Shown here one piece after another: positions 1 to 64,000 of a DNA stretch of 64,000 nucleotides. Both the position numbers and the translations under genes were made by a program. The notes below the pieces were generated by a model that did not search any database, was not told the DNA's origin, and saw nothing but the letters and a program-made list of their open reading frames with translations. Within the stretch, counting starts at the first letter, position 1. Every line of letters starts with the position of its first letter. The DNA is taken from the NCBI RefSeq assembly GCF_019890725.1, contig NZ_JAINZZ010000005.1, positions 124,001-188,000 of the forward strand, in the 5' to 3' direction. The stretch comes from Actinacidiphila acidipaludis. GTDB lineage: Bacteria; Actinomycetota; Actinomycetes; Streptomycetales; Streptomycetaceae.

Positions 1-2
1 GG

Positions 3-650
3 CAGGCCTACAACGCCCTGGCCACACCCGACGGGATGCGTGCGGACGGCAGCGGCGAGCTGGTCGCGAGGGACTCCGCCGGCGTGCTCTGGTACTACCA
101 GGGCACCGGTACGAACACCCCGCCGCTGAAGGCCCGGGTCAAAATCGGCAGCGGCTGGAGCATCTACGATCGGCTCGTCGGAGTGCGCGACGTGACCGGC
201 GACGGCCGGGCAGATCTCGTGACACGGGACGCCTCCGGCGTGCTCTGGCTCTACCGCGGCACCGGCAACACCACCACCCCGTTCGCCACCCGCACCAAGA
301 TCGGCGCAGGCTGGAACACCTACAGCCTGCTGACCGGAACCGGTGACGTGACCGGCGACGGCCGCCCGGACCTTGTGGCCCGGGACACCTCCGGCGTGCT
401 CTGGCTCTACCGCGGCACCGGCAACACCACCACCCCGTTCGCCACCCGCACCAAGATCGGCGCAGGCTGGAACACCTACAGCCTGCTGACCGGAACCGGT
501 GACGTGACCGGCGACGGCCGCCCGGACCTCGTGGCCCGGGACACCTCCGGCGTGCTCTGGCTCTACCGCGGCACCGGCAACGCCACCACCCCGTTCGCCA
601 CCCGCACCAAGATCGGCGCAGGCTGGAACACCTACAACACCCTGATGTGA
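3..650 (+). CDS. VCBS/FG-GAP repeat protein, C-terminal part (gene begins before the window)
   Basis: The frame is open from the window edge, so only the C-terminal 215 residues are visible. The protein consists of about four repeats of roughly 52 residues, each with a calcium-binding-like D-V-T-G-D-G-R-x-D-L core followed by V-L-W-L-Y-R-G-T-G. This is the FG-GAP/VCBS pattern of secreted beta-propellers, often attached to hydrolase or lysozyme-like domains in Streptomyces. The last copies are almost identical at the DNA level with a 156-bp period. The N-terminal domain that would give the function is outside the window. A strong hairpin follows the stop codon. Confidence 0.85.
   Translation, partial: QAYNALATPDGMRADGSGELVARDSAGVLWYYQGTGTNTPPLKARVKIGSGWSIYDRLVGVRDVTGDGRADLVTRDASGVLWLYRGTGNTTTPFATRTKIGAGWNTYSLLTGTGDVTGDGRPDLVARDTSGVLWLYRGTGNTTTPFATRTKIGAGWNTYSLLTGTGDVTGDGRPDLVARDTSGVLWLYRGTGNATTPFATRTKIGAGWNTYNTLM
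240..650 (+). repeat. 156-bp tandem repeats inside the VCBS gene
   Basis: The same stretch, starting gtgctctggctctaccgcgg, recurs at 240, 396 and 552, giving a 156-bp (52-codon) period. Copies differ by only a few bases (for example accttgtg versus acctcgtg), which indicates recent amplification or gene conversion. Confidence 0.9.
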
Positions 651-662
651 TCTGGTGAACCC

Positions 663-692
663 GGTGCCCCGGCCTTCGCGGGCCGGGGCACC
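663..692 (+). terminator. hairpin terminator of the VCBS gene
   Basis: A perfect 12-bp inverted repeat, ggtgccccggcc and ggccggggcacc, encloses a 6-base loop (ttcgcg), 13 bases after the stop codon. There is no T-tract, as is usual for Streptomyces terminators. Confidence 0.8.
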
Positions 693-841
693 GCTGCGTC
701 AGGACCGCAAAGGGGCACGGAGTGGTGACGGCACGTCCAGCATGGCCGCCTGACAGCCGTATACGCGAACAGGCTGGAACAATTGCGCCTGGGTGGCGGG
801 GACATGAGCGCGGACGCATGACGTCCCGCGACGCCCCGGCG

Positions 842-1150
842 TCACATCGGGGGCAGTTCCACGCGGCGCCCCCAGATCTGCCAGTTGCCGTCGCAGCGGC
901 GCTGCCAGCCGTCAGGTACAGGCCCGTGGTCCATGAACCCCTCGACTCGTCGCTCGGCCCATGCGGCGAAATCCGCGCGGAACTCCTCGGAGATTCCGGG
1001 CCGGACGGCGATGCGGACGCGGATCCCCTCGTTGCGCACCACTCCGGCCACCGCACATCCGCCGAGGTCTGGATCGTCCTCTCGGCCGAAGTCGACTTCT
1101 TCGAGCGGCCAACCCATCTCTTCCAGTCGGCGCTCCGCATCGGATGCCAC
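842..1150 (-). CDS. small hypothetical protein
   Basis: Reading leftward from a GTG at 1150 gives about 102 residues, acidic in the N-terminal half (EEVDFGREDDPDLGG), with a tryptophan-rich end (DGWQRRCDGNWQIWGRRVELPPM region). I do not recognise the family. Composition is protein-like, and the gene lies between the VCBS terminator and the STAS gene without overlapping either. The start is uncertain: a GTG at 1150 and an internal ATG in E-E-M-G-W-P are both possible, and neither has a strong ribosome-binding site. It could be an immunity-type or other small cytoplasmic protein. Confidence 0.45.
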   Translation of the reverse strand: MASDAERRLEEMGWPLEEVDFGREDDPDLGGCAVAGVVRNEGIRVRIAVRPGISEEFRADFAAWAERRVEGFMDHGPVPDGWQRRCDGNWQIWGRRVELPPM

Positions 1151-1264
1151 ATCACCACGGTAGGACGAAGCCCCAGGCTCAGCGACCGGGCCCGAACTCC
1201 GGAGAACGGAGGCGAGGTCCGAGCCTCCCTTGGACGGCTGCCCGCCGTGTGCCAGGATCACAGC

Positions 1265-1639
1265 ATGGCTGAGGAACCCGTTACCGGTGCTGAGGGCGCC
1301 TTGCACGTTCCCCTGTCTGTGGACGTCAGCATCGTGGACGACATCACCGTCGTCTCCCCGGCCGGAGAGATCGACTACTCCAGCGGCTCCCGGCTGCGTG
1401 AGGCCCTGACCGTGGCCGAGGACCGACCGCCCCGGGTCGTGCTCGACCTGAGCCACGTCGCGTTCATGGACTCGAACGGCATCACCATCCTGCTGCTCAC
1501 ACACAAAGCCCTCGGCGAGGCCGGCGGCTGGCTCCGCATCGCCGGATGCACCTCCCCCGTCGCGCGTGTCGTGCAACTCGTCGGCCTGGACACCGTGATT
1601 CCCTGCTTCCCCTGTCGTCAGGACGCCCTCGGCGCCTGA
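1265..1639 (+). CDS. STAS-domain anti-anti-sigma factor
   Basis: A 124-residue single STAS domain of the SpoIIAA/RsbV type. Ser70 in the sequence F-M-D-S-N-G is the expected phosphorylation site, switched by an HATPase kinase and a SpoIIE phosphatase. Unphosphorylated protein would bind an anti-sigma factor and free its sigma factor. The ATG at 1265 gives the normal STAS length; the same frame is open further upstream but that part does not look coding. It is followed after 183 bases by a SpoIIE phosphatase gene and then by an HATPase gene, so it forms part of a partner-switching group. Confidence 0.85.
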   Translation: MAEEPVTGAEGALHVPLSVDVSIVDDITVVSPAGEIDYSSGSRLREALTVAEDRPPRVVLDLSHVAFMDSNGITILLLTHKALGEAGGWLRIAGCTSPVARVVQLVGLDTVIPCFPCRQDALGA

Positions 1640-1681
1640 CGTCGACAGGGCCGATCCGAACAGGAATGTCAGGTAGATGGC

Positions 1682-1706
1682 GTTTCTACCCCATCTGACC
1701 GGGTAT
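1682..1706 (+). promoter_or_regulatory. sigma-B-type promoter for the SpoIIE phosphatase gene
   Basis: GTTT at 1682-1685, a 15-base spacer and GGGTAT at 1701-1706 match the general-stress sigma-B-family consensus (GTTT / GGGTAT). The element lies about 115 bases upstream of the phosphatase start codon on the same strand. Function is inferred from the match and the position. Confidence 0.6.
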
Positions 1707-1822
1707 GGCTCGCGTTAGCGCGCGACCTGAGTGCTCGCCTGCGTGGCCCTGCCCGCGGCCTACCGGATCACCGAAGCGCGTCGCACACGGTGATCGTCGA
1801 CAACCGTATGTGAGCTGCAAGC

Positions 1823-4027
1823 ATGAACAGCACGCCGCAGCAACCCCAGGTCCTGCCGCCGCCGACGAGTGTGTCCGCACCCGGCAGCGGGGACTTGCGC
1901 GCGCTGTTCGGCGAATCCTCCGCGGTCATCGCCTCCATGACCGGTCCGACGCATCTGCTGGAGGCGGCGAACCCGGCGTTCTTCCGCGCCATCGGGCGCC
2001 AGGACGACGCGCGCGTCGGACTGCCGATCGACGAACTGATGCCGGAACTCGCCGCACAGGGTTTCGTCGCACTGCTGGACCGTGTCTATCGCACGGGAGA
2101 GCCCTACACCGGCCGGGACGCGCGGGTCCTGCTGGGTGCTGCGGACCAGACCCGGGAGGCCTTCTTCGACTTCACGTACGAGCCGCGCCGGGACGCGGAC
2201 GGCCGCGTCACGGGCGTGCGGATGATCGGCGTGGAGACCACCCAGATCAAACAGGCCCAGCGGCTGACCGCCGAGCACCGGGTGCTCCTGGAGCAGATCG
2301 CCCGCCAGGCGCCGCTCGAGGAGGTCCTGGAGGGAATGGCGAAGGCCATCGAGGAACTGTCCCCGGGCATGCTGGTCTCGGTGCTGCTCGCCGACGCCGA
2401 CGGCCGGCACCTGCGACACGGGGCCGCGCCGAGCCTGCCCTCCTTCTACAACGAGGCCATCGACGGCATCGCCACCGGAGAGGCCGTCGGAACGTGCGGC
2501 ACCGCCGCCCACCGCCGGCAGCGGGTCGTCGTCTCCGACATCGCCGGCGACCCCTTCTGGGAGGGCTACCGTGATCTGGCGGCCCGCGCCGGGCTGGCCG
2601 CATGCTGGTCCACTCCGATCCTGGGTCGCGACGGACGGCTCCTGGGCACCTTCGCGATGTACCACCGGGAACCGCGGGCCCCGGACGAGGCCGACCTCGC
2701 ACTCGCCGGCGTCTTCGCCGGCACCGCGGGACTGGCCATCGAGCGGCACCTCGCGGAGGAGGCCAGGGCAGCCGCGGAGGCCAGGGAGAAAGCCGCCCGC
2801 GACGACCTCGCGTTCCTGCTGAACGCGAGCACCGCCCTGAGCGCGGACCTGGACTACTCCCAGACCCTCAGTCGGCTCGCGTCGCTGTGCACACCCGCAC
2901 TGGCACCGCTGTGCGCCGTCGACGTCGTGGACCGCGGCAGAACACGGCGCGTGGCCGTGGCGGCCACCACCGAACGCGACCACCAACTGCTGGCCGCGCA
3001 CCTTTCCGACGCACACGCCGAATCCGACGACGCCGTCACCCGCGTCCTGGGCACCGGAGTCACCGAGGTCGCCCGGCGTGCTCCCAGAGGACCGGGGCCC
3101 TGGCGGGAACTGCGGGTCACCGGCTACGTGTGCGCCCCGCTGACCGAACGCGGACGGACCTTCGGCACGGTCACGCTGCTCAGCACCGACGACCACGACT
3201 TCGACAGCCACGCCGTCACCCTCGTCGAAGAGGTGGCGCGCCGAACGGCGACCGCGGCCCGCAACGCCCGCCAGTACACCCAGCGCGCCACTTTGGCCCG
3301 CGACCTGCAGGCCGGCCTGCTCCTTCCCGACATTCCCGACCTGCCGGGCGCCGAGGTGACGACGTACTACCACCCCGCCGGCGAGGGGCTCGACATCGGC
3401 GGCGACTTCTACGACGTCTTCCCGCTCGACGACGGCGGCTGGGCCTTCCTGCTCGGTGACGTCTGCGGCCGCGGCGCCCTGGCCGCCACGACCACCGCCC
3501 TGGTCCGTCACACCGCCCGCGCCGTCGCCGCATACCTTCCCGATCCCCAGAGCATCGTCCGAGCGGTCAACCGGGCGCTGCTGCAGCCCCACGGAAACCA
3601 CGACAATGGCTTCGTCACCCTGGTCTACGGCCACTTCACCCCAGCCCCCGGCGGCGGCCTCGACATCGATCTCGTGCGCGCGGGCCACACCTACCCACTC
3701 CACCTGACCCGGTCCGGCGTACGCACCCTCAAATCCGACGGCTCGATCCTCGGCATCATGCCGGACCCGCCCCTGACCACCGCTCGCCTTCGCCTCGCCC
3801 CGGAGCAAAGCCTGCTCCTCTACACCGACGGCATCACCGAATGCCGGGACGCCCAAGGCGAGCAATTCGGCGAAGAACGCCTCATCTCCCTGCTGGAACG
3901 CGCACAGCGCCGGCCGCCCGCCACCCTGGACCTGGTCACCGGCGCCGTGCACGCCTTCACCGGCGGCCGCGCCGGCACCGACGACCAGGCAGCACTTCTG
4001 CTGACCGCCACCACCGAGTCCACCTGA
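1823..4027 (+). CDS. PAS/GAF-SpoIIE family protein phosphatase
   Basis: A 734-residue cytoplasmic PP2C-type serine phosphatase that would dephosphorylate STAS anti-anti-sigma factors. In order there are a PAS-like region (about 35-130), a GAF domain (about 170-320), a second GAF-like region (about 330-495) and a SpoIIE catalytic domain from about 515. Metal-binding motifs are intact: D-I-G-G-D-F-Y-D near 524, G-D-V-C-G-R-G, L-Y-T-D-G-I-T-E near 665 and T-D-D-Q-A-A near the end. No membrane segments are seen, so the PAS/GAF domains probably sense a soluble ligand or redox signal. A sigma-B-type promoter precedes it. Alternative name: RsbU/RsbP-like phosphatase. Confidence 0.9.
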   Translation: MNSTPQQPQVLPPPTSVSAPGSGDLRALFGESSAVIASMTGPTHLLEAANPAFFRAIGRQDDARVGLPIDELMPELAAQGFVALLDRVYRTGEPYTGRDARVLLGAADQTREAFFDFTYEPRRDADGRVTGVRMIGVETTQIKQAQRLTAEHRVLLEQIARQAPLEEVLEGMAKAIEELSPGMLVSVLLADADGRHLRHGAAPSLPSFYNEAIDGIATGEAVGTCGTAAHRRQRVVVSDIAGDPFWEGYRDLAARAGLAACWSTPILGRDGRLLGTFAMYHREPRAPDEADLALAGVFAGTAGLAIERHLAEEARAAAEAREKAARDDLAFLLNASTALSADLDYSQTLSRLASLCTPALAPLCAVDVVDRGRTRRVAVAATTERDHQLLAAHLSDAHAESDDAVTRVLGTGVTEVARRAPRGPGPWRELRVTGYVCAPLTERGRTFGTVTLLSTDDHDFDSHAVTLVEEVARRTATAARNARQYTQRATLARDLQAGLLLPDIPDLPGAEVTTYYHPAGEGLDIGGDFYDVFPLDDGGWAFLLGDVCGRGALAATTTALVRHTARAVAAYLPDPQSIVRAVNRALLQPHGNHDNGFVTLVYGHFTPAPGGGLDIDLVRAGHTYPLHLTRSGVRTLKSDGSILGIMPDPPLTTARLRLAPEQSLLLYTDGITECRDAQGEQFGEERLISLLERAQRRPPATLDLVTGAVHAFTGGRAGTDDQAALLLTATTEST

Positions 4028-4215
4028 CCCGGTGAGATCGAAGCGAGCGTCACCGGGTAGATGCTGTGTACAGCCATGCCTCGGAACGTCGTGTTTCTCC
4101 GCAGAGCGATATCGTCGCTCCGCCTGCCGCGCCTTCTTCGGCACCATCCCGGGCACGATCACGCGAGGCAGGCCGCACAGTCCATTCGTGCACAGGGAAG
4201 GCGGGTCGGGCCGAG

Positions 4216-4611
4216 ATGACGGAACGGATTCTTCCGATAGCCCAGGCCGATGGTCAGATCGCCCTCGCACGGGATTGGGCCCGCCAGGAGACAACCGCGT
4301 TCGCCTGGTCGGCAGGATGGCGGCCGGATGCCGGAGTCGTGGCGCTCGTCCTCTCGGAACTGGTGACGAACGCCCTGCTGCACGCCCCCGGTGAGGCGAC
4401 GCTCTCGCTGATCTTCGAGCCCCGTGGCCTGCGCATCGTCGTCAGCGACGGTTCCCGACGTCCTCCGGTCGAAGGCCATGCCGCACGGACCCAGGTCGGG
4501 GGACACGGACTGGACATCGTCGCCGCACTCAGTCACGACTGGGGCGTCATCCAGACCGCCGCCGGCAAGCAGGTCTGGGCCGACCTCACCGATGCCCGCA
4601 GCCTGCCCTGA
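4216..4611 (+). CDS. RsbW-like ATP-binding protein (anti-sigma factor/serine kinase type)
   Basis: A 131-residue HATPase_c_2 protein. The N-box E-L-V-T-N-A-L-L-H-A and the glycine motif G-G-H-G-L-D-I-V are intact, as in SpoIIAB/RsbW kinases that phosphorylate STAS proteins and hold sigma factors. The ATG at 4216 is preceded by a GGGAAGG-type ribosome-binding site and gives the usual family length. It follows the SpoIIE phosphatase gene and faces another one, consistent with a kinase-phosphatase pair acting on the STAS protein at 1265. Its sigma partner is not in the window. Confidence 0.85.
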   Translation: MTERILPIAQADGQIALARDWARQETTAFAWSAGWRPDAGVVALVLSELVTNALLHAPGEATLSLIFEPRGLRIVVSDGSRRPPVEGHAARTQVGGHGLDIVAALSHDWGVIQTAAGKQVWADLTDARSLP

Positions 4612-4670
4612 AGGCCGGCGCCACGTCGGCGTCCGCTCGCCCCCTCAGAAGCCCCGCACGTCTCACGGGG

Positions 4671-6398
4671 TCACTGTCGGACGTTCTGCGTGCCCGGTAC
4701 GCGCAGGGCGAGCATCGCCACATCGTCGTCGTTGGCCGCGGGCCGGACACGCTGGAGCAGTTGGTCGCAGAACACGTCCAGCCGACGGTGCGCGAGGGCG
4801 GCGGCATGGCGGCGCAACCGCTCCAGGCCCTCGTCGAGGGATGCGCCCGGCTCCTCGATGAGTCCGTCGGTGTAGAGGAGCAGCGTCGAGCGCGGTGGGA
4901 GCGCCGTGGTCGCGTCCGGTCTCTCAGGAGACGTTCCGGTACCCAGGAGGAGACCGTGCGCCTCCTCGAGGAACCGTGCCCGGCCGTGGTAGTCGATGAG
5001 CAGCGGCGGGGGGTGGCCGGCGTTCGTCCACTGCAGGCTCCAGCCGTCCGCGGGGTCGTGCCGCAACCGGCCGAAGACGAGGGTGGCCATGGTCACGTCG
5101 GTCAGGTGCCGGACGATCTCGTCCAGCTGGCCGACGATGCTGCCGGGGGTCTCGGGCCGGGTCCACGCGTGGGCGCGCAGCATGTTGCGCAGCTGCGCCA
5201 TGCCTGCGGCCGCGTCCAGGTCGTGCCCGGCGACGTCACCGATGGCCAGGGCGAAGGACTCGCCCCGAAGCGGGAACATGTCGTACCAGTCGCCGCCGAC
5301 CTGCGAGGCATGGGGTGCCGACACGTACCGGACGGTCGTCTCCAGACCCGGCACGAGCGGCAGTTTCGGCAGCAGGTGGTGCTGCATGGTTTCCGCGACC
5401 CTCACCTGCCGCTGGTAGAGCCGGGCGTTCTCCAGCGAGATCCCGGTGCGCAGGGCGATGTCGTCCAGCAACGCACGGTCGTCGTCGGTGAAGGGCGCTT
5501 CCTCCCCGACCCGGCCGAGGGTGAGGGCTCCCAGGACCTCCCGGGGGCCGCGGATCGGCCCGATGACGGCGGACCGGATTCCCGTGGCGGCGAACATGCG
5601 CTGTTGTTCCACGGCGATACCGGATGCGGGGTGACGCTCGTAGGTGGCCGGTGTCGCCACGGTGGAGGCCGCCCCCCGCAGCGCCTTCGCCAGCGGCAGA
5701 GTCGATCCCTCGGGCATCGGCGGCAGTGGTCCGCAGAACTCCGACCGCTCGGTGAGGACGCCGTCGTCGAGGTGGGCGACCAGGGTTCGCCACACTTCGT
5801 CGTTCTCCGCCCGCAGGTCCACGATCAGCCAGTCCGCGAGGCGGGGGACGACGATATGGGCGAGTCGCCGGAGCGTGAGGTCGGGGTCCAGCGTCGAGGT
5901 GAGGCGCGACGTCGTCTCGGCCAGCAGCGCCAGGCGTTCCAGTTCCGACAGGGAAGCGACCGCCAGTCCCTGCTCGCGGTCGGCTTCGGCTCCTGACCGC
6001 TGGTGGAACACCACGAGGGCGCCCGTGGTCTCGTCCTCGCGTCGGAAGGGGGTTGCCAGCCAGGACACCGGGAGGATCGAGCCGTCACCGCGCTCGAGCC
6101 AGCTCGCCTGCTCAGGTGTGGTGCGGCCGGCGAGCATGGCCCGCAGGACCGGGCATGCCGAGCGGTCCAGGTGTTTTCCGTCGCCGTCGCGGTGCAGAAG
6201 GTCGTGTGCGTCCTGTCCGACGATGTCACTAGCGGACCGGGCCAGCAGCATTTCCCCGCGTGGGTTCATCGCGGTGATCAGGCCCCGGTCGTCCAGGGCG
6301 TAAGCACCCGCGTCGATGCTGTCGAGCACGTCCCCGAGCCCGCGACCTGGCTCGACGGGGCTGGGCCGCCGCCGGCCGGCGCCTTGTGAATCGACCAT
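4671..6398 (-). CDS. PAS-GAF-SpoIIE family protein phosphatase
   Basis: 575 residues: a PAS domain (about 15-120), a GAF domain (about 150-330) and a PP2C/SpoIIE domain from about 345. Catalytic motifs V-G-G-D-W-Y-D-M near 366, I-G-D-V-A-G-H-D, L-Y-T-D-G-L-I-E near 506 and N-D-D-D-V-A-M are present. The ATG at 6398 has a GGGGGAGAG ribosome-binding site. The frame stays open further upstream, but that stretch covers a large hairpin and is arginine- and proline-rich, so I exclude it. Convergent with the HATPase gene and divergent from the Ser/Thr kinase gene. Likely substrate: a STAS protein. Confidence 0.88.
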   Translation of the reverse strand: MVDSQGAGRRRPSPVEPGRGLGDVLDSIDAGAYALDDRGLITAMNPRGEMLLARSASDIVGQDAHDLLHRDGDGKHLDRSACPVLRAMLAGRTTPEQASWLERGDGSILPVSWLATPFRREDETTGALVVFHQRSGAEADREQGLAVASLSELERLALLAETTSRLTSTLDPDLTLRRLAHIVVPRLADWLIVDLRAENDEVWRTLVAHLDDGVLTERSEFCGPLPPMPEGSTLPLAKALRGAASTVATPATYERHPASGIAVEQQRMFAATGIRSAVIGPIRGPREVLGALTLGRVGEEAPFTDDDRALLDDIALRTGISLENARLYQRQVRVAETMQHHLLPKLPLVPGLETTVRYVSAPHASQVGGDWYDMFPLRGESFALAIGDVAGHDLDAAAGMAQLRNMLRAHAWTRPETPGSIVGQLDEIVRHLTDVTMATLVFGRLRHDPADGWSLQWTNAGHPPPLLIDYHGRARFLEEAHGLLLGTGTSPERPDATTALPPRSTLLLYTDGLIEEPGASLDEGLERLRRHAAALAHRRLDVFCDQLLQRVRPAANDDDVAMLALRVPGTQNVRQ

Positions 6399-6559
6399 GC
6401 GCGTGTGTCTCTCTCCCCCGTCGCCATATCCCGAGCCTCGCACCGGACGCGGCACCTGTCTTCGCCTGGGGCCACTGCCAGGGTCGGTCATCGCTTCCGC
6501 TCCATGCCTTGTCATTCGAAGACTTCTACCCGGCATCGGTGCCGCAATCGCCGTGTCTG

Positions 6560-6609
6560 GGCCAGGCGGGTGCAGGACGGTCACCCGACAGTCCTGCACC
6601 CGCCTGGCC
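6560..6609. repeat. perfect 19-bp inverted repeat between divergent genes
   Basis: The arms ggccaggcgggtgcaggac (6560-6578) and gtcctgcacccgcctggcc (6591-6609) are perfectly complementary around a 12-base loop. The hairpin lies in the 383-bp space between two divergent start codons, where no terminator is needed. It could be an attenuator or processing site in one of the two leaders, or a recombination or regulatory structure. The rest of the gap shows no gene. Confidence 0.85.
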
Positions 6610-6781
6610 GGGGGCGACGGCACGGATCCTCGGCCTGCCCGCCTTCCCGGGCTGCGCCGCGGAGGTTGTCGGTAACCTGAGGTCCGCCGCGTCAGCCCCG
6701 GTGCGCCCGATGGCAGCACGCGGGACGGTGACCTGCGGTTCGTTGAGCTGACTGATCGAACATCGAGGACGGTACGCGAGA

Positions 6782-8023
6782 GTGCTGGTGGCGGAGCGGT
6801 ATCGGTTGGACACGGCGATCGGCCGCGGGGGGATGGGCGAGGTCTGGCGCGCCGCGGACGAAGTACTCGGCCGGCCGGTGGCACTGAAACTCCTGCTGGG
6901 CGGGGATGCCAACGAGCAGGCGACGGCCCGGTTCCGTCTGGAGGCCCAGACGGCGGCGCGGCTGAACCACCCGCACGTGGTGACCGTGTTCGACTTCGGA
7001 TCCTGGGACAACCGGTTCTACCTGGTCATGGAGTTGGTGGAGGGCGTCAGCCTGGCCCAGGGCCTGGCAGCGGCGGGCCCGTTCAGCCCGGAGCACGTCG
7101 CCGACATCGCCGCACAGGCGGCCGCCGGCCTGGCCGCGGCCCATCGCCAGGGCGTGGTCCACCGCGACATCAAGCCCGGCAACCTGATGCAGGACGGCCA
7201 CGGGACCGTGAAGATAGCCGACTTCGGCATCGCCCGGTTCGTCGACGACGCGGGCGCGGCGCTCACCAGCGCAGGCCAGATCGTGGGCACCAGCCTCTAT
7301 CTGGCTCCGGAGCGTGCGCTCGGCAAGCCGGCCGGGCCCGAGTCCGACGTGTACGCCCTCGGCTGCGTCCTCTACCAACTGCTGGTGGGCGAGCCGCCCT
7401 TCCAGGCGGACACCGCGGCAGGCGTGCTGCACCTGCACGTCGATGTCCCGCCTGCGCCCCCTTCCCTGCGGTGCCCCCAACTGCCCGGCGCGTTCGAGGA
7501 GTACCTCCTCCACATGCTTGCCAAGAGGCCCGAGGACCGCCCCGTCGCGCAGGCGGTGGCCGACTGGTTCGCAAGCGGGGCCTGGCGCGCGGGAACCCAG
7601 CCGCTGCCCGCACTGCAAGCGCCGGCGGCAGCCACAACGTATGCGCTGCCTCAAACGAGCGTCTGGCAGACGGCGTCCGATCCCGCGCGTCCGGCCCCTC
7701 AAGGAAGGCGCCGCTCAGCGGGCGGCGCGGACCAGCGGATGTGGGTCCGGATACGCGCTCATCTGCGGCGGCACAAGATGCTGACGATCGTGGTCGCGGG
7801 GGTCACGGCCTTCGCGGCCGCCGTGCTGATCAGCACGGCCTTCGCGTCCGGCGGCAGCCGGTCGCAGCAACCGGATTCGCAGCCCTCCCCGTCGGTGGGC
7901 ACCCCCTCCGCCAGTGCCTCCGTCACGGTTCAGGGCCCGGCACAGTCCGGCGTACCGGCAGGTGCCCCGCCCCGGAAGCCCGCGAAGGACGGCAAGAAGC
8001 ACCCCGAGGACGGGGACAACTGA
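6782..8023 (+). CDS. PknB-type membrane serine/threonine protein kinase
   Basis: 413 residues. The kinase domain (about 5-265) has the glycine loop G-R-G-G-M-G-E-V, catalytic H-R-D-I-K-P-G-N near 127, D-F-G-I-A activation-segment start and A-P-E motif. A proline/arginine-rich linker leads to one transmembrane helix near 334-356 and a short extracellular tail rich in Ser, Pro and Lys, without PASTA or lectin repeats. Start is the GTG at 6782 after GAGGACGG. It lies beside SpoIIE, STAS and HATPase genes, so it may feed phosphorylation into that network, though this is inference from position. Confidence 0.9.
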   Translation: MLVAERYRLDTAIGRGGMGEVWRAADEVLGRPVALKLLLGGDANEQATARFRLEAQTAARLNHPHVVTVFDFGSWDNRFYLVMELVEGVSLAQGLAAAGPFSPEHVADIAAQAAAGLAAAHRQGVVHRDIKPGNLMQDGHGTVKIADFGIARFVDDAGAALTSAGQIVGTSLYLAPERALGKPAGPESDVYALGCVLYQLLVGEPPFQADTAAGVLHLHVDVPPAPPSLRCPQLPGAFEEYLLHMLAKRPEDRPVAQAVADWFASGAWRAGTQPLPALQAPAAATTYALPQTSVWQTASDPARPAPQGRRRSAGGADQRMWVRIRAHLRRHKMLTIVVAGVTAFAAAVLISTAFASGGSRSQQPDSQPSPSVGTPSASASVTVQGPAQSGVPAGAPPRKPAKDGKKHPEDGDN

Positions 8024-8092
8024 GGGGCGGTCCGGCGACGTAGCCCCCGCACTACGCCGCAACCGCGGCGAGGTCGAGATGCCGTCATCACC

Positions 8093-8398
8093 TCAGCGTG
8101 CGGCAGGCTGCAGCAGGCGGTCCAGGTTGGCGATGTGGAATATGTGCTCTGCCGATGGGGCGACGATCGCCTGGAGAGCGATGCCCCGGGATCGGGCGTA
8201 GTCCTGCGCGTCGACCAGGACATGGAGAGCGGCGACGGTGATGAGGGGGTCGCACAGTGTGACGATCATCGTCGCGGCGACACACTGCTCGACCTCCGCG
8301 CACAGAGCCGCACAGGTTGGCTGCTGGTCGCCCAGGTCGATGACGTCGAACACTTCCACCACGGCCGCGCCGCCGTCACTGTAGGCCAGGATGTTCAT
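8093..8398 (-). CDS. STAS-like protein with a non-standard phospho-site
   Basis: About 101 residues with the STAS pattern: a central D-V-I-D-L-G-D strand, then L-C-D-P-L-I-T-V-A-A-L-H-V-L where classical members have D-S-x-G. No serine sits at the usual position; Thr in L-I-T-V could replace it, or the protein may not be phosphorylated. I chose the ATG at 8398 because AGGGGAG lies 7 bases upstream; an in-frame ATG at 8404 is too close to that site. It converges with the kinase gene. It may be an anti-anti-sigma factor or a diverged scaffold member. Confidence 0.7.
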   Translation of the reverse strand: MNILAYSDGGAAVVEVFDVIDLGDQQPTCAALCAEVEQCVAATMIVTLCDPLITVAALHVLVDAQDYARSRGIALQAIVAPSAEHIFHIANLDRLLQPAAR

Positions 8399-8474
8399 GG
8401 GCATGCTCCCCTGTCCGCACTTCTGCGGAACCGGGGCCGCTTTCCTGACCCGTATTGTCAGCATACCGACGCGG

Positions 8475-9635
8475 CTAGCGTGGGGGCGAAGGCCACCCAT
8501 TCCCCGAGGGGAACCGCTCGGGGCGGAAGTCCGCAAGCATCGCGTCTCTCGTCCCGCTGAGGATCTCCGAAGCGAGCAGCCGGCCGATCACCGGCCCGAG
8601 CGTGATGCCGCTGTGGGAAACGGCCTCGTAGTAGCCCGGCACGGACGGTACCTCTCCCACCGAGGGAAATCCGTCAGCCGGGATGGGCCGCTGCACCACC
8701 CGGGTCTGTGCGATGCGAGCGTCACGCAACTCCGGAACGACGTGGCACGCCGCTTCGTGGAGCCGCTGTGCGAGTTCCGGTGGATCTGCCTCTGTGTCGA
8801 TGAGTGCGTCGATGAGTCCGTCCACCTCGCGGCTGTGGAGGACCACCTCGGCATCCCCGTGAGGGCGGATCTCGATGTGAGGCGCATGCATGGCCCGACG
8901 GACCGGGACACGGGTACAGCCGATCCGGGTGACGACGCCGGGTTCCCGGCGCATCGGCAGGTCCCGTGCCACGAACCGGGCGACCTCGGAGGCACTGGGC
9001 CCTGCCGCATTCACGACTGCATCGACGTCGAGAACGCTCCCGTCGGACAGAGCAACCGTCCGGATGCGCCGGTCGGCATCGGTGCCGATGCCACGCACGG
9101 CGGTGCCGAAGCGATGCTCGGCGCCGGCCGCGACCGCCTGTCCCACCAGGCGCTCGACGAGATGACGCCCGTGCACCCACGCTTCGTCAGCACAGAAGGC
9201 GACGGGAACCCGGTCGGGCAGCTGGAGAGCGGGTTCGAGGCGACGTACCTCAGCGCCCGTAAGCACCTCGACCCGGTAGTCCCAGCTCGTCAGCAGTGAC
9301 GCCGTTTCCAGCAGCTTCGTCTCGGCCGCGCGGTCGTCTGCCCAGCGCAGGTGGCCACTGGGATACCACCATGAGTCCGGCCCGATGGCCCTGGCGAGCT
9401 CACGGTGGGCGGCCATGCCGGCGACGTTCAGGTCGAAGTAAGACTTGAGCGCCGTCTTGTTGCTCGCGTTGACCCAGGAGAAGGACCAGTCGGTGACGCC
9501 TTCGCCCGGCCGGCCCGCGTCGATGAAGACCACTTGGACGCCTCGCCGGGACAGGTTCCAGCCCACGCTGGCTCCGAGGATGCCCACTCCGATGACAGCA
9601 ACGCGTCGGGGCCGCTTCACGGTTTCGATCCTCAC
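8475..9635 (-). CDS. DAO-family FAD-dependent oxidoreductase
   Basis: 386 residues. The N-terminus carries the dinucleotide-binding motif V-I-G-V-G-I-L-G-A-S at about 14-23, followed by F-I-D-A-G, and the C-terminus has the D-amino-acid-oxidase/glycine-oxidase pattern G-Y-Y-E-A-V-S-H-S-G-I-T-L-G-P. It probably oxidises an amine or amino acid with FAD; the substrate cannot be told. A GTG at 9635 has GGAGG 8 bases upstream, making it the preferred start over the GTG five codons earlier. It stands alone between a STAS gene and a divergent DUF6461 gene. Confidence 0.85.
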   Translation of the reverse strand: MRIETVKRPRRVAVIGVGILGASVGWNLSRRGVQVVFIDAGRPGEGVTDWSFSWVNASNKTALKSYFDLNVAGMAAHRELARAIGPDSWWYPSGHLRWADDRAAETKLLETASLLTSWDYRVEVLTGAEVRRLEPALQLPDRVPVAFCADEAWVHGRHLVERLVGQAVAAGAEHRFGTAVRGIGTDADRRIRTVALSDGSVLDVDAVVNAAGPSASEVARFVARDLPMRREPGVVTRIGCTRVPVRRAMHAPHIEIRPHGDAEVVLHSREVDGLIDALIDTEADPPELAQRLHEAACHVVPELRDARIAQTRVVQRPIPADGFPSVGEVPSVPGYYEAVSHSGITLGPVIGRLLASEILSGTRDAMLADFRPERFPSGNGWPSPPR

Positions 9636-9875
9636 GAACGCTCCCTCCACAGATCACTGGCCAACTCCCGTTCCGAGCATGCGAGGCACCGCGTTATCGC
9701 GCTCGGACTACCTCGCGGACGTGATGTGAGGTGAGCGGCACCGCCCGCAGGCACGGTGACCGGTACCCAGGCCGGTCGCCCGTGAAGGTACGAGCAGCCG
9801 TTGCTCGGTTGTGCCGAGATCATGCAAGGCTTGGTGCGAAGCAATCCCCGGCGCGCGAACGAGACAGGGTGAGCG

Positions 9876-10478
9876 GTGGACAACGGTGTGAGGTGGCTGG
9901 CGGACTCGCCGTGGTACTTCAGTGTCACATTTGTACGGGGCATCAGCGCCCGGGAGTTGGGGATCCGGCTGGGCGCGGACGCGTCGGCGGTCCCGGTGTC
10001 CGCGGCAGCGCGGGACATCGAGCCCTTCTTGATCGATCCGAATGCCGGGATCGCCCGCCTCGGGGAGGCCAACGGCTGGGCGTTCGCCGCCGAGTACGGC
10101 GAGGCTCGTGGCACCCGGCGCAGCGTCCTCGCCGAGTTGTCGAAGGGGGGCGGTGAGGCGGTGAACCTCGACCCGCAGGTGGATCACCCGCCTCCGATGT
10201 TCTCTTGCGCGATGGACGGGGACGTGGTGTGCTCGTTCGGGCTCGGGGAGGAGAGCAGGCGGTGGGGCACCCTTCCTGATCTGCTCAATCCGTCCCTCGA
10301 GAGCGCCGGGGTCCTGCTGCCCGACGGTACCCCGCTGACGGTCGGCGCGCAGCGGTGGGCGATGGCCCTGGGCGTGATCGAGCGGCACTTCGGCCTGTCC
10401 CTGCCGCGGGGCCAGGTGATGGACGGGGAGCTGCCCACGGTGGCGGTGAGCGGCCATCCGGATCTGCGCACCCTGTGA
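9876..10478 (+). CDS. DUF6461 family protein
   Basis: 200 residues. The opening W-L-A-D-S-P-W-Y-F-S-V-T-F-V-R-G-I-S and R-L-G-A-D motif match the DUF6461 family common in Streptomyces. No signal peptide or membrane segment is seen, so it is probably cytoplasmic. Function is unknown. The GTG start at 9876 follows AGGGTGA. A bidirectional hairpin terminator separates it from the convergent large secreted protein gene. Confidence 0.75.
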   Translation: MDNGVRWLADSPWYFSVTFVRGISARELGIRLGADASAVPVSAAARDIEPFLIDPNAGIARLGEANGWAFAAEYGEARGTRRSVLAELSKGGGEAVNLDPQVDHPPPMFSCAMDGDVVCSFGLGEESRRWGTLPDLLNPSLESAGVLLPDGTPLTVGAQRWAMALGVIERHFGLSLPRGQVMDGELPTVAVSGHPDLRTL

Positions 10479-10490
10479 CCGGGAGCCGGC

Positions 10491-10537
10491 AGCGCCTGGG
10501 TGCGACGACCCGGTCAGGGCCGCCGCACCCAGGCGCT
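10491..10537. terminator. bidirectional hairpin terminator
   Basis: Perfect 14-bp arms agcgcctgggtgcg (10491-10504) and cgcacccaggcgct (10524-10537) with a 19-base loop lie between two convergent stop codons. Confidence 0.8.
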
Positions 10538-10547
10538 CAGTGAAGAA

Positions 10548-13500
10548 TCAGGTGGCGTTCTTCTGCATCACACAGGTGGTGTCCGCCGCCGTGCAGTGAT
10601 CGAAGCCAGGCGTGGCGACCCAGAAGGCGTCTCCGTCCAGCATGCGGTTGTACCAGACGAATCCACCGGTGCGGCCGAAGGGCGCGAGCGCCCCGGAGTT
10701 CTGGTCCAGCGGAATGCTGGCCCGCCCGCACTTCTCCGACCAGTTGGGAATGTCGTAGCGGTCGTCGTCCCTGAGGGTCCAGGTATCGCTGTCGATCGGG
10801 GTCGCGTAGAACTGCGCGCATTGGTCCCCTGATGTCACGCCGCTTCCTGACGCGCCGCCGCTCTCCTTGGTCGTGGCGAACGCGTACTCGTCGCAACTGA
10901 CGTCGGGCGTCTCCGTGCGTCCGGTCCAGCTGTCAGGGCAGATCACACTGCGGTTGTCCGTCTGCCCGTCGGAACTGTAGTGCAGCGGCGACTTGTCGGC
11001 CCTGCTGCCGAAGTGGTTGGCGTTGTGCGTCTTCATCAGCCAGTAGTACGCGCCGGCCGCGGGGTAGCGATCGGTGCTGACGGTGTACGTGGGTGTGTAG
11101 TTCTTGAAGACGCACCCGGCATTGCCGGCACCCTTGGTGATGTCGTCGCACCGGATGGCCAGGTCGCCGTAGGTGTTGCCCAGGCTGGCGGTGTCCACGA
11201 CCCCGGGGACGGAGGAGATGGTGCCGCTCAGGTCCCATCCGAGGTTGACCTCTTCCTGGTCCGTACCGTTCCAGGTGGTCGTGAAGAACTGACTGGCCGC
11301 GTGGGTGTCCTCGGGGCCGACCCACGTCATCGCTCCCCCGCTCGCCTTGGGACCCTGCGTGCAGTCGTCACAGTCCTCGGACGTGATCCAGCTCAAGGTC
11401 ACCGCACCGAGCGTGGGCGAGATCTCCATCGGTACGAGCACCAGATACTGGTCGATCTCCGGTGTGTTGTTGAGCAGATGGATCTCCTGGGTCATGGCGA
11501 AGGTGGCGGTTCCGATCACCTTCCCGTCGACGACGAAGGCGACGATCAGCGGGTTGATCTTGTTCAGGCATGCGTCAGTGCGCGTGTCCGCGTCGCCCGT
11601 GTAGCTGACACTGTCCGATGAGCACCACGGCACGATGCTGGGCTGGCCGGTGGCCTCGGAAAGGGATTTCGCCATCGCGCGGGCTCGGGCGGAACCCCGT
11701 GCGGGCGGGGCGCCCATGGTGAGGCAGGTGGTGCGGCCCTTCGCGTCGACGGGGGCGCAGTGCGATCCCGCACCGGCTCCGGGCAGTTGTGCGGCTGAGC
11801 GGAGCAGGGAGGCGCCCACGTCCGTACGCGTGCTCGACGTGTGCAGGGCAGCGGCCGCGGGGGTGTCCGGTTCGCCGCGTGTGACGGGGTTCGGCTGCCC
11901 TTCCCAATCCGGCAGCGGCGCGGTGTCGTCGGGGTTGGGGAAGGTGATGCCGGGCATCTGCGAGTAGTCGCCCGGAACGAAGGCGACGGCGTCCCAGGCG
12001 ATGTCCTTGTCGCCGGTGCCGGTGCTGTTGGCGTTGGACAGCCTGACTTCGGGAGCCTGGTCGTTGAACCGGTAGGCGCCGAGGGAAACCCAGGTGTTGG
12101 ACGAGTTGGCGTTCTGGGAGATCGTCTTGGTCACGGTGCCGAAGGGCGTGACGATCTGGTAGTCGGCCTCCGTGGTCTGCGCTCCGGTGTCGGGGATGTG
12201 GACGTAGATCTTCGCCTGCTTCTGGGGCAGGGGCGCGCCGAGTTTCCAGTCGCCCAGGACGGTCATGCGTCCGCCTTCGCCGCCGAGGTGTGCGGCGTTC
12301 CGGTCGTGGGCGTACCAGAAGTGTCCCTGGTAGCCGCCGCCTATCTGGTGCAGGTCCCCCTTGGCTTCGTAGCGGGCGACGCCATCGGGATAGTCGGTGT
12401 CGGGGTAGAAGGTGAACTGGAACGTGCCCTGGGAGGTGGCGTTGCCGCAGGTGCTCCAGGTGGGTGTCCCGTCGGGTACGGAGTCGACGACGAGTGCGCC
12501 GGCAGGTGGCGCCGCGCAGTCGGGTGTGCCGTACTGGAGACGGTAGCCGCGGCCGGGTTCGGCCCGTAGCGTCTGGTACTTGATGCTCTCGTGGCCGCAC
12601 GTGTCGGCGCAGTCCGGTTTCCAGAGGGTCTGTTCGTTGTTCCACCAGTGGAGTTGGTCGCAGCCGTCGATGTGCTGCGTCTCGCACGGCGGCGGGTTGG
12701 AGACGTCGCACGCGTTGTCCGCCGTGCAGAAGGTGTCCAGCGGGGGTTTGATCTGACTGCGCATCTGGTCGGTCAGCCACCATGAGGGCTGGAAGCCGGC
12801 GGACGAGAAGCCGCTGTCGCCGGGCCAGTCCTGACGCCCTGAGGTGGCGTAGGAGTGGCCGGTGTCGATGGACCAGGCGGCCCAGCCCATCACCTTCTCC
12901 TCGTACGGCCAGTCCTGCGGGTGAGCGGCGTCGCCGTTCGCCTTCGCATCGAGGGTGGTGTCCATGAAGGCCAGCCGCGACGGCGGGTAGATGGGGTTGG
13001 CCGGGTTGTTGTACCAGCCGAGTCCCCACGGAACGCCGGGAGCGCCCGCGGGACGGTTGAAACCGAGGTTGTAGTTCCAGACGGCGGTGAACCAGTTCTC
13101 CGGCTTGGACGCGTCGTCGTTGTTCACCGTGACGGTCTGGCCGCTGGTGTGCACCTCGTTCCACTTGTCGGCCAGGATCTTCAGCGACGCGGCGACATTG
13201 ACGGTGTAGTCCAGCGCCACGGCCTTCTGCAGCGTCGGCGACAGAGCGGTCTCACCGGGCTTCTCGTGTCCGGCCATCCGCATGCCGTCGGTGACCTGGC
13301 CCACGCCGTAACCGCAGTCGGACTTGGTCCAGTCGATTTTCCAGTAGTCCGAGGGGTCGGAGCCGGAGTGGCCGTAGAAGCCGACGATGCCGGTGAGCGG
13401 GTTGCCCATCTGACCGGGGATCGCACCGGATTCGGCCTGCCAGAGATTGGATTCCTGGGCGAGGATGCCGAGTTCGACCTGGGCGGGGATGCGTCCTCCG

Positions 13501-15044
13501 CCGATCAGGCTCGGCGCGGGAAACAGGGCCTGGGGGTCGATGCTGCTCAGGCCGGTCTGCGCGCGCCAGCCGCCCTGGGCGATCCAGCTCGCGTTCAGGT
13601 CGCCGCGCACGGCCATGTCGACCGCCCATTCCACCTGGTTGGGCGTGGGCTGCAGGGCCTGCTCATTGACGTCGTTGCGCGGCACCGAGCACCAGCGGTC
13701 GGTGTCCACGGGGTTGTGGTCGTCGGTGTCCGCCGCTGTGGCCCGAGCCTTGACCCGTCCCTTCCGGGCCTGGGCCTTCGCCTGGGTGACGGCTCCGGCG
13801 CTGCCCGCGAGAGCGGGCGACAGCGTCGCCGTGCCGGCTGCCGCTGGAGGGGCGCCGACCGTCTGCGTGATCTTCTTGCCCGTCGCGGTGGCGGTGGCGG
13901 TCAACTGCACCGACCCGTCGGCCGTGGTCGGCGTCCGGGCCGGGGCGGGGCCCGGTGCCGGTTCAGCGGAGGTGGTGTCGCTGCCGGTGCCCGCGATACT
14001 GGCCAGACCCGCCCGGACGCCGGGCGTCAGGACCGGGTCGACGGCCAAGCGCCCCTGGCTCGACAACACCGCTCCGGCGTCCGCGGCTATTCGCGTGACG
14101 CCGGTGCCCGCGGTCTTCGGCGTTCCCGTGGGGTGCCCGGTCAGGAACACACCGCCGGGCCCGCCCTGTTTCAGCGCCAGGTCCCCGAGCGGGCCGCCGG
14201 CTACCGTGACCACTGTGCCGGAGGCCCACACCTTGGCGTGAGCGGTGCTGTCGCCCTTGTGGTCGAGGAAGGCGAAGGTGTCTTTGCCTGCCTTGTCCTT
14301 GCCCGCCGGGTGGATGTCGTACGGCGCGCTGTCGGCCACGGCCAGGCTTGCGACCTTGCCTGTGCGGCCGATGTGCACCAAGTGGTGGCCCAGGGCGGCG
14401 ACGTCGCCGTCGGCGACCGGCACTGCCGAGGTCACCTGCCCGCTCGCGGTGGTGTTCGCGACGGTGGCGCCGGAGGTGTTCACCGTGACCAGATGCGTCG
14501 TGTCGTCGCGATAGGCGGTGAACGCGGCTGTGCGTGTGGCGGGGTTGCAGGACGGGTCGAAGTAGGCCAGCGACGCGGTGAGAGGCAGCTTGGTGACGAC
14601 GCCCTTGTCGAGGTCCACGACCGCGGTGAACGCGCCGCCCAGCATGAGGTCTTCGTGGTTGGTGAAGGTGCGCGGCGCGTAGACGACGGCTGCGTGCGAG
14701 GAGTCGATGACGCAGCTGTTGCCGACCCATGTGTCCGCCGGCATCCCCGGCTCCGCCAGGACCGCCGCGGTCCGCCACGCATACGCCCTATTGCTGTCGG
14801 CGACCAGCAGATGCACGCCGTCGCTGTCGGCGGCCGCCACCACGGCTCGGTCCGACGAGGTCCGCCACCCCTTGCCGAGCGTCGCGTCGGGATCGGCTAC
14901 CGCACCGGGCGCCGGCGGACTGCCGACGCTGCTCGTGTCCGGGGGTGCGGGCCGCGCGTTTGCCGGAACCGCCTGTATGAACCCCGCAAGAGCTGCGGCC
15001 ACGGCGATGGCCACCGCCATGGTTTTCCCGCGGACGGACGTCAC
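10548..15044 (-). CDS. large secreted protein: lysozyme-like region, golvesin-like domain and NucA/NucB nuclease
   Basis: 1,498 residues. An N-terminal signal peptide (TMAVAIAVAAALAGFIQAVPANA) is followed by a propeller-like region rich in short beta repeats, an Ala/Thr-rich linker near 370-450, and a region near 500-780 with A-Q-E-S-N-L-W and G-Y-G-V-G-Q-V-T-D-G that looks like a transglycosylase/lysozyme fold. Near 940-1080 is a golvesin C-terminal-type beta domain (K-I-Y-V-H-I-P ... W-V-S-L-G-A-Y-R-F ... D-A-V-A-F-V-P). The last about 170 residues resemble NucA/NucB DNases, with S-C-D-E-Y-A-F-A near 1385. Many cysteines suggest extracellular disulfides. Domain order suggests a secreted wall-active and DNA-degrading enzyme. 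Confidence 0.75.
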   Translation of the reverse strand: MTSVRGKTMAVAIAVAAALAGFIQAVPANARPAPPDTSSVGSPPAPGAVADPDATLGKGWRTSSDRAVVAAADSDGVHLLVADSNRAYAWRTAAVLAEPGMPADTWVGNSCVIDSSHAAVVYAPRTFTNHEDLMLGGAFTAVVDLDKGVVTKLPLTASLAYFDPSCNPATRTAAFTAYRDDTTHLVTVNTSGATVANTTASGQVTSAVPVADGDVAALGHHLVHIGRTGKVASLAVADSAPYDIHPAGKDKAGKDTFAFLDHKGDSTAHAKVWASGTVVTVAGGPLGDLALKQGGPGGVFLTGHPTGTPKTAGTGVTRIAADAGAVLSSQGRLAVDPVLTPGVRAGLASIAGTGSDTTSAEPAPGPAPARTPTTADGSVQLTATATATGKKITQTVGAPPAAAGTATLSPALAGSAGAVTQAKAQARKGRVKARATAADTDDHNPVDTDRWCSVPRNDVNEQALQPTPNQVEWAVDMAVRGDLNASWIAQGGWRAQTGLSSIDPQALFPAPSLIGGGRIPAQVELGILAQESNLWQAESGAIPGQMGNPLTGIVGFYGHSGSDPSDYWKIDWTKSDCGYGVGQVTDGMRMAGHEKPGETALSPTLQKAVALDYTVNVAASLKILADKWNEVHTSGQTVTVNNDDASKPENWFTAVWNYNLGFNRPAGAPGVPWGLGWYNNPANPIYPPSRLAFMDTTLDAKANGDAAHPQDWPYEEKVMGWAAWSIDTGHSYATSGRQDWPGDSGFSSAGFQPSWWLTDQMRSQIKPPLDTFCTADNACDVSNPPPCETQHIDGCDQLHWWNNEQTLWKPDCADTCGHESIKYQTLRAEPGRGYRLQYGTPDCAAPPAGALVVDSVPDGTPTWSTCGNATSQGTFQFTFYPDTDYPDGVARYEAKGDLHQIGGGYQGHFWYAHDRNAAHLGGEGGRMTVLGDWKLGAPLPQKQAKIYVHIPDTGAQTTEADYQIVTPFGTVTKTISQNANSSNTWVSLGAYRFNDQAPEVRLSNANSTGTGDKDIAWDAVAFVPGDYSQMPGITFPNPDDTAPLPDWEGQPNPVTRGEPDTPAAAALHTSSTRTDVGASLLRSAAQLPGAGAGSHCAPVDAKGRTTCLTMGAPPARGSARARAMAKSLSEATGQPSIVPWCSSDSVSYTGDADTRTDACLNKINPLIVAFVVDGKVIGTATFAMTQEIHLLNNTPEIDQYLVLVPMEISPTLGAVTLSWITSEDCDDCTQGPKASGGAMTWVGPEDTHAASQFFTTTWNGTDQEEVNLGWDLSGTISSVPGVVDTASLGNTYGDLAIRCDDITKGAGNAGCVFKNYTPTYTVSTDRYPAAGAYYWLMKTHNANHFGSRADKSPLHYSSDGQTDNRSVICPDSWTGRTETPDVSCDEYAFATTKESGGASGSGVTSGDQCAQFYATPIDSDTWTLRDDDRYDIPNWSEKCGRASIPLDQNSGALAPFGRTGGFVWYNRMLDGDAFWVATPGFDHCTAADTTCVMQKNAT

Positions 15045-15365
15045 TGCTTCTCCTCTGTTCTGGCTTCACGGATGTGTTCACAGGCACCGGACCAAATCCC
15101 GCGCGCGCCCGGCCGGAGGCGATGAGGTGGCGTGCCTTTCCGGTGCGGGCGTCGAGACCGCGCTTGACATACCGATTCCGCATGGACCGAACGTTTCGTC
15201 GCTGTACTGCGCGTTGCGCGGCTCTGGCACAGCACACCGTGGACACGCTAGGTACAGGCTTCCTTTGTCCGTCCTAGCTTCGTCCTAAGGCCACGTCAGA
15301 CGGGCAGTCGGCTCCGCCGAAGCGGCTCCGCTGCCGCGGGGCGAACAAGGAGACAGGCCGAGCAA

Positions 15366-15396
15366 GGGCCCCGTCCGCATGAAGCGGACGGGGCCC
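15366..15396. terminator. hairpin, 13-bp perfect stem
   Basis: Arms gggccccgtccgc and gcggacggggccc enclose a 5-base loop (atgaa). It lies in the 490-bp gap between the fasciclin stop codon and the start codon of the large secreted protein. It may be a second terminator for the fasciclin transcript. Apart from this and the next hairpin, the gap should hold the promoter of the large gene; I see no convincing ORF. Confidence 0.65.
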
Positions 15397-15476
15397 AAGG
15401 CTTACTGAAGGCCGCCCTGGCGGCGATGGCTGCCCAGTGGCCTGGACGGAGCCGGCTCCGCGGCCGGACAGCCGTG

Positions 15477-15521
15477 CGGGCCTTCGCGCGGCACGAAGGA
15501 TCCGTACCGCGCGAAGGCCCG
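15477..15521 (-). terminator. terminator of the fasciclin gene
   Basis: Perfect 15-bp arms cgggccttcgcgcgg (15477-15491) and ccgcgcgaaggcccg (15507-15521) with a 15-base loop sit 13 bases beyond the fasciclin stop codon on the minus strand. Confidence 0.75.
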
Positions 15522-15534
15522 TTCCGCCTCCCGC

Positions 15535-16149
15535 TCAGCTGGGCGGCATCAGCACGGTGTCGACGAGGTACACGGTGGCGTTCGCGGTCGGGATGTTGCC
15601 GCAGACGATGTTGGCGGTGTTGTTCACCTTGAAGCTCGTGCCCGAGCCGGACGTCGTGAGCTTGGAGCCCTCGAGCGTGGTGAACGAGCCGTTGGGCAGC
15701 TCCGCCTTCGTCACGTGCTGCTGCACCACGTGGTACTCCAGCGCCTTCTTCAGCTGCGTCGGATTGTTGACCAGGGTGGTCCGCTGGGAGGACGACAGCT
15801 TCTGCCAGGCGGCGTTCGTCGGTGCGAACAAGGTGATGTTGTTCGACGTGTCGAGCGTGTTGGCGAGCTTGGCGCGGTTGACGTAGCTGACCAGCGTGCT
15901 CAGCAGCGGATTCCCGGTCGCCGCGGCCACGACCTTCTGCTTGGCCATGACGGCGGCGCTGCCCGCTCCGGTCGTGGGCAGCGAGGAGCAGCCGGGGCCG
16001 AAGATGCCGGCGGAATTGGTCGAGGTAGGGGTCGGCGAGGGTGAGCTGCTCTGCGCGTTCGCCGCGGGTGCCAGACCGCCGATGCTCAGCGGGATGGCGA
16101 CGGCGGCCGCCGCTACGGCCGTGGTGAAGCCGGTACGTGACAGTGCCAT
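15535..16149 (-). CDS. secreted fasciclin (FAS1) domain protein
   Basis: 204 residues with a signal peptide ending near A-P-A-A-N-A (about residue 32), a Ser/Pro/Thr linker and one FAS1 domain. The H1 box (I-T-L-F-A-P-T-N-A-A-W) and H2-like end (A-N-A-T-V-Y-L-V-D-T-V-L-M-P) are clear. It resembles mycobacterial MPT70 and other actinobacterial secreted fasciclins, which act in adhesion or envelope contacts. The ATG at 16149 has GGAGG nine bases upstream. An upstream minus-strand importer gene ends 256 bases away, with a palindrome between, so it is probably transcribed separately. Confidence 0.9.
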   Translation of the reverse strand: MALSRTGFTTAVAAAAVAIPLSIGGLAPAANAQSSSPSPTPTSTNSAGIFGPGCSSLPTTGAGSAAVMAKQKVVAAATGNPLLSTLVSYVNRAKLANTLDTSNNITLFAPTNAAWQKLSSSQRTTLVNNPTQLKKALEYHVVQQHVTKAELPNGSFTTLEGSKLTTSGSGTSFKVNNTANIVCGNIPTANATVYLVDTVLMPPS

Positions 16150-16356
16150 GGAATCGAACCTCCAGGAGCAGGCGGAGGCCGGGGGCGAATCGTTTTCCGC
16201 CTGCGGGCCGTGTCCCCGTGGAAGGCGTCCTGCCTGCAAGAGAGCAACGTGGTTCGGTTGTGTCCCCCACAGCAAGGTAGCGGCGGGTGTGCCCCTCCGC
16301 ACCTCGAGGCGCCCTCCGGCCGTGGCGCCGCCCCGGCCAGAGGGGGCCTCGACCGA

Positions 16357-16386
16357 TGTGGCATCTACAAGCTTGTAGACGCCACA
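16357..16386. terminator. 30-bp near-perfect palindrome after the importer operon
   Basis: TGTGGC at 16357 and GCCACA at 16386 flank the perfect core TCTACAAGCTTGTAGA (16364-16379); only one base pair mismatches over 30 bp. It lies 18 bases beyond the stop codon of the binding-protein gene. It folds as a 13-bp stem with a 4-base loop, so a terminator is likely, but the loopless symmetry would also suit an operator for the fasciclin gene. Confidence 0.6.
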
Positions 16387-16404
16387 CCGCGGAGCGTGGA
16401 TGCC

Positions 16405-17481
16405 TCAGCCGTCGGCGCCGGCCGGCGTCGTGGTCGTGGTGAAGCCCTCCTTCTTGTTCGCGCTGAGGGCGAAGTCGTTGGTGAACGTCGCGCTCAGGTC
16501 CACCGACGACGTCACGGCCCCGACCATCTTCTCGGTCGCCAGCGCCGTCTTCGGGCCGCCGGCAGGCATGATCCCGTCGGGCAGGAACTGCCCCTTGTCC
16601 TCGTTCAGCGCCGTGATGTAGTCGGCCTTGGTGACCAGCTGGTTCTGCACGAATGACTGAGGCAGCTTGTCGGCGATGTCGGCCGCGCTGTGCGTGTTGA
16701 TCCAGTGCATGGTGGCCACCAGCGCGTCGACGACCTTCTGCGTCGCGTCCTTGTGCGCGTTCACCCAGTCGGTGCGGGCGAGGACACCCGCGGCCGGGAA
16801 CGCGCCGCCCAGTGCGGCCTTGGCGCCGTCCGTCGTGGCCAGGTCGACTGCGGAGGTGCCGACCCCCTTCTTCTGGATCGCGGCGACGGTGGGCTGCGTC
16901 GTCATGACGCAGTCGGCCTTGCCGTTCTGCAGCGCGGCCACCGCGGTGGAGCCGGCCCCGACCGCGAGCCGGTGGAACTCGCCCGGCTTCACGCCTTTCT
17001 GCGCGGCGATGGCCTGGGTGAGGGTGTCGGTGCCGGACCCGAGGTCGGTGACGCCCAGCGTCTTGCCCTTGAAGTCGGCACCGGACTTCACGCCGCTCTT
17101 GGCGGTGCACATCTCCCGCTCGCCGGGCGCGCCGGACAGCTGGACGACGTCCTCGACCGCCTTGCCCTTCGCCTGGAATTCGATCGTGTGGTTGTACCAG
17201 GCGCCGGCCATGTCCACCTGCCCGGACGCCATGGCTTCCTCGGCGCCGACACCGCCGTCCTGCTCGGTGCTCAGCACGACCTTGACGCCGTACTTCTTGT
17301 AGAAGCCGAGGCTCTCGGCGAGCTGGTAGGGCAGGTAGATCTGCTTGTCGATGCCGCCGACCATGAGCCTGACGGTCGGGGTGCCGCCGGAGGCGGAGGA
17401 CCCGGAGTTGCCGGAACACGCGGAGGCGGCGCTCAGCGCGAGGACGGTGACGAGCGTTGCGGTGAGGGTTCTCTTGGACAT
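16405..17481 (-). CDS. NitT/TauT-type ABC transporter substrate-binding lipoprotein
   Basis: 358 residues. The lipobox L-S-A-A-S-A-C places the acylated cysteine at residue 22, so the mature protein is membrane-anchored outside the cell. The body follows the NMT1/SsuA-like periplasmic-binding fold: an early Y-L-P-Y-Q-L-A-E-S-L-G-F-Y-K-K-Y-G-V-K-V segment, then L-G-V-T-D-L-G-S-G-T-D. Such proteins bind nitrate, sulfonates, taurine or pyrimidine precursors; the ligand here cannot be named. It is the third gene of a minus-strand importer operon after the ATPase and permease genes. Confidence 0.88.
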   Translation of the reverse strand: MSKRTLTATLVTVLALSAASACSGNSGSSASGGTPTVRLMVGGIDKQIYLPYQLAESLGFYKKYGVKVVLSTEQDGGVGAEEAMASGQVDMAGAWYNHTIEFQAKGKAVEDVVQLSGAPGEREMCTAKSGVKSGADFKGKTLGVTDLGSGTDTLTQAIAAQKGVKPGEFHRLAVGAGSTAVAALQNGKADCVMTTQPTVAAIQKKGVGTSAVDLATTDGAKAALGGAFPAAGVLARTDWVNAHKDATQKVVDALVATMHWINTHSAADIADKLPQSFVQNQLVTKADYITALNEDKGQFLPDGIMPAGGPKTALATEKMVGAVTSSVDLSATFTNDFALSANKKEGFTTTTTPAGADG

Positions 17482-17575
17482 GACGGGGCCGGCACCTTTC
17501 GGGGAGTGGTACGCACGGAAGTGGCGCATGGGAGGGAAGGGAGAACGCGGCAGGAGCGGCGGACGGCGGGCCGGA

Positions 17576-18451
17576 TCAGAGGGAGTTGGCCTCGGTGGGC
17601 GCCGGCGGCCGCCACGACAGCAGCCGGCGTTCGAGCTTGCCGATCAGCCATTCCGCGCCGAGCACGATGACCGCGATGACGAGCATCGTGGCGAACACGC
17701 CGTTGGGATCGAAGTTGTTCTGCGCGGTCTTGATGACCAGGCCCAGCCCGCTCTGCGCGCCGAGCACCTCGCCGACCAGCGCGCCGACGATGGCGAAGCC
17801 GAAGGCGCTGTGCAGGCTGGCGATGATCCAGGTCAGTGCCGAGGGCACGACGACATGGCGGGTGATCTGCATCCGGGAGGCCCCGAGCACCCTGACGTTG
17901 GCGAGGACGCTGCGGTCGACCTCGCGGACGCCCTGGAAGGCGTTGAAGAAGACGATGAAGAACACCAGAACCGCGGCGAGCAGGATCTTCGGCGTCACGC
18001 CGATGCCGAAGGCGACGATGAAGATCGAGCCGAGGACGATGCGCGGAATGGCGTTGACCATCTTGATGTAGGGGCCGAGGACGTCGGAGAGGTAGCGGCT
18101 CTGGCCGAGCGCGACACCGAAGACGACCCCGGTGACGGCACCCACGGCGAAGCCGGCCAGCGCTTCCTGGATGGTGGTCCAGATGTTCTGGTAGAAGGAG
18201 CCGAACTGGGTCCCGTGCTGGAAGAGTTCGACGAGCCTCTTCCAGATGCCGGAGGGCTGCCCGTAGAAGAACGGGTCGACGATGCCCCACATCGTGGACA
18301 GCTGCCAGCCACCGATGACGAAGGCCGCGAGGGCGATCCGGCCCGCCCACACGAGAGCGGTGCGACGACGCGCGGCACGCCGGGCGGTCCTCGCGGCCCC
18401 GTCCTTGACGTCGGCGATGGCGGTGGTGGAAGCGGTGGATGCCGTCGTCAT
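17576..18451 (-). CDS. NitT/TauT-type ABC transporter permease
   Basis: 291 residues with about six membrane helices and the EAA-type loop G-A-S-R-M-Q-I-T-R-H-V-V-V-P-S-A-L that contacts the ATPase. The N-terminal 40 residues are cytoplasmic and Arg/Ala-rich. Its ATG at 18451 overlaps the stop codon of the ATPase gene (ATGA), showing translational coupling. It forms the channel of the importer. Confidence 0.9.
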   Translation of the reverse strand: MTTASTASTTAIADVKDGAARTARRAARRRTALVWAGRIALAAFVIGGWQLSTMWGIVDPFFYGQPSGIWKRLVELFQHGTQFGSFYQNIWTTIQEALAGFAVGAVTGVVFGVALGQSRYLSDVLGPYIKMVNAIPRIVLGSIFIVAFGIGVTPKILLAAVLVFFIVFFNAFQGVREVDRSVLANVRVLGASRMQITRHVVVPSALTWIIASLHSAFGFAIVGALVGEVLGAQSGLGLVIKTAQNNFDPNGVFATMLVIAVIVLGAEWLIGKLERRLLSWRPPAPTEANSL

Positions 18452-19308
18452 GCCGCGCCTCCCGCGGTGAGGGCGTAGGCGCGCTCGACCTCTTCGCGCA
18501 GCGTGTCCCAGATCTGGTGCTGGAGTTCGATGAACCGGGGCTGGAAGCGGATCTCCTGGACCGATCCGCGCGGCCGGGGCAGGTCGATGTCGAAGACCGC
18601 CTTGACCGAGCCCGGGCCCGAGGTCATCACGACCACCCGGTCGGCGAGTGCCACCGCTTCGTCGAGGTCGTGGGTGATGAAGATGACGGACGGCCGGATC
18701 TGCTCCCACAGACTCAGCAGCTCGGTCGACATGATCGCTTTCGTCTGCACGTCGAGGGCGCCGAACGGCTCGTCCATGATCAGGATCCTGGGTTCGTTGA
18801 TGAGGGCCGCGGCCATCGCGACGCGCTTGCGCATGCCGCCGGACAGCTGATGCGGGTAGCGGTCCTCGAAGCCGGCGAGTCCGACCCGGCGCAACCAGTC
18901 ACGCGCCGAGGCCTGAGCCTGCTGCTTGGGCACCCGGCGGAAGACCGGGCCCATCAGCACGTTGCCGAGGACCGTCTTCCAGGGCAGCAGGGCGTCGGTC
19001 TGGAACATGAAGCTGACGCCGTCGGTGATGCCCTCCACCTCGCGGCCGCCGACGCGGACGGACCCCTCGCTGGGCCGGTCGAGGCCGGACACCATGCTCA
19101 GCGTCGTCGACTTGCCGCAGCCGGTCGGGCCCACCACCGCGCAGAACTGGCCGGGCTCCACGGTGAACGAGACGCCGTCCAGCGCCGTGAACACCTCACC
19201 GGCCGGGGTCAGGAATCGTTTCGTGAGCCCGGATATCTCGATGCGTGCGTCCGCCTGGTCCGCCGCACCGGTGCCCGGGCTCGTCGCGACATCGTTGCGC
19301 GAGGCCAT
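18448..19308 (-). CDS. NitT/TauT-type ABC transporter ATP-binding protein
   Basis: 286 residues. Walker A G-P-T-G-C-G-K-S-T at 60-68, signature L-S-G-G-M near 155, Walker B I-L-I-M-D-E-P-F-G-A-L-D near 175 and the H-loop T-H-D are intact. The F-Q-T-D-A-L-L-P-W Q-loop is characteristic of the SsuB/TauB/NrtD group. First gene of the importer operon; its start faces the two-component system genes across 314 bp. Confidence 0.92.
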   Translation of the reverse strand: MASRNDVATSPGTGAADQADARIEISGLTKRFLTPAGEVFTALDGVSFTVEPGQFCAVVGPTGCGKSTTLSMVSGLDRPSEGSVRVGGREVEGITDGVSFMFQTDALLPWKTVLGNVLMGPVFRRVPKQQAQASARDWLRRVGLAGFEDRYPHQLSGGMRKRVAMAAALINEPRILIMDEPFGALDVQTKAIMSTELLSLWEQIRPSVIFITHDLDEAVALADRVVVMTSGPGSVKAVFDIDLPRPRGSVQEIRFQPRFIELQHQIWDTLREEVERAYALTAGGAA

Positions 19309-19444
19309 GAGGGACCGCTTCCTTCCGTGGTTCGGGGTTCCCCGGCCGTTCCGCGTGGATCCGCCGGGCAGTGCGTCCGGAGTTCCTCACAGGCCGAGGA
19401 AGGCAGACGCTAGAGACGGCCCGGCGTTACGTCGCTGTTTCCGA

Positions 19445-19460
19445 GCTATCCCGCGATAGC
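19445..19460. promoter_or_regulatory. inverted repeat in the importer/two-component divergent promoter region
   Basis: GCTATC-CCGC-GATAGC lies in the 314-bp divergent space between the ABC importer and the sensor kinase. It is a reasonable binding site for the response regulator encoded to the right. No other clear element is seen in this gap. Confidence 0.35.
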
Positions 19461-19622
19461 CGCGTAACCAGGACTTCTGCTCGTTTTGCTCAGTGGGCGG
19501 AGGCTGGGCAGCGCCCTGGCCGTGCGGCACAATCGCGCCACCCGCACATCCAGGAAGACCTTCCCGGAGCGAGCGTCCGACGGGCGCCCGGCACGACGCG
19601 TCACCGCAACGAAGAGGTACCC

Positions 19623-21290
19623 GTGAAACCCATCCGCTTCCGGGCAGGACGCGGCGGAAGGCGACGGCTTTCCACCCGGATCCTCGCCAACGAGCTCGCC
19701 ATCCTCGCGCTCACGGGCCTGATCGGCTTCGTCCTGTTCGCGTTCGTGCAACGTGCCGAACTCGACCGGTCCTACGAGCAGCGGGCGCTGGCCATCGCCA
19801 GCATCGCAGCAGCGGACCCGCAGATCCGGCACGCGACCGAGTACGGGGACCCCACCCACGTGGTGCAGCCCGTCGCCCAGCGCATCTGCAAGGCGGCCCA
19901 CGCGTCGTACGTGGTGGTGATCGACCTGCACGGCGTACGGCACTCGCACCCCATGCCGTCTCTCATCGGGAAGCGGGTCGCCGAGCCGATTGTGGTCAGG
20001 GACGGCCGCACTCATGTCGGCATCGACCAGGGCGCGCTGGGCCGGTCCGCCAATGCCAAGGCCCCCCTGACGAGCACTTCCGGTGCACTGGTCGGAGAGG
20101 TGTCCGTGGGCATCCCGGAACGCGCGGTGCTCAGCGAGCTGTGGTTCGAGCTGCCCACCTTCGGGCTCTACGCCGCGATCGCCACCGCGATCGGGGCGGC
20201 AGCCGCGTCGCTGCTGGCCCGGCGGCTGAAGCGGACCACGTTCGGCCTGGAGCTGGAGGAGATCGCCTGCCTGCTGCAGGACCGCGAGGCCATGCTGCAC
20301 GGCATCCGGGAGGGAGTGGTCGCCGTGTCCCCCGACGGACGGATCACCGTCGTCAACGACGAGGCCCGGCGGTTGCTCGGCATCGGCACGGCGCTCGGCC
20401 AGCGGCTGGACGAGCTGCTGCCCGACGGCCGGCTGCGCCGCGCCCTGGACGGCACCCTGACCGGAACCGACGTCAGCGTCCTGACCGACGACCACTGCCT
20501 CGTCGTCAACCGTATGCCGGTCAGCCTGCAGGGCCGCGCGCTGGGCGCCGTCGTCACCGTCCGCGACCGCACCGAACTGATCGGCCTGCTGCGTGAACTG
20601 GACTCCGTACGCGGGCTCACCGACGCTCTGCGGGCCCAGCAGCACGAGTTCACCAACCGGATGCACACGCTGGCCGGGCTCCTGGACATCGGCGAGCACG
20701 AGTCCGCCTACGACTACGCCATCGAGACGGCCCGCTCCGGTCAGGCCCTGACCGAGGCCGTCCGCCGCCACATAGGCAACTCCCTGATGGTCGGGCTCAT
20801 CGTGGCCAAGTCCACCGTCGCCGCCGAACGGGGCGTGACGATCGCCCTCACCGACGACTCCGCGCTCGGCGACGACCCACCGCACCTGCGCCGGCTGCTG
20901 ACCATCGTCGGCAACCTGCTCGACAACGCGGTCGACGCGACGGCCGAGGCGCCACGCCCGGAGGAGGGGCGCCGGATCCTGCTCACGGTGACCGAGGCCG
21001 ACGACCTCATCGTCGTACGCGTCGCGGACAACGGCCGGGGCATCGCCCCGGGCACCGCCCAGTCGATCTTCGAGGACGGCTGGTCCACCCGCCCCGAACG
21101 GGGCACCGCGCGCCGCGGCCTGGGACTCGCCCTGGTGCACCGACTGGTGCAACGGCACGGGGGCACCATCACGGTCAGCGAGGGCCCCGGCGCGGTCTTC
21201 ACGGTCGTCCTGCCCCAGCCGGGCGCGGAGCCGGCCCGTCAGGGCGCGCTGTTCACGAAAGCACTGCCGATGGGAAGTGACCTCGGATGA
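19623..21290 (+). CDS. CitA/DcuS-type sensor histidine kinase
   Basis: 555 residues. A cytoplasmic basic N-terminus, a first helix (L-A-I-L-A-L-T-G-L-I-G-F-V-L-F-A-F-V), an extracytoplasmic PAS-like sensor of about 130 residues, a second helix near 180-200, a cytoplasmic PAS (E-G-V-V-A-V-S-P-D-G-R-I-T-V-V-N) and an SpoOB-like dimerisation helix with Q-Q-H-E-F-T-N-R near 340 containing the phospho-histidine. The HATPase has N-L-L-D-N-A-V-D-A, D-N-G-R-G-I and G-L-G-L-A-L-V. The GTG at 19623 follows GAAGAGG. Family members sense citrate or C4-dicarboxylates. It overlaps the response regulator gene (ATGA). Confidence 0.9.
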   Translation: MKPIRFRAGRGGRRRLSTRILANELAILALTGLIGFVLFAFVQRAELDRSYEQRALAIASIAAADPQIRHATEYGDPTHVVQPVAQRICKAAHASYVVVIDLHGVRHSHPMPSLIGKRVAEPIVVRDGRTHVGIDQGALGRSANAKAPLTSTSGALVGEVSVGIPERAVLSELWFELPTFGLYAAIATAIGAAAASLLARRLKRTTFGLELEEIACLLQDREAMLHGIREGVVAVSPDGRITVVNDEARRLLGIGTALGQRLDELLPDGRLRRALDGTLTGTDVSVLTDDHCLVVNRMPVSLQGRALGAVVTVRDRTELIGLLRELDSVRGLTDALRAQQHEFTNRMHTLAGLLDIGEHESAYDYAIETARSGQALTEAVRRHIGNSLMVGLIVAKSTVAAERGVTIALTDDSALGDDPPHLRRLLTIVGNLLDNAVDATAEAPRPEEGRRILLTVTEADDLIVVRVADNGRGIAPGTAQSIFEDGWSTRPERGTARRGLGLALVHRLVQRHGGTITVSEGPGAVFTVVLPQPGAEPARQGALFTKALPMGSDLG

Positions 21291-21976
21291 TCAGAACCCT
21301 CGTGGTGGACGACGACTTCCGGGTCGGCCAGCTCCACAGCGACTACGTACGCCGGGTGCCCGCGTTCGACGTGGTGGGCAGGGCCGTGAACGTGGCCGAG
21401 GCTCTGGACGCGGTCCGCGCCCTGGCTCCGGACCTCCTGCTGCTGGACATCTTCCTTCCCGACGGCAGCGGGCTCGACATCCTGCGGCGGCTCAGCCAGG
21501 ACCACGCCGACAGCCGCCCCGACGCACTGGTGATCACCGCCGACCACGACGTCTCCACCGTGCGGGCCGCGATGAAACTCGGGGCCGTCGGCTACCTGGT
21601 GAAGCCGTTCGGCTCCGCCGACCTCGCCGAGCGCCTGGGCGCCTACCGTGAGTTGCGGGACCGTGCGGAGGCCCTCAGCCGGACGTCCAGGCCCGATCAG
21701 TCCGACGTGGACGCGTTGTTCAGCGCGGCCCGGCCGCCCGCCGTCCCGCGCATCCCGGCCAAGGGCCACTCCGCGCCGACGCTCAGCGCGATCCACCAGG
21801 CGCTGCGCGCCGACCCCGGCGCGCTGTCGGCGGCCGAGGCCGCCGAGGCGACGGGTGTCTCCCGGGCCACCGCGCAGCGCTATCTGTCCTACCTCGTCAA
21901 GGAGGGCACAGCCCGCCTGGAACTTCGCTACGGCACCAACGGCCGTCCCGAACACCGCTATCGGCTGAAGCGCTGA
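21287..21976 (+). CDS. CitB/DcuR-type response regulator
   Basis: 229 residues. The receiver domain has the acidic pocket V-V-D-D-D (8-10), phospho-acceptor Asp54 in L-L-L-L-D-I-F and Lys106 in L-V-K-P-F. The C-terminal half has a helix-turn-helix (A-A-E-A-T-G-V-S-R-A-T-A-Q-R-Y-L) of the DcuR type. It overlaps the kinase gene by four bases. Position next to the divergent importer suggests that operon as its target. Confidence 0.9.
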   Translation: MIRTLVVDDDFRVGQLHSDYVRRVPAFDVVGRAVNVAEALDAVRALAPDLLLLDIFLPDGSGLDILRRLSQDHADSRPDALVITADHDVSTVRAAMKLGAVGYLVKPFGSADLAERLGAYRELRDRAEALSRTSRPDQSDVDALFSAARPPAVPRIPAKGHSAPTLSAIHQALRADPGALSAAEAAEATGVSRATAQRYLSYLVKEGTARLELRYGTNGRPEHRYRLKR

Positions 21977-22045
21977 GCCTCTCCTCGGCGGGCGGACCGG
22001 TCTCCGCGCCACCGACGGCTACCGGACGAAACCGCCCCCGCCACG

Positions 22046-23011
22046 TCAGGCGCGGGCCTGGCGGCGGGCGAGCAGGGCCGCGCGACGCTCGTCGAAGCGC
22101 ACCGCCTGGTCGTTCAGCCCGCCCATGAAGAGCCCCAGTTCCTCCTGCGCACGCAGTCCCGTCGGGCCGAGTCCACCGCGCTCGAGCACCTTGAGATGGC
22201 GCAGCACCGGCAGCAGCACGTCGTCGTGGTGGATCCGCAGGTTGTAGACCCCTCCGACGGCGATCCGGGCCGCCGCGCGCTCGAAGCCGGGCATTCCGTG
22301 CCCCGGCATCCGGAAGTCCACCACGACGTCGCGGATGGCGACCAGGGCCAGGTCCGGAGCGAGCTCGAGCGCCGCGGCCAGGAGGTTCCGGTAGAAGACC
22401 ATGTGCAGGTTCTCGTCGGTCGCGATCCTGGCGAGCATCCGCTCGCACACCGGATCACCGGACTCGCGGCCGGTGTTGCGGTGCGAGACCCGCGTGGCCA
22501 GCTCCTGGAACGCCACGTAGGCCACCGAGTGCAGCATGCTGTGGCGGTGGTCGTGCTCGAAGCCTTCCGACATGTGCTGCATCCGGAACCGCTCCAGCTC
22601 GCACGGGTCGACCGCCCGGCTGGCCAGCAGGTAGTCGCGCATCACGATCGCGTGCCGGCCCTCCTCGGCGGTCCAGCGGTGCACCCAGGTGCCCCAGGCG
22701 CCGTCGCGGCCGAAAAGAGTGGCGATCTCGTGGTGGTAGCTCGGCAGGTTGTCCTCGGTCAGCAGGTTCACCACCAGCGAGATCCGGCCCACCTCGGAAA
22801 CCTTGGACTGCTCCGGCGCCCATGCCTCACCGCCGAGCACGCCGTCGAAGTTCCGGCCGTCGCTCCAGGGCACGTACTCGTGCGGCATCCACTCCTTGGC
22901 CACGCCCAGGTGCCGGTCGAGTTCGCCCGCCACCACCTCCTCCAGGGCGTGGAGCAGGGCCGCGTCGCTCCACGCGTCGGAGGGGGCGAGGTACGGCGAA
23001 GTGAGGGGCAC
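22046..23011 (-). CDS. acyl-ACP desaturase (ferritin-like di-iron)
   Basis: 321 residues of the stearoyl-ACP desaturase family, which introduces a double bond into acyl-ACP using O2. Iron ligand motifs are visible: T-E-D-N-L-P-S-Y-H, T-A-E-E-G-R-H and A-T-D-E-N-L-H (two E/D-x-x-H pairs). No membrane helices, as expected for the soluble class. The GTG at 23011 has AGGAG seven bases before it and gives the normal length; the in-frame ATG further out lacks a ribosome-binding site. It would adjust membrane fluidity, fitting the nearby cold-shock genes, though co-regulation is not shown. Confidence 0.88.
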   Translation of the reverse strand: MPLTSPYLAPSDAWSDAALLHALEEVVAGELDRHLGVAKEWMPHEYVPWSDGRNFDGVLGGEAWAPEQSKVSEVGRISLVVNLLTEDNLPSYHHEIATLFGRDGAWGTWVHRWTAEEGRHAIVMRDYLLASRAVDPCELERFRMQHMSEGFEHDHRHSMLHSVAYVAFQELATRVSHRNTGRESGDPVCERMLARIATDENLHMVFYRNLLAAALELAPDLALVAIRDVVVDFRMPGHGMPGFERAAARIAVGGVYNLRIHHDDVLLPVLRHLKVLERGGLGPTGLRAQEELGLFMGGLNDQAVRFDERRAALLARRQARA

Positions 23012-23415
23012 GAGTACTCCTGAGGGGGTGGGGATCGAGCCGCGACGGAGAGGCGACCGCATCGGAACGGCAGGGTCGCGACGGACACGTGTCGCGCCGG
23101 ACCTGCACGGCAGCGTCCGCCCGAACGTTCACGAACGCCGCGGACCAGACGACCACGGGTGGCGTGGGCGTGGCAACGGTTTGAGGCACCGATGCACACA
23201 CCGGCACGGAAAGGCGAGCGAGTACGGACCCGCTCGGATGGATTCGATCGCGGGCGGCAAACTTTCCGTACAGTACTACATGACGTAGAACCGTCGAACC
23301 GGGACGGTGGCACGCTGAGTGGGCTCGGCGACGCGACGCGGCGCGCCGTACGCCTCCGCCCCGCCCCGCCCCGCCCCAGCGGTCAGGCCCCGGGGACCGG
23401 GGAACGGGCCCAAGG
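23012..23415. promoter_or_regulatory. 404-bp gap: desaturase promoter region with GTAC-N-GTAC element
   Basis: No ORF here looks real. The least GC-rich patch (about 23262-23288) contains GTACAGTAC at 23268-23276, an interrupted palindrome, overlapping CTAC-ATGAC-GTAG. This could be an operator for the desaturase gene. A short ccgcc tandem tract lies at about 23356-23377. Confidence 0.3.
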
Positions 23416-23925
23416 TCAGCGGCCCTGCCACACGGCCTTGGCCCCGGAATCGCCGATCCGGTAGACCTGCACCACCGCTCCCACCCCCACGACCAGCGCC
23501 AGCACCACCGCCACCACGCGTACCGCCGCTGTGGTCAGGGACAGCCGGTCCACCCAGGTGCCTCCCTGACCGCCGCCTGCCCGCACGACACGCCGTACGA
23601 AGCCGCGGTGCACGACCCACAGCACCACTGCCACCGCGAAGATCCCCACACTCCAGGGCAGCAGGTCGCCGCCCATCTCCGTGTGGTGTTCCACCGCCGC
23701 GGTCTCCGGCACGCGCTCCTGCAGCGACTCCCCGGCGTCCGTCGCCAGCGGGACCGACGCCAGGGCCACCAGGGCCAGCAGCGGCAGCGCCACCCCCGTC
23801 CTGCGCATCACCGCGGGCCACGCCGCGCACACCACCAGCACCAGCGCCGACAGCGGCACAAGGACGACCACGGCGTGGACCCACAACGGGTGCGCCGGAA
23901 GCCCATTGATCGTCGTGGTTCCCAC
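23416..23925 (-). CDS. DUF2231 membrane protein
   Basis: 169 residues with four predicted membrane helices. It opens with I-N-G-L-P-A-H-P-L-W-V-H-A-V-V-V-L-V-P, the histidine-containing motif (HPLxVH) that marks the DUF2231 family, and carries a conserved-type loop E-T-A-A-V-E-H-H-T-E-M-G-G. Function is unknown; the histidines suggest metal or haem binding. The GTG at 23925 follows GTGGAG; the longer open frame would prepend an Arg-rich stretch that does not look coding. Confidence 0.75.
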   Translation of the reverse strand: MGTTTINGLPAHPLWVHAVVVLVPLSALVLVVCAAWPAVMRRTGVALPLLALVALASVPLATDAGESLQERVPETAAVEHHTEMGGDLLPWSVGIFAVAVVLWVVHRGFVRRVVRAGGGQGGTWVDRLSLTTAAVRVVAVVLALVVGVGAVVQVYRIGDSGAKAVWQGR

Positions 23926-24099
23926 ATCGACTCCACGCTCGGCAGGGAGGGTACGGCCACCGTAGAGGGCGCGTGGCCGGCGCCGACGACGGCGCGCGTA
24001 GCGGCGCGTCAAGCCGTGGGCCGGCGGCGTGTCGCACCCGCACGGCCGTCGCTTCCGTGCTACGTTGTCGATCAGTTGCAGTTGTGGTTCCCAAACTTC

Positions 24100-24142
24100 A
24101 AGTGCTCTCATCACCCTCGGTGGTGGGAGCACTTTTGTTTTT
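24100..24142 (+). promoter_or_regulatory. terminator-like hairpin with T-tract in the cold-shock gene leader
   Basis: Arms aagtgctctcatcacc (24100-24115) and ggtggtgggagcactt (24119-24134) pair over 16 bp with two G-U pairs, followed by a T-rich run to 24142. It is oriented toward, and lies about 90 bases before, the start codon of the cold-shock gene; the neighbouring gene runs the other way. It therefore appears to be an intrinsic attenuator or cold-responsive leader element. The promoter is probably near 24040-24070. Confidence 0.65.
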
Positions 24143-24232
24143 CCGGGTCTGTGTCCCGGGTGGGGCGATCATCGCGGCGACACGGAGGCCGCGGTGTGCG
24201 GCTCCGGGTACTGCCCCCGAAGGAGATATGAC

Positions 24233-24436
24233 ATGGCTACTGGCACCGTGAAGTGGTTCAACGCGGAAAAGGGCTTCGGCTTCATCGAGCAGGAGGGCGG
24301 CGGTCCTGACGTCTTCGCCCACTACTCGAACATCGCCACGTCCGGCTTCCGCGAGCTCCAGGAAGGCCAGAAGGTGACCTTCGACGTCACGCAGGGCCAG
24401 AAGGGCCCGCAGGCCGAGAACATCGTTCCTGCCTGA
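24233..24436 (+). CDS. cold-shock protein (CspA family)
   Basis: 67 residues, a single cold-shock domain. RNP1 (K-G-F-G-F-I) and RNP2 (V-F-A-H-Y) are intact after the classic [12 protein letters not shown] start. It binds single-stranded nucleic acid and acts as an RNA chaperone. AAGGAG precedes the ATG by seven bases. A long leader with a terminator-like hairpin precedes it and a 20-bp stem terminator follows. The next gene is a DEAD-box helicase, a common functional partner. Confidence 0.95.
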
Positions 24437-24449
24437 CGATCGGCACGCG

Positions 24450-24493
24450 CGGAGGCCGGGGCCCGCACCTTGGGGTGCGGGCCCCGGCCTCCG
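24450..24493 (+). terminator. terminator of the cold-shock gene
   Basis: A 20-bp perfect stem (24450-24469 with 24474-24493) closes on a 4-base ttgg loop, 14 bases after the stop codon. It is among the strongest hairpins in the window. The remaining bases up to 24777 form a leader for the helicase gene with a small gggcag/ctgccc hairpin and no ORF I can support. Confidence 0.9.
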
Positions 24494-24777
24494 GTTGTTC
24501 GCAGGGCCCCCGAAGCAGGGGCGCCGCGGTCCGATGACGACCGCACCCACCCCACCGGAGACCACAGGGGGCGGAACCCGCCCGCCGGCCTCCCGTCACC
24601 GCGTTCGCCGTCGCCTTCTCTGTGCGGCGGCCCGACAGCGGTTCTCTCTCCCGAGAGCGTCCCGGGCAGTCCGCTGCCCGTCCGGACCTCACTTTTCATC
24701 GGTCCGTCCTTGCGATTCCCCCGCGTGTGGTTTCCGCCCCGGAATTCCTCGACGTACCGCGCCGAGGAAGGCTTTGC

Positions 24778-26289
24778 ATGAAGAGCACCACCATGCGTAC
24801 GCAAGACCCGTCGTTCCGCACACGTTCGAAGGGATCCGACGGCCGTTTCGCCGGTGCCCGCGACGGCCGCCGCCATGGCCGGGGCCGTTCGGCCCCGGGC
24901 CGGCCGGTCGCGCCGCAGGGCGAGTTCGCCCTGCCCGTCACCGTCACCCCCGCGATCCCGGCGGTGGAGGCGTTCACCGCGCTGACCATGCCCGACCGGC
25001 TGCTGGCGGAACTCGCGCACCAGGGCATCACCGTCCCGTTCCCCATCCAGGCCGCCACGCTGCCCAACACCCTGGCCGGCCGTGACGTACTGGGGCGCGG
25101 CCGCACCGGGTCGGGCAAGACGCTTGCCTTCGGTCTGGCGCTGCTGGCCCGTACAGCCGGACAGCGCGCCGAGCCCCGGCAGCCGCTGGCCCTGGTCCTG
25201 GTGCCCACCCGGGAACTGGCCCAGCAGGTCACCGACGCGCTCACCCCGTACGCCAGGAGCGTCCGCCTGCGCCTCACCACTGTCGTCGGCGGCGTGTCGA
25301 TCGGCCGGCAGGCCGGCGCGCTGCGCGGCGGGGCGGAGGTCGTCGTGGCCACGCCGGGGCGGCTCAAGGACCTCATCGACCGCGGCGCGTGCCGGCTCGA
25401 CCGGGTTGCCATCACCGTGCTGGACGAGGCCGACCAGATGGCGGACATGGGCTTCATGCCACAGGTCACCGCGCTGCTCGACCAGGTGCGGCCGGGCGGC
25501 CAGCGCATGCTGTTCTCGGCCACCCTCGACCGCAACATCGACCTGCTGGTCCGCCGCTATCTCTCCGACCCGGTCGTCCACTCCGTCGATCCCTCGGCAG
25601 GTGCGGTCACCGCGATGGAGCACCATGTCCTGCAGGTCCACGCGGCCGACAAGGACGCCACCACGACGGAGATCGCCGCCCGCGACGGCCGGGTCATGAT
25701 GTTCCTGGACACCAAGCACGCGGTCGACCGCCTCACCCGGCACCTGCTCGACAGCGGCGTGCGCGCGGCGGCGCTGCACGGCGGCAAGTCCCAGTCACAG
25801 CGCACCCGTACGCTGGCCCAGTTCAAGACCGGCCACGTCACCGTGCTGGTCGCCACCAACGTGGCCGCCCGGGGCATCCATGTCGACAACCTCGACCTGG
25901 TCGTCAACGTCGACCCGCCGAGCGACCACAAGGACTACCTGCATCGCGGTGGCCGCACCGCCCGCGCCGGCGAGTCGGGCACCGTCGTCACTCTGGTGCT
26001 GCCCCGTCAGCGCCGCGATGTGAGCCGGCTCATGAGCACCGCCGGCATCACCGCGCAGACCACCCAGGTCCGCTCCGGCGATGCCGAACTGAGCCGTATC
26101 ACCGGCGCCCAGGCGCCGTCCGGCATCCCCGTCAGCGTCTCCGCGCCGCCGGCCGAGCACCCCCGCCGCACCGGCGCCCCCGTCCGCGGTCGACGTGGCC
26201 GGCCTGCCCCGAGCCGCGGCTCGGCCGCACCGGCCCGCTCCCGGAACGCGCCTTCCGCACAGGCATCCGCGTCCACAACCGCGGCGTGA
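24778..26289 (+). CDS. DEAD-box ATP-dependent RNA helicase
   Basis: 503 residues. Motifs in order: Q motif (F-P-I-Q-A), Walker A G-R-T-G-S-G-K-T, P-T-R-E-L-A, T-P-G-R, D-E-A-D, S-A-T, then the second RecA lobe with V-A-A-R-G-I and H-R-G-G-R-T-A-R. A basic N-terminal tail of about 50 residues and a long Ala/Pro/Arg tail are likely RNA-binding and disordered. GAGGAAGG precedes the ATG. Adjacent to the cold-shock gene, it probably unwinds RNA structure during growth at low temperature. Confidence 0.93.
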   Translation: MKSTTMRTQDPSFRTRSKGSDGRFAGARDGRRHGRGRSAPGRPVAPQGEFALPVTVTPAIPAVEAFTALTMPDRLLAELAHQGITVPFPIQAATLPNTLAGRDVLGRGRTGSGKTLAFGLALLARTAGQRAEPRQPLALVLVPTRELAQQVTDALTPYARSVRLRLTTVVGGVSIGRQAGALRGGAEVVVATPGRLKDLIDRGACRLDRVAITVLDEADQMADMGFMPQVTALLDQVRPGGQRMLFSATLDRNIDLLVRRYLSDPVVHSVDPSAGAVTAMEHHVLQVHAADKDATTTEIAARDGRVMMFLDTKHAVDRLTRHLLDSGVRAAALHGGKSQSQRTRTLAQFKTGHVTVLVATNVAARGIHVDNLDLVVNVDPPSDHKDYLHRGGRTARAGESGTVVTLVLPRQRRDVSRLMSTAGITAQTTQVRSGDAELSRITGAQAPSGIPVSVSAPPAEHPRRTGAPVRGRRGRPAPSRGSAAPARSRNAPSAQASASTTAA

Positions 26290-26499
26290 CGCCCCGCCCC
26301 GGTCTCGCTGCGGCCGACCGCTGAGCGGCAGCAGCCCTCTCCCCTCCGGCGACCCGGCGTCGCCATGGCAGCGGCCGTTGGGGATCGGCTCGGCACGGCG
26401 CCTCATCGCCGTGCCGAACCGAGGTGCCCCATCAGAAGTCCTGGGGATCAGTCGGTCGACATCGTCGCCCGGGTTGTCCACGGCCCTGGCTCCCCAAGG

Positions 26500-26937
26500 T
26501 CATGCCAAGGACATGACGGCACGTACGGCCTTCCCACCTGGGGTCTGACGGCTGTACACGTTCTTGGCCAGCGCCATGACGATGTGCAGGCCATGCCCCC
26601 CGACGCGTTGTGGTGCGAACGGCTGCGGGGTGGGCCGCTGTGCACTCGTGTCCGACACCGTCAGCGCCAGCTCGACACCGACCAGCTCCAGGGTCAGCGC
26701 GCAAGGCCCCGGCGCGTGGCGCATCGCGTTGGTCAACAGCTCGGTCACCACGAGCACGACGTCGCCGCACCGGCTCAACTGGACCCGGTCGTCGGCTCGC
26801 GCAGCCCGACGCAGGAAAGCCGCTGTGAAGTCTCGGGCCCGCGAGCACGCGGCGGGATCACCGGAAAAGGCGGCGGCCGCTCGCAGCACGTCGCTTCGAG
26901 GTGCGACGTTGTCATCTCCAGGTGGCGTCTTATCCAC
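26500..26937 (-). CDS. RsbW-like ATP-binding protein
   Basis: 145 residues, HATPase_c_2 fold. N-box E-L-L-T-N-A-M-R-H-A-P-G and G-G-H-G-L-H-I-V-M motifs are intact; the N-terminal 25 residues are variable. Predicted to bind ATP and phosphorylate a STAS partner and/or bind a sigma factor. The GTG at 26937 follows GGGGAG. It stands alone, convergent with the helicase gene, with no STAS gene adjacent, so its partner is unknown. Confidence 0.85.
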   Translation of the reverse strand: MDKTPPGDDNVAPRSDVLRAAAAFSGDPAACSRARDFTAAFLRRAARADDRVQLSRCGDVVLVVTELLTNAMRHAPGPCALTLELVGVELALTVSDTSAQRPTPQPFAPQRVGGHGLHIVMALAKNVYSRQTPGGKAVRAVMSLA

Positions 26938-27211
26938 GAGCTGCTCCCCCCTTCGTGAACGGACGCGTGCCCCTGCGTTTCGGACCGCCGGGGACTCTCC
27001 GGCAGGGGAGAGCGCGCACTCGACACGTGGCGAGCAAGCTGCACACTAGCCGCAAACTTTGCCCTAAGCAAAGGTTTCCCGCGGATCAGCCCGGCACAGC
27101 CCTCGACGCGTCCTCCGGTGGCGGCCCCTGGGGACTGGTGTCCGACCGGACGGGTTCGGGTAGCCGTAGGGCTGCTGTTCGGTAGGCGGCCCGCACCGAC
27201 CCCGTGCCCGG

Positions 27212-28681
27212 TCAGGGCGCAGCACGGGTGAACAGGTGGGCCGCGCAGTCGGGCTCGTCGGGGTCGGTGAGAGCAAGGATCTGGTCGCCGGCCTGCAGGC
27301 GAGTGCGGCCGGTCACCGCCAGGGGCTGGTCGTCCCGGATGGCGAGGCTGATCCACACCTCGTCGGGCAGGTCCAGGTCGATGACGAGGCTGCCGTCCGC
27401 CGGGGAACCGGGCTCGATGCGCCAGCGGCGCATTCCCTCGGGACGGGACCGGAGCCGGACACCCACCGCCCAGGGTTCGAGTTCGCTGCTGTGCATCGGG
27501 ATGCCGCACCAGCGCGCGAGGGCGGGCACGGCGGCGCCCTGGACGATGACCGAGAGCGCGACGACGACGAAGACGACGTCGTAGATGCGCTGGGCGTGAC
27601 CCACGTGGCTGGTCAGCGCGTAGCTTCCCAGCAGGATCGGCACGGCGCCCTTCAGGCCCGCCAGGGCGATGAAGACCCGCTCTCCGGTGCGGAGTCTGAT
27701 CAATGGCAGGAGCAGGGCCATGGCCGCGGGCCGGATGACGAGGGCGAGCAGGCCGGCCAGCAGGAGGCCCGCTCCCCAGGCGTGCTCGTGGGCGAAGGTG
27801 TGCAGCGGAATGGTCAGGCCCAGGGCGATGAAGACGACGATCTCGGCGATCGCGGCGAGGGAGGAGTGGACGCGCTCGATCTCCGCCTTGTAGGGCGCTC
27901 GGACGTCACCGAGCAGGATCCCGGCGGTGAACACGGCAAGGAATCCGGAACCGTGGGCGACCGCTGCGACACCGAAGACGGCGTAGGCGCCGGCGAGGGT
28001 CCGCAGCGGGTACAGACCCTCGCTCGGCAGCGGCACCTTGCGGATCAGCCACCCCAGCGCCCACGCGCCCGCGACACCGACAGCGGCGCCGATGACCATC
28101 TGCTCGACGAACACGGCCGCCCCCTGGCCCACCGCCGCTCCCCCGGTGTGCGAGCCCGCGGACAGCAGCGCGGCCATCAACGAGATGCCGACGGGATCGT
28201 TGGCACCCGACTCGCCCTCCAGCAGGGTGCCGCTGCGTCCGCTGATCTCCCGGCGGCCCAGCACCGAGAAGACCACCGCCGGGTCGGTCGGCGACAGGGC
28301 CGCTCCCAGCAGCAGCGCGCCCTGCCAGCCGAATCCGGCGAGCCAATGAGCGGCGGCGGTGACGCCCGCGGCGGTGAGGAAGGTGCCGGCCACGCCGGTC
28401 CACACGATGGCGCCGGCCGTCGTCCGGAACCGCTGCCAGCCGATGTTCATGCCGCCGTCGAAGAGCACGGCGATCAGGGCGACGGTGACCACGTCCTGGG
28501 TGACCGTCACCGACCCCGGAGTCAGGGAAGGGAAGACGTCGGAGGCGATCGCGGCCGCCACCAGGAAGAGCGCGGGCGCCGGGATGCGGGTGCGCTCGGT
28601 CAACCGGTGCGAGGCCACCGCGAAGCTGGCCACGACGGCGGCGATCAGGACGACGACCGCGAACGACTCGGCGTGGTCCAT
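27212..28681 (-). CDS. cation:proton antiporter of the CPA1/NhaP2 type with TrkA-C-like tail
   Basis: 489 residues. About 12-13 membrane helices span residues 5-390 and include the transport-site pattern L-S-P-T-D-P-A-V-V-F and E-S-G-A-N-D-P-V-G, characteristic of the NhaP/KhaP2 group. The C-terminal 100 residues form a soluble TrkA-C-like domain (L-P-D-E-V-W-I-S-L-A-I-R-D-D), which usually gates ion flow by ligand binding. It probably exchanges K+ or Na+ for H+. The gap to 26938 holds the HATPase promoter and no gene. Confidence 0.88.
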   Translation of the reverse strand: MDHAESFAVVVLIAAVVASFAVASHRLTERTRIPAPALFLVAAAIASDVFPSLTPGSVTVTQDVVTVALIAVLFDGGMNIGWQRFRTTAGAIVWTGVAGTFLTAAGVTAAAHWLAGFGWQGALLLGAALSPTDPAVVFSVLGRREISGRSGTLLEGESGANDPVGISLMAALLSAGSHTGGAAVGQGAAVFVEQMVIGAAVGVAGAWALGWLIRKVPLPSEGLYPLRTLAGAYAVFGVAAVAHGSGFLAVFTAGILLGDVRAPYKAEIERVHSSLAAIAEIVVFIALGLTIPLHTFAHEHAWGAGLLLAGLLALVIRPAAMALLLPLIRLRTGERVFIALAGLKGAVPILLGSYALTSHVGHAQRIYDVVFVVVALSVIVQGAAVPALARWCGIPMHSSELEPWAVGVRLRSRPEGMRRWRIEPGSPADGSLVIDLDLPDEVWISLAIRDDQPLAVTGRTRLQAGDQILALTDPDEPDCAAHLFTRAAP

Positions 28682-28795
28682 CGAGGGTGGCCTCCATCAG
28701 AACAGGTCGGCGGAACAGTCTGCCCAAATGTGCCTGATGGAGGAAATCCACGGACGAGCGGGGTACGGGGCGGTGTCGCCCCGCGGTGCTCGGTG

Positions 28796-30040
28796 TCAAA
28801 GTGACCGGGTGAACTCCGCCCAGCCCTCGGCGGGTTGCTTGCCCACGTCCAAGGTGCGGAGTTTGGACAGCATCGCGGGGTCCTGGGCGTCGAGCCAGTT
28901 GACGTACTGCTTGAACGAGACCATCCGGACGTCGTCGGCGTTCAGGGACGCGATGTGCTCCAGGACGCCCTGGACGGCGTCCATGTAGATGCCGCCGTTC
29001 CACTGCTCGAAGTGGTTGCCGATGGAGAACGGCGCCCGGTTGGTCTCATAGGCCCGCTGGAAGCCGGCGATGTAGGAAGCGGTGGCCTGCTGCCGCCAGT
29101 AGGGGTAGTTGCGCGGGTCGGACTTCGTGGCCGCGTGGGACTGGTTGGCCAGCATGTTGTAGTCCATCGACAGGACCTCGAAGGAGTGACCCGGGAACGG
29201 AATGAGTTGGAGCGGCAGGTCCCACAGTCCCTGCTTCTTGGACGGCCAGACCTGGTTGCCGCCGGGCCCGCTGGCGTCGTAGCGAAGCCCCAGCTTGGCG
29301 GCCGTCGGCAGCCACTGGTCCTGCCCCAGCAGGCACGGGGTGCGGCCGCCGGCGAGCTCCTTGCGGTAGTCGAACGGCAGCGTGGCCACGTCGGTGAAAC
29401 CGGTGTTGGTCTTCCAGTGGGTGACGAAGTCGATCGCCTGGTCGATCTCGCTCTCCCACTGCGCCGGCGTCCAGTTGCCGACGCTGCCCCGGCCGGTGCA
29501 GAAGTGGCCGTTGAAGTGCGTGCCGATCTCGTGGCCCTCCAGCCAGGCCAGGCGCAGTTGTTCGAGGGTCGTCTTGATGTGCTCGTCCTTGAAGTACCCG
29601 ATGTCGGAGGCGCCGACGGGGTTGTTCGGCGGCCGGTACAGGTCCTTCTTCGATTCCGGCAGGCAGTACAGGCCCGACAGGAAGAAGCTCATCTTCGCGT
29701 TGTGCTCTCGCGCGAGGTTGCGGAAGCGGGCGAAGAGGCCGTTGTCGAGTTCACCCGCGCCGTCCCAGGAGAAGATGACGAACTGCGGCGGCTTCTGGCC
29801 GGGTTCGAGGCGTTCAGCGGTGGGCTGGTGGGGCTGGGCGCCGGTGTCGGACGTGGAGCCGTCACCGATGGGCACGCCCTTGGGCTGGCCCCCGCCGACC
29901 GACCGATGGCCTTCCGGCGGGGCGGCGCCGTCGCCGTGTGGGGCGTCCGCGGTGCGGGTGCCGGCGGCGCATCCTGTCGCGGCGGCGAGGGTGGCCCCCG
30001 CGGTCAGGCCGAGCAGACTCCTCCGGGTGATCGGGCACAT
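28796..30040 (-). CDS. NodB-like polysaccharide deacetylase family lipoprotein
   Basis: 414 residues. A twin-arginine-like start T-R-R-S-L-L-G-L leads to a lipobox with Cys24 (A-A-A-T-G-C), so it is probably exported folded and anchored. After a disordered linker, the catalytic-type region begins with V-I-F-S-W-D-G-A-G-E, replacing the usual T-F-D-D, and continues with H-E-I-G-T-H-F-N-G-H-F, which provides the metal-binding histidines. Substrate is unknown; it may be a diverged deacetylase. Two copies of a local palindrome lie 48-75 bases upstream of the ATG. Confidence 0.75.
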   Translation of the reverse strand: MCPITRRSLLGLTAGATLAAATGCAAGTRTADAPHGDGAAPPEGHRSVGGGQPKGVPIGDGSTSDTGAQPHQPTAERLEPGQKPPQFVIFSWDGAGELDNGLFARFRNLAREHNAKMSFFLSGLYCLPESKKDLYRPPNNPVGASDIGYFKDEHIKTTLEQLRLAWLEGHEIGTHFNGHFCTGRGSVGNWTPAQWESEIDQAIDFVTHWKTNTGFTDVATLPFDYRKELAGGRTPCLLGQDQWLPTAAKLGLRYDASGPGGNQVWPSKKQGLWDLPLQLIPFPGHSFEVLSMDYNMLANQSHAATKSDPRNYPYWRQQATASYIAGFQRAYETNRAPFSIGNHFEQWNGGIYMDAVQGVLEHIASLNADDVRMVSFKQYVNWLDAQDPAMLSKLRTLDVGKQPAEGWAEFTRSL

Positions 30041-30087
30041 GTGTGTTCCCCGTTCTCATCGGGTCGGCGTCAGGGGCGCCGGCTTTC

Positions 30088-30115
30088 TTGCACAGTGCTT
30101 CTTTGCACAATGCAT
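30088..30115 (-). promoter_or_regulatory. two degenerate TTGC-N5-GCAA palindromes upstream of the deacetylase-like gene
   Basis: TTGCACAGTGCTT (30088-30100) and TTGCACAATGCAT (30103-30115) match the palindromes beside the MarR gene, with centres 15 bp apart. Read on the minus strand, the second contains CATTGT, a possible -10 element. They are candidate operators for the MarR-family regulator. Confidence 0.55.
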
Positions 30116-30190
30116 ATGAATTACCCGGATAATCTGACTTATTGTCCGCCAATCGGATGGAGTGCGAGATTTCGCTGGTCGGCTTGCCGG

Positions 30191-32011
30191 TCAGACGGCC
30201 GGCATCTGAGGCTGTGGCGGGGTGGCCTGCGCCGGGGTGTGCATGGCGGTCAGTACGGACTGATGGGTGATCCAGCCGACCAGTTCGTGATGGGAGTCGT
30301 CGAGGACGGGCAGGCCCGAGCCCTCGGCGGCCACCAGGGCGTCCAGGGCCGTGGACAGGTCGGTCTCGGCGTCGACGGGCTTGGGGAGATGGGTGATCGC
30401 ACGGACGGCCGTTTCGTCGTGCAGGCCGTCGGCGAGGGCCTCGGCGACGGCACGGGCGGTGGCGGTGCCCAGGTAGGTGCCGTCGTCGGCCAGGACGGGA
30501 AGCGTGCCGTGAACCGAGCGGGCCAGGGCGACGGCGGCGTCGGACAGGCGCAGGGAGCCGTCCAGCGGTCCGGGCAGGGATTCCATGACCGCGCGGACCC
30601 GCAGGCCGGTGAACGCCGCCGCGGTGGGCTTGTCGTCGATGTCGATGCCGCGGCGGCGCAGCTTGAGCGTGTAGACGGTGTCACCGGTCAGGGTGCGGCT
30701 GACGCCGGTGGCCAGCACGATCGCGGCCATCAGCGGCAGGATGATCGTGTACTCGCCGGTCAGCTCGAACAGGATGACCACCGCGGTGATGGGGGCCCGG
30801 GCCGCCCCGGCGAAGACCGCACCCATGCCGATCAGCCCGTAGGCGCCGACCGGCCCGGCCACCCCGGGGGCCAGGTGGTGGGCGATCGCACCGTAGGCGG
30901 CCCCGAAGGCCGCACCGATGAACAGCGACGGTGCGAAGACCCCGCCCGAGCCGCCGATGCCGATGGTCAGGCTCGTCGCGAACGCCTTGGCCACCACGAG
31001 CACGAGCAGGAAGCCGATCGCGTATCGTCCGTCGATCGCCTTTCCCAGGACGGGGTAGCCGACGCCGTACATCTCGGGCAGGAAGAGCAGCAGGAGCCCC
31101 AGCAGCAGCCCGCCGACCGCGGGCCGCGCCCACTCAGGCCCGCGCCAGGCCCAGTCACACGCGTCCTCGACCCAGTACAGGATCCGGGAGAACCCGACTC
31201 CCACCGCACCGGCCAGCACACCCAGCAGCGCGAAGAGCAGGTACTCCGGCAGGTGGGTGACCGCGAAGGCCGGCGGGCTCAGGAACGGGTGATTGCCGAA
31301 TGCCGCCCTGCCGATGATGCTCGACGTCACCGAGGCCAGCACCACCATGCCGAACGCCTCGGCGGTGAAGTCGCGCAGGATCAGCTCCATCGCGAAGAAC
31401 ACCCCGGCCAGCGGCGCGTTGAACGTCGCCGCGATGCCGCCTGCGGCGCCGCAGGCGACGAGCACCCGCATCCGGTCCTCGGCCACCTTCACCAGGCCGC
31501 CCAGCGTCGACCCCAGAGCGGAGCCGATCTGCACGATCGGCCCCTCGCGGCCCACCGATCCGCCGCCGCCGATGCACAGCGCGGAGGCCAGGGACTTGAC
31601 CACCGCGACCTGCGGGGCGATCCGGCCGCCGCGCCTGGCGACGGCGTACATCACCTCCGGCACCCCGTGGCCGCGCGCCTCGCGCGCGAAACGCTGGACC
31701 AGAGGCCCGTAGACCAGCCCGGCGAGCACCGGCGCCAGCACCACGAACCACCGTCCGAGCCACGGCACGTGCGGATTGGCGGCATGTCCCGCTGCCGAAT
31801 AGTCCGCGTGTCCGGCCAGCAGTCGCGTGCAGGTCTGGATCAGCCACCGGAACGCGATCGCCCCGAGCCCGGCACCGCACCCGACCACAAGGGCGAGCAC
31901 CAGCAGTCCACTCTTCGCTTCGCGCAGGGAGGTGACGACGGCGGGCACGCCGGTGCGGACGCGCAGGACGGTGGCCGGGGCAGCACTGTGGGAGCGGGGA
32001 CGATTCAGCAT
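30191..32011 (-). CDS. ClC-family chloride channel/transporter with CBS domains
   Basis: 606 residues. The ClC core has the selectivity-filter motifs G-G-G-S-V-G-R-E-G-P, G-G-S-G-G-V-F-A-P and an outward A-R-A-P-I-T-A-V-V-I-L-F-E-L-T-G segment, over about 12 to 16 intramembrane helices. The glutamate in G-R-E-G-P is the gating glutamate. Two CBS-like motifs occupy about 460-590. I prefer the ATG at 32011, two bases after a palindrome and six after a CATAAT box, which suggests a leaderless transcript; an in-frame GTG at 32029 is the alternative. Confidence 0.88.
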   Translation of the reverse strand: MLNRPRSHSAAPATVLRVRTGVPAVVTSLREAKSGLLVLALVVGCGAGLGAIAFRWLIQTCTRLLAGHADYSAAGHAANPHVPWLGRWFVVLAPVLAGLVYGPLVQRFAREARGHGVPEVMYAVARRGGRIAPQVAVVKSLASALCIGGGGSVGREGPIVQIGSALGSTLGGLVKVAEDRMRVLVACGAAGGIAATFNAPLAGVFFAMELILRDFTAEAFGMVVLASVTSSIIGRAAFGNHPFLSPPAFAVTHLPEYLLFALLGVLAGAVGVGFSRILYWVEDACDWAWRGPEWARPAVGGLLLGLLLLFLPEMYGVGYPVLGKAIDGRYAIGFLLVLVVAKAFATSLTIGIGGSGGVFAPSLFIGAAFGAAYGAIAHHLAPGVAGPVGAYGLIGMGAVFAGAARAPITAVVILFELTGEYTIILPLMAAIVLATGVSRTLTGDTVYTLKLRRRGIDIDDKPTAAAFTGLRVRAVMESLPGPLDGSLRLSDAAVALARSVHGTLPVLADDGTYLGTATARAVAEALADGLHDETAVRAITHLPKPVDAETDLSTALDALVAAEGSGLPVLDDSHHELVGWITHQSVLTAMHTPAQATPPQPQMPAV

Positions 32012-32013
32012 GT

Positions 32014-32026
32014 TTGCATTATGCAA
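32014..32026. promoter_or_regulatory. perfect palindrome TTGCATTATGCAA, likely MarR operator and -10 region
   Basis: A 13-bp perfect palindrome ends two bases before the ClC ATG at 32011. On the minus strand it contains CATAAT followed by six bases and the ATG, the spacing seen in leaderless actinobacterial genes. It would let a repressor block transcription of the ClC gene. Confidence 0.6.
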
Positions 32027-32035
32027 CACAAATGC

Positions 32036-32048
32036 TTGCCGTGTGCAA
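32036..32048. promoter_or_regulatory. second palindrome TTGCCGTGTGCAA near the MarR gene
   Basis: It has the same TTGC-N5-GCAA form, with its centre 22 bp (about two helical turns) from the first palindrome. On the minus strand it overlaps TTGCAC, a possible -35 element. It lies between the divergent ClC and MarR genes. Confidence 0.55.
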
Positions 32049-32108
32049 AATGCGACGGCGGTCGATCAGGAGTGCAGCACGGCCCGGCCAAGGCGGTAGA
32101 AAGGATGC

Positions 32109-32645
32109 ATGCCCAAGCGTGCAACCGAAACGGCCGACCCATCGACCACGGACGAGGTCACAGCCGCCGCACCTCACGACGAGGTGGCCGACGACGTGGT
32201 CACCGCAGTGCTGACCGCGTCCCGCCTGCTGGTCTCGGTCTCCGCGCGCTCGCTGGCCGCCGTCGAGGAGACACTGACCCTGCCGCAGTTCCGGATGCTG
32301 GTCGTCCTCGAAAGCCGGGGCGCGATGAACATCTCCAGGCTGGGCGAACACCTTGACGTCATCCCCTCCACCGCCATGCGCATGGTCGACCGCCTCGCCA
32401 CCGCCGCCATGCTCGACCGCACAGCCAATCCGGACAACCGTCGCGAGATCCTCATCAGCCTCACCGACAAAGGGCGCAGCACCGTCCGGCTCGCCACCGA
32501 GCGGCGGCGCTCGGAGATCGCCCGCATCGTCGCGGCCATGCCCCGCAGCCAGCGCAGCGGCCTGATCAAAGCCCTGGAGGCCTTCGCCGCGGCCGGCGAG
32601 GAACCACTCGCGGGCAGGAAGCCGGCCGGCGACCTCGGCTGGTGA
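32109..32645 (+). CDS. MarR-family transcriptional regulator
   Basis: 178 residues with a winged-helix core. L-P-Q-F-R-M-L-V-V-L-E, M-N-I-S-R-L-G-E-H-L-D-V-I-P-S-T-A-M-R recognition helix and D-N-R-R-E-I-L-I-S-L-T-D-K-G wing are typical of MarR. It probably acts as a dimeric repressor that releases DNA on binding a small ligand. Divergent from the ClC gene and upstream of copper-handling genes; palindromes at 30088, 32014, 32036 and 32681 suggest it governs all of these. Confidence 0.88.
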   Translation: MPKRATETADPSTTDEVTAAAPHDEVADDVVTAVLTASRLLVSVSARSLAAVEETLTLPQFRMLVVLESRGAMNISRLGEHLDVIPSTAMRMVDRLATAAMLDRTANPDNRREILISLTDKGRSTVRLATERRRSEIARIVAAMPRSQRSGLIKALEAFAAAGEEPLAGRKPAGDLGW

Positions 32646-32680
32646 GCGCAGGGGGTGGTGCGGAGGGCACCCGGCCACTT

Positions 32681-32693
32681 TGGCATGATGCAA
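32681..32693 (+). promoter_or_regulatory. palindrome copy TGGCATGATGCAA ahead of the copper-chaperone gene
   Basis: It differs at one position from the TTGC-N5-GCAA form and ends two bases before an ATG at 32696, the same geometry as at the ClC gene (CATGAT, six bases, ATG). It is a candidate MarR operator for the chaperone and CtaG genes. Confidence 0.5.
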
Positions 32694-32695
32694 AG

Positions 32696-33159
32696 ATGAA
32701 CCGGAACGTGCCCCGCACAAGCCTGCGGCGAACGGCCACCCCCACCACCCCGCCACCCCCACCAGTCCGAGCCCCACCGGGAAGCCCGGCCAGGTTGCCG
32801 TCGATACCGGTGACATCGACCTGAGCATCACGCACGCCACCGTCCGCCTCGACCCGTCGGGGAACGGGGTGTTGGCGATGACGCTGCACAACGGCGGCCC
32901 GGCGCCCGAGCACCTCGCCATGGTCGCCACTCCAGGCGGTGGACGCGGCACCCTCCAGGGCAGCCGCACCCGCGGCGACGGCGAACTCGACAGCGCCGGA
33001 ATCCTCGTCCGCCCCGGCGCGACCGTCACCTTCGGCGGCTCAGGACCGCAGATCCGGTTCACCGGCATGCAGGCGCGGAAATCGCGCATCATGCCCCTGG
33101 CGCTCGAATTCGGCATCGCCGGGCTCATCCATCTCGATGCGATCACCCAAGGGCCGTGA
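32696..33159 (+). pseudogene. PCu(A)C-type copper chaperone, apparently frameshifted
   Basis: The conserved body is read in the frame ending at 33159: D-L-S-I-T-H-A-T-V-R-L, then L-H-N-G-G-P-A-P-E-H-L-A and F-T-G-M-Q-A-R-K-S-R-I-M-P-L-A-L-E-F, matching PCu(A)C chaperones that bring Cu(I) to cytochrome oxidase. No start codon exists upstream of this body in its own frame except a GTG at 32869 that would remove the first strands. The ATG at 32696 opens another frame, and a shift in the proline-coding C-run near 32740-32765 would join the two. It is either a true frameshift or a sequence error. It overlaps the CtaG gene by four bases. Confidence 0.6.
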
Positions 33160-34259
33160 CCGGCGCAGCCGCACGGCGATGGACTTCCCTGCCCCTCACT
33201 TCGACCCGCGGCCCGCATCGGGTGGCCGCCCTGGAGATGCCCATGCTCGCCGCCGCCGCGCTGTTTCCTGCCGATGCGATGCCGGGCATGCGGGCACCGG
33301 CGATGAGCGGGCCGATGTGGATGCCGTCGGACCCGCCGACGGCGGGCCGGCTGCTGGCCTGGCACCCGCAGCCGCTCCCCGTCGAGCCCCTGGCCTGTCT
33401 CCTGGCGTTGGCGCTGTACGGAGCAGCCGTGGTGCGGCTGCGGCGGCGCGGCGACCCGTGGCCGATCGCTCGGTCCCTGGCCTGGACGACCGGCGTCGCC
33501 ACCGTGGCAGCGGTGACCTGCACCGGCATCGGCGGCTACGGGATGACGCTGTTCAGCGTCCACATGATCCAGCACATGGTGCTCTCGATGCTCTCGCCCA
33601 TCCTGCTGCTGCTCGGCGCCCCGGTGACCCTGGCCCTGCGCGCCCTGCCGACGGCCCAGCGGGGCAGAACCGGCCCGCGTGAGCTGCTCACCGCCTTCCT
33701 GCGCTCCCGGTTCGCCGCCGTCGTCTCCTCGCCCCTGTTCACACTTCCGCTGTTCATCGCCAGCCTCTACGGGCTCTACTTCACGCCGCTGTTCGACTGG
33801 GCCATGCACAGCTGGGCCGGCCACGAGTGGATGCTCGCCCACTTCCTGGCCGTCGGACTGCTGTTCTTCTGGCCCATCATGGGCATCGACCCGGCCCCGC
33901 ACCGCCCCGGCCACCTCCTGCGGATGCTGGAGCTGTTCATCGGCATGCCCTTCCACGCCTTCTTCGGAATCGCCGTGATGATGTCCAACGGCCTCCTCGT
34001 CGACTGGTTCGCCCACCCCCCGGTCGGATGGCACATCTCAGCACTCGGCGACCAGACCACCGGCGGCGCCATCGCCTGGGCCTTCAGCGAGGTCCCGACG
34101 CTGGTGGTCCTGCTGGCCCTTCTCGCGCAGTGGTACCGCTCGGACACCCGGGCAGCCGCCCGCGCCGACCGCCAGGCAGGACGCGACAACGACGCCGAAC
34201 TGACGGCCTACAACGCCTACCTCGCGCAACTGGCAGCAGCCGACCGCACAGCCGGGTGA
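33156..34259 (+). CDS. CtaG/caa3-type cytochrome c oxidase assembly membrane protein
   Basis: 367 residues with about seven membrane helices. Conserved histidines occur in S-V-H-M-I-Q-H-M-V-L, A-M-H-S-W-A-G-H-E-W and P-F-H-A-F-F-G-I, typical of the CtaG_2 family that delivers copper to oxidase subunit II. The GTG at 33156 overlaps the chaperone stop codon (GTGA), implying coupling. The pair makes a copper-delivery unit, probably under the MarR regulator upstream. Confidence 0.85.
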   Translation: MTGAAARRWTSLPLTSTRGPHRVAALEMPMLAAAALFPADAMPGMRAPAMSGPMWMPSDPPTAGRLLAWHPQPLPVEPLACLLALALYGAAVVRLRRRGDPWPIARSLAWTTGVATVAAVTCTGIGGYGMTLFSVHMIQHMVLSMLSPILLLLGAPVTLALRALPTAQRGRTGPRELLTAFLRSRFAAVVSSPLFTLPLFIASLYGLYFTPLFDWAMHSWAGHEWMLAHFLAVGLLFFWPIMGIDPAPHRPGHLLRMLELFIGMPFHAFFGIAVMMSNGLLVDWFAHPPVGWHISALGDQTTGGAIAWAFSEVPTLVVLLALLAQWYRSDTRAAARADRQAGRDNDAELTAYNAYLAQLAAADRTAG

Positions 34260-34325
34260 CGGGCGAAGGAGGGATCCACCCGGTCGGCCCGGCGGCTGCC
34301 GGTAGGTCGGCGGACGAGCGGGGCA

Positions 34326-35087
34326 TCACGCCTGAGCGGCCACCAGCAGATCGACCACGTAGATCTCCTCCACCACCTCATCCGGGAAGATCTCCCGCAG
34401 GCGCATCCGCTCCTCGCCGAGGAAGGCACGGTTGGCGTGCGGGCCGAGCACAAGGAGCGCCGAGCGACTGCCGATGTTGGCGAGGTGCGTATCGAGGGAG
34501 ACCGTGCGCTGCCAGCGGATCTGGCGGCGAGTGACGCGCAGGCCGCTGAGCCCTGCCAGCCGGACGGCCTGCTCGTCGTCGGGGCGCTGGGAGGAACGCG
34601 CGGGCACGTTGCAGTGAGCGGCGATGCGCTCGTGCTGGGCGCGGATCCACGGAACGTCGAAGGCGGTGGTGTTCCACCAGATCGCCAGCGCACCGCCCGG
34701 GAGCAGGACACGCAGCGCCTCAGGCACGGAGCGGCCGGTGTCGGTCCACTGCCACGACTGCGCGTACGTGATGAGGTCCTGCGAGGAGCCGGCAAGCGGC
34801 AGGGCGTTGCCGTCCCCCCGCACGATCGGCACATCAGGGAGCACACGGCGGCACTCCGAGGCCATCGCGTCACCGGGCTCTACGGCGACGACGTCGGCAC
34901 CCCGCTCGCGCAGGAGCCTGGTCGCGATCCCGGTGCCCGAACCGACGTCGGCGACACGGAGACCCGCCAGCGGACGTCCCAGGAACCCCTCGATGGCATC
35001 GAAGAGCGTGAGCGGATATGACGGGCGGTTCGCCTGGTACTGGGCGGCCGCCGAGTTGAACGCATGAGCACGTGAGCCGACGGTCAT
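34326..35087 (-). CDS. class I SAM-dependent methyltransferase
   Basis: About 253 residues. SAM-binding motif I is V-A-D-V-G-S-G-T-G-I-A-T, followed by V-V-A-V-E-P-G and I-V-R-G-D-G-N-A-L-P. The family resembles UbiE/Smt-type enzymes acting on small molecules; the substrate is not identifiable. The start is uncertain: the ATG at 35087 has GATGGGGAG but too close, and the frame is open to a GTG at 35147. It converges with CtaG. Confidence 0.8.
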   Translation of the reverse strand: MTVGSRAHAFNSAAAQYQANRPSYPLTLFDAIEGFLGRPLAGLRVADVGSGTGIATRLLRERGADVVAVEPGDAMASECRRVLPDVPIVRGDGNALPLAGSSQDLITYAQSWQWTDTGRSVPEALRVLLPGGALAIWWNTTAFDVPWIRAQHERIAAHCNVPARSSQRPDDEQAVRLAGLSGLRVTRRQIRWQRTVSLDTHLANIGSRSALLVLGPHANRAFLGEERMRLREIFPDEVVEEIYVVDLLVAAQA

Positions 35088-35143
35088 CTCCCCATCATCA
35101 CCCGCGAGACAGCGTGCCGGATCGCGGGCGACCCGCCCGGCCG

Positions 35144-35440
35144 TCACTCGCGCAGGATCAAAGGCGGCGGGTGCCCGTAGTTGACGAGAGTCACCTGCTC
35201 CCCCCGCCCGACTTCGGCGATGATGCCGGTGACAAACTTCTCGGCGCCCATGTCGCGTTCCGCCGCACGCTCCACTCGCCCGCCGACCGCCCCGAGGTCC
35301 GCTTCGTCGTAGAGGTCTCCGCGACGCGCGCCTCGGCGACCGCCGAAGTGCAGATGACGGCCACCCGCAACGGTCCAGCGCTGCACGGCGCCGGACGCAG
35401 CAGCACCGCCTGCGCGACCTCGGCGATGGAACGAACGCCG
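35144..35440 (-). pseudogene. SpoIIE-type phosphatase remnant 1
   Basis: The 5' piece reads S-I-A-E-V-A-Q-A-V-L-L-R-P-A-P then E-A-R-V; a one-base loss near 35330 changes the frame to G-D-L-Y-D, which jumps directly into E-A-D-L-G-A-V and F-V-T-G-I-I-A-E-V and ends N-Y-G-H-P-P-P-L-I-L. The middle of the catalytic domain is missing. This is a decayed phosphatase of the type common in Streptomyces. Confidence 0.7.
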
Positions 35441-35507
35441 GCTCAGCGGCGTGGCGGGCCGCCGGCCACAGCTCGGCGAGGGCTGCGGCCGGCGGCTGCG
35501 ACGACGG

Positions 35508-36665
35508 TCAGCCGACGACGATGCCTTCGCCTCCGATCGCGCCGGGCACGGTCACCGAGCCGATCCGGGTCAGTGCGCCGTCGGGACGGATCCGGAAGGC
35601 GTCGACGATGCCCTGGCCGCCGGTCTGCACATACAGGTACCGGCCGTCGGGCGACGCCGCGCTGTCCACCGTCCCCGGGTCGGTGGGCGTGGTGCCCAGC
35701 GGGACCAGGGCGCCGTTCCGTCCGACCCGGTATCCCGAGAGGGTGTTCGAGCCCGCGTTGGAGGCGTACAGCAGGTGGTTCGTCGCGGTGATCCAGCAGG
35801 TGGCCATCTGACCGGTCAGCGCGCTGCCGCGTGAGGAGAGCGTGCCGTCGCGGTGGAGGGTGAAGGTCTCGACGGCGTTCGGACCCGCCTCGGTGACCTG
35901 CAGGCGGCCCTCAGGGTCGAAGGCGAAGCCGAAGGGCACGGCTCCGGGGACGGTGGTGACGACCGGGGCGCCCGGCCTGCCGTCCCGGAGCAGGGGGAAG
36001 ACGTCGATGCTGTTCGCTCCGGCCTTGGTGGTCACGACGAGCTTGCTCCCGTCGGGCGTGAAGGAGATCTGCCCGGGGGTGTGGGTGAACTGCGGGGTCG
36101 CGTCAGGGTCCAGCCCCAGCTCGCGATGCCAGGCGTCCACCCCGGTCAGCTGGTCGCCCCGCCGCTCGAACCCCTGGATGGATCCGCCGTCGAGGGCGTT
36201 GAGCACCCACACCCGATTGCCGTGGAACGTCACACTCACCGGGAAGGCTCCGCCGGTGGGAATGATCTGGGTGCGCTGCAGCCTGTCGCCGTGCACCGCG
36301 AAGACCGTGAGGGTGTCGCTGCCCGCGTTGACCGCGTAGAGCAGTCCGGCGGCGCGGTCGTAGGCCAGCGACCCTTGGGATGCCAGGTGGTCCACCACGG
36401 ATCCGTTCAAGACACCGCCCCGGCCGCCGGTGGCGTACACCGCCCGGCGGATGAGGGCGCCGCTCGGAGCTCGCCGATATGCGACCACGGTGTTGGCCGC
36501 GGTGTTGTCCGACTGGGCGAACAGCACCCCCGCGCCGCCCGACCGATGGCCGCCGCCGGTCGCGCCGGTGGTCGCGGACGCCGTCGTGACCGGGGCGAGA
36601 AGGAGCGCGGTCGCGACCGCCGCCGTGATGTGCACTCCTGCGCGACCGCAGATTCGAACCTTCAT
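35508..36665 (-). CDS. secreted lactonase-like beta-propeller protein
   Basis: 385 residues with a signal peptide (V-A-T-A-L-L-L-A-P-V-T-T-A-S-A). The rest is a seven-bladed propeller with repeats such as L-L-Y-A-V-N-A-G-S-D-T-L-T-V-F and S-P-D-G-R-Y-L-Y-V, as in 6-phosphogluconolactonase/YncE-like proteins. In this exported form it is more often a binding or redox-linked protein than a sugar lactonase. A GGGAGAGG-type ribosome-binding site precedes the ATG at 36665. Confidence 0.8.
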   Translation of the reverse strand: MKVRICGRAGVHITAAVATALLLAPVTTASATTGATGGGHRSGGAGVLFAQSDNTAANTVVAYRRAPSGALIRRAVYATGGRGGVLNGSVVDHLASQGSLAYDRAAGLLYAVNAGSDTLTVFAVHGDRLQRTQIIPTGGAFPVSVTFHGNRVWVLNALDGGSIQGFERRGDQLTGVDAWHRELGLDPDATPQFTHTPGQISFTPDGSKLVVTTKAGANSIDVFPLLRDGRPGAPVVTTVPGAVPFGFAFDPEGRLQVTEAGPNAVETFTLHRDGTLSSRGSALTGQMATCWITATNHLLYASNAGSNTLSGYRVGRNGALVPLGTTPTDPGTVDSAASPDGRYLYVQTGGQGIVDAFRIRPDGALTRIGSVTVPGAIGGEGIVVG

Positions 36666-36822
36666 GTGTGCTGCCTCTCCCTTGCGAAGCCGGGGGTCTG
36701 ACGCAACACATTGCGGCCGCAGGCACCCTGAGCCGCGTCGGCGCCGCCGCTCCGGGCCGTGGCGTCATCCCCTCGGCGGACGTGATGCTCCAGCGGGAGC
36801 GCTCAGGGAGTGTCCGGAGCTC

Positions 36823-37161
36823 TCAGGGGTTCAGAGCTGACTGGACTGTCGGATACAGCGCGAGGACGTGGTCGAGGCCGGCGATCTCCAGTACGCGCCG
36901 CACCGCGTCCTTGGCGCCCGCCAGGGCCAGCCTGCCGCCCGTGTCGGTCAGGTCCCGGTGGGCGCGCAGCAGCGCGGTGAGGCCTACGGAGTCGATAAAC
37001 GTCACGCCCGCGACATCGGCCACCACGACCGGAGCTCCCGCTGAGCGGACCAAAGCCCCGTCCAGGACATCGAGCGTCGTGAAATCGATCTCACCGGTCA
37101 GACCGAGCACCACGCCCCCGCCGACGGCCTTCTCCTGCACTTGCAGACGCGTAGGCGTCAT
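36823..37161 (-). CDS. STAS-domain anti-anti-sigma factor
   Basis: 112 residues. L-T-G-E-I-D-F-T-T-L and V-T-F-I-D-S-V-G-L-T-A-L-L mark an SpoIIAA/RsbV-type domain with phospho-acceptor Ser58. GGGAGC precedes the ATG at 37161. The two flanking SpoIIE genes are both decayed, so its phosphatase must be another one, for example that at 44028. Confidence 0.85.
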   Translation of the reverse strand: MTPTRLQVQEKAVGGGVVLGLTGEIDFTTLDVLDGALVRSAGAPVVVADVAGVTFIDSVGLTALLRAHRDLTDTGGRLALAGAKDAVRRVLEIAGLDHVLALYPTVQSALNP

Positions 37162-37413
37162 TGCGGCTCCCTGTGATGCCGTCGGCTCCCCGCGTTGCGT
37201 CAAACCGGGCGGCTGCAGGCGCTCGTGTCGGCACCGACGGTGCCTTGATCGATCATTTGTACACCTTTTCCGTGGCGGACCGATGTGGCGGCCTCGTGGG
37301 TCCTGAAGACTCGCCCTCTCCGCCATGGCCTCCCGCGGCTTGGAAACGCCCGTGCCTCACTTCTTCCGCGTGTGCCGCCAGGGCGGTCCGCTTCTCCTGA
37401 CCACGTCCGGGCG

Positions 37414-37905
37414 TCAGGTAGGGCTGCCCCGGTGCTCGACGAGCCCGTCCGTGTAGAGGAGCAGCAGGCCACCCGCGGGCAGGACGCGGGTGCCCTCGGC
37501 ACGTGGGGGCGAGCCGATGGCCGAGTGGACGAGGGGCCCGTGCTCGTCCATACGGTGCACCATGCCGTCGGGCGCGACCAGGAGCGGGGGCGGATGGCCG
37601 GCGTCCAGGTCAGGTGCCGTGCTCCGGGCGACACCGCTGCCGATTCCGCGAAGGTCCGCAGGTGGGCGTGCGCGAGCGCGCCGCTGGCGCCGACACCGAG
37701 TGCGATGTCGGCGCGCTCCATGGCGGCGACCGCTCATGCCGATCCGGCCCGGGGTGGTCGTGCTCCGCCTACCGGAGAACGCTGCACAGCTGGCCCGTGA
37801 GCGTGGCGGCGTGCATGTCGTGGCCGGTGATGTCGCCGATGCTCACGGCGATCTCCGCCGCGCCCGGGACCGGGACGATGGGCCGGGGAACGGTGTCCGA
37901 GCGGT
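37414..37905 (-). pseudogene. SpoIIE-type phosphatase remnant 2
   Basis: Pieces in different frames align in order to one catalytic domain: I-A-V-S-I-G-D-I-T-G-H-D-M-H-A-A then a stop after C-S-V-L-R; next M-E-R-A-D-I-A-L-G and A-H-L-R-T-F-A-E-S-A-A; finally D-A-G-H-P-P-P-L-L-V and L-L-Y-T-D-G-L-V-E. At least one stop, one internal loss and one frameshift (near 37585) separate them. A second decayed phosphatase in 3 kb. Confidence 0.75.
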
Positions 37906-38205
37906 CGACGTCACCATCCTCTGCCTGTGGCGGCCGCGCCTCAACGCAGCGGGTGATGACGAGGCTGTCCGGGCAGCGGAACCCGGAGCAGTACGACCGC
38001 CGCACGCCCCCGGCAGAGCGGAAATGCACCCGTCCGGGTGGGCACGTACGGTGGAAGGAGGCGTGATCGGCGGGTGGTTGCTTCCGTGGTGAGACGCCGC
38101 CGGCGATCCGTTTCCTGAGGATCACCGATCACGGGCCGGCACCCGGGACGACATCCGAGCACGTCGCCGACAGCCACGCACGGACACAGGATCAAGGTTC
38201 TCGCC

Positions 38206-39612
38206 ATGGCAGACGAACTCATCCACTGTGACGCGAGCGGTATCGCGGAGCTGATCCGCAACCGGAAGGTCTCCTGCACCGAGGCGGTGCAGGCGCACCT
38301 CGACCACATCGCGGCCGTCAATCCGCGGCTCAACGCGATCGTCACGCTGGCGGACGGCGCGCTGGAGACGGCGAAGGCGGCGGACGAGGAGATGGACAGG
38401 GGCGGGGAAACCGGACCGCTGCACGGCGTGCCGTTCACGGTGAAGGACTCCTTCGACACCGCAGGCGTGCCCACCCAGCGCGGCTCCCCCATCTTCGCCG
38501 GGCGCGTCCCGGACACCGACGCCACCGCCGTGGCACGCATCAAGCAGGCCGGCGGGATCCTCCTGGCCAAGACCAATCTCCCGGAGTTCTCGTACTGGAT
38601 CGAGACCGACAACCTGCTGACCGGCAGGACGAACAACCCCTGGGACCTCAACCGCTCGCCCGGCGGTTCGAGCGGCGGCGAGTCCGCCGCGATCGCGGCC
38701 GGGATGTCGCCGCTCGGACTCGCCACGGACCTGTCCATCTCGGTGCGCGGTCCGGCGGCCGACACCGGTGTCTCATCGTTCAAGCCCACGCACGGGCGCA
38801 TCCCGATGACGGGAGTCTGGCCGCGCGAACCCCGCCGCAACTGGCACGTCGGCCCCATGGCCCGCAGCGTCCGCGACCTCGCACTCGCCTACCGGCTGCT
38901 GGCGGGCCCGGACGGCGCCGACGGCTTCGCCACCGTCCCGCCCACGTTCGACGCCGGCCTGGCCTCCCCAGCGGACCGGCCCCTGCGCGTGGGCTGGCTG
39001 GTCGACTCCGGGCTCGGCCCGACCGACCCGGAGGTCGCGGCAACCGTTCAGGCGGCCGCCGACGCCCTGCAGGAGACAGGGGCCCAGGTCGAGTTCGTGA
39101 GCGTTCCGGCCTTCGAACAGGCCAGCCCTCTCGAATTGTGGACCAAGTTGAGCACCATGGAGGTCAAACCGGCATTCGCCCGCGTCACGGCGGGGCACGA
39201 GGAACAGATGTTCAGCTACTCCGCGTTCGTGGCGACCATGCCCGACACGTCGATGGAGGACTTCGTCCTGGCCGAGCAGGCCGTCGAGCGGCTCCGGGAC
39301 GGCTTGGCGGCGTTCTTCCACCAGCACGACCTCCTGCTGCTCCCCGTGACGACGATTCCGGCCCACCGGCACCAGCTCGAGGAGTTCACCGTCGACGGCC
39401 GGACGATGGGCGCCTTCCACGTGAGCTCCACGACCGTGCCGTTCAACCTGACGGGGAACCCGGCCCTGTCGATGCGGTTCGGCACGAGCAGCGACGGCAT
39501 GCCCATCGCCGTGCAACTGGCCGCCAACCTGTACGCGGAGTCGACGATTCTGCACACCGCCTCGCTGCTGGAAACGCTCAGCCCGGTGCGCGACCGTCAC
39601 CCCGACCTCTGA
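38206..39612 (+). CDS. amidase (amidase-signature family)
   Basis: 468 residues. The catalytic Lys is in F-T-V-K-D-S, the cis-Ser in P-G-G-S-S-G-G and the nucleophile Ser in the following motif, which here reads T-D-L-S-I-S-V-R-G-P-A instead of the usual T-D-x-G-G-S-I-R. The glycine-rich oxyanion turn is therefore altered while the serine is kept. It hydrolyses an amide; the substrate is unknown. The gap before it (to 37906) has no ORF I can support. Confidence 0.85.
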   Translation: MADELIHCDASGIAELIRNRKVSCTEAVQAHLDHIAAVNPRLNAIVTLADGALETAKAADEEMDRGGETGPLHGVPFTVKDSFDTAGVPTQRGSPIFAGRVPDTDATAVARIKQAGGILLAKTNLPEFSYWIETDNLLTGRTNNPWDLNRSPGGSSGGESAAIAAGMSPLGLATDLSISVRGPAADTGVSSFKPTHGRIPMTGVWPREPRRNWHVGPMARSVRDLALAYRLLAGPDGADGFATVPPTFDAGLASPADRPLRVGWLVDSGLGPTDPEVAATVQAAADALQETGAQVEFVSVPAFEQASPLELWTKLSTMEVKPAFARVTAGHEEQMFSYSAFVATMPDTSMEDFVLAEQAVERLRDGLAAFFHQHDLLLLPVTTIPAHRHQLEEFTVDGRTMGAFHVSSTTVPFNLTGNPALSMRFGTSSDGMPIAVQLAANLYAESTILHTASLLETLSPVRDRHPDL

Positions 39613-39734
39613 CCGCCGGTCACCACGCGCCGTCCGTGGGCCGCTTCGGGCGCGGGCCCGCTCCCAAGGAGTGACCACGCGCGTCCGCCGCCGTCGCCCG
39701 CGACCCCGGTCAGGGATGCCGAGGCTCATACCGC

Positions 39735-40547
39735 CTACTGACGCGTGGGGAGCACGACGATCTGGCGCAGGTTCACGTGCGCGGGCCGGCTGGTGACGTA
39801 CGCGATCAGGTCGGCGATGTCAGCGGCGGACAGGGCGGGATCGATGACCTGGAACATCCCGCCCAGTTGGGCCGCGAGTTCCGGGTTGTCGATGTGGCCG
39901 CCCAGCTCGGTGCCGGTCAGCCCCGGCTCGATGTTGGTCACCCGCACGTCCCGCGGCCCGAACTCCGAGCGCAGCACGGCCGACAGATGCGTGACCGCTG
40001 CCTTCGTCGCGCCGTACACCGCGTATCCGGGGAACACGGCGTGCGCCCCGATCGACGACACGTTGACGAGGTCGGCGCGCCGGCCGGCGGCCGCGGCGGC
40101 CAGCAGGTCGTCGCGGAACGCGTCGATGATCCGCAGGACACCTGCCACGTTGGTGTCCAGCATCCGCAGCCATTCGTCGGTGCGGCCCGCGTCCACGGGG
40201 TTGGCCAGCATCACGCCGGCCGCGTTCACCACCAGGTCCGCGGGACCGTAGACCTCGTGGACGCGGGAGGCGGCGGCCGCCACGGAGTCCGCGTCCGTGA
40301 CGTCCACCGGGACGGCGAGGGCCTCGCCGCCGTCCGCGGCGATCTTCCCGGCCAGCTCGGCCAGCCGGTCCGCGCGCCGGGCCAGCAGCGCGACGCGGGC
40401 GCCGTGCGCGGCCAGCAACTGGGCGGTGGCCTCGCCCATGCCGCTCGCCGCCCCGGTGACGACGGCGGTGCGGCCGGCCAGCCCGCCGAATCCGGTCGTG
40501 GCGGGCTGGCCGGCGGTGTTCGTGGTCATGGTGGTCGTCGTGCCCAT
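39735..40547 (-). CDS. short-chain dehydrogenase/reductase
   Basis: 270 residues. The NAD(P)-binding motif T-G-A-A-S-G-M-G-E lies near 30, the N-A-A-G motif follows, and the catalytic Ser-Tyr-Lys set is N-V-S-S-I-G ... Y-A-V-Y-G-A-T-K. The arginine pair after strand 2 (A-R-R-A-D-R) suggests NADPH preference. The ATG at 40547 is chosen; the frame stays open but not coding-like upstream. It is divergent from an XRE regulator, a common arrangement in which the regulator represses the SDR gene. Confidence 0.9.
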   Translation of the reverse strand: MGTTTTMTTNTAGQPATTGFGGLAGRTAVVTGAASGMGEATAQLLAAHGARVALLARRADRLAELAGKIAADGGEALAVPVDVTDADSVAAAASRVHEVYGPADLVVNAAGVMLANPVDAGRTDEWLRMLDTNVAGVLRIIDAFRDDLLAAAAAGRRADLVNVSSIGAHAVFPGYAVYGATKAAVTHLSAVLRSEFGPRDVRVTNIEPGLTGTELGGHIDNPELAAQLGGMFQVIDPALSAADIADLIAYVTSRPAHVNLRQIVVLPTRQ

Positions 40548-40709
40548 GGTGGGATGCTCCTCGGCAGGTGCGGTGAGGTGCGCCGCGGCGGGGTTCCGCC
40601 GGGCGGTGATCCCACCGTGCCGGGAGCGGGGACGTCCACCCAGGGCAGCGCTGAACCTGGGTCTGCCAGTACCAGGTTCGCGGTCGCGGTGCCGCCTAGG
40701 ATCGGGCCC

Positions 40710-41603
40710 ATGGACAACACGGTCGGGGGATTCCTGCAGTCGCGGAGGGCGCGCATACAGCCTGAGGACGTGGGGCTGCCGCCGTACGGGCGCCGGCGCG
40801 TGCCGGGGCTGCGCCGCGAGGAGGTGGCCCAGCTCGCGGGAGTCAGCGTGGACTACTACATCCGGCTGGAGCAGGGGCGCGGGCGGCACGTCTCGGACGA
40901 GGTGCTGGACGCCGTGGCCCGGGTGCTGCGGCTCGACCCGGCCGAGCACGAGCACCTGCGCGACCTGGCCAGGCCCGGCCGCGCCCCCCGCTCCGGCTCC
41001 CGCGCGCCCGCGGCCTCACCGCGGGTGCGGCCCGGCGTGCGGCTGATGCTGGACGGTATGCGGGACGTCCCCGCCTTCGTACTCGGCCGCCGCATGGACG
41101 TGCTCGCCTGGAACGACCTGTGCGGTGCGCTCCAGGACTTCCGGCCGGGCACCGTACCGAACATGGTGCGCGCGGTGTTCCAGTCCCCGGACGCGCGGTC
41201 CCTGTACCCCGACTGGCCGGCCGTGGCCGCCGAGACGGTGGCGTATCTGCGCCTGGACGCCGGAAAGCACCCGGACGACCCGGAGCTGGCCGCGCTGGTC
41301 GGCGAACTGTCCGTCAGAAGTGAGGACTTCAGGCGGTTGTGGGCCGACCATCTGGTCAAGGAGAAGACGTTCGGGGTCAAGCGGATCGACCACCCGGTGG
41401 CCGGGGAACTGGAACTGGCCTACGAGACACTCGCGTTGCCCGGTGACCCGGACCAGACCGTGGTCGTCTACTCCTCCGCCGGCTCCCGGACTGCCGAACG
41501 CCTCGCCCTGCTGGCCAGTTGGACCGCCGGCCCGCCGGCCGTCACCACCCCGGCGACCCACCCGGCCGCGCCCGACGGCTCTCGCCCCGCGCCCTCCGCC
41601 TGA
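40710..41603 (+). CDS. XRE-family transcriptional regulator with MmyB-like ligand domain
   Basis: 297 residues. The N-terminal helix-turn-helix (V-P-G-L-R-R-E-E-V-A-Q-L-A-G-V-S-V-D-Y-Y) occupies about 15-70, followed by an MmyB-like domain with V-L-A-W-N-D and A-V-F-Q-S-P-D-A-R-S-L-Y-P-D-W, thought to bind fatty acids or similar ligands. Divergent from the SDR gene with 162 bp between the starts; it probably controls that gene. Confidence 0.9.
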   Translation: MDNTVGGFLQSRRARIQPEDVGLPPYGRRRVPGLRREEVAQLAGVSVDYYIRLEQGRGRHVSDEVLDAVARVLRLDPAEHEHLRDLARPGRAPRSGSRAPAASPRVRPGVRLMLDGMRDVPAFVLGRRMDVLAWNDLCGALQDFRPGTVPNMVRAVFQSPDARSLYPDWPAVAAETVAYLRLDAGKHPDDPELAALVGELSVRSEDFRRLWADHLVKEKTFGVKRIDHPVAGELELAYETLALPGDPDQTVVVYSSAGSRTAERLALLASWTAGPPAVTTPATHPAAPDGSRPAPSA

Positions 41604-41663
41604 CGCCCGCTCCTCGTCCGGCCGACGGCCGCAACCCCCAGCAGACGTACGGCCGCGACGACG

Positions 41664-42626
41664 TCAGGACAGGTAGGTGCTCAACCGGACAGTGGTGCCG
41701 TCTTCGGCCGTGGAGCGGATCTCCACCAGGTCGCACAGTTGCTGGGCCAGCCACAGACCGCGACCACCGATCTGGTGTGGCGCCGGACGCATCCGTCCGG
41801 CCAGCGGATCGCGGATGTGGCCGGCGTCGTCGAACTGGCAGACGAAGGTGTCGCCGCTGGCCCAGGTCCGCAGCGTGCCGCTGCCGCCACCGTGGCGCAC
41901 GCTGTTGGCGGCCACTTCGGTGGCGGCGACCAGGAGATCCTGCAGCCGGTGGCCGGCCAGGCCGTGCTTGCCTGCGCCGGCGGTGATCTCATCGCGGACC
42001 CTGCCCAGGTCCCCGGCACCGTAGATCAGCACATGATCGGGGTCACGAGCGGCGCTGAGGTCGTCGAAGACGAAGGGGCCGTCGACGAACGTGGGGTTGT
42101 CGCCGTGCGCGCCTTCGAGGAAATGGAAGGGATGGCATCTGCCGGCGGAGTCCAGGACGGTCGGTTCGACGGCGGTGGTGTCGTACGGGCACAGCAGCCA
42201 CCAGGCCGGGGAGTCGGCGAAGGCGCGGTTGAGCAGCCACTCGTGGTAGCTCAACTCGCCGCGTTCGGCCGGGGTCGCGGTGCCCCAGGGGGACTCGCTG
42301 ATGCCGCGTACCGGCAGGCCGTCGCTGACGCTCTTGGCGATCCAGTCCTGCCAGGCGGGAATGAGCCGGCCGGGGTTGCGGCCCAGCGCGCCGGTGTCCA
42401 CGAACGACAGCCGTTCCCGCGCCGTGGTGCGCCCGAGTGCCTGGCGCAGCATGTGCTGCTTGTCCTCGCTCACGGCGACAAGAACCGTCTCGTCCGCGCT
42501 CAGCGCGTCGTCGATGAACGACATGGCGCCCTGGAGAAAGGCCGTGTCGCCGTCGTACGGGTACAGCTCGTGACGGAAGGCGGCCACGCGGGGGTCAGGG
42601 GTGGGGGCTGCGGGCGGTGAAGTCAT
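41664..42626 (-). CDS. MEDS-HATPase anti-sigma regulator (RsbA-like)
   Basis: 320 residues. The N-terminal about 180 residues form a MEDS-type sensor (F-R-H-E-L-Y-P-Y-D-G-D-T-A-F-L and later R-G-I-S-E-S-P-W-G). The C-terminus is an HATPase_c_2 with E-V-A-A-N-S-V-R-H-G-G and G-G-R-G-L-W-L-A-Q-Q-L. Such fusions are annotated as RsbA-family anti-sigma regulators. Its ATG overlaps the stop codon of the MEDS-STAS gene (ATGA), so kinase and substrate are co-translated. Confidence 0.85.
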   Translation of the reverse strand: MTSPPAAPTPDPRVAAFRHELYPYDGDTAFLQGAMSFIDDALSADETVLVAVSEDKQHMLRQALGRTTARERLSFVDTGALGRNPGRLIPAWQDWIAKSVSDGLPVRGISESPWGTATPAERGELSYHEWLLNRAFADSPAWWLLCPYDTTAVEPTVLDSAGRCHPFHFLEGAHGDNPTFVDGPFVFDDLSAARDPDHVLIYGAGDLGRVRDEITAGAGKHGLAGHRLQDLLVAATEVAANSVRHGGGSGTLRTWASGDTFVCQFDDAGHIRDPLAGRMRPAPHQIGGRGLWLAQQLCDLVEIRSTAEDGTTVRLSTYLS

Positions 42627-43441
42627 GGCGCCAGTTCCACGGGGATCGTCGGGTCGTCGAAGCCGAGCAGTTCCCAGCACTTGCGGACGGTGGGATTGGA
42701 GTCCTCGACCATGATCCTGTGGCCCGGGAACGCGTCTGCGGCCTTGACCAGCATCTGCATGCCAGAGGCGTCGATCAGCTGCAGGCCGCGGCAACTCAGG
42801 CGGAGCACGGGCATGTTCCGCAGGAGTCCGATCACGGCCGCGTGAAAGGACTCGGCGCCATCGGCGTCGACCACCCCGTTCAGGTTCCAGTGCCCCTTGG
42901 CGGAATGGAACAGCTGGAAGGCCGGTGCCTGTTCGAGGCGGCCGGTGAAGTGCGGATGCACACTGCCTGCCTGCTCCAGCAGCTCGGGCGGGAAGACGGA
43001 GCTGGGGTAGGCGCACACGACTATCGCCGCCGTTCCACCGCCCATGAGGGCATCCAGCCGCAGCTCCCGGTCGGCGACCTGTTGCGGCGTGGTGCCCTCG
43101 GGCCAGACGCGTTCCATCTGGGCCAGTACCCGCAGCGCCCGGAACCCCTGCCGGTCGGCGGCCTCAGCCTCCCGCCCGACCAGGGACACCAGCGCGTCGG
43201 TGTCCCAGCCCGCTCCCCCGGTGGCGTCGGCGGGATCGATGAGCAGGGCACGCGGCGACTGGACTTCGAGCCAGGCCGGCGGCACGGACCCCAGGACCAT
43301 GAGCTTGTCACCGATCTTCGCGCCGTCGCGGAGGAAGTCGCGGGCGGCGCGCTGGAATTCGTCCTCCGCGGGCACGACCCAGCACACGTGGTCGCCGACA
43401 TCGACCGGAGACAGACCGGCCACGCTGCGAGCGATCCTCAC
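42623..43441 (-). CDS. MEDS-STAS anti-anti-sigma protein
   Basis: 272 residues. The N-terminal MEDS domain (D-H-V-C-W-V-V-P-A-E-D-E-F ... L-M-V-L-G) senses an unknown signal; the C-terminal STAS domain has L-I-D-A-S-G-M-Q-M-L with the serine expected to be phosphorylated. The GTG at 43441 follows GAGGAG. It shares the MEDS sensor with its coupled partner HATPase, suggesting that both halves of one switch respond to the same ligand or to each other. Confidence 0.85.
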   Translation of the reverse strand: MRIARSVAGLSPVDVGDHVCWVVPAEDEFQRAARDFLRDGAKIGDKLMVLGSVPPAWLEVQSPRALLIDPADATGGAGWDTDALVSLVGREAEAADRQGFRALRVLAQMERVWPEGTTPQQVADRELRLDALMGGGTAAIVVCAYPSSVFPPELLEQAGSVHPHFTGRLEQAPAFQLFHSAKGHWNLNGVVDADGAESFHAAVIGLLRNMPVLRLSCRGLQLIDASGMQMLVKAADAFPGHRIMVEDSNPTVRKCWELLGFDDPTIPVELAP

Positions 43442-43511
43442 TCCGTTCTCCTCGCCTCGTTCCGCTGACGGATGCAGCGGGTCTCTTCCATTGTCCCGCT
43501 GGACGCGACCT

Positions 43512-43868
43512 TCAGTTCAGCCCGGGCCGGGTGCCGCCCGGAGGCGGGGGCCGGAACAGGGTGAGGGTGCCGCTGAGATGGAGGACGCGTTCGACCACAC
43601 CGTGTGCACCCGTGACGCTCAGTGATCCACCGCGGTCCTGGGCGAGCTCGTAGCAGGTCAGCAGAGCGTGGATGCCGGCGGAGTCCATGAAGGCGACTCC
43701 GGACAGATCGATGACCACGCGCGTGCCCCAGGGAGCGTGGGCTTCCTCCATCGCCTGGTGCAGCCCCGCCACGCTGTCGAGGTCGACCTCGCCGGTCAAG
43801 GTGACGGTCAGGGTTCCGGCGGCGTAGGCCACCTGTATGCCCAGCCCCGCTGCGTCGTCGGTACCCAT
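43512..43868 (-). CDS. STAS-domain anti-anti-sigma factor
   Basis: 118 residues. L-T-G-E-V-D-L and V-A-F-M-D-S-A-G-I-H-A-L-L identify an SpoIIAA/RsbV-type protein with Ser63 as phospho-site. A ribosome-binding site AGGGACAG precedes the ATG. It lies between the MEDS-STAS gene and a SpoIIE phosphatase gene on the same strand, so it is a likely substrate of that phosphatase. Confidence 0.87.
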   Translation of the reverse strand: MGTDDAAGLGIQVAYAAGTLTVTLTGEVDLDSVAGLHQAMEEAHAPWGTRVVIDLSGVAFMDSAGIHALLTCYELAQDRGGSLSVTGAHGVVERVLHLSGTLTLFRPPPPGGTRPGLN

Positions 43869-44027
43869 CGCCTGTCCCTCGCCCTGCCCGCCGCGCCGAC
43901 CGGGCCGTGTCCGCGGGGAAGCACGAGCTGTGACGTCCCCGGAAGGTCGATTGTAAAGATCGCGGCGGGAGGATGGCGGCCAAGGCTGCGCGCCGGGCAG
44001 AGGCGGCGGGAGCGGCGGGCGGGCGGG

Positions 44028-45227
44028 TCACGACCCGGGGTGCCATTCGGCGATCAGCAGAGCGGCGTCGTCACGCAACTGGTGCTGGTGGTAGTCCAGG
44101 ATGGCGTGCAGCAGCCGGCGTGCGGTCTCCTGCGCGGACTCGCCCGAACTCGCGGCGCGGGTGACGAAGTCGGCCAGACGCTGGTCGCCGAAGATCTCTC
44201 CGGCCGGCGACCGGGCTTCGGTGAGGCCGTCGGTGTGGAGCAGGATCCGGTCGCCGGGCCGCAGCGCGAAGCGGTGGGACGTGTGCTCGCGTGGATAGCG
44301 GGGGCCGAGACCCAGCGGAAGCACGGGGGTGCGTTCGAGGGCGCCGGAGACGATGTGGTGGCCGCGGAGCAGCAGCGGCGGAGGGTGACCGCAGTTGATC
44401 CACTCCAGTGTTCCGGTCGCCAGGTCGAGGTCGGCGAAGATGCCGGTGAGCATCCGCCCCGGTACCCACTCGGCCAGTTCCTTGTCGACGTCGGTGACGA
44501 TCTCGGCCAGGGAGCCGCCGGCACGTCGCGTGGCCCGGCAACCGGCCAGTGCCACGGCCGACGACTGGCCCGATGCCAGGTCGTGGCCCATGGCGTCGAC
44601 GAGGGTCAGGTGGAGCGTGTCCGAGGTCAGGGCGTGGTCGAAGGCGTCACCGGCGACCTGGTAGGCGGGTTCGAGCAGCCCGGTGGAGGTCACCCGGCCG
44701 TTGCCGATCGTGGTGGGCGGCAGGAAGGCCCACACCATCTCCGCCGCCACGCGCATGGGTCTGCTGCGCGTGAGGCGTATCAGTTCGTCGCTGTGGGTGG
44801 CTTGCGAGGCGACCAGCAGGGCGGTCGCGGAGGCCAGGGCACGGCACCAGTCCACCACCTCTGCGGTTGCCTCGTCGGCCTCGGCCCGCATCACACCGAT
44901 GCGTGTCCGGCCGTCGACCAGCGGCAGCCACAGGACCGCGGGGCCGTCCTGCGAGCTCTGGGTGGCCGTGGTGCGGTAGGCCCTCCCGGCGAGCGTGTCC
45001 TCGATCCCCAGCGGGCGGCTCCACATGCCGTCGTTGTCGCGGCTTCCTGGCAGCGGGACGAGGTCGCGCTGCTGGAGATCGGCGAGGAACACCACCGCCG
45101 AGTTCAGCCCCATCGCCTGAGCGGTGCGGCGGACCAGATCCGCCAGCTGTTCCGGACCGCCGGCGGGCCCCTGGTCCAGCAACCGCTTCACCGCCGCCGC
45201 GAAAGCGGAATCCTCCATACCTGTCAT
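44028..45227 (-). CDS. GAF-SpoIIE family protein phosphatase
   Basis: About 399 residues: a GAF-like N-terminus (I-G-V-M-R-A-E-A-D) and a PP2C/SpoIIE domain from about 165. Catalytic motifs are V-A-G-D-A-F-D-H, V-D-A-M-G-H-D, L-H-T-D-G-L-T-E and R-D-D-A-A-L-L. The start is uncertain between ATGs at 45227 and 45218, neither with a strong ribosome-binding site. It is the phosphatase of the 41664-45774 set. Confidence 0.87.
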   Translation of the reverse strand: MTGMEDSAFAAAVKRLLDQGPAGGPEQLADLVRRTAQAMGLNSAVVFLADLQQRDLVPLPGSRDNDGMWSRPLGIEDTLAGRAYRTTATQSSQDGPAVLWLPLVDGRTRIGVMRAEADEATAEVVDWCRALASATALLVASQATHSDELIRLTRSRPMRVAAEMVWAFLPPTTIGNGRVTSTGLLEPAYQVAGDAFDHALTSDTLHLTLVDAMGHDLASGQSSAVALAGCRATRRAGGSLAEIVTDVDKELAEWVPGRMLTGIFADLDLATGTLEWINCGHPPPLLLRGHHIVSGALERTPVLPLGLGPRYPREHTSHRFALRPGDRILLHTDGLTEARSPAGEIFGDQRLADFVTRAASSGESAQETARRLLHAILDYHQHQLRDDAALLIAEWHPGS

Positions 45228-45303
45228 GGTCGCCGCCCGCTCGTCGTCTGTCGCGCGAACGCGGCCGCGCACCCCGGCGCCCCGGTCGTCGGGGCCGCAC
45301 TGA

Positions 45304-45774
45304 TCATGGGTCCGATCGCTCGGTCGGCCAGGGCAGGTGGGCGTGGATCTCCTTGCCGTCGACCAGCGGTACGACCGCCAGGGCGGTGGTCAGCTCCTGG
45401 AGCAGCGGCCACCCCAGGCCTCCGCGGCCGTCCAGACGCGTCACCCGCTCGGGTGACCGCACCGGCTCGGTGCTCGAGTCACGGACCACGATCGTGACCA
45501 GCCCCTCCCGGTAGGACATGACCAGCAGGCCCGGCCCCGTCGTGTGCCGCACCACGTTGGTCACCAGCTCGGAGACCGCCAGAAGCACGTCACCGGCCGC
45601 CCGCGTTTCGGTGGACGGACACCTGGCGTCCAGCGCGTCGAGAAAACGCTTCACGGCGTACCGGGCCATGGCGATACTGCCGGACTCGGCCTCGAAGGAG
45701 TGCCGCAGCAGGAGGTCGCTCCCACGGCCCGGCCGCAGGACGTCGTGCTCCCCGTCTCCGTGCGAGATGTTCAC
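45304..45774 (-). CDS. RsbW-like ATP-binding protein
   Basis: 156 residues. An HATPase_c_2 with E-L-V-T-N-V-V-R-H-T-T-G and G-R-G-G-L-G-W-P-L-L. The GTG at 45774 has GGAG/GTCAGGA upstream; earlier in-frame sequence is less convincing. First gene of the minus-strand partner-switching set; likely kinase for the STAS protein at 43512. Confidence 0.85.
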   Translation of the reverse strand: MNISHGDGEHDVLRPGRGSDLLLRHSFEAESGSIAMARYAVKRFLDALDARCPSTETRAAGDVLLAVSELVTNVVRHTTGPGLLVMSYREGLVTIVVRDSSTEPVRSPERVTRLDGRGGLGWPLLQELTTALAVVPLVDGKEIHAHLPWPTERSDP

Positions 45775-45975
45775 TCCTGACTCCCAAGGACGCCCGCCCG
45801 TATGCCGACGTCCCGCCGACACGAAAGCAATGGATCGTGAGCGACACCTGTGATCGCGCTATCGGCCGTATGCCCTGATCTCCGGCGGCCAAGCCCGGCG
45901 AAGGCCGCCCTTCCGTCGCCGGCCTCGGTGCGGGCGACCAACGCAGCCCTGACCTGCCCCGATGGACGCGCTGGC

Positions 45976-46644
45976 ATGTCCCGGGGCGGAGGACGAGTAA
46001 TCGGATCCCGGGCCGCGCACATAGTAGGTGTGGCCGGTTCTCCGCTCCTCTCGTTCATGGGAATGTTCGGAACCCTGATCGGCAGTGGTCTGACGCGTTT
46101 CCTCGCTCTGCGGTCGGAGCGCGCCCAGCAACGGGCCCTGGAACAACAGGAGGAACGCCAATCCCGTCAGCGGGAAAGACTTCAGGAACTCGACCTCCGC
46201 CCGGAGCACCACCGGTGGCGTCGAGAACATCGGAAGGCGATCTACGAGGAGTTCGCCGTGAAGTCCCAGACGGCCCGGATCGCCGCCCTCGACCATCACC
46301 GATGCGCCCTTCCCTGTGCTCCGGAGGCCGCAGAGCGGGAGGAGATCCGGCTGCGCAGCAGAATGACCTACCGGGAGGCACTGCAGACGTCCTACACCGT
46401 CGAGTTACAGGGACCCGACGAGGTGGCCGCTCGGGTCGATGACTGCACAGCCAGCCTCCGGCAGCTGCTGAACTGCGCCGAGGAGCACGAGGCGAGGGCC
46501 ATGGCAGGCCCGCTGAGCAGCGCTGATGTCGCAGAAATGGACGAGCAGATCACGGAGCGCTTCGACAACGTGCAGCGCGTGCTGCTGCGGCTCTTCATCC
46601 GCGCCGGACGCGAGGCCCTGGACCGGCCCGCACCACCCGGCTGA
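45976..46644 (+). CDS. hypothetical protein with N-terminal hydrophobic segment and coiled coil
   Basis: About 222 residues. A hydrophobic stretch (S-P-L-L-S-F-M-G-M-F-G-T-L-I-G-S-G-L) is followed by a charged helical region rich in Gln, Glu and Arg (R-A-L-E-Q-Q-E-E-R-Q-S-R-Q) that should form a coiled coil, then a helical body. I do not recognise the family. The start is uncertain: ATG 45976, GTG 46030 and ATG 46057 are in frame and none has a clear ribosome-binding site. Confidence 0.6.
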   Translation: MSRGGGRVIGSRAAHIVGVAGSPLLSFMGMFGTLIGSGLTRFLALRSERAQQRALEQQEERQSRQRERLQELDLRPEHHRWRREHRKAIYEEFAVKSQTARIAALDHHRCALPCAPEAAEREEIRLRSRMTYREALQTSYTVELQGPDEVAARVDDCTASLRQLLNCAEEHEARAMAGPLSSADVAEMDEQITERFDNVQRVLLRLFIRAGREALDRPAPPG

Positions 46645-46708
46645 ACCCGGCTCCCCCGGGCGGCTTGTCGCCGACTCGGTGCGCGGCGAGCGCGAACCGT
46701 CGCACTCC

Positions 46709-46739
46709 GAAGGCCCCCACCGCTGCGGTGGAGGCCTTC
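46709..46739 (-). terminator. terminator of the tRNA-like gene
   Basis: Arms gaaggcccccaccgc (46709-46723) and gcggtggaggccttc (46725-46739) pair with one mismatch. On the minus strand it begins six bases after the end of the tRNA-like gene. It also sits between that gene and the convergent coding region. Confidence 0.75.
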
Positions 46740-46745
46740 CGTCGG

Positions 46746-46814
46746 AGCGCCAGCCCGGACTCGAACCAAGACCTCCCGCCAGGAAGGCGGGCGTGCTGCT
46801 TGCACTACTGGCGC
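46746..46814 (-). tRNA. tRNA-Gly(UCC)-like gene with five-base D-loop
   Basis: On the minus strand 69 bases fold into a full cloverleaf. The acceptor stem GCGCCAG/CTGGCGC is perfect (7 bp). Then U8 and A9, a D-stem GTGC/GCAC with a D-loop of only AAGCA, an anticodon stem CCCGC/GCGGG with loop CTTCCTG giving anticodon UCC, a four-base variable loop, and a T-arm with loop TTCGAGT (two G-U pairs in its stem). The discriminator base is U, as in bacterial tRNA-Gly. CCA is not encoded. The missing G18/G19 would weaken the elbow. A terminator follows. The remainder of the gap to 47068 shows no gene. Confidence 0.75.
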
Positions 46815-47068
46815 GAGCGATCGGCTGCACAATGCGCAGGTCAGCCGCTCATGGAAGACGCTACACGCACCCTCTGCCACCGGCTCGTCACGTTGGGCCG
46901 TCCGGGGAGAGAGGCAGACGGGCCCGGCGCATCCGGCACATCGGGGCACGAGCGCCTGCGTGGTACCCGCTCGGCGCTTCCGTCGATACCGTGGCACCGG
47001 GGAGTCCTCACGGTGACGGCCGCGTGGGGACGGAGGCCTGGCAAGGGCGGTCAGACACGGGGGGGCTG

Positions 47069-48115
47069 ATGAGTGACGTGACGGAGAACGGTGCAGTGGG
47101 CCCGGGTGAGGGAACCCCGTACACGCTGGACGAGTCCGAGCCGGCCGAGGTGCGCCGGATGACCTTTGTGCCGTTCCTGCCGGACGGTTCGTGCGTGGCG
47201 GTGGAGCACCCGGACGGTTCGGTGCGGCTGCCGTCCGGTGACGTGCGGCCCGGCGAGATGTGGCTGCGGGACACCGCCCTGCGGGTGCCGCTGGAGTCCG
47301 CGGGCTTCCGCATCCAGCGAGTGCGGCCGTTCGCGTACGACGCACGCGGCCGTCATGTGTTCGTGCGGGTCGAGGGCGACCGCTACGAGGGCCGGCGCCG
47401 GCACGCCACCGTGCCGTGGCGCACCGGCACGCCGGAGGTCCTCGCACCGCGGCTGACCGATCCGGTGGAGCGGGCGGCGGTGCCGGACGCCGCCCGGTCA
47501 CGGCGGGCGCAGACCGACGCGTCGTACTTCGCGGACAGCGTCCGGCAGATCGAGCTGACGTATCTGCGCGCGGGCAACCCGCCGGAGATGGGCTCGGGCT
47601 TCGGCGCCGGTCCCGAACAGTGGCGGGCACAGCGGCGGATGGTGGTCGCGGGGCTGCACCGCGACGGCACCTTTCTGGACGTGGGGTGCGCCAACGGGCT
47701 GCTGATGGAGTCGGTTGCGGCGTGGGCCGCCGAGGACGGCATCGCCGTCGAGCCGTACGGGGTGGATCTGGCGCCGGGCCTGGTGGCGGAGGCGCGGCGG
47801 CGCCTGCCGCGGTGGGCCGAGCGGATCGCCGTGGGCAACGCGCTGGACTGGACACCGGCCGACGGCCGCCGCTTCACCTTCGTGCACGTCCTGGCGGACT
47901 GCGTGCCTGCCCAGCGCTTTCCCGAGGTCGTACGGCACGCGCTGGACCGGCTGGTGGCGCCGGGCGGCCGGCTGCTGGTGAGCGTGTACCAGCCGGTGGG
48001 CGGCACCGCGCCGCGTGCCGCCGACCGGCTGGCGGCGGCGGGGGTCCGGGTCGGCGGAAGCAGTGCGGGTGACGGGGCCCCGGGGACGGCGACGACGGCC
48101 TGGTGCGACGCCTAG
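47069..48115 (+). CDS. SAM-dependent methyltransferase with Nudix-like N-terminal domain
   Basis: 348 residues. The C-terminal half has motif I F-L-D-V-G-C-A-N-G-L-L-M and Y-G-V-D-L-A-P-G. The N-terminal about 110 residues resemble a Nudix fold: V-P-F-L-P-D-G-S-C-V-A-V and G-D-V-R-P-G-E ... L-E-S-A-G-F, a degenerate Nudix box lacking most catalytic glutamates. The Nudix part is thus probably a ligand-binding domain. The start ATG has only a G-rich stretch ahead of it. Substrate unknown. Confidence 0.8.
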   Translation: MSDVTENGAVGPGEGTPYTLDESEPAEVRRMTFVPFLPDGSCVAVEHPDGSVRLPSGDVRPGEMWLRDTALRVPLESAGFRIQRVRPFAYDARGRHVFVRVEGDRYEGRRRHATVPWRTGTPEVLAPRLTDPVERAAVPDAARSRRAQTDASYFADSVRQIELTYLRAGNPPEMGSGFGAGPEQWRAQRRMVVAGLHRDGTFLDVGCANGLLMESVAAWAAEDGIAVEPYGVDLAPGLVAEARRRLPRWAERIAVGNALDWTPADGRRFTFVHVLADCVPAQRFPEVVRHALDRLVAPGGRLLVSVYQPVGGTAPRAADRLAAAGVRVGGSSAGDGAPGTATTAWCDA

Positions 48116-48244
48116 GCTCGATCACCGGGGCAGGTGTTCATGGCCGAGCCGGCCGGGCCCGGGACTGCCGCATCCGGAGCCGGAGCGTCCTCGGGATGGC
48201 GTCCGTGCGTCCCCCCGTCCACGCCGACGCATCGTGACAGGAAG

Positions 48245-48270
48245 GGGTGGACCCTGCGCGGGTCCTACCC
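48245..48270. terminator. hairpin between convergent methyltransferase and LLM genes
   Basis: GGACCC-tgcgc-GGGTCC, extended by GGGT/ACCC across one mismatch, overlaps the end of the minus-strand gene and can terminate transcripts from both sides. Confidence 0.5.
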
Positions 48271-49143
48271 GACGGAGGTGGCGACGCCGTCGCGCAACCC
48301 GAACCGCTGGGCGAACGCACTCAGTTCCGCCCGCTGCCCGGCCGGCTCCGCGGTCGTTGCCGCCACCACGATGCGGGTGACGCCCTGCGCGGCGAACGCC
48401 TCGACCCGCTCGGCAGGCATGTCGATCGAGCCCCACCGCGTGTACTCCAGTGCGCCGGGATCGCGTCCCGCCGCGCGGGCCTCCGCCCTGACGGCGTCCC
48501 ACTGTGCCGCGCGCTCCGCGGGGACCAGCGCACCACCGGGAAAGTAGCCGTCCCCGTACCGGCCGGCGCGGCGGGCGGCCGCCCGGCTCGAACCGCCGAC
48601 GTGGATCGGGAGGCCGCCCGGGGCCAGCGGCTTGGGGAAGCTGCACACCTCGGCGAAGGAGTAGAACTCCCCGTCGAGACCGACGCCTTCCTCACCTCCG
48701 GCCCACAGCAGGCGCAGCACCTGCAGAGCCTCGTCGGCGCGCCGCCCCCGGGACCGGAAGTCGACGCCCATCGCCTGCGCCTCCCCCGGCAACGCGCCGA
48801 TCCCCACCGTCAGCAGCCGCATCCGCCCCCGTGACAGCACGTCCAGGGTCGCCAGGTGCTTCGCCAGGGTGACGGGGTGGTGATACGGAAGCAGCAGCAC
48901 GCCCGTTCCCAGGAGGATCCGCTCCGTGTGCGCGGCGACGAACGCCAGGCAGCCCAGCGGATCGGCGAACGGCAGCGACGGCGGCAACTCCATGGTGCCC
49001 ACGGTCGCGCCAGGGTGGAGGGCGACGTGCTCGGGCAGGTACAGGGCCTCGAACCCGCACTCCTCGGCGTGCCGGGCGTAGCCGGTCAGGCGGTCCGGAT
49101 CGACGCCGTGGAAGGGCGTGCTGTAGCTGACGGCGAATCTCAC
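48265..49143 (-). CDS. LLM-class F420-dependent oxidoreductase
   Basis: 292 residues of the luciferase-like TIM-barrel family. F-A-V-S-Y-S-T-P-F at the start, the region L-Y-L-P-E-H-V-A and the motif G-G-S-S-R-A-A-A-R-R-A-G-R-Y-G-D-G-Y are typical. It probably uses coenzyme F420 rather than FMN. The GTG at 49143 has GGAGGAG nine bases upstream and overlaps the MerR stop codon (GTGA). A degraded copy of its C-terminus lies at 60712-60780. Confidence 0.88.
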   Translation of the reverse strand: MRFAVSYSTPFHGVDPDRLTGYARHAEECGFEALYLPEHVALHPGATVGTMELPPSLPFADPLGCLAFVAAHTERILLGTGVLLLPYHHPVTLAKHLATLDVLSRGRMRLLTVGIGALPGEAQAMGVDFRSRGRRADEALQVLRLLWAGGEEGVGLDGEFYSFAEVCSFPKPLAPGGLPIHVGGSSRAAARRAGRYGDGYFPGGALVPAERAAQWDAVRAEARAAGRDPGALEYTRWGSIDMPAERVEAFAAQGVTRIVVAATTAEPAGQRAELSAFAQRFGLRDGVATSVG

Positions 49144-49544
49144 CGCGGTACTCCTCCGGAGTGCGGCGGCCGCTCGACGGACAGGGGTGCGCATCCGCCG
49201 CACGACCGCGCCAGCTGACCGGTGATCTCGGCACGCCGGGCGAGCAGGGTACGGATCTCCGCGTCCACCTCGCCGAGTCGGCGCCGGGCGACCGTCACCG
49301 ACTCGGGGCACACGGCACCGCTGTCGTGGCCCGACCGCAGGCACGCCACGAAGGGTCGGGTGTCCTCCAGCGTGAAGCCCGCCGCCAGCAGGGTGCGGAT
49401 CTCGACGGCCAGGCGCAGGTCCGACTCGTCGTACGCCCGGTAGCCGTTGGCCTCCCGCCGGGCCGGCAGCAGCCCCTGCTGCTCGTAGTAGCGCAGCGCG
49501 CGGGGGCTCACACCCGCGCGCAGCGCGAACTCGCCGATCCGCAT
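49140..49544 (-). CDS. MerR-family transcriptional regulator
   Basis: 134 residues. The N-terminal winged helix M-R-I-G-E-F-A-L-R-A-G-V-S-P-R-A-L-R-Y-Y-E is followed by a coiled-coil dimerisation helix; cysteines near 88 and 99 (C-L-R-S-G-H ... V-C-P-E-S) and a C-G-G-C pair near the end could bind metal or sense redox state. It is co-transcribed with the LLM oxidoreductase gene, overlapping by four bases. Confidence 0.88.
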   Translation of the reverse strand: MRIGEFALRAGVSPRALRYYEQQGLLPARREANGYRAYDESDLRLAVEIRTLLAAGFTLEDTRPFVACLRSGHDSGAVCPESVTVARRRLGEVDAEIRTLLARRAEITGQLARSCGGCAPLSVERPPHSGGVPR

Positions 49545-49651
49545 CCGCCCCTCCAGGTCCGTGATGTCGTCACGCTAACCCCTGACACCGGCGTCAAGGT
49601 CAAGTCGCGACGCCCGGCGGGACGGGAGGCGGGGCGCGCCGGCGCCCATGC

Positions 49652-50086
49652 TCAAGCCGAGTTCTCGCGGTTGGCGAGCACCTCGGCCATGTGTGTCTGC
49701 GCCCAGTTCCTGAGCCCGCGCGTCATGTGGTGCAGCGAGCGGCCGAGATCGGTCAGCTCGTAGGAGACGGTGACGGGGACGGTCGGCGTCACGGTGCGGG
49801 TGAGCAGCCCATCGTGTTCCAGCGATCGCAGTGTCTGGGTCAGCATCTTCTGGCTGGCACCGGCCAGAACACGAGCGATCTCGGAGTAGCGCATCGCCTT
49901 CGGAGCATGCGCGGGTGCCGCACCGAGGGGGCCGGGCCCGTTGTCGCCGCTGAGCGCGCACAGGATCAGGACGACCCACTTGTCCGAGATCCGGTCGAGC
50001 AGTTGCCGGCTCGGGCATTCGGCGAGGAAGGCGTTGTACTCCACCTTGGCCTGAGCCCTCTTCTGAGCCGCCTTCATCGTCGTCAC
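49652..50086 (-). CDS. HxlR-family transcriptional regulator
   Basis: 144 residues. The conserved cysteine motif E-C-P-S-R-Q-L-L-D-R-I-S-D-K-W is followed by the HxlR winged helix (L-T-Q-T-L-R-S-L-E-H-D-G-L). Family members respond to electrophiles or aldehydes. It is divergent from an aldo/keto reductase gene, its likely target. GTG 50086 is preferred because GAGAGG lies eight bases ahead; an ATG at 50077 is also possible. Confidence 0.85.
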   Translation of the reverse strand: MTTMKAAQKRAQAKVEYNAFLAECPSRQLLDRISDKWVVLILCALSGDNGPGPLGAAPAHAPKAMRYSEIARVLAGASQKMLTQTLRSLEHDGLLTRTVTPTVPVTVSYELTDLGRSLHHMTRGLRNWAQTHMAEVLANRENSA

Positions 50087-50218
50087 TGATCGCACCTCTC
50101 ACCGATGGGTGGCTTAGGCACTCCGAAGTGCCTACTTCCCGACAGGAAGTGTCCCTCCGATGCTGATGCGGGGAGGCAGCAGGCGGCCTCCCCGCACAAG
50201 GGCGCTACGAAAGGCGAC

Positions 50219-51101
50219 ATGATGAGCACGACCTCCCCCTCCCTCCCCGGCGGCACCTGGACTCTGGGTGACCTGATCGTCACCCGGTTCGGCTACGGCG
50301 CCATGCAACTGGCCGGCCCGTGGGTGATGGGGCCTCCGGCCGATCGCGAGGGTGCCCTGGCGGTTCTGCGCGCGGCGGTCGATCTCGGTGTCACCCACAT
50401 CGACACCAGCGAGGCCTATGGGCCGCGCATCACCAACGAGTTGATCCGCGCGGCACTGCACCCCTACCCCGAGTCGCTGCACATCGTGACCAAGGTGGGC
50501 GCGACCCGCGACCCGCGACGCGCAGGGCGGCTGGCCCACGGCCCGGCGCCCCGAAGACCTGCGCCGCCAGGTCCACGAGAATCTGGAATCCCTCGGGCTC
50601 GACGTACTCGACCTGGTCAACCTGCGGCTGGGCAACGCCGAAGGCCCGCAGCCCGGCTCGCTCGCCGAGGCCTTCGAGACGCTCGCCGAACTCCGGCAGC
50701 AGGGCCTGATCCGCCATCTCGGGGTCAGCAACGCCACCGAGGAGCAGGTCACCGAGGCGCGGAGCATCGCGCCGATCGTGTGCGTGCAGAACATGTACAA
50801 CCTCGCCCACCGCCACGACGACAAGCTCATCGACCGGCTTGCCGCCGATGGAGTCGCCTACGTGCCCTTCTTCCCTCTCGGCGGCTTCACCCCCCTCCAG
50901 TCCTCGGCACTTTCGGCGGTCGCCGCTCGGCTGGGGACGGCCCCCATGTCTGTCGCACTGGCCTGGCTGCTGCAGCGGTCACCGAACATCCTGCCCATTC
51001 CCGGCACGTCGTCGGTGGCGCACCTGCGCGAGAACATCACCGGGGCCGGACTCGCCCTGTCCCACGAGGACGTGACCGAGCTGGACGCCATCGGCCGCTG
51101 A
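50219..51101 (+). pseudogene. aldo/keto reductase, frameshifted
   Basis: The N-terminal part (L-G-D-L-I-V-T-R-F-G-Y-G-A-M-Q-L, D-T-S-E-A-Y-G with the catalytic Tyr, H-I-V-T-K-V-G) reads in one frame to about 50515; the rest (G-G-W-P-T-A-R-R-P-E-D-L, H-L-G-V-S-N, P-I-P-G-T-S-S) continues in another frame to 51101. The shift lies in a short repeat of gcgaccc units near 50505-50525, suggesting replication slippage or a sequencing error. If intact it would reduce aldehydes with NADPH, as expected beside the HxlR regulator. Confidence 0.75.
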
Positions 51102-51267
51102 ATCTCCCCTTGTTCTCGCCCCACGGACCTCTCCCAACCACGCAGGGCGGTGCCGGGTCGCACCGGAGGCATGGACTACCGCGCCGCAGCGATGAGTTCG
51201 GCGGGCGCGCCGAGTCGTACCCAGCACACGCCGTGAATCCGTAGCACCGACCGAGGGAGAGCCCCCC

Positions 51268-51843
51268 ATGGCACGAGTGATCTGCGACATGTCCATCTCG
51301 CTCGATGGATACGTCACCGGGCCGAACGACAGCCGCGAGAACCCGTTCGGCGACGGTGCCGGGATGCTGCACCAGTGGATGTCCGACCAGGCGACCGACG
51401 AGGACCGGGCCATCCTGGAGCAGGTGGTCGAGGACTGGGCCGCGGTGGTGATGGGCCGCACGTCCTTTGAGAAGAACGAGGGAGAGGGCGGTTGGGGTCA
51501 GGGCGGCCCGATGGGCGACGTCCCGTGTTTCGTGGTCACCCACCAGGCGCCGGCCAGGCCGTACCCACCTGTGTTCGCCTTCGTCACCGACGGGGTGGTC
51601 GGCGCGATCGAGCAGGCGAAGAAGGCGGCGGGCGACAAGGTCGTCGGGCTGCACGGCGCCACCGTCATGCAGCAGGCGCTGCCGCTCGGCCTGGTCGACG
51701 AGATCCGCGTGCACGTGATCCCGGTCCTGATCGGCGGCGGTACGCCGTTGTTCGGCGTGCTCGACTCCTCGGTCACCCTCGAACGCACCCAGGTGACAGC
51801 GACCCCGGCGGCGACCCACCTCTCCTACCGCGTCGTTCGGTGA
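51268..51843 (+). CDS. dihydrofolate reductase family protein (RibD C-terminal type)
   Basis: 191 residues. M-S-I-S-L-D-G-Y-V-T-G near the start, M-G-R-T-S-F-E-K and V-I-P-V-L-I-G-G-G-T-P-L-F place it in the RibD C-terminal/YyaP-YwjB subgroup of NADPH reductases, not true folate reductase. GAGGGAGAG precedes the ATG. Solitary gene on the plus strand; the 166-bp gap before it has no visible ORF. Confidence 0.85.
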   Translation: MARVICDMSISLDGYVTGPNDSRENPFGDGAGMLHQWMSDQATDEDRAILEQVVEDWAAVVMGRTSFEKNEGEGGWGQGGPMGDVPCFVVTHQAPARPYPPVFAFVTDGVVGAIEQAKKAAGDKVVGLHGATVMQQALPLGLVDEIRVHVIPVLIGGGTPLFGVLDSSVTLERTQVTATPAATHLSYRVVR

Positions 51844-52008
51844 CCGCGACGGGCGATGTGATGTGGGGGTGCGATAGACCACGAAGGCGGAGGAAAAGGG
51901 CGCTGCCGGCTCGTGCTCCGGCGGACTGTGTGCGAGTGTCGTAACAAGTCCGGTGGGGCGGCAGGTACGCGATGGATGGCCCCGGGCCGACTCGGATAGC
52001 GTGCACGC

Positions 52009-54018
52009 ATGGTTGTGCACGGGGGGCAGGACGGGAACCACGACGTCGACCTGGACGGGAGCGGAGCGACGCCGCTGACCGTGGAGGACCCGCGGCAGAT
52101 CGGACCGTACCCCCTCGTCGGGCTGCTCGGCGCGGGCGGAATGGGCCGGGTCTACCTCGGGGTCGCGGAGGGCCGCTACGCCGCGGTCAAGCGGGTCCTT
52201 CCGGTGCTCGCCCAAGACCCCGACTTCCTGCGGCACTTCAACCACGAGCTCGACAACCTGGCCCGGCTTCCGGCGGGTGTGAGCGTCCCGCTGCTGGAGA
52301 CCGGCCGCACCGAGAACCCGCCGTGGTTCGCCACCGAGTACATCCCCGGCCTCACCCTGACCGAGGCCGTCCGTCTGCAGGACAGGCCGTTGCCCACAGC
52401 GGCGTTGTGGTACCTGCTGCGCGAACTGGCCGGTCGGCTGCGGGCCTTGCACGCCCTGGACATGCTGCACCGGGACGTCAAGCCGTCCAACGTGATGATC
52501 ACGCTGGACGGGCTCGCCCTCATCGACTTCGGCATCGCGCGGGCCGCCGACCAGAGCCGGCTCACCAGGACCGGCATGGTGCTGGGCACGCCCGAGTACA
52601 TGGCGCCGGAACAGGCCCAGGGGCAGAAGGAGTTGAGTGCCGCTGCGGACGTGTTCGCGCTCGGCAGCCTGCTCTTCTTCGCGGCGACCGGCGCATCGCC
52701 CTTCGGCTCGGGCTCCGGCCTCGACGTGCTCTACCGGATCGTGCACAGCGAGCCCGACTTCGACGGACTGCGCGAGTTCGACCCGGACCTGGCCGCCATC
52801 GTCGCCGCCTGCCTCGACAAGTCCCCCTCCGCCCGGCCCACCGCGGCGGAACTGCTCGAACGCTGCGCCGAAGGCCCCGAGGCCGCCGGTGCGGTCTGGC
52901 CGACGACGGTCGCCGAACAACTGGGGCGGCGGGCCGCGTTCGCCGCAGAGGTGCCCGCGCTCGACGAACTCCGTCCTTCCACCGTCGCGTTGCGGTCTCC
53001 CGCCCCTGTCGCGGCGGGCCTTGCGGCGGGCGAAGGCGCGGCGGCCGGGCAGTCCGGCGGCGCGGTGGCCGGGGAGGCGGGCGGGGCCAAGGAGCCGCCT
53101 GGCGCCGAAGCCGCGGCAGGCGGGGGCGAGTCCGCGAAGAGCGGGCGCCGCCCTGAGGAGCGCAGGCGGCGCGTCCTCAGGTTCCCCGTCATCGTGCCGA
53201 TCGTCCTGGCGGCGGGCGGGATGACCGTCGTCGCCCTCCTGCCGGACACGTCCTCGTCCACCGACGGGAAAGCGTCCGACACCCCCTCGGTCGTGCTGTC
53301 GACCTCGCCGTCCTCCGGCAAATCGGCGTCGCCGGCGCGGTCGAGCCACCCGGTGTCCGCGTCCGCCTCGGCGCACTCCGCCGGGAAAGGGGCGAAGCCG
53401 GATTCGGGCGCGAAGCAGCCGGTTGCGGGGCCGGCGGGCGGCGGCGGTTCAGCGTCCGGGGGGTCCGGCGGCTCCGGCGGTTCGAGCCGCACGAGCGGGG
53501 GGACCTCCGGAGGCGGGACGTCGTCCACCGGGGGGTCGTCCTCGTCCTCGGGCGGCTCGTCCTCGGGCGGGTCGAGCGGTGGGAGCGGCAGCACGACAAG
53601 GATCGGTTCCGCGGGGACGTACCGGATCAGGGACGCGTCCGACGGCAGCTGTCTCGAACAGGACACCAGCAGTGGCAGTCCCGGCTCGTACGCCGTGAAC
53701 AGGTCGTGTTCCGCGACGAACGGCTCCTACGCGCAGTGGACCTTCTCGCCCGGGCCGAACGGCACGTTCAGGGTGATCAACAAGGGCAGCGGCAGCTGCC
53801 TCACCGCGTTCATGGCGAGCGGCTGGATCAACATGGACGCGTGCGGATCGAACTCCGGCCAGTACTGGCGGATCGGCAGCACGAAGTCCTCGGGCAGCAC
53901 GCTGGAGAGCACCACGTACTCCCAGTGCATGGAGGTGGTCCCGACGAGCTCCGCGAAGGTGACCGCCTGCGACCCCGCCGACTCCGCACAGCTGTGGGGC
54001 TACGCGGGCAAGGGGTGA
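52009..54018 (+). CDS. serine/threonine kinase with extracellular ricin B-like lectin domain
   Basis: 669 residues. The kinase domain (about 35-290) has G-A-G-G-M-G-R-V, H-R-D-V-K-P-S-N near 154, D-F-G-I-A and G-T-P-E-Y-M-A-P-E. A long Ala/Gly linker leads to one transmembrane helix near 391-411. Outside, a Ser/Gly-rich stalk of about 120 residues ends in a ricin B-like domain (about 535-669) with I-R-D-A-S-D-G-S-C-L-E and repeated W/Q patterns. It thus has the layout of a membrane receptor that could bind sugar on the outside and signal inside. Confidence 0.87.
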   Translation: MVVHGGQDGNHDVDLDGSGATPLTVEDPRQIGPYPLVGLLGAGGMGRVYLGVAEGRYAAVKRVLPVLAQDPDFLRHFNHELDNLARLPAGVSVPLLETGRTENPPWFATEYIPGLTLTEAVRLQDRPLPTAALWYLLRELAGRLRALHALDMLHRDVKPSNVMITLDGLALIDFGIARAADQSRLTRTGMVLGTPEYMAPEQAQGQKELSAAADVFALGSLLFFAATGASPFGSGSGLDVLYRIVHSEPDFDGLREFDPDLAAIVAACLDKSPSARPTAAELLERCAEGPEAAGAVWPTTVAEQLGRRAAFAAEVPALDELRPSTVALRSPAPVAAGLAAGEGAAAGQSGGAVAGEAGGAKEPPGAEAAAGGGESAKSGRRPEERRRRVLRFPVIVPIVLAAGGMTVVALLPDTSSSTDGKASDTPSVVLSTSPSSGKSASPARSSHPVSASASAHSAGKGAKPDSGAKQPVAGPAGGGGSASGGSGGSGGSSRTSGGTSGGGTSSTGGSSSSSGGSSSGGSSGGSGSTTRIGSAGTYRIRDASDGSCLEQDTSSGSPGSYAVNRSCSATNGSYAQWTFSPGPNGTFRVINKGSGSCLTAFMASGWINMDACGSNSGQYWRIGSTKSSGSTLESTTYSQCMEVVPTSSAKVTACDPADSAQLWGYAGKG

Positions 54019-54034
54019 CAGCCGGGTGCGGGAC

Positions 54035-54054
54035 GACGGACGTCAACGTCCGTC
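54035..54054. terminator. short hairpin between convergent kinase and AraC genes
   Basis: GACGGACGT-ca-ACGTCCGTC is a perfect 9-bp stem with a two-base loop, overlapping the end of the minus-strand AraC gene. Confidence 0.5.
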
Positions 54055-54954
54055 CGGCTCCCGCCCTCGGTCGAGGTCCGGGCGTGCCTGTCCCCGGTAC
54101 TCACGGCGGAAGGTGGCCGGGGGCATGCCACAGACCGGAGTGAAGGCCGTGTAGAACCGGCTGACCGAGCCGAAACCGGCCGCCGCGGCGACATCGTTGA
54201 CGGGGAGGTCGGTGGTGACCAGCAGCCGGCGTGCCTCGGCGAGGCGGAACTGCGTCAGGTAGTCGACGACCGTCGTGCACACGACCTTGCGGAACTGGGC
54301 CATCGCGTAGTTCGGGTGCAGTTGTACGGCGTCGGCGATGTCGGCGACGGTGAGGGGCTCGCGGAAGTGCTCGGCGATGTGCCGCACCATGCCAAGGACC
54401 CGACGCAGAGCGGGGTCGTCCCCGGTGTACCGGTGGGCCGGTTCGCCCAGCTGCGTCAGGGCGAGCCGGCGGATTCTGGCTTCGACTTCCAGCATCGCGA
54501 TCTGATGACGTTCCGGCTGGTCGCTGGCGAAGTCGGCGGCCCACTGGACGAAGTTCCCGGGGTCGGTTGCCAGGGCGGCCGACGGGGCGGAGACCAGAGG
54601 TGTGCCGGACAGGAGACGGCTGACCAGCGAGTCCGGCAGCCCCCACCCCAGAAACGTCGCGAAGGGCACGTACACCCAGTGCACGCGGGTCGCGGAGTTG
54701 GCCGCGAGCTGATGCGGCACCGCGGCCCAGAACGCGGCCACGCTCCCCGGCCCGACTTCGAGGGGTTCGCCACCGAACAGGTAGAGCATGGTGCCGCCCT
54801 CGGCCACCAGGTTGATCTCCAGATCGTCGTGCTGATGCGGGGCACCCATGAGCTCGGGTCTCCCCGACCAGCCCACGAGGCTCGACGGTTCCAGCCGAGG
54901 AAGCTGAGGATCCACGAAGTTCTCGCTCTGTTCGATGAAGACTTGCCAGATCAT
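54043..54954 (-). CDS. AraC-family transcriptional regulator
   Basis: 303 residues. The N-terminal cupin-like sensor has H-Q-H-D-D-L-E-I-N-L-V and a P-G-S-V-A-A-F-W segment; the C-terminal double helix-turn-helix includes V-A-D-I-A-D-A-V-Q-L-H-P-N-Y-A and V-N-D-V-A-A-A-A-G-F-G-S-V-S-R-F. Such proteins usually respond to sugars. Divergent from a Gfo/Idh/MocA oxidoreductase gene, its likely target. Confidence 0.9.
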   Translation of the reverse strand: MIWQVFIEQSENFVDPQLPRLEPSSLVGWSGRPELMGAPHQHDDLEINLVAEGGTMLYLFGGEPLEVGPGSVAAFWAAVPHQLAANSATRVHWVYVPFATFLGWGLPDSLVSRLLSGTPLVSAPSAALATDPGNFVQWAADFASDQPERHQIAMLEVEARIRRLALTQLGEPAHRYTGDDPALRRVLGMVRHIAEHFREPLTVADIADAVQLHPNYAMAQFRKVVCTTVVDYLTQFRLAEARRLLVTTDLPVNDVAAAAGFGSVSRFYTAFTPVCGMPPATFRREYRGQARPDLDRGREPDGR

Positions 54955-55073
54955 AGGCTCCTATCGTCGGTGAGGTCCACGCACGCCGCCCGCAGCCGAT
55001 GCCGGCCGCGGCGGCCACCTGTCCGCGGGGTGGGGCCGGTTCGTCCCTCCGCGCCCACGATGAGGAGTTCTCC

Positions 55074-56270
55074 GTGTTTTCTCTCGGCATAGTGGGGGCC
55101 GGTCAGTTCGCCGGTCAGTTCGCCAAGCTCTGGCGCCTGCACCCGGGGGTCGGTGACATCCTGGTCACCGACCTGCTGCCGGACCGCGCGGCGCGGCTCG
55201 CCACCGAGTACGACCTCGCCGGAACCCTGCCGTCCTACGAGGCCATGCTCGCATCGGACGTCGACGCGGTCGCCGTCTTCACGCAGCGCTGGACGCACGG
55301 CCCGCTCGTCGTCCGGGCCCTGCGGGCCGGGAAGCACGTCTACTCGGCGGTGCCGATGGCGGTCAGCCAGGAGGAGATCGACGCCATCATCACCGCCGTA
55401 CGGGAAACCGGTCTGACGTACATGATGGGCGAGACCAGTCACTACAACCCGGCCACCGTCTACGCCCGCGACCGCATCGCCGAAGGGGCCTTCGGCCGCC
55501 TCTTCTACGCCGAGGGCGACTACGTGCACGACATGGACCTCGGCTTCTACGACGCGTACCGCTACAGCGGCGGAGAGAACTGGAAGGCCACCGCCAGCTA
55601 CCCGCCGCTGCTCTACCCGACGCACTCCGTGGGCGGCGTTCTCGGCGCGTGGGACACCCACGCGGTGAGCGTCTCCGCGATCGGCGTCACCGACACCCGC
55701 GGAGACGGGGTGTTCGACAAGGAGATCAGCCAGTTCGGCAACGACTTCTCGAACGCCACCGCACTGTTCGAGGTGGCGGGCGGCGGATCGTTCCGCACGA
55801 ACGAGTTCCGGCGGGTCGGATATCCCTCGCACATCCGCGAGTCCCGGTTCCGTTACTTCGGGACCGACGGGAGCCTGGAACAACTCGCGACCGTCAGTCT
55901 CTGGCAGGACAGGAAGGGGGTCGAGGACGTCAGCGAACTGCTGCGGCCGCGTCCCACGCTCTCCGCGGACGACCCGTCGCTCACCCATGTCGCCCCGGCC
56001 CTGCGGGACGCCTTCACCTCCGGGTCGGCGCCCGTGCACGACCGGACGCGCCTGCCGAGGGAGTTCGCGAACGTGTCCAACGGGCACGAGGGCAGCCACC
56101 ACTTCCTGGCGGACGACTTCGTGACCGCGGTCGCCACTGGTTCCGTACCGCCGGTCAACGCCTGGGTCGCGGCGCGCTACACCCTGCCCGGGATCATCGC
56201 GCACGAGTCCGCACTGCACGGTGGGACGCGGCTCGCCATCCCCGACTTCGGCGACGCTCCGACGACGTGA
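55074..56270 (+). CDS. Gfo/Idh/MocA-family oxidoreductase
   Basis: 398 residues. The Rossmann motif G-I-V-G-A-G-Q-F-A-G begins near residue 5, then the family motif A-G-K-H-V-Y with P-M-A-V in place of the usual E-K-P. The C-terminal domain contains H-D-M-D-L-G-F-Y and Y-P-T-H-S-V-G, with histidines expected in the active site. It oxidises or reduces a sugar or inositol derivative with NAD(P). The GTG at 55074 has GAGGAG six bases upstream. Confidence 0.87.
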   Translation: MFSLGIVGAGQFAGQFAKLWRLHPGVGDILVTDLLPDRAARLATEYDLAGTLPSYEAMLASDVDAVAVFTQRWTHGPLVVRALRAGKHVYSAVPMAVSQEEIDAIITAVRETGLTYMMGETSHYNPATVYARDRIAEGAFGRLFYAEGDYVHDMDLGFYDAYRYSGGENWKATASYPPLLYPTHSVGGVLGAWDTHAVSVSAIGVTDTRGDGVFDKEISQFGNDFSNATALFEVAGGGSFRTNEFRRVGYPSHIRESRFRYFGTDGSLEQLATVSLWQDRKGVEDVSELLRPRPTLSADDPSLTHVAPALRDAFTSGSAPVHDRTRLPREFANVSNGHEGSHHFLADDFVTAVATGSVPPVNAWVAARYTLPGIIAHESALHGGTRLAIPDFGDAPTT

Positions 56271-56418
56271 ACGCGAGGAGCAGGGCACCCGGGCGAACCA
56301 CCTGACGCGCCGTGGAAGAAATCTGCGGGCCGCTGTCGATCCGGCCGTGTCCCGTTCGACGTCTTGCTGTGCGGCGCCTCGCCGCACGATGACGCGACAG
56401 GATTTGGCGAGGAAACAC

Positions 56419-57063
56419 GTGGATCAGCTGCTGAGAGTCATGAATTTCAACGTCTCGAGTGACGGAATGGGCGCCGGCGAGCACCAGAGTCTCGAGAGGC
56501 CGTTCGGCTACGAGCATCCCGAGAGGCTGTTCGCCTGGGCCGGGGCCACGGCGAGTTGGCCCATGCGCACGGATCCCGGCGGGAGCCGGGGCCTCGACGA
56601 CTACTTCACACGGGACTTCGCGCGCGACATCGGTGCCGAGATCATGGGCCGCAACAAGTTCGGGCCCCAGCGCGGGCCCTGGCAGGACCACGAGTGGCGC
56701 GGCTGGTGGGGCCAGGAGCCCCCCTTCCGCACCCCGGTGTTCGTCATCACCCACCACCCGCGTCCGTCGTTCACGCTCGCCGACACCACGTTCCACTTCG
56801 TCGACGGGGACCCGGCCACGGTCCTCCGACAGGCGCGGGAAGCGGCGCAGGGCAAGGACGTCCGGCTCGGCGGCGGGGTCACCACCATCCGGCAGTTCCT
56901 CGACGCCGACCTCGTCGACACCCTGCATGTGGCGGTCTCGCCGGTGAAGCTCGGGGCAGGACGACGGCTGTGGGACTCCCCCGACGAGCTGCTCGACCGG
57001 TTCCACCTGGAGGTCGTGCCCAGCCCGAGCGGCGTGACCCACCACCTGTTATGGCGAAGGTGA
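56419..57063 (+). CDS. dihydrofolate reductase family protein (RibD C-terminal type)
   Basis: 214 residues. N-V-S-S-D-G-M-G-A-G, I-M-G-R-N-K-F-G and P-V-F-V-I-T-H-H-P-R are typical, and V-R-L-G-G-G-V-T-T-I-R-Q-F-L-D-A-D-L-V-D matches the NADPH-site end. The GTG at 56419 follows GAGGAAACAC; upstream in-frame sequence is Arg-rich and unlikely to be coding. It is a second member of the family 5 kb from the one at 51268. Confidence 0.85.
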   Translation: MDQLLRVMNFNVSSDGMGAGEHQSLERPFGYEHPERLFAWAGATASWPMRTDPGGSRGLDDYFTRDFARDIGAEIMGRNKFGPQRGPWQDHEWRGWWGQEPPFRTPVFVITHHPRPSFTLADTTFHFVDGDPATVLRQAREAAQGKDVRLGGGVTTIRQFLDADLVDTLHVAVSPVKLGAGRRLWDSPDELLDRFHLEVVPSPSGVTHHLLWRR

Positions 57064-57246
57064 CGCTGGACCACACGGCGATGGCATTAACCCGTTGCCC
57101 GGGAGCCGATCGGCCCACTAGGTTCACCGGGCCGCCTGCAGTGCAGGCCGGCGCCGTCGACGAGGAGGTGTGGAGCACATGCGCAGGAGTGCCCAGGAGT
57201 TGAGCTCGCGTACTGACCCATGCCACCTCCTCACGACGGAGACACC

Positions 57247-58125
57247 TTGTCCCTTCGCATCACCCCACTGACCGACCCCGCTCACGGGCCGCGCGGCCGA
57301 CGTCTCGCCTGGTTGGCGTCGGACGCGGATTCCATCCCTGTCGGGACGGCCTTTCTGCGCCTGTTCGACGGCGGACAGGAGCACCTGGCCGAGCTCGACC
57401 TCCGTGTTCATCCCGCGGAGCGCCGCAAGGGCGTCGGCTCCCGGCTCCTCGACAGCGCCGTGGCCACCGCCCGGGACAACGCGAGACGCTGCGTCGTCGC
57501 GCAGGCAGAAGCCGGATCGCCGGGCGACCACTTCCTGGCGGCGCGCGGTTTCCGGAAGGTCCTCACCTTGAGGTTCACCCGCTTGCCACTGGCTGAGGTG
57601 GACACCGCCGGCCTCGCCGAGATCATCGAGCGTCCGCATCCCGGCTACCGGCTGATGTCCTGGCGCGGAACCGCCCCCGACGACCTCGCCGAGACGTTCG
57701 CCGCCTCGCGCCGCGCCATGGACGACATGCCCATGGACGACACGGACTACGGCACCGTGACCTGGGACGTGGACCGCATGCGGGCCGCGGCGAAGGCCGT
57801 CGAACAGCGCGGCGACCACCTGCACACCGTCGTCGCCGTCGACGCCTCCGACGGCTCGATCGCCGGGTTCACCGAACTCGTCGTCCCCGGCAACGGCGAA
57901 GGTGACGGCCAGCACTACGGCACCGGTGTACTGCCCGAGCACCGTGGACACGGCCTCGGCCGATGGATGAAGGCCGAGTCGATCCGGCAGGCCCATCGGG
58001 ACTATCCGGATCTCGGCGGCCTCCTGACCGACACCGCCGACAGCAACACACACATGAGACAGATCAACGACGGTCTCGGCTACGCACCCACGCACACGGC
58101 CCACGAGCATCAGCTCGACCTTTAG
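57247..58125 (+). CDS. GNAT-family N-acetyltransferase, tandem domain
   Basis: 292 residues with two GNAT halves; acetyl-CoA loops are A-E-R-R-K-G-V-G-S-R-L-L and P-E-H-R-G-H-G-L-G-R-W-M. The TTG at 57247 follows GGAGA; an in-frame ATG at 57220 is the other candidate and has a poorer ribosome-binding site. Its stop codon overlaps that of the convergent dienelactone hydrolase gene (TTAG). Substrate unknown. Confidence 0.82.
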   Translation: MSLRITPLTDPAHGPRGRRLAWLASDADSIPVGTAFLRLFDGGQEHLAELDLRVHPAERRKGVGSRLLDSAVATARDNARRCVVAQAEAGSPGDHFLAARGFRKVLTLRFTRLPLAEVDTAGLAEIIERPHPGYRLMSWRGTAPDDLAETFAASRRAMDDMPMDDTDYGTVTWDVDRMRAAAKAVEQRGDHLHTVVAVDASDGSIAGFTELVVPGNGEGDGQHYGTGVLPEHRGHGLGRWMKAESIRQAHRDYPDLGGLLTDTADSNTHMRQINDGLGYAPTHTAHEHQLDL

Positions 58126-59033
58126 CGGAGCGCGGACGGGCCGGACCGGGGCATCACGCCGCCCGGCCCGTCCGTGCTTTCAGCACACGTCCTGGTCGCC
58201 GGTCGGTTCCGGTGCGGCTGCAGGCGGTCGGTGAGGAAGGCGAGGATCTCGTCGCGGGCGCGGACCGTGGGGTGGCCGGCCTCGTCGACGAAGTGGGCGG
58301 TGACGACGCTGTGCGGGGTGCCGACCACGTCGGCGAAGAAGGGTGGCGGGGCCGCATTTGCGGCGCTGTCGGGGAGGACCCGCCCGTCGAAGGCGTCGCC
58401 GAGCAGCGCACGGTAGGCGGCGAAGCGCTGCCCGGTGCACCAGCGGTCGCCCTCGAATCGGTAGGCCAGGACGGTGAGTCCGTCGCGGTCGAGCCGGTCG
58501 CGCACGGCTCGGGCGTCCGCCGGGTCGAGTTCCAGTCCGCCGGGATCGTCGAGCGGCAGTGACGGGTGGTTGACCACCGGGGCGATCACCGCCGGCTCCA
58601 GGGCCATGGTGAGGGCGAAGTTCCCGGTGAAGCACAGGCCGATCACGCCCACTCCGGGACCGCCGCACGCGGCGTGGGCCTGTCGCGCCAGGCCGCGCAG
58701 CCACACTGTCACCGGGCTGGTCCCGCCCCCGGCGAAGGCGCGGAACTCCGCGCTGACGCAGGCGCGGCGGACGACCTCACGGCCGCCCTCCGCCGTGGGG
58801 AAGAGGCCGTCGGTGCCGAACAGTGACGGCACATGCACCGTGAAGCCCGCGTCCCGCACCCAGCGCGCGAGCCGCAGCACGTCGGGACTGATGCCCGGCA
58901 TCTCGGGCAGCACCACGACCGCGGGCCCGGTCCCGGCCACATGCACCGTCTTCTCCACGCCGCCCACGTCTACGCCGCGGCGGGCGAAGTCGGAGATCGG
59001 ATCGTCGGCGGAGATCGGATCGTCGTTCCTCAT
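58122..59033 (-). CDS. dienelactone hydrolase family protein
   Basis: 303 residues, alpha/beta hydrolase. The nucleophile elbow is G-L-C-F-T-G with Cys, as in true dienelactone hydrolases, and the early V-V-L-P-E-M-P-G-I motif fits. Near the start D-D-P-I-S occurs twice, from a direct repeat of 17 bp (58991 and 59009). It converges on the GNAT gene with overlapping stop codons. Confidence 0.83.
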   Translation of the reverse strand: MRNDDPISADDPISDFARRGVDVGGVEKTVHVAGTGPAVVVLPEMPGISPDVLRLARWVRDAGFTVHVPSLFGTDGLFPTAEGGREVVRRACVSAEFRAFAGGGTSPVTVWLRGLARQAHAACGGPGVGVIGLCFTGNFALTMALEPAVIAPVVNHPSLPLDDPGGLELDPADARAVRDRLDRDGLTVLAYRFEGDRWCTGQRFAAYRALLGDAFDGRVLPDSAANAAPPPFFADVVGTPHSVVTAHFVDEAGHPTVRARDEILAFLTDRLQPHRNRPATRTCAESTDGPGGVMPRSGPSALR

Positions 59034-59176
59034 GGGCCCAGCCTCGTCGCGTGGCAGGCCGCCGGGCGAGGGGCGGGAGCGCCAGGGAGAGGGGTAATCT
59101 CGCCACACGTACGCGATCCAGGTGAGCGCTACGCGGACCGACGACCCGGGGGGCCGAGGACGCCAGGGGGTGCGGA

Positions 59177-59875
59177 GTGATGACGGCGGCGCGGCAGGCG
59201 GAGCACGCGGCGGCCGAGCCGGACGCGCTGCGGGTGGGGGTCCTGGCGTACCCGGGCTGTTTCGCGTCCGAAGTGTTCGGTGTCCCCGATCTGTTGACGA
59301 TGGCCGGGCATGTCGCCGGACCGGACGCGCCGACGGGGTACCAGGTGTCGATCGTCTCGCCCCGCCGACGGGTCACCGCCTCGGGCGGCACGCGTCTGGA
59401 CGTGCGTCCGGTGCGCGAGGTGGACGTCCTCGTCGTGCCCGGCTTCGAACTCGCCCCCGACACCGACCTCGACGCTCAACTCGCCCGGCTCGCGCCCGAG
59501 ATCGCGGCGATCCGGGCACAGGCGGCCACCGGCACCGCTGTCGTCTCCCTCTGCGTCGGCTCCTTCCTGCTCGCCCAGGCGGGTCTCCTCGACCGGCGCC
59601 GGGCCACCACCTCCTGGCTGCACGCCGCGGAACTGGCCAGACGATGCCCGAACACCGACGTGCGGCCCGAGCATCTCGTCGTCACCGACACGGGGGTGAC
59701 GACGACCGCCGCGTTCAGCGCCATGTACGACTTCGCCCTGGACCTGATCCGCCGGCACAACGGGGCCGGGGTCGCCCGCGCCACCGCACGGCTGGCGCTC
59801 GTCGACGACGCGCGGACCTCCCATACCGGAAGCCGCCCGAGCGCCTATCGGGGCGCGTTCCGCCGCACGACCTGA
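59177..59875 (+). CDS. DJ-1/PfpI family protein (GlxA-like sensor domain without HTH)
   Basis: 232 residues. V-L-A-Y-P-G-C-F-A-S-E-V-F-G-V-P-D-L at the start and V-S-L-C-V-G-S-F-L-L-A-Q-A-G-L-L-D with the elbow cysteine mark the GATase1-like class found in GlxA/AraC regulators. The usual AraC DNA-binding tail is absent. It could be a cysteine-based hydrolase or glyoxalase-like protein. Start is a GTG at 59177 beside an ATG at 59180. Confidence 0.8.
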   Translation: MMTAARQAEHAAAEPDALRVGVLAYPGCFASEVFGVPDLLTMAGHVAGPDAPTGYQVSIVSPRRRVTASGGTRLDVRPVREVDVLVVPGFELAPDTDLDAQLARLAPEIAAIRAQAATGTAVVSLCVGSFLLAQAGLLDRRRATTSWLHAAELARRCPNTDVRPEHLVVTDTGVTTTAAFSAMYDFALDLIRRHNGAGVARATARLALVDDARTSHTGSRPSAYRGAFRRTT

Positions 59876-59962
59876 GGGTCCGGGCCGCCCCGGCCGGAGC
59901 TGGGGCGGGGCGGTGTCGCCGCTTCCGGTAGCAGACCACCTGGGAGTCCGGTGAGGGTTCCC

Positions 59963-60652
59963 CTACCCGTGGGGCGGAAGGAGCTGACGGGTCAGGGTGA
60001 AGGCGGTCGTGGCCGTGGAGAGCAGGGCGTTGATCCTTCCGAGGATGCGGGATGTCCTGTCGGCGTTCTGCTCCTCGACGGCCGAGCTCAGATCGTCGGC
60101 GTAGTCCTGGGCCCGTGCCGCCTCATGAGGCGTTGCGGTGGCCGCGTCCGTGCGCAGGGCATCGATCAGCCGCTGGTGGGAGACGTCCGCGCGATTGCCG
60201 TATCCGCCATGAGCGCTCCCGTGGTCACTGTTCACGACGGCCACGACGAAGCCGCCTCTGTCCGCGGAGATACGCACTGCTCCGTCTCCCTTCATCCAGA
60301 TGAACCTGCTTCGGTATTCGTCCCAGCCCCGGGGAGTCACGCTGTAGCTGCCGAACCGCCAGCCTCTGACCTTGATCAGTTCGTGCTTGAGCGGTTCTCT
60401 CATGATGTGCATGACGTCCGCCCTGTTCCATCCCTGCTGAGCGAAGTACTCCGTCATGACCACGCGCGTTCCCTGGACCGCGGACCGTCGGCAGATCTCC
60501 CGGAACGCCTGCCCTTGAAACATCTCCAGCTGTTCCGCCGTGACCGAGAGCTCCGGTAGCCGTCGCCGGTGCACAACTCGGCGGACGTTCACGAAGAGGC
60601 CCCAGGCCAACCAACAGAACAAGGCAACGAGCACGACCCAGTTCGCGACCAT
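59963..60652 (-). CDS. hypothetical membrane-anchored protein
   Basis: 229 residues. One N-terminal transmembrane helix (V-A-N-W-V-V-L-V-A-L-F-C-W-L-A-W-G-L-F-V) precedes a charged soluble region with no recognisable enzyme motif; a central part (W-N-R-A-D-V-M-H-I-M-R-E-P-L) looks like a winged-helix-type fold. I do not recognise it. It is convergent with the PfpI gene. Confidence 0.65.
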   Translation of the reverse strand: MVANWVVLVALFCWLAWGLFVNVRRVVHRRRLPELSVTAEQLEMFQGQAFREICRRSAVQGTRVVMTEYFAQQGWNRADVMHIMREPLKHELIKVRGWRFGSYSVTPRGWDEYRSRFIWMKGDGAVRISADRGGFVVAVVNSDHGSAHGGYGNRADVSHQRLIDALRTDAATATPHEAARAQDYADDLSSAVEEQNADRTSRILGRINALLSTATTAFTLTRQLLPPHG

Positions 60653-60711
60653 CCGCCCCCCTCGTCGAACTCACAGAATTTTAGGCTGAGTTGGGGACTG
60701 CGAACAGTGTG

Positions 60712-60780
60712 TGCCGCCGTCGCGCAGAGCGAACCGCTGGACGAACGGGCTCAGTTCCCCGCGCTGCCAGGCCGGACAAG
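60712..60780 (-). pseudogene. remnant of an LLM oxidoreductase C-terminus
   Basis: On the minus strand it encodes A-W-Q-R-G-E-L-S-P-F-V-Q-R-F-A-L-R-D-G, closely matching the last residues of the LLM gene at 48265 (A-G-Q-R-A-E-L-S-A-F-A-Q-R-F-G-L-R-D-G). The DNA is also clearly similar. The rest of the gene is gone. The remainder of the gap to 60910 shows no gene. Confidence 0.6.
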
Positions 60781-60910
60781 GGGCCGCATCGGCCGGCGGC
60801 TTGGAGGCCGGCGAGCGCGAGCAACGGCCACCGCAGGGCCCACCGGACCAGCCATGAAAGAGCGCGTGCCGAGCGGGAACCTTCGGCCGGGTGCCGGACA
60901 CATACTGGGC

Positions 60911-61558
60911 ATGGAAGTGAACGACGTTGGTTCCGCGGCGGCCGTGGGAGCGATATCCGACCGGGTGTTGTGGACGCGGGCGGTGAATGGCGATCGGGAG
61001 GCGTTCGGCCGGATCTTCGACCGTCATGCGAGGACCGTCTACAACCACCTGTTCCGGCGGACGGCCGACTGGTCGGAGGCCGAGGATCTCACGTCGGCGG
61101 TGTTCCTTCACGCGTGGCGTCGGCGGTCGGAGATCGTGCTGGACCGCGACTCGGCCCTGCCATGGCTGCTGGGGATCGCCCAGGGCCTGTTGTCGAACAC
61201 CAGACGGCGGCTGCGACGGGCCGAGGCGCTGCTGTACCGGCTGATCTCGCATGACGAGCCGGTGGGCGACCACGCCGACCGGGTCGCGGCCCTGGTCGAC
61301 GACGAGCGCCGCATGTCGCAGATCCACCTGGCACTGGCCCGTCTGCCGCGCCACGAACGCGAGGTCGTCGAGTTGTGCATGTGGTCGGGCCTGGATCAGC
61401 AGGCGGCCGCGACGGCGCTGGGGGTGGCGGTGGGAACCGTGAAGTCCCGGCTGCACCGGGCACGACGCAGGCTCGGGGCCGACCTCGCCCGCGGAACAGC
61501 GGTCGCAACGTCGTCCAGTTCGAACCATCCCGTCACCACGGAGGAGGTCGCACGATGA
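60911..61558 (+). CDS. ECF-type RNA polymerase sigma factor
   Basis: 215 residues. Region 2 includes F-D-R-H-A-R-T-V-Y-N-H-L-F-R-R-T and E-D-L-T-S-A-V-F-L-H-A-W; region 4 has L-P-R-H-E-R-E-V-V-E-L-C and T-A-L-G-V-A-V-G-T-V-K-S-R-L-H-R-A-R. The gene overlaps the next by four bases (ATGA), so that gene may encode its regulator. The only sigma factor in the window. Confidence 0.9.
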   Translation: MEVNDVGSAAAVGAISDRVLWTRAVNGDREAFGRIFDRHARTVYNHLFRRTADWSEAEDLTSAVFLHAWRRRSEIVLDRDSALPWLLGIAQGLLSNTRRRLRRAEALLYRLISHDEPVGDHADRVAALVDDERRMSQIHLALARLPRHEREVVELCMWSGLDQQAAATALGVAVGTVKSRLHRARRRLGADLARGTAVATSSSSNHPVTTEEVAR

Positions 61559-62463
61559 AGGACCCGCAAGGTACTCCCGCGCCTCCTCTCGACCGGGATC
61601 TGCCGCATCACCGGCGGATCCGAGAGGACCTACTGATGAAGATCGATCCAGCGGACAAGCAGCCCTCTCTCGTGCGCACGTGGGGGCTGCCGTTGAGCAT
61701 CGCCGCCGGCGTCGCGGCGGCCAGCGTCGCGGCTGTGACCGTCTTCGGCGGGCAGGGGGCCGCCGAGTCCGCCCAGGCCGGCAACGGCGGAGGTGTGACC
61801 AACGCCGCCGCGTCCCCGAGCCCGAGCCGGGTCGCTCCCTCGGCCGGGGCGGGGCCGACGCCGTCCTCAGCCCCTAGGGCCTCCGCTCCCGGCGCGTTCA
61901 CCGTCACCAGCGCGACCACCAGCCCGATCGGGCCCGGGGCCGTCGCCAGGATCCTGGCCTCCTGCCTGGGATCGGACGCCTCGGGATTCCACGCGGTGAT
62001 CGCCGTTCGTACACCGGTCGCCTCCCAGGACTGGGACGGCGCGGTCATCGCCGTCGACCCGGCCGGCCAGTACGTGCAATGCCAGACCAAGGGCGAGCGG
62101 GGCAGCAGCCAGGACCACCCGCCGACATTCATCAACGACCGCCTGTGGGGCACCGGTCACGTCGTGGAGTACTTCGACTCCGTCGGCCAGCCGGCCGGCC
62201 AGGGGCACTACCTCTCGCTCGGCGCCGGGCACTATACCTCGCAGGTCGCCAAGATCACCGTCAGCTACGGCGAGGACCCGAAGCAGTACCCGGCGGTCAT
62301 GGCCGGGGGCGCGTTCTTCGCAACGGCGGCCTTCTCCACCGGGTCGCCCACCCCGCAGTTCTTCTCCGCGATGTCGACCCCGTACGTCCACGCCTACAAC
62401 GCAGCCGGCAAGGAGATCTACAACCAGAAGAAGGACCCGCAGTTCACCGGCGACTCCCGGTAG
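61555..62463 (+). CDS. membrane protein coupled to the ECF sigma factor
   Basis: 302 residues. A basic N-terminus (H-H-R-R-I-R-E-D-L-L-M-K-I) is followed by one transmembrane helix near 45-65, a Ser/Pro linker and an extracellular beta-rich domain with one Cys pair. No zinc-binding anti-sigma motif (HxxxCxxC) is seen. By position it may be an atypical anti-sigma factor or an envelope sensor, but the sequence does not prove this. Frequent in actinobacteria as CU044_5270-like families next to ECF genes. Confidence 0.7.
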   Translation: MKDPQGTPAPPLDRDLPHHRRIREDLLMKIDPADKQPSLVRTWGLPLSIAAGVAAASVAAVTVFGGQGAAESAQAGNGGGVTNAAASPSPSRVAPSAGAGPTPSSAPRASAPGAFTVTSATTSPIGPGAVARILASCLGSDASGFHAVIAVRTPVASQDWDGAVIAVDPAGQYVQCQTKGERGSSQDHPPTFINDRLWGTGHVVEYFDSVGQPAGQGHYLSLGAGHYTSQVAKITVSYGEDPKQYPAVMAGGAFFATAAFSTGSPTPQFFSAMSTPYVHAYNAAGKEIYNQKKDPQFTGDSR

Positions 62464-62481
62464 AGCGGCCCGGAGCGCGCC

Positions 62482-62513
62482 GTCGCTGCCGACCCGGCCC
62501 GGTCGGCAGCGAC
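62482..62513. terminator. bidirectional hairpin terminator
   Basis: Arms gtcgctgccgacc and ggtcggcagcgac are perfect (13 bp) around a 6-base loop, between convergent genes. Confidence 0.8.
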
Positions 62514-62560
62514 AGCGACCTGTTTGGAGATCGCGGGTTGGGATGCGGTTCGCTCGGCGA

Positions 62561-63187
62561 TCAAGGGGCACTTAACTCCCCCGGCCGATCCGTGCGGCGG
62601 ACGGCGACGAGCGTGCTCAGGTCTCCGGCGAGGGGGAGATCCACCGTCCGCAGGGCGGGATGGTTCAGCCAGTGCAGGCGGGCGGTGTCGGGGCGGCCCT
62701 CATAGGCGGGCGGCCACGTCCGCGAGGGAGTGAAGTCGTCGATGACCAGCACCCCGCCCGGAATCAGGAGCCGTTCGGGATCGGCTGCGCCGCCTCCTTT
62801 CGCCTGGCCGCCGCCGTCGAGCACGAGCAGGTCGTACGGTCCGTGGGCGGAGATCTCCGTCCAGTCCGCGCACATCACGTGTACCCGGGGCACGTCGCGG
62901 AAGACGTGGGCGGCTGCGCCGGCCCGCGCCGGGTCCCGCTCCACGCTGAACAACTCCACTTCCGGTGCCGCCCCACTGGCCAGCCAGGCAAGGCCCACCC
63001 CGCATCCGGTGCCGGTCTCACCGATGCGTCGCCGGGCGCCACCGGCGAGGGCCTGAAGCAACCTGCCCTGCTCGGGGCGGCAGGAATGACCGAATGCGTG
63101 ACGCTGAGCCGACGCCAGGGCCCGCTCGACAAGCGGAGGCATGAACCCACCGTGCAGGCCGTGGGCAGCGGTGCCGTTCATCGACAT
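62561..63187 (-). CDS. O-methyltransferase-like SAM-dependent protein
   Basis: 208 residues. I-G-E-T-G-T-G-C-G-V-G-L-A-W-L is the SAM motif, then V-E-L-F-S-V-E-R-D and Y-D-L-L-V-L-D-G-G-G, as in class I O-methyltransferases. The usual metal-binding Asp is placed as D-G-G-G. The start is ATG 63187 or the next in-frame ATG at 63181. Divergent from the hydrolase gene with 59 bp between starts. Confidence 0.8.
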   Translation of the reverse strand: MSMNGTAAHGLHGGFMPPLVERALASAQRHAFGHSCRPEQGRLLQALAGGARRRIGETGTGCGVGLAWLASGAAPEVELFSVERDPARAGAAAHVFRDVPRVHVMCADWTEISAHGPYDLLVLDGGGQAKGGGAADPERLLIPGGVLVIDDFTPSRTWPPAYEGRPDTARLHWLNHPALRTVDLPLAGDLSTLVAVRRTDRPGELSAP

Positions 63188-63246
63188 GACCGCAAGTATG
63201 GAGGTACGCCGACCCCGTCTCACAGCTCCGAGCAAGGGGAAGCGAT

Positions 63247-64000
63247 ATGTCACAGACGCCCACTAGGGTGCCCGCCATGGTTTCCGACACCGTGTTGCGC
63301 GACACCGTGGAGTGGCTCTTGTCGGCACTTGGCGGGCAGGTGAGCGACAGTGACCTGCGCGCTGCGTTCGCTCCCCGGCTCACCGCGCGCGGTGACCTGG
63401 CCACGATGATCGCCGCCGACCCGCGGCTGGCCGGCTTCGGCGAACACCCACGGCGTGTCGTCGAGTGCCGGCGCCACGGCCGGTTCGCGGCCCGGGCCGT
63501 GGTGCGGGCCGGCGAGCACCTGTGGGAGCTGGATGTTGCGGTGGAGGAGGAGCCCCCGCACCGTATCCGGAGCTTCACACCCCGCCGGGCCGCGTCCGGC
63601 GCTGTCCCCTGGGACCAACTCGCCGACCGGCTGCGCGGCCTCGACCGACGGGAATCCGACCTGCCCGGCACGCTGGCCGAGCGGGTGCACCACCGGCTGC
63701 GGGAGGCCGTGGACAGCGGCCGGATCGTCGGCTTGGCCTGTGCGATCAACGTGCGCGGCGCCACCGCGCACCGTGAGTTCTTCGGCACCGGCGACCTGGG
63801 CACGTTCCAGCCCCTGGACCCCACCTCGGTGTTCCGCGTGGGGTCGGTCGCCAAAACGGTCACCGGCCTGGCCGTCCTTCAGCTCGCCGAGGCCGGGGTG
63901 ATCGACCTGCGGGCGCCGCTGACGGACTACCTGACGGTCCCCGAGCTGGTCCCCGCCGACCCGGGCGACCGTCCGCCGACCGTCGCCGAGCTCCTGCTGC
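63247..64000 (+). CDS. serine beta-lactamase-like hydrolase, N-terminal part (runs off the window)
   Basis: The visible 251 residues start at the ATG 63247 with AAGGGGAA upstream. An N-terminal domain of about 120 residues of unknown type precedes a class C beta-lactamase/D-aminopeptidase-like domain: catalytic S-x-x-K is S-V-A-K near residue 200, followed by T-V-T-G-L-A-V-L-Q-L-A-E-A-G. Cytoplasmic, as no signal peptide is seen. The later catalytic Tyr and HxG motifs lie beyond the window. Confidence 0.8.
   Translation, partial: MSQTPTRVPAMVSDTVLRDTVEWLLSALGGQVSDSDLRAAFAPRLTARGDLATMIAADPRLAGFGEHPRRVVECRRHGRFAARAVVRAGEHLWELDVAVEEEPPHRIRSFTPRRAASGAVPWDQLADRLRGLDRRESDLPGTLAERVHHRLREAVDSGRIVGLACAINVRGATAHREFFGTGDLGTFQPLDPTSVFRVGSVAKTVTGLAVLQLAEAGVIDLRAPLTDYLTVPELVPADPGDRPPTVAELLL

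Follow-up and report, generated by a model that had tools for sequence, protein, structure and literature searches.

Within the window, by which is meant the whole stretch of 64,000 nucleotides analysed, the gene at 46746–46814 is best explained as a chromosomal orphan of a non-translational tRNA-Gly family that belongs with phages and plasmids. The best-supported function of this family is that of supplying an amino acid which an enzyme with a Dam-like and a GNAT domain, comparable to Mom of phage Mu, would put on DNA; to this explanation as a whole, both parts taken jointly, we give a probability of about 0.58. Taken alone, the window copy would be a non-translational tRNA-Gly, a kind already known. 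For the wider proposal that phages carry dedicated tRNAs (mostly tRNA-Gly, in a divergent clade tRNA-Arg) whose charged forms are substrates of Dam-like/GNAT enzymes attaching amino acids to DNA bases, and that Streptomycetaceae chromosomes have kept orphan glycine RNAs for a purpose of their own, the odds appear to be even.

That the tRNA-Gly(UCC)-like gene is real, as the initial annotation held without giving a strand, is borne out by two programs, both of which call it on the minus strand and find no other tRNA in the window: ARAGORN at 46744–46814 and, as the covariance-model scoring suggested as a check, Rfam RF00005 at 46746–46814 with 49.8 bits (gathering score 29; E 1.1e-7). The unit consists of the following features.

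46746..46814, minus strand: tRNA-Gly(UCC)-like RNA with a five-base D-loop, U37, U73 and an incomplete CCA (ARAGORN, Rfam and sequence)
46815..46850, minus strand: leader hairpin directly 5' of the tRNA (30-unit alignment)
46857..46865, minus strand: TGTAGCGTC, a -10-like element, putatively of the promoter (alignment of units)
46709..46739 (about), minus strand: GC-rich terminator-like hairpin downstream of the tRNA, without a U-run (by eye)

Complete acceptor (7 bp), D- (4 bp) and anticodon (5 bp) stems, a five-base D-loop, U37 and U73 had all been described and are all seen in the sequence, together with the anticodon UCC. The cloverleaf is as good as had been claimed in its T-loop (UUCGAGU) but not in its T-stem, which has two G-U pairs (C49-G65 and U51-G63 are among its positions). 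The D-loop reads AAGCA, which lacks the G18G19 of an ordinary elongator tRNA-Gly, and in relatives it reads AACAGCA, AATTGCA or AAACGCA, i.e., AAnnGCA. Aligned by eye to these, the window loop is probably AAnnGCA minus two bases, with G18 lost and G19 kept, so that of the reported loss of both residues only the first probably stands. C32 and G38 would be able to pair, which would give six pairs and a five-base anticodon loop; C-G is found at these positions in all 30 aligned units, including that of the window. The 3' end is encoded as CCG rather than as a full CCA. The glycine identity set of bacterial tRNA-Gly (U73, G1-C72, C2-G71, C35 and C36; PMC9976931, excerpt) is present. As judged from the sequence, the idea of a tRNA-Gly variant with anti-translation features is thus supported, the identity positions for glycine being retained.

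The window genome has 64 matches to RF00005, including the normal tRNA-Gly(UCC) that the initial annotation had advised looking for (L021), a CCC copy and GCC copies; since the normal UCC gene is present in the same genome, the deviant one is an extra copy. Two further matches of this genome may be recorded here, namely a weak tRNA-like Rfam match of 48.2 bits with an abnormal T-loop (L063:136–208, G000:C2) and a second, very different tRNA-Cys(GCA) gene (L047:117–191, G000:C81). In the window itself there is also an Rfam ASdes match of 58 bits at 22596–22663 on the plus strand, a family described as a TB sRNA.

The -10-like element, the leader hairpin, the tRNA and the downstream hairpin are conserved across relatives, and the gene looks like a candidate transcription unit of its own, as had been thought; of the terminator ascribed to it, a GC-rich hairpin can be seen by eye, but a U-run is lacking. 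In 30 leader-plus-tRNA units 97.4% of the cells pair and both partners vary in 23 of 31 pairs, a number reached by none of 500 shuffles, in an alignment that was fitted to the model and is hence biased towards it. When the alignment is slid by one to three columns, 26–49% of the cells are paired. The leader helix contributes six of eight pairs changed on both sides, with 92.2% of its cells paired in the 30 units, and the acceptor pairs 1–3 are nearly fixed (29, 30 and 30 of 30), the other four being more variable. With respect to the -10-like element, the agreement on TGTA in nine units of alignment A1 is by construction, because a script had cut these units at TGTA; TGTA stands at that place in 16 of 21 other units.

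A 191-base query matched eight of 61 genomes, and the unit itself was found in three of them (G010, G021 and G004) besides the window's own; the four other matches (G018, G013, G025 and G042) were short or other tRNAs. A. rubida (G010), with three copies of the unit of which two do not differ within the stretch shown, and Streptomyces sp. ITFR-21 (G021) were both placed in the window's genus; the host, earlier taken for a Streptomyces, is a member of the Streptomycetaceae, probably Actinacidiphila. Compared with the two distinct A. rubida units, the window unit is identical in 69/69 and 68/69 tRNA positions, in 42/52 and 38/52 leader positions and in 31/45 and 30/44 positions of the 3' flank (68–81%). 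That the tRNA bases are conserved while the flanks diverge speaks against a decaying pseudogene, the outcome which had been named as refuting a functional gene. The same comparison, and the covariation of stems and leader, make it very unlikely that the gene is a neutral relic of a plasmid or prophage, even though the orphan loci have no genes in common beyond the tRNA unit, neither PF22559 nor PF22555 was found in the window genome or in A. rubida, and the copy near the end of the linear S. globisporus plasmid (L073:611–738), with A1-U72, C73 and a six-base anticodon loop, is either decayed or re-specified.

The company the unit keeps elsewhere is the reason for assigning the family to phages and plasmids. 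In Streptomyces sp. ITFR-21 it sits on plasmid pSITFR-21c (103,521 bases), where one gene is annotated as a phage minor head protein and others are terminase genes according to PHROGs. About 140 bases downstream of the unit this plasmid encodes a 455-aa protein with the domains PF22555 (DAM-like-phage1) and PF22559 (GNAT-phage-like). The tRNA unit of L004 alone matched six plasmid records and, at the setting used, no phage. Among the six Streptomyces plasmids with the RNA, the enzyme gene adjoins it on pSITFR-21c and pLBRS, and is broken by two stops on the NBC_01201 and Alt3 plasmids; the stretches taken from the plasmids of NBC_00989 and S. globisporus (L072, L073) showed none. In the Mycobacterium phages Argie, Jeon and Megabear a PF22555+PF22559 gene comes directly after an annotated tRNA-Gly, and upstream of theirs the Gordonia phages Sting, Soos and Clawz have an unannotated match to our covariance model R1, the RNA of Sting having a CCC anticodon and an abnormal T-loop. 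In annotated phages and on pSITFR-21c the Dam-like/GNAT gene is followed by a ParB-like gene.

Matches to R1 were found upstream of the enzyme gene in 20 of 20 loci (the 18 of the first viral scan plus Sting and Argie), two of them covering the tRNA part only. A more distant scan, in which 80 of 116 relatives down to 30% protein identity were kept, gave a nearby ARAGORN tRNA at 39 of the 80 viral enzyme loci: 38 are tRNA-Gly (32 tcc, 4 acc and 2 ccc) and one is a glycine-like misfit. All but one of the 39 are on the strand of the gene, and 32 lie within 400 nt upstream on the same strand. The loci with tRNA-Gly range in G+C from 0.29 to 0.72, and 13 of 20 clusters (75 stop-free proteins at 50% identity) include a linked tRNA-Gly. 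The other tRNAs typed over the same contigs are Asn, Met, Leu, Gln, Arg and one further Gly. When the 700 nt upstream were scanned for tRNA-Gly with a custom search, 25 of 80 loci gave matches, against 1 of 80 in the antisense control and none in the downstream control; the single antisense match is probably L190, whose tRNA ARAGORN puts on the minus strand. No ARAGORN tRNA was present at 41 of the 80 loci, of which three have R1 matches (L109, L111 and L120), so that at 38 loci nothing was found by ARAGORN or R1. When the whole records of the 41 were searched, 12 had any tRNA match, 11 of them above the gathering score; a tRNA-Gly was found in one record, far away from the enzyme, and three matches were untypable. 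Because of these 41 loci and of one clade without an ARAGORN tRNA nearby, a neighbouring tRNA is not obligatory.

Among 394 Streptomycetaceae genomes, 16 have PF22559, 12 have R1 (E ≤ 1e-14) and four have both, adjacent in all four (hypergeometric 7e-4, with R1 built from two of these four genomes); in a fifth genome (G826) the adjacent RNA falls below the limit. Eight of the 12 R1 genomes are without PF22559. Counts of such orphans are lower bounds, because those of G002 and G022, at about 61 bits, do not reach the limit used. A profile search for PF22559 in 396 genomes drawn from the phylum gave none, a zero that does not show absence.

What the linked RNAs keep and what they lose can be told from 35 unique sequences (36 rows before merging), made up of same-strand tRNAs within 2 kb upstream plus L190, with the downstream tRNA-Gly of L201, L202 and L203 outside the set. 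U73 is present in all 35, C35C36 in 34 plus the misfit, and GCG at positions 1–3 in 34. The D-loop GG is present in 17, T55 in 21 and the full T-loop TTCRA in 19, or perhaps 21, since the parse is mechanical and L208 and L213 look misregistered; the corresponding numbers for the 53 ordinary tRNAs of the window genome, which served as comparison set rather than phage tRNAs at large, are 50, 52 and 52. GG and TTCRA occur together in 11 of the 35 as against 49 of the 53, and four of the linked RNAs have the odd anticodon ACC. With identity positions kept and the elbow often lost, we read these sequences as selected for charging, with selection by the ribosome apparently relaxed.

The 11 RNAs that look ordinary are what would be expected if a spare phage tRNA-Gly served in translation, either decoding or replacing a host tRNA destroyed by defences, and phage tRNAs countering tRNA-cleaving defence have been described (PMC12409363; PMC13313380, both as excerpts). 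Still, the linked tRNA is of the Gly type only over a wide tree of proteins, with the Arg type in one divergent clade, and four ACC anticodons, degenerate elbows and C32-G38 in 30 of 30 units fit poorly with either use, which is why we regard a role in translation or anti-defence as improbable.

The distribution in the enzyme tree is as follows. When 76 enzymes are placed in a tree, Gly labels are scattered across the main clade with 12 changes, a number that may be too high, since L148, L150 and L160 were labelled as having none and R1 matches lie on their contigs (L109, L111 and L120). A clade of 14 tree rows, holding eight of the 16 enzyme-bearing genomes, shows no ARAGORN tRNA nearby. The enzyme clade in which tRNA-Gly was not found nearby comprises L171–L183, L198, L199 and the loci of G022, G601, G796, G805, G860, G553, G555 and G684, and four of its records, of about 20–25 kb, carry tRNAs Asn-Asn-Met clustered close to one end.

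Three rows labelled Arg stand apart in the tree with 100/100 support. Divergent enzymes of G002 and G032 have the same PF22555 and PF22559 domains, and they have three viral relatives (the viral scans for this clade gave three loci, the same three on repeat). At all five loci a tRNA-Arg(TCG)-type gene with C1-G72 and U73 lies 0.16–0.93 kb upstream (L142:7354–7430, L143:10571–10647, L226:64–140, L227:2060–2136 and L228:2071–2147); four are called Arg and one Arg/Lys, and one of the five has an altered anticodon loop. A change of isotype along with the enzyme is what one would expect of a tRNA that donates the amino acid. It should be noted, however, that the proteins of this clade are 84–90% identical to the query and that, the five being close relatives, enzyme clade and isotype change are one event and count as a single comparison.

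Actinobacteriophages are known to show tRNA-dependent lysogeny, in which a phage tRNA substitutes for a host tRNA broken by integration (PMC10865867, excerpt). As an explanation of the present family it is barely credible: the dependent cases listed in that excerpt are Lys, Ile and Leu, six of our carriers are plasmid records, the clusters at contig ends in our set are Asn-Asn-Met, and the RNA is not a normal tRNA.

The enzyme was modelled with AlphaFold2 (pLDDT 91.4 for the whole protein and 93.6 for the GNAT domain alone). The N-domain model finds E. coli Dam first (Z 13.4, 189 aligned, 4.5 Å); level with it or close behind are DpnM (12.6), T4 Dam (11.9) and unrelated methyltransferases (up to 12.9). 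With the GNAT-domain model Mom of phage Mu (8bv8) ranks second (Z 10.6, 139 aligned, 3.2 Å), tied with acetyltransferases; FemX is not among the structure matches listed, which excludes nothing, and profile searches against solved structures gave weak matches only, without bearing on the question. DNA adenine methyltransferases have the catalytic motif D/N-PP-Y, and acetyl-CoA-dependent GNAT enzymes have the loop Q/R-x-x-G-x-G/A. In 44 of 44 sequences F, Y or H occupies motif position 170, where methylases have D/N, and L-(A/S/G)-K-L (L352, K354 and L355) stands where, judging by the strands of the model, the acetyl-CoA loop would be. The 44 are those of 80 rows (A3) that remained after dropping sequences with stops (L157, L165, L193, L195 and L208), those below 400 aa and those at ≥88% identity; because of stops L118 had been omitted from A2. 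As it lacks both the D/N of methylases and the acetyl-CoA loop, the protein is unlikely to be a methylase or an acetyl-CoA enzyme.

The missing loop residues bear also on another explanation, according to which the Dam-like/GNAT protein acts on glycyl-tRNA itself, like the GNAT toxins that acetylate Gly-tRNA, the adjacent tRNA being target, decoy or antidote. The toxin TacT is specified by U73 and G71 of tRNA-Gly (PMC9976931, excerpt), and both are retained here. Against this stand the loss of the acetyl-CoA loop, the fused Dam-like domain and the tRNA-Arg-type gene in the divergent clade, and we hold such a role to be highly improbable.

Like Mom, the enzyme has a phage-borne GNAT fold, and adenine is the target proposed here. 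Unlike Mom, it has a fused Dam-like domain and often an adjacent tRNA gene, and no relation in sequence could be detected (hhalign probability 1.3% with a single Mom sequence): Mom belongs to PF25680, whereas seven Dam-like/GNAT proteins matched PF22555 and PF22559 only, neither PF25680 nor PF02388. The product of Mom is N6-carbamoylmethyl-adenine. Mom is described as acylating N6 of adenine, for instance with glycyl-CoA as donor (PMC7824862, excerpt). For the Dam-like/GNAT enzyme the gene neighbourhood suggests glycyl-tRNA as donor.

The proposed reaction sequence, aminoacyl-tRNA-dependent modification of DNA, would be as follows. The host glycyl-tRNA synthetase would charge the RNA via the identity set U73, G1-C72, C2-G71, C35 and C36, and the altered elbow together with the C32-G38 pair would keep it away from translation. 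The GNAT domain would then take the glycine off the charged RNA and transfer it to a DNA base held by the Dam-like domain, most likely to N6 of adenine. By our own chemical reasoning, a glycine amide on N6 could undergo an internal rearrangement to the Mom product. The window copy may serve visiting phages or plasmids, or else another glycyl transferase of the host.

FemABX and the GNAT aminoacyl-tRNA transferases of natural-product pathways (FemX, PacB, BD-12 Orf11) likewise have a GNAT fold and an aminoacyl-tRNA donor, the latter proposed here; they differ in having two GNAT domains (PMC12945691, excerpt) rather than one GNAT plus a Dam-like domain, and in that here DNA is the proposed acceptor. 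In cytosine hypermodification by phage CmoX/CmoY glycine also ends on phage DNA, as proposed here, but the excerpt of PMC12783734 describes an ATP-dependent ligase, free glycine and carboxymethylcytosine, with no tRNA donor. A charged tRNA as donor for DNA modification was not found described in the open-licence PMC papers searched, which leave out preprints. If the proposal is true, charged tRNA is a donor for modifying DNA; some phage tRNA genes have a role beyond translation, lysogeny and defence; a donor for the glycine-derived Mom modification is offered and made testable; and host orphan tRNAs like that of the window provide a handle on an unknown glycyl-transfer reaction.

The initial annotation had considered a different use of glycine, the supply of peptidoglycan cross-bridges. 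Wall glycine should be general in Streptomycetaceae, yet orphans were found in few of the 394 family genomes, this count being a lower bound. The window RNA resembles the non-proteinogenic tRNA-Gly of Staphylococcus aureus, which feeds FemX-type enzymes for interpeptide glycine, in that it occurs in addition to a normal tRNA-Gly(UCC), is altered at 18/19 and, in the function proposed here, has its glycine used outside translation. In S. aureus GG is changed to UU or CU, and FemX occurs in Streptomyces coelicolor (PMC4052509, excerpt), whereas the window D-loop is shortened, has lost G18 and may retain G19. Chromosomal orphans without an adjacent phage enzyme do recur, and the window genome has two FemAB loci, but both are on contigs other than that of the tRNA. 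A scan of nine neighbouring proteins (amidase, MEDS, STAS, SpoIIE-type, HATPase, one without match, luciferase-like, kinase and methyltransferase-domain) showed no wall enzyme. The S. aureus T-stem pairs A49-U65 and A51-U63 (PMC4052509, excerpt) are missing, and, unlike in S. aureus, the family has a phage and plasmid distribution, a conserved leader hairpin and, as recurrent neighbour, a phage gene of DNA-modification type. A wall function is for these reasons unlikely.

The orphans are conserved and may be of use to transient elements or to a transferase of the host. In A. rubida a weak tblastn match (37% over 92 aa, E 7e-8; L064, L065) lies about 6 kb from the tRNA; it was rejected as the enzyme since the matching part is the C-terminal tail of an atypical relative (L219) and lies outside the core of the enzyme. 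At L304 (G878) and L309 (G035) R1 matches of 86.8 and 72.2 bits were recorded, with no enzyme in the 3 kb locus and no ARAGORN call. There is, in addition, a second chromosomal type of orphan tRNA-Gly(UCC), with the D-loop AAGGAAA or AAGGCAA, the T-loop TGCAAGG and a leader. It was found, the enzyme being absent from the stretch taken, in six Streptomycetaceae genomes (L144, L145, L306, L307, L308 and L310), the hosts being G760, G763, G765 and G849 as well as G002 and G022, which have the enzyme elsewhere in the genome.
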